From Pseudomonadota bacterium (GTDB lineage: Bacteria > Pseudomonadota > Gammaproteobacteria > Burkholderiales > Burkholderiaceae_C), in assembly GCA_018241185.1 (NCBI GenBank), contig JAFEEH010000032.1, positions 1 to 34,385 on the forward strand: a stretch of 34,385 nt of DNA, given 5' to 3'. Below the pieces are notes generated by a model, which did not search any database, was not told where the DNA came from, and worked only from the letters and a program-made list of their open reading frames with translations. Positions within the stretch are counted from its first letter, which is position 1; each line of letters opens with the position of its first letter. Both the position numbers and the translations under genes were made by a program. Shown in pieces: positions 1 to 34,385 of this stretch.

Positions 1-156
1 CTCGATGCGGTTGGTGCCGCGGCCCGGGTTGTCGATGACGGTGCGGTTGTCGGCCGACGCGGGCGCCGCGCCGAGCAGGCCGCCCAGCGCGGCCAGCGCC
101 AGGCCCGCGAACGAGGCACGGCGCACGGGGCGAGGGAAAGGCGAGGTTCGTGGCAT
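1..156 (-). CDS. Small secreted protein of fibre operon, partial (C-terminus beyond window)
   Basis: The first 52 codons are visible and run off the left edge without a stop. The reading starts MPRTSPFPRPVRRASF, continues with an Ala/Leu/Gly hydrophobic stretch and a likely signal-peptidase site after APASA, and leaves a mature N-terminus DNRTVIDNPGRGTNRIE, which is rich in Asn, Arg and Gly. The start lies 10 bases after the stop of the Sel1-repeat gene on the same strand, so it is probably the sixth gene of the fibre operon. I do not recognise the family. By position it could be a minor fibre subunit or an HfaA-like anchor component, but that is inference from the CsgG/HfaB-like neighbour only. 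Confidence 0.65.
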   Translation of the reverse strand, partial: MPRTSPFPRPVRRASFAGLALAALGGLLGAAPASADNRTVIDNPGRGTNRIE

Positions 157-166
157 GGAAGGCTCC

Positions 167-1096
167 TCAGGGCGTGCTGCGCGGCGTCAGGCTCTCCTGC
201 CCCGGCAGGCCACCCAGCGGGGACGCCGCAGCGGGTGCGGGCGGCGCGCTCTGCGCCTGCACCGCGCCCATGCCGGGCAGGCGCGAGATGTTCGCGCCGC
301 CGCCCGGTGCGGGTCCGCCGGCCGGCGCGGGCACCATGGCCGGGCTGCCGGCAGAAGCCGTGCCCGGCGCGGCGCCCTGCTGGCTGCGCAGCTTGGTTTC
401 GAGTTCGCTGGCGAATCGGTCCGCCAGCACAACTTCCTCGGCCGCCATTTCGTTGCCGAGGCTGTTGATGGTGTCGGTCGCCTGCTTGGCGCTGGCGCTG
501 CCCGGCACGGCCAGGCGCTGCGCGAGCCGCGCATAGCCCAGGGCCTTGATGTTGTCCTGCGGCGCGCCGCGCCCGCTCTTGTACAGCTCGCTCAGGCGCT
601 GCATCGCACGCGGGTCGCCGCGCACCGCACCCAGCAGGTACCAGCGGTAGGCCTGACCGATGTCGGACACGCCGCTGCGGTTGCTCTGGTAGGCATCGCC
701 GAGCAGCGTGAGCAGGTTGGGGTTGTTGGTGCGCAGCGCGTCTTCCTTGAGCCGCGCGATCTCGTTCGCATACAGCGGCCCCTGACAGCCCGGGTTGACC
801 ACGCCGCGTTCGATGGCCTGCTGGCAGGACTCGACATAGCGCGCGCCGGTGTCGCCGCCCGGCGCCGCGGTGGCGCCCGCCGGTGTGATCGGCGTCGCGG
901 CCGCCGAGGACGGCGCGCCGGTGCCGCCGACGGTGACGGTCGCGCGCGCAGCGGCCGAAGGTGCTGCAGCCCCCGTGCTGGCCGCGGCCTGCGCCCAGGC
1001 GCTCGGTGGGCTCAGCGCCCAGCCCGCGACCGCCAGCGCGGCCGCGCATGCGCGAAGTGGCGTGCGCCAGTGATGCGACACATGAACTCTCGGCAT
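167..1096 (-). CDS. Secreted Sel1-repeat protein, low-complexity tails
   Basis: This encodes 309 aa. An N-terminal signal peptide ends near PPSAWAQ. An Ala/Pro/Thr/Gly-rich linker follows, then a helical segment at about residues 95-200 with Sel1-type features (LLGDAYQSNRSGVSDIGQAY, then GDPRAMQRLSELYKSGRGAPQ). The C-terminal tail of about 80 residues is rich in Pro, Gly and Ala. The start was placed at 1096 because its ATG shares one base with the TGA of the CsgG-like gene (TGATG), so translation is probably coupled. Sel1 repeats are protein-protein interaction modules. In this operon the protein could be a periplasmic assembly or chaperone partner of the secretion channel, in the place occupied by CsgE/CsgF in curli systems, but I see no resemblance to those proteins. 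The exact role is unknown. Confidence 0.75.
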   Translation of the reverse strand: MPRVHVSHHWRTPLRACAAALAVAGWALSPPSAWAQAAASTGAAAPSAAARATVTVGGTGAPSSAAATPITPAGATAAPGGDTGARYVESCQQAIERGVVNPGCQGPLYANEIARLKEDALRTNNPNLLTLLGDAYQSNRSGVSDIGQAYRWYLLGAVRGDPRAMQRLSELYKSGRGAPQDNIKALGYARLAQRLAVPGSASAKQATDTINSLGNEMAAEEVVLADRFASELETKLRSQQGAAPGTASAGSPAMVPAPAGGPAPGGGANISRLPGMGAVQAQSAPPAPAAASPLGGLPGQESLTPRSTP

Positions 1097-2274
1097 CAGG
1101 TGCCCACCTTCGCGGGCGCTGCTGGCGTGCCCGGAGCGACCGGCGCGGCCGTGCCCGCGGTCTGCGGCGGCGGATCCCACGGCATCGGCACGCCGAAGAA
1201 CAGCGGCTCGAAGCCCTTCCAGCTCAGCACGTCGACCGTGTCGCCCAGCTGCGGATAGCGCGTGGAATACACGCGGCGCAGCGCCTCCTTGGTCGGCTCG
1301 TCAAGCTGCTGGTTGACGGTGACGTTCTCGCCGTACTTGCGCAGCATGACCTGGATCAGGCCGACCTTGAGCTGCGGCGAGAGGCCCTCGAAGGAGCGCT
1401 GCATGTTCTCGACCACCACCGGGTCGGGCACGCCGTTGGGGATGCACCGCCAGTACGGCGTGTTGGTCGCCTTGCCCATCAGCTCGAGCACGCTCAGGTC
1501 GACCAGCGTGCGGATGGCCGAATGGCGGCCCTGCAGGTACTTGCCCTCCAGCTTGAAGCCGAAGGAGTCGCCGTAGAAGCCCAGGCTCGCGTTGTCCTCG
1601 GCGCTGAAGTTCAGCACCTTGATCACGTTGGAGGCCTGGATGCGCGGCACCATCTGCTGGGTGCTGAAGCTCACCAGGTTGAGGTCGAGCGCGAGCGCCG
1701 AGAGGATGGCGGTGCGCTTGAAGTCGGCGCCGATGTTGGTCTCGCCCTTGCCCTTGCCGAAGTCGACGCTGGCCGAGTTGGAGCGGCCCGCGCCCGAGAG
1801 CGCGCGGTCGAACTCGGTGAGCGCGCCGGTGATCAGGAAGTCGGGCATGGTCACGCCGAACTTCGCGCCCAGCTGCGCCTGCGAGATCAGGTAGTCGGGG
1901 TGGTAGGGCACGTACACGATGCGCGCGCCGATGCGGTTGACGGCCGTGCGGACCATCTCGGTGATGTCGCCCGGGATCTCCGAGCCCACCAGCGGGTTCG
2001 ACAAGTTGGTCGCGTCGAGGATGTTGCGCGTCTGCATGTAGACCACCGGGTCGCCATCCTTGTAGATGTCGAGCATGTGGCCGAAGCGCCCGAGCGAGAC
2101 GGCGTAGCTGCTGAGGTTGGCCGTGGGCAGCTGCTTGGCGGCCTCGCGTTCGGCCAGCAGCTTGTCGGCGTCGCTCAGGGCGTTCTGGGTGGTGGCGCAG
2201 CCGGCCAGGAGGGTGGCCGCGGCGGCCAGGGCGAGCGCCCCGCGCCGCACGCGTGAAGAGGTGTGCGATGTCAT
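1096..2274 (-). CDS. CsgG/HfaB-family outer-membrane lipoprotein (fibre secretion channel)
   Basis: This encodes 392 aa. A lipobox (L23-A-G-C26) marks an outer-membrane lipoprotein. The body has the CsgG-like order: an alpha/beta periplasmic domain (EIPGDITEMVRTAVNRIGAR near residue 100), a FLITGALTEFD strand, a Gly/Ser/Lys-rich segment that would be a barrel hairpin, a LALDLNLVSFSTQQ strand, and the closing helix LVDLSVLELMGKATNTPYWRC. CsgG forms an ungated nonameric pore that exports curli subunits, and HfaB is the Caulobacter relative that exports holdfast-anchor proteins. About 100 residues follow the CsgG-like part, ending in a Pro/Ala-rich tail; this extension is unusual. The ATG has no strong Shine-Dalgarno. 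The 88 bases before it hold no gene. Its neighbours are all secreted repeat or small proteins, which fits a dedicated exporter. Confidence 0.75.
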   Translation of the reverse strand: MTSHTSSRVRRGALALAAAATLLAGCATTQNALSDADKLLAEREAAKQLPTANLSSYAVSLGRFGHMLDIYKDGDPVVYMQTRNILDATNLSNPLVGSEIPGDITEMVRTAVNRIGARIVYVPYHPDYLISQAQLGAKFGVTMPDFLITGALTEFDRALSGAGRSNSASVDFGKGKGETNIGADFKRTAILSALALDLNLVSFSTQQMVPRIQASNVIKVLNFSAEDNASLGFYGDSFGFKLEGKYLQGRHSAIRTLVDLSVLELMGKATNTPYWRCIPNGVPDPVVVENMQRSFEGLSPQLKVGLIQVMLRKYGENVTVNQQLDEPTKEALRRVYSTRYPQLGDTVDVLSWKGFEPLFFGVPMPWDPPPQTAGTAAPVAPGTPAAPAKVGT

Positions 2275-2362
2275 TCGGTCAACCGGACAGGGAGTTGTTG
2301 TTGATGCGGGGCCGCATCACTCGGCCCCGGTTCGCCGGACGCTGCCGCGCAGCGCAGCACGG

Positions 2363-2782
2363 TCACTTGCCGTTGTTCAGGACCGTGATGTTCTCCACCC
2401 CCTTGCCGTCGACGAACAGCGTCACGTTGCCACTCACGTTGCCCTGAATGGTCGGGCTCGCAATGCGCAGCTGGCCGTCGGCCCCCTGCGACACGTTGCT
2501 GTAGTCGGTGCGGATGACCAGGTTGGTCTGGTTGGCCGGCAGCTTGAGCGTGCCGTCCGGCTGCACCAGCGCCTGCTGGTCCACCACCTTGTTCTGCTCG
2601 AGGGCGCGCGCCACGCGCGCGCGGGCCGTCACGCCCGGGGTCACGCCGTCGATGAGCTTGACGCCCGCGTCCTTGTTGTCCCTGTAGGCCCCGAGGGCCT
2701 CACCGTAGTTGATGAGCTGGGCCGATGCCGCACCCGACGCGAGCAGCGCCAGTGCACCGATGAGGTGTGTCGTCTTGTTCAT
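2363..2782 (-). CDS. Small secreted protein of fibre operon (possible nucleator or minor subunit)
   Basis: This encodes 139 aa, with a signal peptide ending at GAASAQ. The ATG at 2782 is chosen because GGAAGGAG sits about 7 bases upstream and it gives a clean signal peptide; an earlier in-frame start would add 12 charged residues. The mature part begins LINYGEALGAYRDNKDAG and has a middle segment of alternating polar and hydrophobic residues. It ends in an Asn/Gly/Val-rich beta-type region (IQGNVSGNVTLFVDG, then ENITVLNNGK). The final VTVLN/ITVLNN motif resembles the last residues of the 1166-aa neighbour (VTVLNM), which may be a shared export or anchoring tail (inference). I do not recognise a family. 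It lies 32 bases downstream of the giant repeat gene and upstream of the channel gene. Confidence 0.75.
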   Translation of the reverse strand: MNKTTHLIGALALLASGAASAQLINYGEALGAYRDNKDAGVKLIDGVTPGVTARARVARALEQNKVVDQQALVQPDGTLKLPANQTNLVIRTDYSNVSQGADGQLRIASPTIQGNVSGNVTLFVDGKGVENITVLNNGK

Positions 2783-2814
2783 GATTCGCTCCTTCCGCGC
2801 GGCCTCGGCCGTCC

Positions 2815-5800
2815 TCACATGTTCAGCACCGTCACGGCCGGTCCGACCGTCACGCTGCGGTTGACCACGCCGGTCGACGGCAGCGTCACGGTGTAGCCCG
2901 CGTTCGCTGCCCAGGGCGTGTTGCCCGTCACCCCGGCTACCCCGGCCAACGCGCCACCCGTGGTGCGCACGCTGCCCGTGGTCATGCCGACGCCGGCCGT
3001 GGACTGGTTGCCCACGATGGCCACCGTGCCGGTGATGACGCCGCGGTTGATGACGGAGTTGCTCGTGCCGCCCGCCATCGCCGAACCGCGGTTGCCCGCG
3101 ATCACGATGTTGCCGGCCATGAGGCCGTGGTTGACGACGGAGTTGACCGTCCCGCCTTGTAGGCTGGAACCTTGGTTGCCCATGATGGCCACGCGGCCCG
3201 TGAGCGTGCCGCGGTTGTCGACGCTGTTCACCGTGCCGCCGCCGCGCGCCTCGCCCCGGTTGCCGATGATCGCGATGTTGGCGCTCATGAGGTTGCCGCT
3301 GCCACGGTTGTGCACGCTGTTGACCATGCCGCCGCCGCGCGCCGACCCGGTGTTGCCCGCGATGGTGATGCTGCCGGCGCCGATGCGGCCCTGGTTGATC
3401 ACGCTGTTGACGGTGCCACCGCCCTGCGTCGTGCCCTGGTTGCCCAGCACCGTGATCTGCCCGCCGGCGATGGTGCCGCCGTTGACCACGCTGTTGGCCA
3501 CCCCGCCGCCCTGCACGCTGCCGCGGTTGCCCAGGATGGCGATGCGGCTGCTGCCGACGGTTCCGCTGTTGTCCACCGAGTTGAGGGTGCCCTTGTGCGC
3601 GCTGCCCTGGTTGCCGGTGATCGCCACCTGCGAGCCGGCGATGCGGCCATTGCTGCGGTTGCGCAGGCTGGCGGCGCTCGCGTCCTCGCCGTCGGCTTGC
3701 GCGCCACTGCGCTGGTTGCCGGTGATGGCCACCTGCGAGCCGCTGGTGCGGCCCTCGTTGAAGAAGCTGTTGGCCACGGCCGTCTTGCCGTCGCGCGTGC
3801 TCACATCGTTGGCGGTGTTGCCGCTGAGGGTGGTCGGCGTGCCCTCGGTCGTGGCACCTTCACCGACCATCACGCTGTTGGCCAGCGCGACGCCCTTCTC
3901 GGCCAACACGTTGTCGGCGGTGTTGCCCAGCAATTGCATGCTGCTGGCGCGCAGGGCGCCGAGCACCTGCACCGCGTTGGCGCTGGCGGCCCCCACGCCC
4001 TTGCCCATGACGGCGTGGCCGGCGATCGTGCCTTCCTTGCCTTCGCTCTTGACGTTGCTGGCACGGTTGTCCGCCAGCGTGACCGGGCTGCCCTGCACGT
4101 CGCCCTGGCCGTTGACCGCCAGCGCGTTGGCGTTGATGCGACCGCCGTCTGCGTTGAGCGCCTGTGCGCGGTTGCCCCGCACCGTGACCGGCGAACCCGA
4201 CACGCGCACGCCGTTCTCGCCCTCGAGGTACACGCCGTTGGCCACGAGGATGCCGTTCTTCGCATCGCCGATGCCCGCGACCTGGCCGTAGCTGCCGCCG
4301 GTGCGCACGTCGCTGGCTGTGTTGTCGGTGATCGTCACCGGGCTCCCGGAAAGGCTCGCGTCGCGGTAGCCCGCCAGGGCGTTGACCAATGCCGTGCCGC
4401 CGATGGCGGCCACCTGCGTGGCGCGGTTGTCGCGCAGCGTGAGGGCCGAGCCGCTGTCGACCCGCGTGTTCTCGTACAGCACGACCGCGTTGGTGGCAGC
4501 GCGCGCCACGCTGCGTTCGCTGAAGGCGTTGCCCGGGCCGGCCATGGAACTGGCACCGGTGGACACCTGGGAGGCCGTGTTGCCGGACAGCTGCGTGGTG
4601 GCCGACAGGCGCGAGCCGGCGCCCTCACCCTTCTCGACGCTCACGCTGTTGGCGACCAGCTTGCCACCCTGCGCCGACAGCTCGCGCGCGGCGTTGTCGC
4701 GCAGGCTCACGCTGCCCGCGTCGACGGTGGAGCCGAACACGCCCAGGCTGTTGGCCAGCGCCATCGCGTTCTGCTTCGACGAGAAGAGCAGGCCGCCCGC
4801 GGCGCTGCCCGAGAAGCCGTTGGCACGCACGTTCTCGGCCGTGTTGCCAGCGAGGTCGAGGCGCCCGTTGCGCACCGTGCCTTCGCTCACCAGCGCGCTG
4901 TTGGCGGCTGCGAGGCCGCCCGAGCCCTGCACGCCGCGTGCCGTGTTGTTGCTGAGCGTGACCGGCGTGTTGTCCAGCGTGGCCTGGCTGTCCAGCGCCA
5001 CGCTGTTGGCCAGCGCGCGGCCGTTGCGCTCGAACTCGCCGACGAAGCCGCCGCCGACGGTGGCGCGCCCGCCGGCCGTGTCGACATCGGTGGCGCGGTT
5101 GTCGGTCAGCGTGATGTTGCTGCTGCGGGTGGTCGCGCTCTGCAGCCAGATGCTGTTGGCCGCGGCCGCGCCGCCCACCGCCTGCACCTGGTCGGCCTGG
5201 TTGCCCGACAGCGTGTGGCGCGTGGCGCCCTGCAGTTGCCCGCCCTGCACCGAAATGCTGTTCGCCAGTGCCGCGGCCGACATCTGCACGTCGGCCAGCG
5301 CGCCCTTGAGGATGGAACCGCTGCCGCCGCTGGCTTCGACGCGGCCGGCCTTGTTGTTCGACAGCTGCGCCTGGTACTGGCGCAGGTCGCCGCCCTGGTA
5401 ATCGGCGAAGTTCACGGTGTTGGCCAGCGCGCTGCCGCCCAGGGCATTCATGCCGTCGACCTCGTTGCCCTGCTGCGTGATGCGCGCGCCCTTGAGCTGG
5501 CTGCCGGCCGCGGTGACCGCATTGGCCGCAGCGACGCCGGTGAGGTCGGCCTGGGCGACCGCGCCCCAGCCCGCACCGCCCGATCCGCCGCCGGCGCGCA
5601 CGTTGCGCGCCGTGTTGCGCACCTGTTGCGTCTGCAGGTCCTCGACCTGGCTGCGGGCGAGCGTGGCGCCGTTGGCGATGGCCGCGCCGCCGAGCGAGGC
5701 GATGCCCTCGGCGGTGTTGTTCATGACGTCGATGCGCGCACGGCGCACGTCGGTTTCGTCGCTGAGCAGGCCGTTGGCCGTGGCGCGGCCCGGCAGTTGC

Positions 5801-6315
5801 AGCGAGCCGGCGCCGAGCAGCACGGAGGCCTTGGCCCCGTGCGCCTCGATGCGCCCGGCCTGGTTGTTCTGGATGTTGACGACGCTGTCCGTGAGCGGGC
5901 GGCGGCCCGCGCCGCCGGAGATGAGCGCCGTGTTGGCCGTGGCCGCACCGCCGATGGCGGTGACGAAGCCGGTGACCTGGTTCTGCAGCACGTTGAGCTG
6001 CGAATTGCTCACGTCGAGTGCGGACAGGCCCACGGTGTTGGCCTGTGCCGTCGCGATGAGGTCGACCGAGGCGCCCAGCCCCGCGCCCACCGTGGCCTTG
6101 CCGCCGCCGGCCGTCACCTCGGCGTTCGCCTTGTTGCCGGTCGCGCGCGCGGCGCTGTTGCCCTTGAGCTCGGTGCCGGGGCGCTGCGTGACCCAGCCCA
6201 GACCGTGCAGCACGCTCTCCTGCGCACCCGCAGGCGGCGCCATGAGCAGCGAACTGCCACCGCACAGCGCGGCGATGAGGACAACGATGTTCTTTCGTCG
6301 AAGGGAGGGGGTCAC
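2815..6315 (-). CDS. Giant secreted beta-solenoid-like repeat protein (putative fibre or adhesin)
   Basis: This encodes 1166 aa from a GTG start with GGAG at 6322-6325. The signal peptide ends around PPAGAQ. Almost all the rest is repeats. From about residue 50 to 800, long units (about 48-51 aa) alternate with short units (about 34-38 aa), roughly nine pairs. Each unit opens with a strand and turn such as VTLSNNTA or ITDNTA, then V-x-A-x-GG, then A-x-ANSV. From about residue 840 the repeats shrink to about nine units of 28-31 aa (IAILGNRGS, then GGG-x-x-NSV-x-N-x-G). The protein ends VGPAVTVLNM. Regular Asn/Gly/Ser turns and short beta-strands fit a beta-helix or amyloid-like fold on the cell surface. 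Export by the CsgG-like lipoprotein of the same operon is inferred. It has no recognised enzymatic domain and almost no Cys. Base composition is like its neighbours. Confidence 0.8.
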   Translation of the reverse strand: MTPSLRRKNIVVLIAALCGGSSLLMAPPAGAQESVLHGLGWVTQRPGTELKGNSAARATGNKANAEVTAGGGKATVGAGLGASVDLIATAQANTVGLSALDVSNSQLNVLQNQVTGFVTAIGGAATANTALISGGAGRRPLTDSVVNIQNNQAGRIEAHGAKASVLLGAGSLQLPGRATANGLLSDETDVRRARIDVMNNTAEGIASLGGAAIANGATLARSQVEDLQTQQVRNTARNVRAGGGSGGAGWGAVAQADLTGVAAANAVTAAGSQLKGARITQQGNEVDGMNALGGSALANTVNFADYQGGDLRQYQAQLSNNKAGRVEASGGSGSILKGALADVQMSAAALANSISVQGGQLQGATRHTLSGNQADQVQAVGGAAAANSIWLQSATTRSSNITLTDNRATDVDTAGGRATVGGGFVGEFERNGRALANSVALDSQATLDNTPVTLSNNTARGVQGSGGLAAANSALVSEGTVRNGRLDLAGNTAENVRANGFSGSAAGGLLFSSKQNAMALANSLGVFGSTVDAGSVSLRDNAARELSAQGGKLVANSVSVEKGEGAGSRLSATTQLSGNTASQVSTGASSMAGPGNAFSERSVARAATNAVVLYENTRVDSGSALTLRDNRATQVAAIGGTALVNALAGYRDASLSGSPVTITDNTASDVRTGGSYGQVAGIGDAKNGILVANGVYLEGENGVRVSGSPVTVRGNRAQALNADGGRINANALAVNGQGDVQGSPVTLADNRASNVKSEGKEGTIAGHAVMGKGVGAASANAVQVLGALRASSMQLLGNTADNVLAEKGVALANSVMVGEGATTEGTPTTLSGNTANDVSTRDGKTAVANSFFNEGRTSGSQVAITGNQRSGAQADGEDASAASLRNRSNGRIAGSQVAITGNQGSAHKGTLNSVDNSGTVGSSRIAILGNRGSVQGGGVANSVVNGGTIAGGQITVLGNQGTTQGGGTVNSVINQGRIGAGSITIAGNTGSARGGGMVNSVHNRGSGNLMSANIAIIGNRGEARGGGTVNSVDNRGTLTGRVAIMGNQGSSLQGGTVNSVVNHGLMAGNIVIAGNRGSAMAGGTSNSVINRGVITGTVAIVGNQSTAGVGMTTGSVRTTGGALAGVAGVTGNTPWAANAGYTVTLPSTGVVNRSVTVGPAVTVLNM

Positions 6316-6367
6316 AGCGGTCTCCGTGGGTCAGGACGGGCGGCGAGGCTCACCGCGTCCACAGCGG

Positions 6368-6388
6368 CCGGCGCGCTCGCGGCGCCGG
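6368..6388 (-). promoter_or_regulatory. GC-only hairpin between small and giant fibre genes
   Basis: Arms CCGGCGC (6368-6374) and GCGCCGG (6382-6388) pair perfectly around a 7-base loop, inside the 128-bp gap that separates the 122-aa gene from the 1166-aa gene. There is no T-tract, so it is not a classic terminator. It could slow RNA decay of, or partly attenuate, transcription beyond the first gene, giving more of the small subunit than of the giant one. That role is inference; the surrounding sequence is so GC-rich that chance stems are expected. Confidence 0.35.
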
Positions 6389-6443
6389 TCCCGGTCGAAG
6401 CGCGCGGCCACGCGGGAGGCGGGCCGCCGCAGGCCGGGGGCGC

Positions 6444-6812
6444 TCAGTTGATGTTGACGCTGTTGACGTTGGCGGTGCCGCCGATGGCCTTGACGTTGGT
6501 CGCCTCGTTGCCGCTGATCGTGATGTCGCTGTCCTTGACCTTGGAGCCGGTGATGTTCACCGTGTTGACGTTGGCCATGCCGGTCATGCTGACGTTGGCG
6601 CCCACCTTCAGCACGCCGGCTTCGCCGCCCCCGGCCAGCACATCGCGCGCCTTGTTGTTGCTCACCGTGATGCGGGTGTTGGTCACTTCCGAGCCCAGCG
6701 AGCCGTTGGCCTTGCCGACGCCCGGGATGCTGATGGCTCCGCTTTGCGCGAAGGCGGCGCTCGAGAAAGCGGCGACGAGCGCAACGGCGCCGGCTGCAAC
6801 GATTTTCTTCAT
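6444..6812 (-). CDS. Small secreted fibre subunit with one long plus one short repeat
   Basis: This encodes 122 aa. The signal peptide MKKIVAAGAVALVAAFSS ends at AFA|Q23. AGGAG lies about 7 bases before the ATG. After a linker (SGAISIPGVGKANGSLGSE) there is one long unit beginning ITVSNNKARDV and one short unit beginning ITISGNEATNV and ending GGTANVNSVNIN. These match, residue class by residue class, the long/short pair that is repeated about nine times in the 1166-aa protein encoded next. It is the first gene of the operon. By analogy with curlin it could be the main fibre monomer, with the giant protein a covalently linked tandem version. It has no Cys and no catalytic motif. Function is inferred from repeat similarity and operon position. 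Confidence 0.8.
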   Translation of the reverse strand: MKKIVAAGAVALVAAFSSAAFAQSGAISIPGVGKANGSLGSEVTNTRITVSNNKARDVLAGGGEAGVLKVGANVSMTGMANVNTVNITGSKVKDSDITISGNEATNVKAIGGTANVNSVNIN

Positions 6813-7314
6813 GTGTTCACTCCTGGTAGTGCGAAAGATGGAAGGTGTTGAAGCGCGGTCCGGTGCGGACCACGGAGCGCAATCTACCGATGCAAAGTGA
6901 CAGGCCCTGTCTTATTTGTAAGTCGCTGTTGAGGTCACGCCTTCTTACGAAATCGTGCGTGCATTGAAGGGATGTGTGAAATTTCTCGCACTTCTTGATG
7001 CACACCTCGGAACTTTCAGCGAGCGCTCACACATGGTTTTCGAGCCTTTTAAGACCTCGCTATTAATAGGAAGGTCTGCAGTTGCAGCGCGATGAACAGC
7101 GCGTGTGGGAGCAATCTCACAACGCGACGCCCACAAGCGCTGTCAAGCCCATTCGTCGCACATGCAACCGGACGCAAGGCTTCACGCAGCGCGTATCGAA
7201 ACATCGATTCACAAACGCGCCGCTTCGCTGGCGCTTCCTGTCGGACGGGTCTGACAAGGTGCACGCACTCACTCGCAGACACTCGGGACCCTCCAAGCCA
7301 CGACCACGCACTTC
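6813..7314. promoter_or_regulatory. 502-bp divergent regulatory region between fibre operon and lipoprotein gene
   Basis: No convincing gene is present; short open frames here lack ribosome-binding sites and family features. From about 6890 to 7080 it is more AT-rich than the surrounding DNA. It holds an 8-bp inverted pair ATGTGTGA (6972-6979) / TCACACAT (7027-7034), an 8-bp palindrome GAGCGCTC (7021-7028), and the larger palindrome listed separately at 7052-7077. Both the leftward fibre operon and the rightward lipoprotein gene must be transcribed from here. I could not identify a convincing -35/-10 pair for either. Confidence 0.6.
7052..7077. promoter_or_regulatory. 26-bp imperfect palindrome, candidate operator
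   Basis: Outer arms AGACCT (7052-7057) and AGGTCT (7072-7077) are concentric with an inner perfect 10-bp palindrome CTATTAATAG (7060-7069). Only two base pairs out of 13 fail to match. It lies about 240 bp upstream of the first fibre gene and about the same distance from the lipoprotein gene. The size and AT-rich centre fit a dimeric regulator site, but no regulator gene is adjacent. Confidence 0.45.
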
Positions 7315-7974
7315 ATGCGCTTCAACACCCGCTTCTCCGCCCCTGTTTTCTCGTCGCGAATCGCACGCACGGCCGCCCTGCTTGCGGCCGGTGTGGTCGG
7401 CGCCGTGGTGCTCTCGGCCTGCAAGGACGGCACCGGCCATGGCACTGCCAACGGCATCCGCTTCCCGGACGACGCGCAGATCACGCAGGCGCTGCAGGCG
7501 AACTTCGGCGACGACCCGAACAACGCCAAGGCGCGCGAATTGATCCAGGTGCTGGGCGGCGAGAAGGGCCAGCTCGACTACAAGATCCGCCGCGTGATCT
7601 GGCGCCAGGGCGCCTTCGAGGCCCAGTACGACGTGAGCCTGAAGATGGGCCAGCCCGGTGCCGTGAGCCTGCAGAAGCTCTACGCCACGATGGTGCCGAA
7701 GAACGAGGCAGCCAAGCTGCCCGAGCAGACGCTGCAGGCCTACGAGGACTGGCTCAAGAACAATGCCGCCACGCTCGAGAAGAGCAACCCGCAGCAGGCA
7801 CAGGCGCTGCGCGCCAGCCTCGAGAGCCTGGGCACCTGCTACCGCGAGGCCAAGCCCGACGACCGCATCGCGCTGATGAACGGGCTGGGCGCGCTGATCT
7901 CGCCCGCGCGTGAAGGCTGGTATGCCGACCGGCTCCAGTCGCCCAGCGTGGAGTTGCGCTGCCTGCCGCTGTAA
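7315..7974 (+). CDS. Predicted lipoprotein of unknown function
   Basis: This encodes 219 aa. A signal peptide leads to the lipobox L33-S-A-C36, so the mature protein is probably lipid-anchored. The mature part is soluble-looking and mostly helical: a segment starting IRFPDDAQITQALQANFGDD, a strand-rich piece (YKIRRVIWRQGAFEAQYDV), then a long helical region with two further Cys (in LGTCYRE and ELRCLPL) that could form a disulfide. I do not recognise the family. There is no obvious Shine-Dalgarno; the start is the first ATG in frame and gives the signal peptide. It is transcribed away from the fibre operon and shares its upstream region, so co-regulation is possible but unproven. It converges with the FAH-family gene, 19 bases away. 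Confidence 0.75.
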   Translation: MRFNTRFSAPVFSSRIARTAALLAAGVVGAVVLSACKDGTGHGTANGIRFPDDAQITQALQANFGDDPNNAKARELIQVLGGEKGQLDYKIRRVIWRQGAFEAQYDVSLKMGQPGAVSLQKLYATMVPKNEAAKLPEQTLQAYEDWLKNNAATLEKSNPQQAQALRASLESLGTCYREAKPDDRIALMNGLGALISPAREGWYADRLQSPSVELRCLPL

Positions 7975-7993
7975 GAGCGGGGGCCAGCGGCCG

Positions 7994-9187
7994 TCAGCGC
8001 AGCAGGCCGCGCCCGGCGAGGTTGCGCATCAGCGCGCCGATGCCGAAGTCCCAGCGCGGCGCCTCGTGCGCGTGCACGACGCGGTTGACCAGCGCGCCCA
8101 ATTCCGGCGCGGCGATGGTCACGCGATCGCCCACCACGTGCGTGAAGCCCTGGCCCGGGCCGTGGCGGTCCTGCGTCGGCGCGAACATGGTGCCCAGGAA
8201 GAGCATCAGCCCGTCGGGGTACGCATGGTGCGGGCCGATGGCCTGCGCCGCGAGGTCGAGCGGGTCGCGGCTGATCTTCGCGAGCGAGCTGCTGCCCTCC
8301 ATGACGAAGCCTTCGGGCCCCTCGACCTTCAGGGCCACGGTGATGCGGCGCACGTCGTCGATGCCGAAGTGCGCGTCGAACAGGCGCACGAAGGGGCCGA
8401 TGGCGCAAGAGGCGTTGTTGTCCTTGGCCTTGCCCAGCAGGAGCGCGCTTCGGCCTTCGATGTCGCGCAGGTTGACGTCGTTGCCCAGCGCGGCGCCGAC
8501 CACCCGGCCTCGGCTGTCGATGGCGAGCACGACCTCGGGCTCCGGGTTGTTCCACACCGACTTGGCGAGGATGCCGACGTCCGCCCCGATGCCCACCGCC
8601 GCCAGCACCGGCGCCTTGGTGAAGATTTCCGCGTCAGGGCCAATGCCGACTTCCAGGTACTGAGACCACGCGTTCTGCGCGATCAGCACCTCCTTGACCC
8701 TCGCCGCCTGCGGCGAGCCGGGCACGATGCCCGCGAGGTTGTCGCCCAGCACCTGCGAGAGGCCGGCGCGGATGGCCTCCGCCTTGGTCGCGTCGCCGCG
8801 CGCCTGTTCCTCGATCACCCGTTCGAGCAGGCTCGCGACGAAGGTGACGCCGCTGGCCTTGACGGCCTGCAGGTCGCAAGGTGCGAGCAGCCAGGGCTGC
8901 GCGCCGTCGCGTGCGGTGGCATCGCTATTGCGCAGCACCTCGGCCAGTGCCGCGATGCGCGGCGCCCCGCCGGCATCGAGCAGGCGCCGCACCGCGGCGG
9001 CCGGGTCGTCCTGCTCGAACAGTTCGCTGGCCGTGGGTGCCAGGGCCGACAGCTCGTGCAGCGCATCGCCGCGCACCGCGACCAGCACCGGGCCGACGCC
9101 GGGCTGCCAGAGCCGCCCCACGAGCATCGCGCGCTCGGCGTCCTGCGGCAGGCTGCGGGTGGGATCGAGGGGCATGGGCTGGGTCAT
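7994..9187 (-). CDS. Fumarylacetoacetate hydrolase (FAH)-family protein
   Basis: This encodes 397 aa, with GGAG upstream of the ATG. The C-terminal half holds the FAH metal-site pattern: EPEVV (Glu-x-Glu), then GNDVNLRDIEG about 25 residues later, and KAKDNNASCAIGPF. The family hydrolyses C-C bonds of, decarboxylates or dehydrates 2-oxo/1,3-dicarbonyl acids. The roughly 150-residue N-terminal part and total length resemble sugar-acid (2-keto-3-deoxy-arabinonate type) dehydratases more than fumarylacetoacetase. It is the last gene of the long minus-strand run, after a 126-bp gap that carries a dispersed repeat, so its membership of the nicotinate operon is uncertain. A role late in the pathway on a formyl- or oxo-dicarboxylic acid would be chemically possible (inference). 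Confidence 0.85.
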   Translation of the reverse strand: MTQPMPLDPTRSLPQDAERAMLVGRLWQPGVGPVLVAVRGDALHELSALAPTASELFEQDDPAAAVRRLLDAGGAPRIAALAEVLRNSDATARDGAQPWLLAPCDLQAVKASGVTFVASLLERVIEEQARGDATKAEAIRAGLSQVLGDNLAGIVPGSPQAARVKEVLIAQNAWSQYLEVGIGPDAEIFTKAPVLAAVGIGADVGILAKSVWNNPEPEVVLAIDSRGRVVGAALGNDVNLRDIEGRSALLLGKAKDNNASCAIGPFVRLFDAHFGIDDVRRITVALKVEGPEGFVMEGSSSLAKISRDPLDLAAQAIGPHHAYPDGLMLFLGTMFAPTQDRHGPGQGFTHVVGDRVTIAAPELGALVNRVVHAHEAPRWDFGIGALMRNLAGRGLLR

Positions 9188-9242
9188 CGGTGTCTCCGTG
9201 TCGTGTGAGAGGCAGAGTGTCGCCGCAGCCCTTCCGCCGCGA

Positions 9243-9310
9243 TTTGCTATTGAATTAATAGCTGTTCACGCAGATGGGGCGGGCGCTGCAGGCCGATTTG
9301 GCTTGAAACT
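9243..9310. repeat. Dispersed intergenic repeat, Comamonadaceae type
   Basis: The 126-bp gap between the Mo-hydroxylase and FAH genes contains a hairpin GCTATT-gaatt-AATAGC (9246-9262) followed by GGGCGCTGCAGGCCGATT (9281-9298) and TTGGCTTGAAA. The 18-mer recurs identically at 27481-27498. From memory, elements of this layout (GCTATT hairpin, then GGGCGCT-x-CAGGCC, then TTGGCTTGAAA) are scattered in Acidovorax and Variovorax relatives; I could not check this here. Confidence 0.6.
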
Positions 9311-9313
9311 TCG

Positions 9314-12300
9314 TCAGCGCACCGGTGCGCCGTGCCCGGGCGCCGCACGCACGCGGGCGACCTGCGCAGGCAGATCGGTCCACGGCGAGGCCCGCGGCGC
9401 GAAACGCGCGCGCATGTAGCCGGCCAGTTCTGCGATCTGCGCGTCGCTCAGCGCCTCGCGGAAGGCGGGCATGAAGCCGAGGTCCTTCGTCGCGGGCTCC
9501 CGCACGCCATCGAGGATGGTGCGGATGAGGTTGTCGGGCTGGTCGCTGGCCAGTTGGCTGTTGAGCGCCAACGGTGTGTTCACGCCCAGCAGCGTCGGAC
9601 CATCGCCGGCGTGGTGGCAGGCAGCGCAGGCCATCTCGAACATGCGCTGCGGCGCGCCGAGCAGCTGGTCCTGCCGCGCCGCGGCAGCCTGCACCACCGC
9701 CTGCGCCTGCCGCTGCGGATCGGGCGCCGGCGCGGGGTTGAAGGACGCGAGGTAGGTGGCCATGGCGCGGATGTCGGCATCGGACACCTGCTGCAGCTCG
9801 CGCACCACCTCCGCCATCGGCCCGCCTGCGACGCCGTGCCGCGGCGAGTGGCCGTGGCGCAGGTAGGCATGGAGCGCATCGGCGTCCCACGGAACGGGCG
9901 ATTTCGAGAGCGACGTGAGCGCCGGCGCCTCCCAGCCGTCGATGGTGGCGCCGGCGAGGAAGGCGCTGCCGCCCTGCTCCGCCCCCAACGCGTTGCGGGG
10001 CGTGTGGCAGGCGCCGCAATGGCCCAGGCCGTTGACGAGGTAGGCGCCTCGGTTCCACTCCGCGCTCTGCGTTGCAGCGGGCACGTAGGGCGTGGCGTCG
10101 TGGAACAGCGCGTTCCAGCCCGCCATCAAGGGCCGCAGGTTGAAGGGGAAGCGCAGGTCGTTGGCCGGCAGGATGGCGGGCGAGCCGTCCACTCTCGCCC
10201 CCGCCTTCACCGCGGGCAGCGACTGCAGGTAGGCGTACAGCGCCTGCAGGTCGTCGTCGCTGGTCTTCGCGAAGGCGGTGTACGGGAAGGCCGGGTAAAG
10301 GTGCCGGCCGTCACGCGAGATGCCCTCGCGCATCGCACGCTGGAAGGCGGTGAAGGACCAGCGGCCCAGGCCCGTCTCGGCGTCTGGCGTGAGGTTGGTG
10401 GTGTGAAGGGTGCCAAAGGGCGTTTCCATCGCGCGGCCGCCGGCGTTCGGTGTGCCGCCGGGCGCGGTGTGGCACACGACGCAATCGCCCAGCGCAGCGA
10501 GTTGCCGGCCGCGCTCGATGGTCTCGGCGCTGTAGGCGGGTGCACTGAAGGACACGGGCGCGATGGCGGGCCGCCAGCCGAGCAGGCCGGCGATGGCGCC
10601 GAGGCCGCCGAGGACCAGCGCGGCGCCCGTGGCCCACAGCCCCTTGCGGCGCGGCAGCGGCGCATCGGCCGGCAGCACGCGCGCCGGCTCGGGCTGCGGG
10701 CGCGGCACCTCGTCGCGCGTCGTGTCGCCACCCGTCGGTGGCAGCGGATTCAGCGCGGCGCGCACCACCTCCGGTGTGAAGGGCGGCGCGCGAAAGCGCA
10801 CGCCCGTCGCGTCGAAGATCGCATTGGCGATCGCCGCCGTGCCGGGCACGGAGGCCGACTCGCCCGCGCCCAGCGGCGGCTCGCCGGGGCGCGGCATCTG
10901 CAGCACCTCGACGACCGGCACCTCGCGGAAGCTGAGGATCGGGTAACTGCCCCATTCGCGGTTCGCGACCACGCCCTGAGGCAGCACGCCGGGCAGTTGT
11001 TCCTTCGCTGCGGCGATGCCCGCAGACGGCGTGGGTGCGAACTGCACCTGCTCCTTGAGCGCGCGGCTGGTCGTCTGCAGCACGTTGCCATGCACTTGAT
11101 GCTCGACGCCTGCCGGGTTGATGGTCAGGCCCGCGTCGTGGCCGACCACCACGCGGCGCACATGCACCTCGCCCGTCGTGCGATCGACCTCCACGTCGGC
11201 CACCCACGCAGCCCAGGCGGCGCCGAAGCCGGGCCACTTGCTGTGGACGTAGCGAGCGTAGGCAAAGCCTTGGCCAAAAAGGACATCTCCTCCAGGCCCC
11301 AGTCCACCATCGCTGTTCTCCTGCGGCCCGGTGCGCATGCGCCATCCGGCCTTCTGCGCCGTGGCCTGCACGAGCTCGACAGCGCGCGGATCGTTCAAAT
11401 GCCGCAGACGGAACTGCACCGGATCCACGCCCGCGGCCGTGGCCAGCTCGTCGATGAAGGACTCGTGCGCGAAGGAATTCGGCAGCGCCGACACGCCGCG
11501 CAGCCACGAGGCGCGCACGATCGGCGCCATGTCGTTGACCTTGACCCGAAGGTGGTCGTAGGCGTAGGGCGGGCGCGCGGTGCGGTCGCCCATCTCGTAG
11601 GCATGCGGCTGCGCGTCGACGGTGCCGGTGAGCAGCAGCGCCAGCGTGGGCGCGCCGTTGCTGGGGTAGGAGGTCTCGAAGTCGTAGGCGCCGATGCCGC
11701 CCTCGGGCGACAGCGCGCCGGCCACCGTCATGAGTTGCGCCGTGCCCTTGGGCTCCCAGGCGTGCTCCTGCTCGCGCGTGAGCTGCACGCGCACGGGCGC
11801 GCCGACGGCGCGCGCCAGCAGCGCCGCATCGGCCGCCACGTCGTCGGCACCGTTGCGGCCGTAGCAGCCGGCGGCCTCCATGCGCACGATGTCGACGTCG
11901 ATGTCCTGCAGGCCCATGAGCTTCGCCAGATCAGCGCGCAAGACATGCGGGTTCTGAGACCCTGCCCAGCAACGCAGGCGCACACCCTCTTCGGGCGCCC
12001 AGTGCGCGACGGCGCACGAGGGGCCGATGGAGGCATGCAACTGGTACGGCCACAGGTAGGTGCGGCGCATCGCGTCGCCCGCGCCGGCCAGGGCCGCATC
12101 GACATCGCCCTCATCGACCAGCAGGCGCTGCGTAGCGGGGTTGTCGCGGATCGCCTGCGCCACCTTGTCGGGATGGTCCAGGTCGGGCATGCCGGGCCAG
12201 GACTTCCAGCGCACGCGCAGTTCGCGCATGGCCTGTTCGGCGTGCTCCTCGCGCTCGGCGACGATGCCGACGAAGTCGCGGATCACCACCACCGCGCGGA

Positions 12301-13078
12301 TGCCGGGGATGTGCGCGATGGACGATTCGTCGACCGACTCGAGCGTGTTGCCGACGAAGTCGCCATGGTCGGCGCCCGCGTAGGGCGGCCGCACCACGCG
12401 GCCATGCAGCATGCCGGGCACGCGCATGTCGTGCACGAACACCAGTTCGCCGGCCAGCTTGGCGGGAATGTCGACGCGTGGTTGCGGCGTGCCGACGAGG
12501 CGGTAGTCCTCCGTGCGCTTGACTTGCGCCGCGGTGTCGAGCGTGAGCACCGTGCGCTGGCCGGCCGCCAGTGCGGACAGCGGCAGCCGTGCCACGTCGC
12601 CATGGTGGACCGTGCCATCGACGACGCGCAACTCGGCCGCCGCGACGCCCAGCCGCTCGGCCGCGCGCGCAAGCAGCCAGGCGCGTGCCTGCGCGGCCGC
12701 CAGGCGCAGCGGCTGCGCATGGATCTGGATCGACGCGCTGGCGATGGTCGCGCCCTGGTTAGGCGCCCGTGCCGTGTCGCCCAGCACCATGCAGACTGCA
12801 TCCAGCGGCGCGTCGAGCTCCTCGGCCACGATCTGCGCCAGTGCGGTGCCGATGCCGGTGCCCAGGTCGACGTGGCCGTTCAAGGCCGTGATGCTGCCGT
12901 CGTCCCACACGGCCAGCAGGACCTCGTCGCCCTCGAGCGGATTGCCCGGCACCGCGGCCGGCTGGCCCTTGGCGGGGGGCGGTGCCGGTGGCGTGGGCCG
13001 CACGACCACGAGCACGCCCTCGGCCGCCAGGAAGTCGGCCCGGCTGCGCGGCTGGCTGGCACGCAGGGGTGGACTCAT
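9314..13078 (-). CDS. Nicotinate dehydrogenase-type Mo hydroxylase large subunit fused to three cytochromes c
   Basis: This encodes 1254 aa. Residues about 1-770 are a xanthine-oxidase-family molybdopterin subunit: GHVDLGTGIGTALAQIVAEE near residue 70, APNQGATIAS, a hammerhead-like domain beginning YRLVGTPQPRVDIPAKLAGE, and the catalytic-Glu motif PLGAGESASVPGT near 730. A membrane helix (ALVLGGLGAIAGLLGW) lies near 820. Three CxxCH heme sites follow: CVVCH (~863), CGACH (~1022) and CAACH (~1149). This is the layout of NicB from Pseudomonas putida, which hydroxylates nicotinate to 6-hydroxynicotinate and passes electrons to the respiratory chain. The ATG at 13078 overlaps the small-subunit stop by 4 bases (ATGA). 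The N-terminus has no signal peptide, so a cytoplasmic Mo domain with periplasmic hemes is the simplest topology (inference). Isoquinoline oxidoreductase is the main alternative; the neighbouring nicotinamidase and reductase genes favour nicotinate. Confidence 0.85.
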   Translation of the reverse strand: MSPPLRASQPRSRADFLAAEGVLVVVRPTPPAPPPAKGQPAAVPGNPLEGDEVLLAVWDDGSITALNGHVDLGTGIGTALAQIVAEELDAPLDAVCMVLGDTARAPNQGATIASASIQIHAQPLRLAAAQARAWLLARAAERLGVAAAELRVVDGTVHHGDVARLPLSALAAGQRTVLTLDTAAQVKRTEDYRLVGTPQPRVDIPAKLAGELVFVHDMRVPGMLHGRVVRPPYAGADHGDFVGNTLESVDESSIAHIPGIRAVVVIRDFVGIVAEREEHAEQAMRELRVRWKSWPGMPDLDHPDKVAQAIRDNPATQRLLVDEGDVDAALAGAGDAMRRTYLWPYQLHASIGPSCAVAHWAPEEGVRLRCWAGSQNPHVLRADLAKLMGLQDIDVDIVRMEAAGCYGRNGADDVAADAALLARAVGAPVRVQLTREQEHAWEPKGTAQLMTVAGALSPEGGIGAYDFETSYPSNGAPTLALLLTGTVDAQPHAYEMGDRTARPPYAYDHLRVKVNDMAPIVRASWLRGVSALPNSFAHESFIDELATAAGVDPVQFRLRHLNDPRAVELVQATAQKAGWRMRTGPQENSDGGLGPGGDVLFGQGFAYARYVHSKWPGFGAAWAAWVADVEVDRTTGEVHVRRVVVGHDAGLTINPAGVEHQVHGNVLQTTSRALKEQVQFAPTPSAGIAAAKEQLPGVLPQGVVANREWGSYPILSFREVPVVEVLQMPRPGEPPLGAGESASVPGTAAIANAIFDATGVRFRAPPFTPEVVRAALNPLPPTGGDTTRDEVPRPQPEPARVLPADAPLPRRKGLWATGAALVLGGLGAIAGLLGWRPAIAPVSFSAPAYSAETIERGRQLAALGDCVVCHTAPGGTPNAGGRAMETPFGTLHTTNLTPDAETGLGRWSFTAFQRAMREGISRDGRHLYPAFPYTAFAKTSDDDLQALYAYLQSLPAVKAGARVDGSPAILPANDLRFPFNLRPLMAGWNALFHDATPYVPAATQSAEWNRGAYLVNGLGHCGACHTPRNALGAEQGGSAFLAGATIDGWEAPALTSLSKSPVPWDADALHAYLRHGHSPRHGVAGGPMAEVVRELQQVSDADIRAMATYLASFNPAPAPDPQRQAQAVVQAAAARQDQLLGAPQRMFEMACAACHHAGDGPTLLGVNTPLALNSQLASDQPDNLIRTILDGVREPATKDLGFMPAFREALSDAQIAELAGYMRARFAPRASPWTDLPAQVARVRAAPGHGAPVR

Positions 13079-13602
13079 GCCGACGCGAGGCGCGCGGCAG
13101 CGTCTTCCACGGCGCGCAGGATCTCGATGTGGGTGCCGCAACGGCACAGGTTGCCCGACAGCTCAGCGCGGATGCGCGCCGGTGTCGGCCGCGCTTCACG
13201 GGCCAGCAGCGCTGCGGCCTGCATCACCATGCCGTTCAGGCAATAGCCGCACTGCGCCGCCTGGGCCCGTTCGAAGGCCTGTTGGACGGGGTGGAAATCG
13301 TGGCGCGCGCCCAGGCCTTCCAGGGTGGTGATCGAGCGGCCCGCCACGCCGTGCGCCGGAATCACGCAGGCCCGGGCGGCCACGCCGTCCACGTGCACCG
13401 TGCAGGCGCCGCACTGGCCCAGGCCGCACCCGTACTTGGGGCCGTTGAGGCCCAGGTCGTTGCGCAGCACGTGCAGCAGCGTGGCTTCGCGAGACACAGG
13501 CATCGACACCGCACGGCCGTTGACCTCGAGCGCCAGCAGGGGCCCGAGCTTGTCGGCGGACGCCAGTGGCGCCTGCACCTGGCTAGCGTCGCAACTGCCC
13601 AT
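13075..13602 (-). CDS. [2Fe-2S] small subunit of the Mo hydroxylase (NicA type)
   Basis: This encodes 175 aa. The N-terminal plant-type ferredoxin domain carries GCGLGQCGACTVHVDG with the further Cys in ARACVIP. The C-terminal helical domain carries QCGYCLNGMVMQ and GNLCRCGTH. Together these are the eight Cys that bind two [2Fe-2S] clusters in this family. It accepts electrons from the Mo centre of the large subunit encoded immediately downstream (4-base overlap). The start at 13602 overlaps the end of the upstream binding-protein gene by 20 bases, and about 20 residues precede the ferredoxin fold. It would hydroxylate nicotinate at C6 if the context assignment is right. There is no signal peptide. 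Confidence 0.88.
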   Translation of the reverse strand: MGSCDASQVQAPLASADKLGPLLALEVNGRAVSMPVSREATLLHVLRNDLGLNGPKYGCGLGQCGACTVHVDGVAARACVIPAHGVAGRSITTLEGLGARHDFHPVQQAFERAQAAQCGYCLNGMVMQAAALLAREARPTPARIRAELSGNLCRCGTHIEILRAVEDAAARLASA

Positions 13603-14743
13603 CGCCGGTGTACATCTCCAGGTCGACGAAGGTCGAGCCGTTGTGGTTGCGCGCGCCGTATTCGACCGGGAACTCGCCGAAGCTGGTGCGCCCGATGCTC
13701 TCCAGCCCGGCGATGAAGCTGTCGCGGGTGAGCGCCGGGCCGCCGCGCCGCAGGCCCTCGGCCATCACGCGGCCGACGATGTAACCCTCGAGTGCCGTGT
13801 AGCTGTCGATCTTCTGGCCGAAGGCCGCGCGGTCGCGCTGGTAGTCGGCCACGATGGGCACGCGCAGCGCCTGCGGCGGCGGCACGATGCTGGCCGTGAC
13901 CAGGCCGGCGAGCTTGCCTTCGAGCCGTTGGGCCGAGCCCCTGGCGTCGGTGATGCCCACCGACAGCGTGTAGAGCTGGGCGCCGGACCCGCTCGCACGG
14001 TAGTCGCGGATGAAGACGTCAACCATGCGGCCGGCCATGATCATCACCACCGCGCCCGGCGATGCGGCCTTGAGTCCGGCCACCACCTCCTTGGCATCGG
14101 TCGCGGCGATGGCCATCGGCAGCTTCTGCACCACGTTGACCTTGAAGTCGGCCGCGAGCTGTTCGCAGGTCGCGAGGTTGGACTTGCCGAAGGCGCTGTC
14201 CTGGAACACCACGGCGATGGACTGGATGCCGATGGTCGAGAGGTGGCTGATGATCTTGCGCAGTTCCAGGTCGTAGCCCGCGCGCACGTGGAACAGCAGC
14301 CGGTTGACGCTGGTGCGGAAGGACGAGGTGCCCACCAGCGGCGCGAACATCGGCACGCCGGCCTTCTCGCACAGGGGCATGGCCGCCACCAGGTTGCCGG
14401 TGGCGACATAGCCGGTGAGCGCGAAGACCTTGTCCTGCTCGATCAGTCGCGTGGTGTTGGCCGCCGTCTTCGCGGGCTCGTAGACGTCGTCGTACGAAAC
14501 GAGCTCGACACGCCGGCCATGGACGCCGCCCGCCTTGTTGATCCGGTCGAGGTGCAGCTGGATGCCGGCGCGGTAGTCGATGCCGAAGTCCTGCGCGGGG
14601 CCGCTGAACACGGCCGATTGCCCGAGCCGGATGACACCATCGGCGACGCCGTTTTCGGCACGGGCGGCACGCAGCAGCGCCGGGCCGAAGGCGAGCGCTG
14701 CAGCGCCCGCGGCGAGCGTGCGCCGCCTGGAGAGATGGGTCAT
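13583..14743 (-). CDS. Branched-chain-type ABC importer substrate-binding protein (second copy)
   Basis: This encodes 386 aa. The signal sequence has a twin-arginine-like start (HLSRRRTLAAGAAAL) and a cleavage site near AARAENG. The mature protein is a Leu/Ile/Val-type periplasmic binding protein (Peripla_BP_6): VIRLGQSAVFSGPAQDFG, a GIQLHLDRINKAGGVHGR helix, SYDDVYEP and VFALTGYVATGN. The ATG at 14743 is used because it gives the signal peptide and lies 17 bases after the nicotinamidase stop; the Shine-Dalgarno is weak. No permease genes adjoin it. It sits between the nicotinamidase and dehydrogenase genes and probably feeds the LivHMGF permease upstream, giving the operon two binding proteins with different ligands, perhaps nicotinamide and nicotinate or related pyridines (inference). 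Confidence 0.88.
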   Translation of the reverse strand: MTHLSRRRTLAAGAAALAFGPALLRAARAENGVADGVIRLGQSAVFSGPAQDFGIDYRAGIQLHLDRINKAGGVHGRRVELVSYDDVYEPAKTAANTTRLIEQDKVFALTGYVATGNLVAAMPLCEKAGVPMFAPLVGTSSFRTSVNRLLFHVRAGYDLELRKIISHLSTIGIQSIAVVFQDSAFGKSNLATCEQLAADFKVNVVQKLPMAIAATDAKEVVAGLKAASPGAVVMIMAGRMVDVFIRDYRASGSGAQLYTLSVGITDARGSAQRLEGKLAGLVTASIVPPPQALRVPIVADYQRDRAAFGQKIDSYTALEGYIVGRVMAEGLRRGGPALTRDSFIAGLESIGRTSFGEFPVEYGARNHNGSTFVDLEMYTGDGQLRR

Positions 14744-14759
14744 GGAATGGTGGCTTCTG

Positions 14760-15482
14760 TCAGGCGGCGGCGATGTCACTGGACTGGATGCGCTTCACGC
14801 CCTTGGCCTGCATGTCCTTCCAGGCCTTGGCAAGCGAGCCGTTGAGGTCGATGGCGCGCGTGGCGTCCTCGATCACGTAGGCATCGAAGCCGGCCTTGCG
14901 TGCATCGAGCGCGGTCCAGGCGACGCAGAAGTCGGTCGCCAGGCCGGTGACGTACACGGTCTTGATGCCGCGCGCCTTGAGGTAGCCAGCCAGCCCGGTG
15001 ACGGTCTTGCGGTCGGCCTCCTCGAAGGCCGAATAGCTGTCGACGCCCTTGTTGAAGCCCTTGCGGATGATGAGCTGCGCGGTGGGCAGCTTCAGGTCCT
15101 TGTGCAGCGCTGCGTCGTCGGTGCCCTGCACGCAGTGGTCGGGCCACAGCACCTGGTTGCCGTAGTCGAGCTTGATGCTGGAAAAGGGCTTCTGTCCCGC
15201 ATGCGCGCTGGCGAAGGAGGCATGCCCGGGTGTGTGCCAGTCCTGCGTGACGACCACGTTGTCGAAGCTTTCGGCCAGCTTGTTGATGAGGGGCACCACC
15301 TCCGCCCCACCCTTGACCGGCAGCGTGCCGCCGTCGACGAAGCAGTTCTGGACATCGACCACGATGAGCGCGGCCTTGGGGCCGGGCTTGATCTTGCCAG
15401 CCGCCCACAGGGTGGGCGCGAGGCCGGCCGCGCCGAATGCGGCGGCGGCCTGAAGGAACTGACGGCGTTGCGGGATCTGCAT
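14760..15482 (-). CDS. Exported nicotinamidase (isochorismatase-fold cysteine hydrolase)
   Basis: This encodes 240 aa. The core is a PncA-type hydrolase: catalytic triad D43 (VVDVQNCF), K141 (IIRKGF) and C186 (ATDFCV), with metal-site residues D81 and H83 in QDWHTPGH and H116 in WPDHCVQGT. It should deamidate nicotinamide to nicotinate. Unlike the usual cytoplasmic PncA, it has a twin-arginine-like signal (PQRRQFLQAAAAFGAAGLAP) ending near LWA, so the enzyme is probably periplasmic. GGAGGG sits 8 bases before the ATG at 15482. It lies 58 bases downstream of the LivF gene, in the same run as the nicotinate transporter and dehydrogenase, so a catabolic role rather than NAD salvage is likely. 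Closely related amidases acting on other amides remain possible. Confidence 0.88.
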   Translation of the reverse strand: MQIPQRRQFLQAAAAFGAAGLAPTLWAAGKIKPGPKAALIVVDVQNCFVDGGTLPVKGGAEVVPLINKLAESFDNVVVTQDWHTPGHASFASAHAGQKPFSSIKLDYGNQVLWPDHCVQGTDDAALHKDLKLPTAQLIIRKGFNKGVDSYSAFEEADRKTVTGLAGYLKARGIKTVYVTGLATDFCVAWTALDARKAGFDAYVIEDATRAIDLNGSLAKAWKDMQAKGVKRIQSSDIAAA

Positions 15483-15540
15483 GGAAAAGCCCTCCGGGGT
15501 TGGAATGGATCTGTGGAGGCCGCGGGACGACAAGGGCTGC

Positions 15541-16275
15541 TCACACGCTGAGGTAGGCGCGTCGCACGTCCTCGTTGGCTGCCAGCTCGGCCATGCTGGC
15601 GGCATATCGGATCTGGCCTTTTTCGAGCACGTAGGCGCGGTCGGACACCAGTTCGGCGAAGTGCATGTTCTGCTCGGACAGCAGGATCGACACGCCCTGC
15701 GCCTTGAGCTCCAGGATCATCTGGGCCATCTGCTCGACGATGACCGGCGCCACGCCTTCGGAGGGCTCGTCGAGCAGCACGAGGTACGGGTTGCCCATCA
15801 GCGTGCGTGCCACGGTGAGCATCTGCTGCTCGCCGCCGCTCATGCGGCCGCCCGGGCGGTGGGGCATCTCGCCGAGGTTGGGGAAGAGCTTGAAGAGCTT
15901 CTCGGGCGTCCACAGCGGCGCGGCGCCGCCGTCGGCCCACTGGCGGCCGGCCTGGCGGCCCACCTCGAGGTTCTCCATCACCGTGAGGTCGGTGAACACG
16001 CGCCGGTCCTCGGGCACGAAGCCCAGGCCCAGGCGCGCCGCATGGTGCGGCTCGGTCCTGGAGATGTCCTGGCCCAGGAAGCGGATGGCGCCGCGCCGCT
16101 TGGCCAGCATGCCCATCAGCGCCTTCAGCGTGGTGGACTTGCCGGCGCCGTTGCGGCCCATGAGCGCCACCACCTCGCCGCGCCGCACCTCGAGGTCGAC
16201 GTCGTAGAGGATCTGCGCGGCGCCATACCAGGCGCACAGGGACTTGGCTTCCAGCAATGTGTCTTGAAGGCTCAT
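15541..16275 (-). CDS. livF: ABC importer ATP-binding protein, LivF type
   Basis: This encodes 244 aa, normal for LivF. It has Walker A GRNGAGKSTT, Q-loop region GLGFVPEDRRVFTDLTV, signature MSGGEQQML, Walker B LVLLDEPSEG and switch His region SEQNMHF. It energises import through the LivHM permease together with LivG. The ATG is preceded by AGGA. A 150-bp gap containing a dispersed inverted repeat separates it from LivG upstream, whereas other genes of the transporter are overlapping or close. The substrate is inferred from context to be a pyridine carboxylate or amide, not a branched-chain amino acid. Confidence 0.92.
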   Translation of the reverse strand: MSLQDTLLEAKSLCAWYGAAQILYDVDLEVRRGEVVALMGRNGAGKSTTLKALMGMLAKRRGAIRFLGQDISRTEPHHAARLGLGFVPEDRRVFTDLTVMENLEVGRQAGRQWADGGAAPLWTPEKLFKLFPNLGEMPHRPGGRMSGGEQQMLTVARTLMGNPYLVLLDEPSEGVAPVIVEQMAQMILELKAQGVSILLSEQNMHFAELVSDRAYVLEKGQIRYAASMAELAANEDVRRAYLSV

Positions 16276-16290
16276 CTCAAAAATCCTGAA

Positions 16291-16418
16291 AGCGGGCAGC
16301 CGAACGCAGAGGGCGCAGAGATTTCGCAGAGGGCGCAGAAGGAAAACAAAAAAGATTTCTCAGGCTGTTCTTTTGCGGCTTTTGCGCTACCTTCGCGCCC
16401 TCTGCGTTCGTTCCCGCT
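16291..16418. repeat. Dispersed long inverted repeat, copy 1 (GAACGCAGAGGGCGC arms)
   Basis: Between LivG and LivF, GAACGCAGAGGGCGC (16302-16316) pairs perfectly with its complement at 16395-16409, and outer AGCGGG (16291) pairs with CCCGCT (16413). Within the left arm the CGCAGAGGGCGCAGA block occurs twice in tandem. The same plan, with CGCAGAGGACGC instead of CGCAGAGGGCGC, occurs at 25384-25491, and a half-copy at 20441-20467. It has no open reading frame, so it is a REP/IRU-like or MITE-like element rather than an insertion sequence. Confidence 0.8.
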
Positions 16419-16425
16419 CCCGTCT

Positions 16426-17202
16426 TCATGCCGCCGCCTTCTCGAAGGTCTTGCCGGTGCCGAAGTAGACCTCCTGCACCTTCGGGTGGTCGCGGATCTC
16501 CAGCGGCTTGCCCTGCGCGATGAGGCGGCCGCGGGCCAGGACAATCATGCGGTCGGCGTACGCGAAGACGACGTCCATGCTGTGCTCGGTGAAGAGCACG
16601 GCCATGCCGCGGTCGATGACCAGCTGCTTGGTCAGGGCCATGAGCGAGTTGCGCTCCTGGGGCGCCATGCCGGCGGTGGGCTCGTCCATCAGCAGCAGCT
16701 TGGGCGAGTTGGCCATGGCGATGGCAAGCTCGACGCGCTTGACGTCGCCGTACGCCAGCACGCTGCAGGGCCGGTCGGCCTGCGATTTCATGCCGACCTG
16801 ATCGAGCAGGGCGAGCGCCTCGTCGCGCTTGTGCTCCGCGGCGGGCTTCCACATCGAGAACAGCTTGCGGTCGTGCGAGATCAGCGCCATCTGCACGTTC
16901 TCGACCACGGTGAGCGAGGAGAACGTTTCGGCGATCTGGAAGGTGCGGCCCACGCCCAGGCGCCAGATGTCGCGCGGCCGCTTGCCCACCAGTTCGGTGC
17001 CGTCGAGCCGGATCGAGCCCTGGTCGGCCTTCAGCTGGCCGTTGACCATGTTGAAGGTGGTCGATTTGCCGGCGCCGTTCGGGCCGATGAGGGCGAGCAA
17101 CTCGCCGGCCGCAAGATCGAAGGTGATGCCGTCGACGGCCTTGACGCCGCCGAAGGACTTGCCCAGGTTGCTCACCTGCAGCAAAGGTTGAGCGGCGCTC
17201 AT
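16426..17202 (-). CDS. livG: ABC importer ATP-binding protein, LivG type
   Basis: This encodes 258 aa. It has Walker A GPNGAGKSTT, LivG-typical GVGRTFQIAETFSSLTVVEN, signature LAYGDVKRVELA (a degenerate LSGG, normal in LivG), Walker B LLLMDEPTAGM and switch region FTEHSMDVVF. The start at 17202 overlaps the stop of the permease gene by 4 bases (ATGA); the long open frame extending upstream of it is a shadow of the permease gene. It pairs with LivF to drive the same importer. Confidence 0.92.
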   Translation of the reverse strand: MSAAQPLLQVSNLGKSFGGVKAVDGITFDLAAGELLALIGPNGAGKSTTFNMVNGQLKADQGSIRLDGTELVGKRPRDIWRLGVGRTFQIAETFSSLTVVENVQMALISHDRKLFSMWKPAAEHKRDEALALLDQVGMKSQADRPCSVLAYGDVKRVELAIAMANSPKLLLMDEPTAGMAPQERNSLMALTKQLVIDRGMAVLFTEHSMDVVFAYADRMIVLARGRLIAQGKPLEIRDHPKVQEVYFGTGKTFEKAAA

Positions 17203-19166
17203 CGTGCGGCCTCCCCGGTGGCGGCGGTGGCGCTCAGCGGCTGCTGGCCCGCGGCGTCGGCCGCCGCATCGTCGTCGCGCCCGCGCCAGCGGTCGGCCAG
17301 CAGCTTGAGCGAGCCGGCAATGCCCTGCGGGAACAGCAGCACCAGGATCAGGATGATGGCGCCGAGCATGGCGCGCCAGTAGTCGGTGTTGCGCGCCACG
17401 GTGTCGTGCAGCCAGGTGAAGGTGACCGCGCCCACCACCGGGCCGGCCAGGGTCTGGATGCCGCCCAGCAGCACCATCACGAGGCCGTCGACGGACTTGC
17501 CGACCGACATCGACTCCGGCGAGATGCTGCCCTTGGAGAAGGCGAAGAGCGCACCGGCCAGGCCGGCCACGAGGCCTGCCACCACGAAGGCCGCCCACTG
17601 CATGCGCTTGACGTCGATGCCGATGGCGTCGGCGCGCAGCACCGAGTCGCGGCCCGCACGCATCGCGTAGCCGAAGGGCGAGAACAACACGCGCCGCAGC
17701 CACCACACGCCGGCGCCCACCAGCACCAGCGTGAGCCAGTAGTAATTGCGCTTGTCGGACAGCCATTCGGACGGCCAGACGCCGGTGAGCCCGTTGCTGC
17801 CACCGGTGAAGCTGTCCCATTGGTAGGTGACGGCCCAGGTGATCTGCGCGAACGCCAGCGTGAGCATGGCGAGGTACACACCCGAGAGCCGCACCGCGAA
17901 CCAGCCGTAGACGAAGGCGCCGATCGCGGCGACCAGCGGCGCCACGACCAGCGCGAGTTCCATCGGCAACCCCAGCGCGCGCACGAGCAGCGCCGCACCG
18001 TAGGCCCCGAGACCGAAGTACGCGGCATGGCCGAAGGAATGCATGCCCGCCGGGCCCATGATGAAGTGCAGGCTGGCGGCGAAGAGTGCGGCAACCAGCA
18101 GGTCGATCATGAGCACCGTCGTGTAGGGCGAACCGGCCGTGAGGAAAGGCACCACCACCAGCAACGCCGCGAACGCCGCAGCCGCCAGCACATAGGTGCG
18201 GCTGGCACGGCGCAGCGGCTCTTCCTGCATGCCGACATAGCGGCTGGGCGCCTGCGGGCGGCCCATCAGCCCCCACGGGCGCCACACCAGCACCACGGCC
18301 ATGACGAGGAAGTCGACCACGAGCGTGAGCTTCGAGAAGGAGATCGAGTAGCCGAGGACATCGACCACGCCGAGCCAGATGCAGATCGCCTTGATCTGGG
18401 CGATGAGCAGCGCGGCGACGTAGGCGCCGGGCAGCGAGCCCATGCCACCGACCACCACGACCACGAAGGCGGCGCCGATCGTGTTGAGGTCCATTTCGAG
18501 CGTGGCAGGCTCGCGCGGCAGCTGCAGCGCGCCACCCAGGCCCGCCAGCATCGCGCCCAGCGCGAACACCGCCGTGAACAGCCATGCCTGGTTGACGCCC
18601 AGCGCGCTGACCATCTCGCGGTCCTGCGTGGCGGCGCGCACCAGCGTGCCGAAGCGCGTGCGCGTGAGCAGCAGCCACACGAGGCCCAGCACCACGGGCC
18701 CGACGACGATCAGGAACAGGTCATAGGACGGGAACTGTCGGCCGAGGATCTCGACCGAGCCCTTGAGGCCCGGGGCGCGCGGCCCCAGCAGTTCGTCGGG
18801 GCCCCAGAGCCACAGCACCGCGTCCTTGATGACGAGCACGAGTGCGAAGGTGGCCAGCAGCTGGAAGAGTTCGGGCGCCTTGTAGATGCGGCGCAGCAGA
18901 ACCATTTCGATCAGGGCGCCGAGCACGCCGACCGCGAGCGCCGCCAGCGGCAGCGCCAGCCAGAAGCCGCCGCTGCCGAGCGCGCCGCCAAGCTTGTCGG
19001 CCAGGGTGTAGGCGATGTAGATGCCCACCATGAAGAAGGAGCCATGGGCGAAGTTGACGATGCGCGTGACGCCGAAGATCAGCGACAGCCCCGCCGCCAC
19101 CAGGAACAGCGAGGACGCGGACGCCAGCCCGTTGAGCAGCTGGACGATCAGGCCGGAAAAACTCAT
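17199..19166 (-). CDS. Fused LivH-LivM branched-chain-type ABC permease
   Basis: This encodes 655 aa, joining two permeases that are usually separate. Residues about 1-300 match LivH (LIFGVTRIVNFAHGSFFMVG; FGTLVRAATQDREMVSALG; ends at the membrane segments before WRPWGLMGR). After a short charged linker near residue 325, residues about 335-625 match LivM (FIMGPAGMHSFGHAAYFGLGAYG; VRLSGVYLAMLTLAFAQ; GGSNGLTG; FSPFGYAMRAGRD; LLGGIQTLAGPVVG). The tail is Asp/Ala-rich. It forms the membrane channel of an importer with the LivG and LivF genes immediately downstream. It begins 35 bases after the binding-protein gene. Fusion fixes a 1:1 ratio of the two halves. Confidence 0.92.
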   Translation of the reverse strand: MSFSGLIVQLLNGLASASSLFLVAAGLSLIFGVTRIVNFAHGSFFMVGIYIAYTLADKLGGALGSGGFWLALPLAALAVGVLGALIEMVLLRRIYKAPELFQLLATFALVLVIKDAVLWLWGPDELLGPRAPGLKGSVEILGRQFPSYDLFLIVVGPVVLGLVWLLLTRTRFGTLVRAATQDREMVSALGVNQAWLFTAVFALGAMLAGLGGALQLPREPATLEMDLNTIGAAFVVVVVGGMGSLPGAYVAALLIAQIKAICIWLGVVDVLGYSISFSKLTLVVDFLVMAVVLVWRPWGLMGRPQAPSRYVGMQEEPLRRASRTYVLAAAAFAALLVVVPFLTAGSPYTTVLMIDLLVAALFAASLHFIMGPAGMHSFGHAAYFGLGAYGAALLVRALGLPMELALVVAPLVAAIGAFVYGWFAVRLSGVYLAMLTLAFAQITWAVTYQWDSFTGGSNGLTGVWPSEWLSDKRNYYWLTLVLVGAGVWWLRRVLFSPFGYAMRAGRDSVLRADAIGIDVKRMQWAAFVVAGLVAGLAGALFAFSKGSISPESMSVGKSVDGLVMVLLGGIQTLAGPVVGAVTFTWLHDTVARNTDYWRAMLGAIILILVLLFPQGIAGSLKLLADRWRGRDDDAAADAAGQQPLSATAATGEAAR

Positions 19167-19201
19167 GGCTCTCTTCTTCTACCGTGGGGCGTCGCAGCGG
19201 C

Positions 19202-20407
19202 TCAATCCGCGGCGCGCGACTTCTTGACGTCGGCAGCGCTCGGCTGGAAGCGCGCGTCGGCGCCGTCGAAGTAGGTGTAGTTCACCATCACGCCCTTGCC
19301 GCCGTCGTTCTTGGTGCGGCCGACGAAGGCGCCCATGGTCGACTGATGGTCTTCGGGGCGGTAGCTGATCTTGCCGAAGGGCGTGTCGACCTGCAGGCCC
19401 TTGAAGGCCGCGACGAGCTTGTCGGAGTCGGTGCTGCCGGCCTTCGCCACGCCGGCGGCGGCCGACTTGATCATGCTGTAGCCCACCACCGAGCCCAGGC
19501 GCGGGTAGTCCTTGAACTTGGCCTGGTAGGCCTGCTCGAACTTCTTGTGCTCGGGCGTGGTGATGCCGTACCACGGGTAGCCCGTGACCAGCCAGCCGTT
19601 GGGCGCCTCGTCCTTCAGCGGGTCGAGGTATTCGGGCTCGCCGGTGAGCACGCTCACCACTTCACGGTCCTTGAAGAGGCCGCGCGTGTTGCCCTCGCGC
19701 ACGAACTTCGAGAGGTCGGCGCCGAAAAGCACGTTGAAGATCGCGTCGGGCTTGGCGTCGGCCAGGGCCTGCACCACGCTGCCTGCATCGACCTTGCCCA
19801 GCGGCGTGGCCTGTTCGGTGACGAACTCGACGTCCGGTTGTGCCGCCTTCATGAGCTGCTTGAACGCCGCCACGGCCGACTGGCCGTACTCGTAGTTGGG
19901 ATAGACGATGGCCCAGCGCTTCTTCTTGAGCTTGGCCGCATCGGGCACGAGCATGGCGGCCTGCATGTAGGTGCCGGGGCGCAGGCGGAAGGTGTACTGG
20001 TTGCCGCCCTGCCAGGTCATCTTGTCGGTGAGCGGCTCGCCGGCCAGGTAGAAGAATTTTTTCTGCTTGGCGAAGTCGGCCAGCGCCAGGCCGGTGTTCG
20101 AGAGGAAGGCGCCGGCCAGGATGTCGACCTTCTCGCGCGAGACCAGCTCCTCGGCCATGCGCACCGCATCGCCGGGGTTGGCGTTGTCGTCGCGCGTGAT
20201 GAGCTCGATCTTCTTGCCGTTCACGCCACCGGCGGCGTTGATCTCGTCCACAGCCAGTTCCATGCCCTTCTTGTAGGGCTCGAGGAAGGCGGGCTGTGCC
20301 TTGTAGCTGTTGACTTCGCCGATCTTGATCACGCCCTGGGCGTGGACGGCAGGCGCCAACAGCGCAGCGAGCGCAGCGACGGTGAAGGCGGGACGCAGTG
20401 CATTCAT
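19202..20407 (-). CDS. Branched-chain-type ABC importer substrate-binding protein (first copy)
   Basis: This encodes 401 aa. A Sec signal peptide ends at AVHAQG. The mature protein is a LivJ-like type I periplasmic binding protein: VIKIGEVNSYKAQPAFLEPY, GMELAVDEINAAGGVNGK, ITRDDNANPGDAVRMAEELV, ILAGAFLSNTGLALADFA. The ATG at 20407 has AAAGGAG 6 bases upstream and gives the signal peptide. It is encoded just before the fused permease, so it is the primary receptor of this importer. Of the two binding proteins in the operon, this is the one with the normal gene order. Ligand unknown; a nicotinate-related compound is inferred from context. Confidence 0.9.
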   Translation of the reverse strand: MNALRPAFTVAALAALLAPAVHAQGVIKIGEVNSYKAQPAFLEPYKKGMELAVDEINAAGGVNGKKIELITRDDNANPGDAVRMAEELVSREKVDILAGAFLSNTGLALADFAKQKKFFYLAGEPLTDKMTWQGGNQYTFRLRPGTYMQAAMLVPDAAKLKKKRWAIVYPNYEYGQSAVAAFKQLMKAAQPDVEFVTEQATPLGKVDAGSVVQALADAKPDAIFNVLFGADLSKFVREGNTRGLFKDREVVSVLTGEPEYLDPLKDEAPNGWLVTGYPWYGITTPEHKKFEQAYQAKFKDYPRLGSVVGYSMIKSAAAGVAKAGSTDSDKLVAAFKGLQVDTPFGKISYRPEDHQSTMGAFVGRTKNDGGKGVMVNYTYFDGADARFQPSAADVKKSRAAD

Positions 20408-20440
20408 GGAGACTCCTTTGAGGAATGAAGCGGAAAAGAA

Positions 20441-20467
20441 AATCGGGCTACCGGACACAGAGGACGC
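20441..20467. repeat. Half-copy of the CGCAGAGGACGC dispersed repeat
   Basis: In the 61-bp gap between the binding-protein and DUF1185 genes, AATCGGGCTACCGGACACAG followed by AGGACGCG matches the outer end of the 25384-25491 element read on the opposite strand (ATCGGGTACCGGACGCAGAG). Only one arm is present, so it is a remnant or half-element. It ends just before the stop codon of the DUF1185 gene. Confidence 0.6.
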
Positions 20468-20468
20468 G

Positions 20469-21053
20469 TTATCGCAAGCCATCTTCGCCCTTGATCTCTG
20501 ACACCTGCAGCCCGCCGATGCGCGGCAGCGGCCGGCCGCTGTCGGTCACGGCCACGGCCACGACGATCTCGCCGGCGCGCGGGGCATCGCTCACGCGCGC
20601 CTCCACCGCGTCGAAATGGCTGCGCACGAAGGCGGCATCCTTGTGGCCCAGGGGCACGTCGATGGCGGTGCCCAGCGTGCCGCGCTTCTTGGCCGAGGGC
20701 ACCAGCGCGGCACCCTTCTCGACGGCGACGCGCAGCGGTGCACCCAGCTTGGGATGCAGGATGGCAGCCGCGTGCTCCAGCTCGCCGCCTTCGCCCACGA
20801 TCGCGGCCTTGCCGTAGCTCTGGGCCTGGCCGGGCTCGATGCCCAGCGCCCTCACGGCCTTCTGACCGAGCAGCGCGCCGAGTTCCTCGCCGATGGCGAT
20901 CAGCTCGTCGAGGTTTTCGCTGTAGCGGCCGGCGTAGGGGTTGGCGATGACCGCGATGGCGACGGCACGCCGCGCTGGCGGCTCGATGGTCTTTCCCATT
21001 TCCTTGCGGGTCTCGTCGATCTGGACGACGAGCTTGCGGATGTCTGCGGGCAT
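20469..21053 (-). CDS. 'Amino acid synthesis' (DUF1185) family protein, copy 1
   Basis: This encodes 194 aa. It resembles the small alpha/beta family annotated as 'amino acid synthesis protein' (formerly DUF1185), whose function is not established. Visible features are IAVIANPYAGRYSENLDELI, QSYGKAAIVGEGGELEHAAA, a basic ALVPSAKKRGTLGTAIDVPLGHK stretch and a DGLR C-terminus. It is paralogous to the gene just upstream, with matching segments in the same order. The ATG at 21053 has AAGGAG 9 bases upstream. Its place between 6-hydroxynicotinate reductase and the importer suggests a role in pyridine catabolism, but which reaction, if any, cannot be read from the sequence. Confidence 0.82.
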   Translation of the reverse strand: MPADIRKLVVQIDETRKEMGKTIEPPARRAVAIAVIANPYAGRYSENLDELIAIGEELGALLGQKAVRALGIEPGQAQSYGKAAIVGEGGELEHAAAILHPKLGAPLRVAVEKGAALVPSAKKRGTLGTAIDVPLGHKDAAFVRSHFDAVEARVSDAPRAGEIVVAVAVTDSGRPLPRIGGLQVSEIKGEDGLR

Positions 21054-21088
21054 GTGTGTTGGCTCCTTGTCGGTTCGTGTGCGGACGC

Positions 21089-21733
21089 CTAGCGCAGGCC
21101 GTCCCACTGGGCGATGTTCTCTGCACGCAGGCCGCCCACGCGGTCGTGCACGCGGTAGCCGGTGCTCATGGCGAGGATGAAGACGATCTCGTCCGATTCG
21201 GGCGCGCCCGGCACGCGCACCTCGATGGCGTCGAACTGCCCGCGCACGTAGCTGGCATTGATGTTGGTGAGCGGCACGTCGAGCGCGGCGCCGGGCGGGC
21301 CGACCTTCTTGGTCGAGGGCACGATCGACAGTGCGTTGCCGGGCTGCCCGGTCTTCTTCTCGGCGACGGTGCCGGCCTTGTACGCAGCGCGGTCGCCCTT
21401 CCAGCCCAGCAGTTCGCGCATGGCATAGCCGCCGGGCACGTGCCACAGCGCGCCGTGCTCGAGTTCGCCGGCGGCGCCGACGATGGCGCCCTTGCCGTAG
21501 GTGGCGATCTGCTCGAGCGGCACGTCCATCGCGGCATGCAGCCGATGCGCCATGTCGACGCCCACGGGTTCGAGCAGGTCCATCATCGGCAGGATGTCGG
21601 GCTCGTAGCGGCCCGCGAAGGGATTGGTCAGCACCGCGGCGATCGCGCCACGCACCAGCGGCGTTGCGGCGCGCGGGCCGAACTCGTGGTGGATGGTCTC
21701 GACCTGGGTGAAGACGCGTCGGATGTCGATCAT
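21089..21733 (-). CDS. 'Amino acid synthesis' (DUF1185) family protein, copy 2
   Basis: This encodes 214 aa and is a paralogue of the next gene. Shared segments are IAAVLTNPFAGRYEPDI, ATYGKGAIVGAAGELEHGA, SIVPSTKKVGPPGAALDVPL and the closing DGLR. An extra stretch of about 15-20 residues (WKGDRAAYKAGTVAEKKTG) marks the main difference. The ATG at 21733 is preferred over a TTG 14 codons earlier because it aligns the N-terminus with the paralogue (IDIRRVFTQVETIHHE versus ADIRKLVVQIDETRKE). Adjacent non-identical paralogues often form heteromers. The conserved Lys-Lys and His residues might be functional, but I assign no reaction. Confidence 0.82.
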   Translation of the reverse strand: MIDIRRVFTQVETIHHEFGPRAATPLVRGAIAAVLTNPFAGRYEPDILPMMDLLEPVGVDMAHRLHAAMDVPLEQIATYGKGAIVGAAGELEHGALWHVPGGYAMRELLGWKGDRAAYKAGTVAEKKTGQPGNALSIVPSTKKVGPPGAALDVPLTNINASYVRGQFDAIEVRVPGAPESDEIVFILAMSTGYRVHDRVGGLRAENIAQWDGLR

Positions 21734-21755
21734 GGGAAGGATGCCTTGCTTTTCG

Positions 21756-22655
21756 TTAAGCAAATACTGAACCAAGTGCGGGCTGCGCGGCGTCGCCGGG
21801 GGCCGAGCTTAAAGGCTGAACAAGTCGCCATTGCCCCTGGCAAACGAGTATCGCGGCCCAGGCGTGGCCGGCGGCCTGCACCGCACGTGCGCAGCGCTCG
21901 CCCGCATCGAGTGCACGCGCGACGGCCTGCGGCGGCAGTGTCGGCACGTCGACGGTGACCGGCGTATCGCGCAGGTCGCTGCCGTCCTTGCATTCGCTGG
22001 CCGGCAGGCGGCGGATGCCCGGGTGAGCCACGTCCACGGCATTGGCGATGACAGTGGCCGCGGCGTCGGCGCCTGACGCGTTGGCGGCGAGCACGGTCAC
22101 GCTGTCCGCGATGCCCAGCGAGAAGCTGCGGCCGCGCCAGCCGCTCGTGGCCACGCCGCGCACGGGCTGGGCGGCATGCACGTCGAACTGGCCGTCGGTG
22201 CGCAGGGCCGCGGCCTCGACCGGATCGAAGCGAGCCAGGTCGGCATAGAGCCCCACACGCGCCGATGCGCCAGGCGCCAGGTGGAAGGCGATGTCGCCAC
22301 CGTTGTTGGCCCACGCGCGCACGATGCCGGGACGGCGATAGGCGGCGATCAGTTCCTGCGCGACCGCCCCAGCCACGGCCGCCATCGGCGTCATGAAGAG
22401 CGGCGCGTGCACCGCACAGGCGTCCCACATGCAGCGGGCCACGGGGCCGCTCGGCAGGGCACCCGCCGCGATCGGTTGCTTGAGCAAGGGCAGCTCGGCC
22501 ACGAGTTCGTCGAGCAACGGGGCGAAGCGCGCCCACGCGTCGGCATGCGCGGCCGCAACGGCCGGCGCTTCGCCCTCGGCCTGAAGCACGACGTCCATGG
22601 GGCCGTGCTGGAAATGCCAGCGCCCACCGTCGAGCCGAGCACGCGTCGCTGCCAC
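21756..22655 (-). CDS. UPF0280 (ApbE-superfamily-like) protein
   Basis: This encodes 299 aa from a GTG start at 22655, chosen because GGAG lies 5 bases upstream and the gene then begins 10 bases after the reductase stop; longer in-frame versions would run far into the reductase gene. Features are HFQHGPMDVVLQAEGE, CMWDACAVHAPLFMTPMAAVAGAVAQ, AWANNGGDIAFHL, GIATSG-like VRGVATSGWRGRSFSLG and IADSVTVLAANASGADAAATVIANAV. The GGDIA and GIADSVTV-type segments are the ones that recall ApbE flavin transferases, to which UPF0280 is distantly related. The function of UPF0280 is not established. Being next to a redox enzyme gene, it might handle a flavin cofactor, which is inference. The C-terminal 30 residues are poorly conserved-looking. 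Confidence 0.8.
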   Translation of the reverse strand: MAATRARLDGGRWHFQHGPMDVVLQAEGEAPAVAAAHADAWARFAPLLDELVAELPLLKQPIAAGALPSGPVARCMWDACAVHAPLFMTPMAAVAGAVAQELIAAYRRPGIVRAWANNGGDIAFHLAPGASARVGLYADLARFDPVEAAALRTDGQFDVHAAQPVRGVATSGWRGRSFSLGIADSVTVLAANASGADAAATVIANAVDVAHPGIRRLPASECKDGSDLRDTPVTVDVPTLPPQAVARALDAGERCARAVQAAGHAWAAILVCQGQWRLVQPLSSAPGDAAQPALGSVFA

Positions 22656-22665
22656 GGCCGCTCCG

Positions 22666-24291
22666 TCAGCCCAGCATGGGGCCGTGGCCCAACGGCCACG
22701 GGTTGACGTCGTCGACACGGCGCCATTCGCGTGCCGTCGGCGCGCCGTCGTCCTGCCAGGCGCCACGCGCCAGCGCCTTGTCGAGCGGCATGACATGGTC
22801 GACATGGCCACCGAGTGCGGCGTAGTCGTCCAGCCGCATGCTGAACTCGATGGGCGCGATGATGGCCGGCGTGGGCACGGTGCCGAAGCTGTTGTCGGGC
22901 ATGCGCATGACGTCGACCATGACGGTGATGCCGCCGCCCGGCCACACATAGGCCGGCGCACCACCGCAGGTCACGTTGACCAGCGCCTGCTTGATGGCGC
23001 GCGTGAGCAGGATGGGGTTCTCGGTCACGCCGGCGCGCAGGCTGCCGCCCGCGCCACCGAGGAAGAGCACGGTGCACAGCGAGGGCTCGCAGTTCTCGCC
23101 GATGCGGTCGACCACGCGCTGCACGGCAGGCGGCATGGGCTGCTCCACGGGTTGCAACTGGTCGTCGAGCACGTACCACTGCGCCTGCTCACCGGTGGTG
23201 GAGGTCATGAGCAGGCGCAGTCCGGGCCTGGCCACGCCGGGCTCCCAGCCCTCGATGATGGACAGCGGGTCGGCGATGTCGGTGCCGCCCCAGCCGCTGC
23301 CGGGGTTGGCCACCTGGAAATAGCGCCCCGGCGTGGACTTGCGCCCTCGCATCTGGATGCCCGACGGCGCCATCGACAGGCAGCGGCCGGCCTGGTGCTC
23401 CGTGAGCACGCCGGTGATGTGGTCGTCGACCACCACCACCTCGTCGGCCAGGTCGAGCAGCTGCTTGGCGAAGATGCCCACGGTGGCCGAGCCGCAGCCC
23501 ACGCGCATGCGCTGCTCCTCGATGCCGTTGACGACGGGCGCCCTGCCCGCCTGGATGACGAGGCTGGCACCGCCGTCGATGGTGCATTCGGCCGCCTGCT
23601 TGTTGCACAGGTTCTGCATGAGCTCCAGCGTCATGCGGCCTTCCTTCTTGCTGCCGCCGGTCAGGTGGTGCACGCCGCCGAGCGACAGCATCTGCGAGCC
23701 GTACTCGGCCGTGGTCACGTGGCCCACCACCTCGCCCTTGTAGCGGACGTTGGCCTGCTCGGCGCCGAGGAAGCGGTCGGTGTCGATCTTCACCTTCACG
23801 CTGCAGTAGCTGAAAATGCCTTCGGTCACCACGGTGACCATGTCGACGCCGTCGGCCTTGGAGCCGACGATGAAGGGCGCCGGCTTGTAGTCGGGGTAGG
23901 TGGTGGAAGCGCCGATGCCGGTGACGAAGACCTCGTTGGCATGCAGCAGGTCGCCATTCCAGTCGGCGGGGGTGCCCCCGGCAGGGGCTTCGCCTTCGGC
24001 ACCGTCTCGCGCAAAAGGCACGAGCGCAGGCGCATCGCTTGACAGCTCGCGGCGCAGCAACACCACCGGGTCGACGCGCACCAGCACCCCGGCGCGGTTG
24101 GCGTAGCGGTCGCACGCGCCGGTGCGGCCCTCGGAGATCTGGCAGAGCACCGGGCAGGCGTTGCACTCGACCTTGGCGGCGCTCATGCGCTCGTTGCGCA
24201 CCGGCGACTTGCCGTAGCCCAGGCCGGCCGCATCGGGCACGATGGGCAGGTCCATGCTCGGCAGCCCGTCGGTCTTGGTGTGTTCAGTCAT
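22666..24291 (-). CDS. hnr: 6-hydroxynicotinate reductase
   Basis: This encodes 541 aa. It resembles Hnr of Eubacterium barkeri, which reduces 6-hydroxynicotinate to 1,4,5,6-tetrahydro-6-oxonicotinate with reduced ferredoxin. An N-terminal Cys motif C43-x2-C46-x3-C50-x9-C60 is suited to a [4Fe-4S] cluster. Long conserved-looking stretches follow: VFVTGIGASTTYPDYKPAPF, GVHHLTGGSKKEGRMTLELM, RMRVGCGSATVGIFAKQL, VVVDDHITGVLTEHQAGR and LGGAGGSLRAGVTENPILLT. A Gly/Pro-rich insert near residues 90-105 may be variable. It is first in the long minus-strand operon and is divergent from ferredoxin-NADP+ reductase, a plausible electron source. I do not see the usual covalent-flavin motif (D-x-x-S-G-A-T/S). 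The Shine-Dalgarno is weak. Confidence 0.85.
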   Translation of the reverse strand: MTEHTKTDGLPSMDLPIVPDAAGLGYGKSPVRNERMSAAKVECNACPVLCQISEGRTGACDRYANRAGVLVRVDPVVLLRRELSSDAPALVPFARDGAEGEAPAGGTPADWNGDLLHANEVFVTGIGASTTYPDYKPAPFIVGSKADGVDMVTVVTEGIFSYCSVKVKIDTDRFLGAEQANVRYKGEVVGHVTTAEYGSQMLSLGGVHHLTGGSKKEGRMTLELMQNLCNKQAAECTIDGGASLVIQAGRAPVVNGIEEQRMRVGCGSATVGIFAKQLLDLADEVVVVDDHITGVLTEHQAGRCLSMAPSGIQMRGRKSTPGRYFQVANPGSGWGGTDIADPLSIIEGWEPGVARPGLRLLMTSTTGEQAQWYVLDDQLQPVEQPMPPAVQRVVDRIGENCEPSLCTVLFLGGAGGSLRAGVTENPILLTRAIKQALVNVTCGGAPAYVWPGGGITVMVDVMRMPDNSFGTVPTPAIIAPIEFSMRLDDYAALGGHVDHVMPLDKALARGAWQDDGAPTAREWRRVDDVNPWPLGHGPMLG

Positions 24292-24592
24292 CGTGGGTCA
24301 TCCATGGAGATGAGGCGCTCCCCAGCTGCAACAAGCGTGCCCGCATGCCGCTTGAGCGCCAACATCGTTTTGTGTAGCATTTGCTCCACTTTCATGTTGT
24401 ATTCGCTACACCAAACGCAATGTAGCGGCCCGGCGCGAAGCTTGCATGGGTGTTTTCCTGAGGCGCATTCACCGACGCGGTGCACCGTGACCGACAATTG
24501 GGCGGCGGCCGCCGCCGGGTGAAGCGCCTGCACCGTACGCAAGCCTCCCGCCGCCCGCCGGTTTCTCCCATTCACCAGCTTTCCGACTTGCC
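24292..24592. promoter_or_regulatory. Divergent promoter region of hnr operon and fpr
   Basis: This 301-bp region holds no gene. It drives the leftward catabolic operon and the rightward fpr gene. It includes the three-half-site operator candidate listed at 24373-24427. About 24360-24420 is the most AT-rich part. I could not settle on -35/-10 boxes. Confidence 0.6.
24373..24427. promoter_or_regulatory. Candidate operator: three TGTAGC half-sites
   Basis: CGCTACA (24404-24410) and TGTAGCG (24421-24427) form a perfect 7-bp inverted repeat around 10 bases. A further TGTAGC at 24373-24378 pairs with the same GCTACA at longer spacing, 48 bp from the other direct copy. The arrangement suits a dimeric regulator binding twice between hnr and fpr. 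The TetR protein encoded at 25518-26279 is the nearest candidate, though the spacing is also compatible with GntR- or LysR-type proteins encoded elsewhere. Confidence 0.5.
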
Positions 24593-25366
24593 ATGAGTGC
24601 CTTCAGCGAAGAACGCGTCCTCTCGGTCCACCACTGGACGGACCGCCTGTTCACCTTCACGACCACGCGCGACCCGGCGCTGCGCTTTTCCAACGGCCAT
24701 TTCACGATGATCGGCCTGAAGGTCAACAACAAGCCGCTGCTGCGCGCCTACAGCATCGTCAGCCCCAACTATGAGGAACACCTGGAGTTCCTCAGCATCA
24801 AGGTCGAGGAAGGCCCCCTCACCTCGCGCCTGCAGCACATCCAGGTCGGCGACACGATCATCGTCGGCCGCAAGCCCACGGGCACGCTGCTGATCGACTA
24901 CACCCTGCCCGGCAAGCGCCTGTACATGTTCGGCACGGGCACGGGCCTGGCGCCCTTCATGAGCATCATCCGCGACCCCGAGACCTACGAGAAGTTCGAG
25001 CAGGTCATCCTGGTGCACGGCGTGCGCCAGGTCGACGAGCTGGCCTACCACGACCTGGTCGTCGACCACCTGCCCAAGCACGAGTTCCTGGGCGAGATGA
25101 TCGAGAAGCAGCTGCTGTACTACCCCACGGTGACGCGCGAGGAATTCCGCAACCAGGGCCGCATCACCGACCTGATCACCGCCAACAAGCTGACCGACGA
25201 CCTGGGCCTGCCGCCGCTGAACCCGGCGGAAGACCGCGTCATGATCTGCGGCAGCCCCGGCCTGCTGGTCGACATGAAGGAAATCCTCGAAGACCGCGGC
25301 TTCAAGGAAGGCAACACCAGCACGCCGGGCGACTACGTCGTCGAGCGCGCCTTCGCCGAGAAGTAA
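24593..25366 (+). CDS. fpr: Ferredoxin-NADP+ reductase
   Basis: This encodes 257 aa, the usual size of bacterial Fpr. The FAD domain has RAYSIVSPNYEEHLEF (the RxYS flavin motif) and the NADP domain GTGTGLAPFMSIIRDP. Next come the LVHGVRQVDELAYHD segment, MICGSPGLLVDMKEIL and the C-terminal VVERAFAEK. It moves electrons between NADPH and ferredoxin or flavodoxin in the cytoplasm. It is divergent from hnr, whose E. barkeri counterpart needs reduced ferredoxin, so it may supply the reductase; it could equally be the housekeeping Fpr that protects against oxidative stress. No ferredoxin gene is in the window. Confidence 0.92.
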   Translation: MSAFSEERVLSVHHWTDRLFTFTTTRDPALRFSNGHFTMIGLKVNNKPLLRAYSIVSPNYEEHLEFLSIKVEEGPLTSRLQHIQVGDTIIVGRKPTGTLLIDYTLPGKRLYMFGTGTGLAPFMSIIRDPETYEKFEQVILVHGVRQVDELAYHDLVVDHLPKHEFLGEMIEKQLLYYPTVTREEFRNQGRITDLITANKLTDDLGLPPLNPAEDRVMICGSPGLLVDMKEILEDRGFKEGNTSTPGDYVVERAFAEK

Positions 25367-25383
25367 GAATCCAATGCGGACAT

Positions 25384-25491
25384 CCGGACGCAGAGGACGC
25401 GAAAGTTCCGCAGAGGACGCAAAAGGAGAATCCAATTTCCTGTTGGTTTCTTTTGCGCCTTCTGCGTAATCTTTGCGTCCTCTGCGTCCGG
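25384..25491. repeat. Dispersed long inverted repeat, copy 2 (CCGGACGCAGAGGACGC arms)
   Basis: Left arm 25384-25425 and right arm 25450-25491 are about 42 bp each and nearly complementary (CCGGACGCAGAGGACGC at both outer ends, CGCAAAAG at the inner ends), around a 24-base centre. Each arm contains two CGCAGAGGxCGC blocks. It fills most of the 151-bp gap between fpr and the TetR gene. Read as RNA it would form a long hairpin followed by GGTACCCGAT, with no T-tract. Confidence 0.85.
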
Positions 25492-25517
25492 TACCCGATC
25501 CCGCATCCCCTATCTGC

Positions 25518-26279
25518 ATGACCACCCGCAAGACCGTCGCCAAGCCCCAGCGCAAGACCGGCGTGCGGGAGGCGGCGGCGCAGGCGACGCGCGACGCGAT
25601 CCTCAAGGCCGCCACCAAGGTGTTCGCGAAGTACGGCTACGACGGCGGCAGCGTGGAGAAGATCTCCAGGGCGGCCAAGTCGTACGACCGGATGATCTAC
25701 TACTACTTCGGCAGCAAGGAAGGCCTGTTCGTCGCGGTGCTCGAGGGCATCTACCAGCGCATGGACGAGGCCGAGGCGGCGATCGCGCTCGACGCCTCGC
25801 GGCCGGTGGAGGCGCTGACCGAGGTCATCCGCTTCGTGCACGGCTACTACCGGCGCAACCCCGACTTCGTCACGCTGCTGAACACCGAGAACCTGCACAA
25901 GGGCCGGCACATCGCCAAGTCGGTGCGGGCGCGCGAGTACTCCTCGCGGGCGGTGGCGATCATCGCGGACATCCTGGCGTCCGGCGCGGCGCAGGGCCTG
26001 TTTCGCAGCGACCTGGTGGCGCGCGACGTGTACCTGCTGATCGCGGCCTCGGGCTACTTCTACACCTCCAACCGCTACACCCTCACGACCTTCCTGGACG
26101 AAGCCCTGGACGCGCCGGACAAGGTGGCGCACTGGGAGGACTTCGTCATCGAGGCCGTGCTGCGCACCGTACGGCTCGAGGACGCGGCCGACAACGACAC
26201 CCCACCTCACGAAGAGAGCAAGCCATGGCAGAAATCGCAACCGGCGGCAAGTCGGGCAAGGTCGTCATCCAGAACATAG
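25518..26279 (+). CDS. TetR/AcrR-family transcriptional regulator
   Basis: This encodes 253 aa. The N-terminal helix-turn-helix reads TRDAILKAATKVFAKYGYDG then VEKISRAAK and MIYYYFGSKEGLFVAVLE, the canonical TetR DNA-binding region. It follows a basic leader of about 25 residues (TTRKTVAKPQRKTGVREAAA). The C-terminal part is a helical ligand-binding domain including FVHGYYRRNPDFVTLLNTEN. The ATG at 25518 is taken as the start. The last 55 bases overlap the beginning of the enamidase gene, and the resulting Ser/Arg-rich tail looks like read-through, so the two genes are probably coupled. It is the only regulator near the nicotinate genes and is the best candidate to control them, with a pathway intermediate as ligand (inference). 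Confidence 0.9.
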   Translation: MTTRKTVAKPQRKTGVREAAAQATRDAILKAATKVFAKYGYDGGSVEKISRAAKSYDRMIYYYFGSKEGLFVAVLEGIYQRMDEAEAAIALDASRPVEALTEVIRFVHGYYRRNPDFVTLLNTENLHKGRHIAKSVRAREYSSRAVAIIADILASGAAQGLFRSDLVARDVYLLIAASGYFYTSNRYTLTTFLDEALDAPDKVAHWEDFVIEAVLRTVRLEDAADNDTPPHEESKPWQKSQPAASRARSSSRT

Positions 26280-27424
26280 GGCTGCTGCTCTCGGGCGACA
26301 TCGACCGGCCCATCCTCGATGCCGACACGATCGTCGTGACCGACGGGCTCATCACCGCCGTCGGCAGGTTCAAGGACTGCGACACCGAGAGCGCGAAGAC
26401 CGTCATCGACGCCAAGGGCGTGTGCGTCGCGCCCGGCCTCATCGACAGCCACGTGCACCCGGTGGCCGGCGACTGGACGCCGCGGCAGAGCCAGCTCAAC
26501 TGGATCGAGTCGAGCATGAACGGCGGCGTGACCACGATGATCTCGGCCGGCGAGGTGCACTACCCCGGCCGGCCGCGCGACATCGTGGGCCTGAAGGCGC
26601 TGGCGATCACCGCGCAACGCGCCTTCGACGCCTTCCGCCCGGGCGGCGTGAAGGTGCTGGCCGGCGCGCCGGTGATCGAGAAGGGCATGGTCGAGAGCGA
26701 CTTCAAGGAACTGGCCGAGGCGGGCGTGGGCCTGCTCGGCGAGGTGGGCCTGGGCACGGTGAAGGCCGGCTACGAGGCCAAGGAGATGGTGGCCTGGGCG
26801 CGCAAGTACGGCATCCAGAGCACCATCCACACGGGTGGGCCCTCGGTGCCGGGCTCGGGCTACATCGACAAGGACACCGTGCTGGAGGCCGATGCCGACA
26901 TCATCGGCCACATCAACGGCGGCCACACCTCGCTGCCGCTCAAGCATGTGTGCGACCTGTGCGAGCAGAGCACGCGCGGCATCGAGATCGTGCACAACGG
27001 CAACGAGCGCGTGGCCATCGGCGCCGCGCGCGCGGCGATCGAGCTCAAGTGCCCGCACCGCGTGATCCTGGGCACCGACGGGCCGGCCGGCTCGGGCGTG
27101 CAGCCGCTGGGCATCCTGCGCATGGTGTCGCTGATTTCGTCGATGGCGGACATCCCGGCCGAGGTCGTGTTCTGCTTCGCGACGGGCAACACGGCGCGCA
27201 TGCGCAACCTGAACTGCGGCCTCGTCGAAGTCGGCCGCGATGCGGACTTCGTCTTCATGGACCGCGCGCAGCACACCGCCGGCAAGACGCTGCTGGAGAG
27301 CGTGCAGCTGGGCGACATTCCCGGTGTGGGCATGGTGATGATCGATGGCATCGTGCGCGCCGGCCGCAGCCGCAACACGCCGCCCGCGACCGAGGTGCCG
27401 GTGGTGGTGCCGGCCGGCCACTGA
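26225..27424 (+). CDS. ena: Enamidase (amidohydrolase superfamily)
   Basis: This encodes 399 aa. It resembles E. barkeri enamidase, which opens 1,4,5,6-tetrahydro-6-oxonicotinate to 2-formylglutarate and ammonia. Metal-site features of the amidohydrolase superfamily are visible: GLIDSHVHPVAGDW (HxH), GEVGLGTVKAGYEAKEMV, IQSTIHTGGPSVPGSG, IIGHINGGHTSLP and the Asp in ILGTDGPAGSG. The N- and C-terminal beta-sandwich segments that flank amidohydrolase barrels (VVIQNIGLLLSGDIDRPILD; GRDADFVFMDRA) are present. The ATG at 26225 lies inside the end of the TetR gene with GAAGAGAG upstream. It is separated from hnr by fpr and the regulator, on the opposite strand, yet together they form consecutive steps. 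A related cyclic-imide hydrolase would be the alternative. Confidence 0.88.
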   Translation: MAEIATGGKSGKVVIQNIGLLLSGDIDRPILDADTIVVTDGLITAVGRFKDCDTESAKTVIDAKGVCVAPGLIDSHVHPVAGDWTPRQSQLNWIESSMNGGVTTMISAGEVHYPGRPRDIVGLKALAITAQRAFDAFRPGGVKVLAGAPVIEKGMVESDFKELAEAGVGLLGEVGLGTVKAGYEAKEMVAWARKYGIQSTIHTGGPSVPGSGYIDKDTVLEADADIIGHINGGHTSLPLKHVCDLCEQSTRGIEIVHNGNERVAIGAARAAIELKCPHRVILGTDGPAGSGVQPLGILRMVSLISSMADIPAEVVFCFATGNTARMRNLNCGLVEVGRDADFVFMDRAQHTAGKTLLESVQLGDIPGVGMVMIDGIVRAGRSRNTPPATEVPVVVPAGH

Positions 27425-27468
27425 GCGGCCTGGCGAGATCGTAACGAATGTGACGAGTTCGGCCGCAA

Positions 27469-27498
27469 CGCCCGCCCGACGGGCGCTGCAGGCCGATT
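27469..27498. terminator. Hairpin plus repeat fragment between converging genes
   Basis: CGCCCG (27469-27474) pairs with CGGGCG (27480-27485) around five bases, in the 87-bp gap between the converging enamidase and YihY genes. It may terminate transcription from both sides, though no T-tract follows. Overlapping it, 27481-27498 (GGGCGCTGCAGGCCGATT) is identical to 9281-9298, so this is also a fragment of that dispersed repeat. Confidence 0.4.
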
Positions 27499-27511
27499 GC
27501 ACTTTGCCGGA

Positions 27512-28438
27512 TCAGCGCTCCGTGGGGCGTGCGGCTGCTGCGTCGGCGCGCGCATGCGCGTCGTCAGACAACGCTCGCGCGCAGCCAGCCGACAGCAGCA
27601 GGATGGCCGAGGTGAAGTAGATCCACATGAGGATCACGACCAGCGAGCCGGCCGCGCCATAGGCCGAGACCACGGCCGCCGTCGACAGGTACAGCGCCAG
27701 GGCCTGCTTGCCCAGCGTGAACAGCACCGCGCCCACCGCGCCGCCCACCAGCATGTAGCGCATGCGCGGCTTGGGGCCGGTGCTCAGCCGCATCAGGCCC
27801 GCGAACAGCCCGGTGCAGAAGGCGAAGGAGATCAGTTCGTTGATGCCGCGCAGCAGCGGCTTGAGCGACAGCCACTGGCCGGCCCAATCGGCGATGAAGT
27901 TGATGGCCGTGCTGGCGGCCAGCGACATCAGCAGCAGCACGCCGAACACGAGGATGTAGCCCAGACCGCGCAGCCGGAGCGACGCCGTGTACCACCAGGG
28001 CGTCTCGGGGGCCGGCTCGCCACCCTGGCGCCAGAGCCGCTCGAAGGCCGACTGCAGTTCGGCGAACACGCCCGTCGCGCCGGAGATCAGCAGCACGAAG
28101 GCCAGGATCGACGCGATGATCCCTTCCTTGGGCTGCTGCGCACTCGTGATGGCCTGGCGCACGGCCTCGGCACCGCGCTGGCCGACCACCGATCCGATCT
28201 CGCCCACCAGGCGCGTCTGCACGAACACCGGATCGAGCCACCAACCCAGGATGGCGACGATGAGCACCAGCAGCGGCGCCAGGCTCAGGATGCCGTAGAA
28301 GGACATGGCGGCGCTCATGCGCAGGCCGTCAGCTTCCTTCCACAGCATGGCGGCACGCCACAGCGGCGTGAGCGGGCGCATGGGCACCAGCAGTTTCTGG
28401 ACGAGGGGCGGGAGCGAGGAAGGCGGCGCGGTCGACAT
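27512..28438 (-). CDS. YihY/BrkB-family inner-membrane protein
   Basis: This encodes 308 aa with about six membrane helices. Family marks are MSAAMSFYGILSLAPLLVLI near residue 45, a LLISGATGVFAELQSAFERLW helix, the PWWYTASLRLRGLGYIL segment and SAYGAAGSLVVILMWIYFTS near the end. These proteins were once annotated as ribonuclease BN or virulence factor BrkB; the RNase assignment was withdrawn and the true function is not settled. The N- and C-terminal tails (about 20 residues each) are polar. It converges with enamidase and has no clear link to the nicotinate genes. Confidence 0.9.
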   Translation of the reverse strand: MSTAPPSSLPPLVQKLLVPMRPLTPLWRAAMLWKEADGLRMSAAMSFYGILSLAPLLVLIVAILGWWLDPVFVQTRLVGEIGSVVGQRGAEAVRQAITSAQQPKEGIIASILAFVLLISGATGVFAELQSAFERLWRQGGEPAPETPWWYTASLRLRGLGYILVFGVLLLMSLAASTAINFIADWAGQWLSLKPLLRGINELISFAFCTGLFAGLMRLSTGPKPRMRYMLVGGAVGAVLFTLGKQALALYLSTAAVVSAYGAAGSLVVILMWIYFTSAILLLSAGCARALSDDAHARADAAAARPTER

Positions 28439-28473
28439 GCCCCGACGCTAGCGGCCTTCGGCCGCGCTGTCGA

Positions 28474-28902
28474 TCAGCGCGGGCCGCGCGAACGGAACAC
28501 CAGATGCCGGGCCGAGAGATAGTTGACGACCATGCCGCACAGACTGCCCAGCGCGACGCCCAGCGCTGCGGCCCACGGGCCGTCGACCGAGTGCAGCGTG
28601 AGCACGTAGACCGCGTAGTTCACCGCCGCGCCGCCGAGCATGGCGACCACGTATGAGACGTACTCGCGCCACAGTGAGTCAGGACGACCGACCGCGAAGG
28701 TGAAGCGACGGTTGAAGGCCCAGGTCGCCGTCGCCGCGGCGAGGAAGGACAGCACCCGCGCGGCATACCAGCCCAGCCAGGGCGCCAGCAGGTAGAGCAC
28801 GCCCACGTCGACGATCAGGCCGAGCACGCCGGCCACCGCGAACAGGGCCAGCCGGCGCGGAGTACCGTGCGCCTCGCCGCCCGACGGGCCGGAGGCGCTC
28901 AT
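28474..28902 (-). CDS. GtrA-family membrane protein
   Basis: This encodes 142 aa with four membrane helices. The GtrA pattern is visible: LFAVAGVLGLIVDVGVLYLL, then FLAAATATWAFNRRFTFAVG, VVAMLGGAAVNYAVYVL and SLCGMVVNYLSARHLVFR. Such proteins are thought to flip or hold polyprenyl-phosphate-linked sugars across the inner membrane. Its ATG overlaps the stop of the GT2 gene by 4 bases (ATGA), so it is translated together with the glycosyltransferase that would make its lipid-linked substrate. Confidence 0.9.
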   Translation of the reverse strand: MSASGPSGGEAHGTPRRLALFAVAGVLGLIVDVGVLYLLAPWLGWYAARVLSFLAAATATWAFNRRFTFAVGRPDSLWREYVSYVVAMLGGAAVNYAVYVLTLHSVDGPWAAALGVALGSLCGMVVNYLSARHLVFRSRGPR

Positions 28903-29867
28903 GGCCGGCGCAGGGCATGCCGCACGCCCGGCGTGGCCAGGTAGCGCAGCCGCTTGACCTCGCGCCGGCCCAGCGTCACCGTGCGCAACACCGCGCCGCA
29001 GGCGGCCGAGAGCATGGCGGCCAGCATCATGCCGGTGGCCAGCACGGCGGTGGGCAGGCGCGGCACCAGGCCGGTTTCGAGGAAGGTGATGAAGAGCGGA
29101 ATGGCCAGCCCGATCGCGCCCAGCGCGAGCAGCGCGCCGATGGCGCTGAAGAAGCTCAGCGGCCGCTCGTTGACGAACAGGCGCAGGATCATCATCAGGA
29201 TGCGCCAGCCATCCCGGTAGGTCGACAGCTTCGAATGCGAGCCCTCGGGCCGCGACCGGTAGAGCGTGGGCCGCTCGGCATGTGGCATGCGCAGTTCGAG
29301 CGCATGCACGGTGAGTTCGGTCTCGATCTCGAAGCCCTTGGCCAGCGCCGGGAAGGACTTCACGTAGCGGCGCGAGAACACGCGCAGGCCCGAGAGCATG
29401 TCGGTGAAGCGGCCACCGAAGAGGCGCGAGACGCTTCCCGTGAGCAGGCGGTTGCCGAAGCGGTGGCCGGGCCGGTAGGTTTGCGCGTCCTGGCGGTCGT
29501 CGACACGCGCCCCAACCACCATGTCGAGGTTGCCGTCGACCAGGTCGGCGATGAGTTCGCGCACCGTGGACAGGTCGTAGGTGGCGTCGCCGTCGACCAT
29601 GACGTACACGTCGGCCTCGACATCGGCAAACATGCGGCGCACCACGTTGCCCTTGCCGCGCAGCGCGACGTGCGTCACCTGCGCGCCATGCGCGCGTGCC
29701 ACCGCGGCGGTGTCGTCGGTGGACGCGTTGTCGAAGACGTGGATCTCGGCCTGCGGCAACGCGGCGCGGAATTCGGCGATGACCTGCGGGATGGCCAGCG
29801 CCTCGTTGTAGCAGGGGATCACGGCTGCGATGCGCAAGCCGTCCGGAAAGGGGGATGGAGGCGTCAT
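28899..29867 (-). CDS. GT2-family glycosyltransferase (polyprenyl-phosphate sugar synthase type)
   Basis: This encodes 322 aa. The GT-A fold begins at AAVIPCYNEALAIPQVIAEF, with HVFDNASTDDTAAVAR, the DxD-type motif VMVDGDATYDLS and the acceptor-site region GFEIETELTVHALEL. Two membrane helices close the protein (FFSAIGALLALGAIGLAIPL and the segment around TGMMLAAMLSAACGAV). This is the layout of DPM1/GtrB-like enzymes that load a sugar onto polyprenyl phosphate on the cytoplasmic side. The start at 29867 overlaps the preceding GT-C gene by 4 bases (ATGA). Together with GtrA and the GT-C enzyme it forms a surface-glycan modification module. Confidence 0.9.
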   Translation of the reverse strand: MTPPSPFPDGLRIAAVIPCYNEALAIPQVIAEFRAALPQAEIHVFDNASTDDTAAVARAHGAQVTHVALRGKGNVVRRMFADVEADVYVMVDGDATYDLSTVRELIADLVDGNLDMVVGARVDDRQDAQTYRPGHRFGNRLLTGSVSRLFGGRFTDMLSGLRVFSRRYVKSFPALAKGFEIETELTVHALELRMPHAERPTLYRSRPEGSHSKLSTYRDGWRILMMILRLFVNERPLSFFSAIGALLALGAIGLAIPLFITFLETGLVPRLPTAVLATGMMLAAMLSAACGAVLRTVTLGRREVKRLRYLATPGVRHALRRP

Positions 29868-31669
29868 GGTCGATAGGGCAGCACGCGGTACGCCTTCACG
29901 CCGTCCTGCTCGGCCACGAGCTGGAAGTGGCGCTCGAAATCGGCCTTGCCGTCCACGTAGGGACCCAGCGCCGTGCGAACGACGATGGTACCGAAGCCGT
30001 GCTCGGCGAGCTTCTGCGCCATCGGTCCCGCGGGCAGCAGCAGGTAGTCGGCGTAGCGGTAGGGGCCGAAGACATCGCCCCACACCGGGCCGCCGGCGAA
30101 GTAGATCGCGTCGCTCAGCCCCACCTGGTAGAGCTTGCCGACCGGGTGGCGCCGCAGCTCGCTCAGCACCGCGTAGCCGGGCACATGGGCCTGCAGGAAG
30201 GCCTCGCGCGTCTCGGGCGTGGGCGAGATGAGGCGCGCGTGTCCCACGAAGCGCTGGCCGCCCGCCACCGCCAGGGCCGCGACGAAGAATCCCGCAGCCA
30301 TGCGCGGCACCGGCGGCCGGGCCAGCACCGGCGCCGATCGCCGCAGCCCAGAGGCACCCCACAGGTAGAGCTGCCGCCAGCCGATCGCGCCGAGCCAGGC
30401 CAGCAGCGGGAAGGCCGCCATCATGTAGCGCGGATAGCGGGAGGTCAGCACCCACACGAGGAGCGACCACGCGCCGAACACGAAGGCCGCGCGCACCGCC
30501 GCCCGTCCCGGCCCGCGCCAGAACACGCTGAAGGGCACCAGCACCAGCGCCCAGAACATCACGTTCGGCAGGCTGGCATGGTCGCGCACGTCGCCCACCT
30601 GGTTGCGGAAGTCGGCCTCGTTCCAGTTGGTGAAGCCGAAGACGCGTGCGCCGATCGGGTTGAAGGGATCGCCGGTCTGCAGCCAGTTGCGCGCATACCA
30701 GTAGATGCACGGCAACAGGAAGGCCGCGAGCCCCAGCGCGAGTGGGCCGGGCCGGCGCTCGCGCCACAGCACCCACAGCCCCAGCAGCGGCAGGAAGGTG
30801 AGCGCCTGGTACTTGCTGCCTGCGGCCACGCCGAGGAAGAAGGCCGCCAGCACCAGCCAGCGCGTGGGTCGCGCGGCGCCGTCGCTTTCTTCCTGCCAGG
30901 TCCACAGCGCCGCGCAGGCCGCGACGACGAACAGCGCCACCGCCATGTCGATCAGTGCATTCGCGTACTCGCCCACCGCGAGCAGGATGACCACGGCCAT
31001 CCCGGCCACGATGCGGTCGGTGTACAGCACGGCCAGCCGATAGACGATGGCGGCCGACAGCCAGCCCGCCAGCGCGTGAAGCAGGTGCGGGAACACGTCG
31101 CCCATCCACGGCAGCGCGGCCGCGTAGAGCAGGTTGTAGTTGTAGGGGAACCAGGGGTAGCGCAGCCAGTCGTGGATGCCGATGGCGCCGCTGAGCGCGG
31201 TCTCGCGCGCCCAGGGCAGGTGGTACATCATCTCGTCGAAGGCGAAGGGCGGGGCCAGCGGCTCGATGAGGCACACCAGCGCCGCACCGACCACGATCCA
31301 GCCCATGGTGCGCTCGCCCAGCGTCGGCTCCGGGCCGGGCGGCCCGGCGCGTAGCGACCGCCATGCAGCCGGCGTTCTCACCACGGCGACGGCCAGCGCC
31401 GCGAGCAGCAGCGCCATCGTGACCGGCGGACGCAGCCCGCCCGCAATGCCCAGGCCTTGCAGCAGCAGCACGAAGACGCCGATGCCCAGCGCGGATGACA
31501 GGGCCAGGCCCAGCCACGCGTCGCCACGCGCCGTCCCCGGGCGTGCGGGCACGCCCGCACGCAGGCGCGCTCCCACGAGGTCGCCCACGCCCCACGCGGC
31601 CCAGAGGAAGAGGGCCAGCGCCGCGAGGTGCTGCGCCGCGAAGATCAGCTTCTGCAAGGCCAGGGTCAC
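29864..31669 (-). CDS. GT-C fold (GT39/ArnT-like) membrane glycosyltransferase
   Basis: This encodes 601 aa from a GTG start with about 12 hydrophobic helices in the first 480 residues and a soluble C-terminal part of about 120 residues. The acidic motif of the first outer loop is FAFDEMMYHLPWARE, as in lipid-linked-sugar-dependent transferases, followed by WLRYPWFPYNYNLLYAAALP. It probably moves a sugar from a polyprenyl-phosphate donor to an acceptor at the periplasmic face. The donor would come from the coupled GT2/GtrA pair. Acceptor and sugar cannot be told. No clear Shine-Dalgarno precedes the GTG; a TTG four codons later is an alternative. It begins 19 bases after the metH stop. Confidence 0.82.
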   Translation of the reverse strand: MTLALQKLIFAAQHLAALALFLWAAWGVGDLVGARLRAGVPARPGTARGDAWLGLALSSALGIGVFVLLLQGLGIAGGLRPPVTMALLLAALAVAVVRTPAAWRSLRAGPPGPEPTLGERTMGWIVVGAALVCLIEPLAPPFAFDEMMYHLPWARETALSGAIGIHDWLRYPWFPYNYNLLYAAALPWMGDVFPHLLHALAGWLSAAIVYRLAVLYTDRIVAGMAVVILLAVGEYANALIDMAVALFVVAACAALWTWQEESDGAARPTRWLVLAAFFLGVAAGSKYQALTFLPLLGLWVLWRERRPGPLALGLAAFLLPCIYWYARNWLQTGDPFNPIGARVFGFTNWNEADFRNQVGDVRDHASLPNVMFWALVLVPFSVFWRGPGRAAVRAAFVFGAWSLLVWVLTSRYPRYMMAAFPLLAWLGAIGWRQLYLWGASGLRRSAPVLARPPVPRMAAGFFVAALAVAGGQRFVGHARLISPTPETREAFLQAHVPGYAVLSELRRHPVGKLYQVGLSDAIYFAGGPVWGDVFGPYRYADYLLLPAGPMAQKLAEHGFGTIVVRTALGPYVDGKADFERHFQLVAEQDGVKAYRVLPYRP

Positions 31670-31688
31670 GGTGCCGGTCGCGTCGGAT

Positions 31689-34385
<2,697 letters not shown>

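Follow-up and report, generated by a model that had tools for sequence, protein, structure and literature searches.

The closest described systems to the locus studied here are curli and the HfaA/HfaB/HfaD system of Caulobacter. According to PMC10192328, curli subunits have been modelled as beta-solenoids with a coil of about 23 aa, and curlins with 4 to 62 repeats exist, so the premise of the earlier note on this DNA that curli subunits are always small is not supported. HfaA and HfaD form a pair of a small and a larger protein with a CsgG-type channel, in which multimers of HfaA are HfaD-dependent and the density of HfaAD lies outside the cell (PMC6707917). Pairing a small with a larger protein already has a precedent there. 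In the genera carrying the locus, no CsgG-type system of this kind was found in the open-licence literature, among the matches listed and as far as titles and the starts of abstracts tell.

Operon layout

The window, i.e., the whole stretch of DNA that was analysed, comprises 34,385 nt of a Pseudomonadota bacterium (Burkholderiaceae_C; assembly GCA_018241185.1, contig JAFEEH010000032.1, positions 1 to 34,385). Two open reading frames lie on its minus strand exactly where they had been placed before: 6444..6812 encodes a small secreted protein of 122 aa, with a signal peptide (by eye) and one long+short repeat pair, and 2815..6315 encodes a giant secreted repeat protein of 1166 aa with a GTG start. 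The same strand carries a conserved 151-aa partner, judged secreted by eye (2363..2818; start uncertain, with an ATG at about 2782), a 392-aa lipoprotein of the CsgG/HfaB superfamily (1096..2274; lipobox by eye), and a 337-aa ORF for a Sel1-repeat secreted protein (167..1180), whose start is uncertain and which overlaps the channel gene. A lipoprotein-type gene (by eye; 219 aa, 7315..7974, plus strand) is divergently transcribed, and its product has no Pfam match above cut-off.

A third repeat protein of the operon, absent from the earlier note, starts at the contig edge (1..141, minus strand) and is cut by it; the remainder very probably lies at 37-267 of contig C242. Complete relatives of this second small protein are present in loci L053 and L055, giving two different small proteins per operon. 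No sigma-70-like promoter was found in positions 6250-7330 of the window. A hairpin between the small and giant genes, a possible setter of their ratio, is strong in two of the six loci folded (L080, z -5.5; L062, z -3.4) and not strong in the window (z -0.05). The small, giant, 151-aa and channel proteins score above no Pfam or NCBIfam cut-off.

A repeat unit common to the small and giant proteins

The small protein is equal to one repeat pair of the giant. With blastp run without composition correction, the mature small protein matches the giant with a best score of 60.8 bits (E 2.8e-16), against at most 38.1 bits in 200 shuffled giants and 27.3 bits in the reversed giant; the absence of similarity, named beforehand as the refuting outcome, was not observed. 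Ten placements have E < 0.001, and an eleventh is printed as 0.001. A profile of 23 small proteins (the window protein and 22 of 30 rows) fits the giant of the window nine times at almost full length, with scores of 21.5-48.1 bits, at aa 47-131, 140-216, 220-302, 308-390, 395-475, 480-560, 566-646, 655-735 and 739-817. A tenth placement is partial (4.5 bits), and beyond it scores are at most 0.4 bits. The best domain in real giants has a median of 47.9 bits (lowest 37.2, maximum 56.2), whereas the controls stay at or below 3.0 bits (16 reversed giants) and 5.9 bits (160 shuffled giants).

The giant is accordingly built as the earlier note had described, i.e., about nine pairs followed by compact units. 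The pairs occupy aa 47-817 (3865..6177, minus strand), each corresponding to almost the entire profile of the small proteins. When the units are separated manually at the repeat motif, the long ones measure 45-51 aa and the short ones 34-38 aa (45 in the first pair). Two units of 34 and 35 aa follow, and then eight of 28-30 aa, these compact coils being placed at aa 896-1132 (2920..3630, minus strand) by unit cutting and the AF2 model. A conserved C-terminal tail (aa 1133-1166; 2818..2919, minus strand) completes the protein. The repeats are rich in Gly/Ala/Asn/Ser, and the mature part is Cys-free in 16 giants and in 23 small proteins.

Conservation across Comamonadaceae

That one operon encodes both proteins with a common repeat is supported across loci. 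The small gene adjoins the giant in 26/26 testable loci, the 151-aa protein and the channel accompany them in 25/25 and the Sel1-repeat protein in 23/23, and 26 of 27 loci have the 219-aa gene next to the operon. These 27 loci are not independent, L056 and L057 being two records of strain E41. Among 399 genomes of the family, all 20 with the small ORF also carry the giant; many of the family genomes counted, this set included, represent the same organisms. One relative carries a small protein without a giant, in a comparison covering 12 of 18 matching genomes and G051.

Sixteen giants were aligned: that of the window and 15 of the 28 found by script (29 rows, of which L067 is the small protein itself). 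Near-duplicates, the truncated L060, L068 (reading frame broken), and L075 and L079 (start mis-called, L079 also holding an unread base) were left out. L068 was likewise omitted from the 151-aa set, and the second-small set excludes L067 and L068, where the first small protein was matched, and L069, L071 and L077, where the start is mis-called. The giants differ by whole pairs: 13 of 16 have nine, L061 and L062 have eight and L082 has seven. In L061 and L062 the difference is a single 85-aa gap at aa 403-487 (measured in L061), whereas L082 has one gap of 88 aa and another of 87 aa. The repeat units hold their place along the giant: when single units were searched against 11 giants of greater distance, the aligned position came first in 256 of 317 cases. 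With two comparisons for each protein, dN/dS in close relatives is 0.02-0.06 (small) and 0.12-0.13 (giant), values that indicate purifying selection on both at short distance.

Unit identity, strict adjacency, length changes by whole pairs and purifying selection are all counted in favour of an explanation in which the giant is a scaffold and the small protein its free unit. The strong selection on the small protein and the relative that keeps it without a giant would also suit two independent proteins, the small one being a paralogue that is shed, signals or acts like a chaperone and at no point forms an assembly with the giant; given their strict adjacency and co-occurrence and the coil unit common to both, we regard this as improbable.

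More distantly, in the CsgG-like operons L186-L190 of other genomes, comparable positions are taken by small repeat proteins and by partners of 95-169 aa. When 7 + 7 proteins of wider relatives were tested by profile, only those of L048 matched, with 28.2 and 12.9 bits where controls reached no more than 7.8 and 7.7 bits.

Predicted structure

The giant is predicted to form a single uninterrupted parallel beta-helix with about 28 coils. In the AF2 model, the solenoid extends to aa 1136; a loop is predicted in every second coil of the N-terminal two thirds (spacing 82-90 aa), and the C-terminal third is smooth and compact. The tail that follows is unstructured in the model (pLDDT < 50), with a mean column identity of 0.72 versus 0.65 for the core. 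The small protein is predicted to form two coils of the same helix, and the beta-solenoid strand pattern shared by the models supports the common fold that the earlier note had proposed. With only two coils, a beta-helix is open at both ends and encloses little core.

The giant model superposes on solved parallel beta-helix proteins, many of which are, by their titles, polysaccharide-acting enzymes and adhesins. No curli chain is in the PDB list for the giant, among the matches listed, and PDB sequence searches with the channel and the giant gave nothing relevant. At E <= 1, Pfam has nothing for the small protein and only ProQ (E 0.035) for the giant. Kinship to curli was not upheld: neither protein has a curlin-repeat match, and hhalign against E. 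coli curlins gives 0.2% for the small protein with CsgA, 0.3% for the small protein with CsgB and 0.4% for the giant with CsgA.

These results also bear on a curli-kind amyloid, in which the beta-helix model would express a preference of AlphaFold for solenoids and the fibre would be cross-beta. The probable CsgG-type channel and the Gly/Ala/Asn/Ser-rich, Cys-free repeats fit this, as does the modelling of curli subunits themselves as beta-solenoids. However, there is no curlin repeat match and no profile match of the small protein to CsgA/CsgB or of the giant to CsgA, and the coils measure 28-51 aa here versus about 23 (PMC10192328). We regard it as improbable.

Export channel and accessory proteins

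The 392-aa lipoprotein is probably the outer-membrane export channel, as judged from homology to the CsgG/HfaB superfamily. It aligns with HfaB at 97.5% in hhalign (E 6.2e-12; reversed control 0.0%) and with the single E. coli CsgG at 17.7% (E 0.0014); it has no match to Pfam CsgG, and reaches 17.5 bits against NCBIfam HfaB, where the cut-off is 300. Its homologue in L048 matches PG_binding_1 below cut-off (E 0.0041). Since the operon encodes a protein of this superfamily, a curli-like export route is reasonable.

The Sel1 match of the 337-aa ORF (E 1.2e-4) is below the gathering score. The 151-aa protein has no Pfam match and a weak homologue in L048. Its assignment as HfaA, CsgE, CsgF or CsgC found no hhalign support; its family gives 0.1% with CsgE, 0.2% with CsgF and 4.0% with CsgC, a comparison that reaches only close homology because the targets are single E. 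coli sequences.

Relation to the Hfa proteins

Neither the small protein nor the giant matches NCBIfam HfaA or HfaD at E <= 1 or rises above controls by profile, while the HfaA and HfaD proteins of three loci (L140, L141, L143) score 91.5-142.4 and 170-366.2 bits. A kinship of the giant to a 1002-aa HfaD-type protein, given by uncorrected blastp (E 3.9e-26), was rejected: the match is read as composition because hhalign with two HfaD-type families is low (1.8% and 0.1%; reversed controls 0.1% each) and the small profile stays within shuffled controls in them (4.2 bits where the controls reach 7.9, and 2.3 bits where they reach 9.0). The second small protein reaches 8.1 and 8.2 bits in these families, against at most 3.0 and 4.4 in controls; as this is slightly above the controls, a very old kinship may exist.

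The giant may alternatively act on its own as a rod binding a surface or an adhesive polysaccharide, similarly to the presumed holdfast role of HfaD, with the small proteins capping or cross-linking it and forming no polymer. The channel, the presence of two different small proteins, the beta-helix matches to polysaccharide-acting enzymes and adhesins, and, from PMC6707917, the dependence of HfaA multimers on HfaD and the position of HfaAD outside the cell are in line with such an anchor. Against it, the small and giant proteins have no clear sequence kinship to HfaA/HfaD, and polysaccharide genes were not noticed by eye beside the operon in L045 and L047. We consider it somewhat unlikely.

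Proposed mechanism

The conserved set of a small protein, a giant of nine such linked units with a tapered end, and a relative of the curli export channel points to an uncommon mode of building or anchoring a fibre at the cell surface. Our preferred explanation, held tentatively and at rather less than even confidence, is a Comamonadaceae surface-fibre/adhesin operon in which the giant is the covalent scaffold and the small protein the fibre-lengthening unit. The AF2 solenoid, the beta-helix match, the Cys-free mature parts, the channel homology and the two open coil ends are further points counted for the scaffold. Both proteins would cross the outer membrane unfolded via the CsgG-like channel, and the giant would fold outside the cell into a ready-made rod. 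Its compact end and tail would remain at the cell, held by accessory proteins, and the loop-bearing N-terminal end, shaped like the small protein, would be the template on which two-coil units stack. The covalent scaffold would thereby start the fibre and free small units would make it grow.

A stronger form, which we consider unlikely, holds that a CsgG-family channel exports a beta-helix, the rod of about 28 coils being both built-in ruler and template. Two-coil units unable to fold alone would add coil by coil at the exposed N-terminal end, producing a non-amyloid fibre that is one continuous beta-helix from anchor into polymer.

If the scaffold explanation is right, fibre starting and lengthening, hard to separate in curli, would be split between two proteins of one fold with exact unit boundaries, templated solenoid growth would be directly testable with two purified proteins, and CsgG-type export would be extended to beta-helix cargo. 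It would also name a surface structure for part of the Comamonadaceae, four of whose proteins, as given above, are below Pfam/NCBIfam cut-offs.

Comparison with known systems

Like curli, the operon has a lipoprotein of the CsgG superfamily as its probable channel, small secreted Cys-free repeat proteins and more than one subunit. In contrast to curli, the window proteins have no curlin repeat and no close CsgC/E/F match, the coils are longer, the predicted fold is different, and the giant subunit is built of nine small-protein units.

With Caulobacter HfaA/HfaB/HfaD, the operon has in common a probable CsgG-superfamily channel and small and larger repetitive secreted proteins. HfaA and HfaD themselves share a weak repeat signal (hmmsearch, 12.0 bits vs at most 3.4 in controls), which hhalign does not support (3.6%). 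The gene order and accessory genes differ, however, and the channel is far under the HfaB cut-off.

This genome and its genus also contain a second CsgG/HfaB-type locus (L044, L158, L159). It resembles the window in having a 190-aa small protein, a CsgG-family channel and, in L159, a 1619-aa repeat protein, but repeat sharing between its small and giant proteins was undetected by profile, and it has no clear match to the window repeats.

In fold, the giant model is like AlgE4, the Sf6 and HK620 tailspikes, Vag8, the EtpA secretion domain and PfbA, which are right-handed parallel beta-helices. By their titles these are enzymes, tailspikes, adhesins or type V passengers, unlike the window operon: by Pfam, the giant has no autotransporter barrel, its model being solenoid to the end given above, and no TpsB is present in five window operon proteins or three more from relatives. 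The proposed mechanism would resemble that of CsgB/CsgA or HfaD/HfaA, the difference being that its unit is a beta-helix.

Repeat identity of the small and giant proteins

The operon occupies the minus strand throughout, from 6812 to the contig end at 1, in a genome of 5.34 Mb. The 122-aa secreted protein (small protein, 6444-6812) and the 1166-aa secreted repeat protein (giant, 2815-6315) were located where the earlier note had put them, and the repeat similarity it had claimed between them is upheld by alignment. Small against giant yielded E = 2.8e-16 and 60.8 bits in blastp without composition correction, versus at most 38.1 bits over 200 shuffles of the giant, and family against family yielded 97.9% (E = 4.7e-13) in hhalign, versus 0.2% for the reversed giant.

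A profile built from 23 small proteins has nine placements in the window's giant, between aa 47 and 817, each of 21.5-48.1 bits and covering nearly the whole mature length, i.e., one pair of a long and a short unit; a tenth placement is partial, with 4.5 bits. Two units of 34-35 aa and then eight of 28-30 aa follow (unit boundaries were set manually at the repeat motif), which bears out the nine pairs and compact tail described previously. Across 16 giants, the best placement per giant presents 37.2-56.3 bits, versus at best 3.0 bits in reversed giants and 5.9 bits in 160 shuffled giants.

Conservation of the operon

A single scan of genome contigs found the small gene at 27 loci. One record is a Pseudomonadota MAG and the named organisms are Comamonadaceae, the family having been checked for three genera and the remaining named genera being ones we take to belong to it. 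The giant directly follows the small gene in 26 of 26 loci with continuing sequence (L067 stops there, and the L068 giant is read in two frames). Next in order are the genes of the 151-aa partner protein (2363-2818) and of the channel, a 392-aa CsgG/HfaB-superfamily lipoprotein (1096-2274), in 25 of 25 loci; the Sel1-repeat protein (167-1180; two frames in L077), a second small repeat protein (starting at the contig edge, 1-141) and a 199-aa lipoprotein are present in 23 of 23. Of these 23 loci, 20 also have an OmpA-type protein, and the remaining three stop near its position.

At the family level, 21 of 399 genomes match, and all 20 with a small ORF carry on the same contig a repeat-matching open frame of 1012-1382 aa; the twenty-first, 86% complete, has one weak match. 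In the order-level sample, 4 of 399 genomes match, and 14 of 15 genomes of the genus have the operon (G004 is without it). Given these counts and the gene order, the operon is patchy across the family yet whole where found. Two Xenophilus records (L056, L057) encode a small protein identical to the window's, hence the host genome is close to Xenophilus.

In Variovorax sp. E3 (L068, 7268-11347), two frames are needed to read the giant, and likewise the 151-aa gene, as would happen after gene breakage or an assembly error. An RNA hairpin between the small and giant genes is strong in two of six folded loci, the window not among them (L080 8355-8468, z = -5.5; L062 8367-8444, z = -3.4). Downstream of the operon's probable continuation on contig C242 of the same genome lies a 1618-aa ORF, Rhs-type by eye (L149, 3359-8215).

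Channel, accessory proteins and related loci

The channel is homologous to HfaB: the HMM match is weak (E = 0.0018), and hhalign of the families yielded 97.5% (E = 6.2e-12), versus 0.0% for the reversed profile. The HfaB family aligns with E. coli CsgG at 97.6%, and one of its members passed Pfam CsgG. Pfam, hhalign and profile searches returned no relative of the 151-aa protein beyond that of G051, a genome of another family in the same order. The two small proteins are related to each other (98.0%, hhalign), and kinship of the second with the giant is less clear (34.5%, E = 4e-4 in hhalign; 17.4 bits versus at most 7.2 in controls in hmmsearch).

The same genome has a second CsgG/HfaB-type locus on contig C30 (L044, 2742-4208), encoding a small protein of 190 aa and a channel of the CsgG family. 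This channel scores 189 bits to HfaB and is present in four of the 15 genomes in the genus. In the relative L159, a 1619-aa repeat protein comes next, and its counterpart in L158 is read as two ORFs of 482 and 1151 aa. Distant CsgG-like proteins of 518-585 aa (L186-L190), from this family and other Proteobacteria, have a variety of short partners and small repeat proteins in their vicinity, some neighbours resembling OmpA, DUF2807 or Sel1 types by eye; we know of no name for this group.

Relatives without the giant

G051 encodes a 107-aa small protein and a 148-aa partner, scoring 28.2 and 12.9 bits respectively, as well as a 47% identical channel in which a C-terminal peptidoglycan-binding domain is weakly matched (E = 0.0041, below cut-off). 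The giant is absent, the match in the giant search being its own small protein. Among 13 searched genomes with a CsgG-like relative (12 of the 18 such matches, plus G051), the giant was found only in G541. Hence, judging from few outgroups, the giant looks like a Comamonadaceae addition. Two further proteins adjoin the G051 channel, one of DUF2807 type (head GIN domain) and one of the OmpA family (L048, 9563-10285 and 12317-13009).

Architecture and evolution of the giant

Nine pairs, in a pair region of 770-775 aa, are present in 13 of 16 giants, one pair being weak in L077 (6.4 bits). The L061 and L062 giants have eight full pairs in 686 aa, with a gap of 85 aa in L061 (aa 403-487), and that of L082 has seven in 595 aa, with two gaps, one of 88 and one of 87 aa. 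The stretch after the pairs spans 271-360 aa. When the units of the window's giant were searched against 11 more distant giants, the aligned counterpart was the first hit in 256 of 317 cases, which argues for an old, ordered array rather than a freshly expanding one. Among close relatives, dN/dS is 0.021 and 0.059 for the small protein and 0.118 and 0.133 for the giant, indicating purifying selection; at greater distance, values reach 0.29-1.0 and 0.45-0.65, respectively, taken as dS compression through GC-rich codon use.

The folds of both proteins are predicted by modelling. Both would be exported via the CsgG-like channel and lie outside the cell, where the compact end and tail of the giant may act as anchor and small units may stack on its N-terminal end, the end with their loop-bearing shape. 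This reading, taken whole, is tentative; its main rival, an anchor or cap role, we consider somewhat less likely, and the results are compatible with both.

Comparison with HfaA/HfaD and curli

According to PMC6707917, HfaA and HfaD are the small and larger secreted proteins of a CsgG-superfamily system, neither reaches the outer membrane without HfaB, and HfaA multimers require HfaD. NCBIfam confirmed the identity of HfaA and HfaD in three loci; the two share a weak repeat signal (12.0 versus 3.4 bits in controls), with none in hhalign. The window's small protein and giant have no match to HfaA or HfaD in NCBIfam, profile search or hhalign, and only the second small protein exceeds controls, by a small margin, when searched in HfaD-type proteins (8.1-8.2 versus at most 4.4 bits). 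In other HfaB-type loci (L147, 1970-6539; L150, 2576-6982), the repeat proteins measure 1002 and 1029 aa, exceeding the 419-454-aa HfaD of L140, L141 and L143; the 1002-aa protein has no HfaD match in NCBIfam.

Given that curlins range from 4 to 62 repeats (PMC10192328) and that CsgA has 3-14 in Burkholderiaceae csgBAC operons (PMC12822426), a large subunit is not new in itself. The literature matches listed include no comparable case of free unit and repeat pair or of beta-helix cargo. What appears to be new is a free protein that corresponds exactly to the repeat pair of its operon partner and, as modelled, a predicted beta-helix cargo next to a CsgG-type channel.
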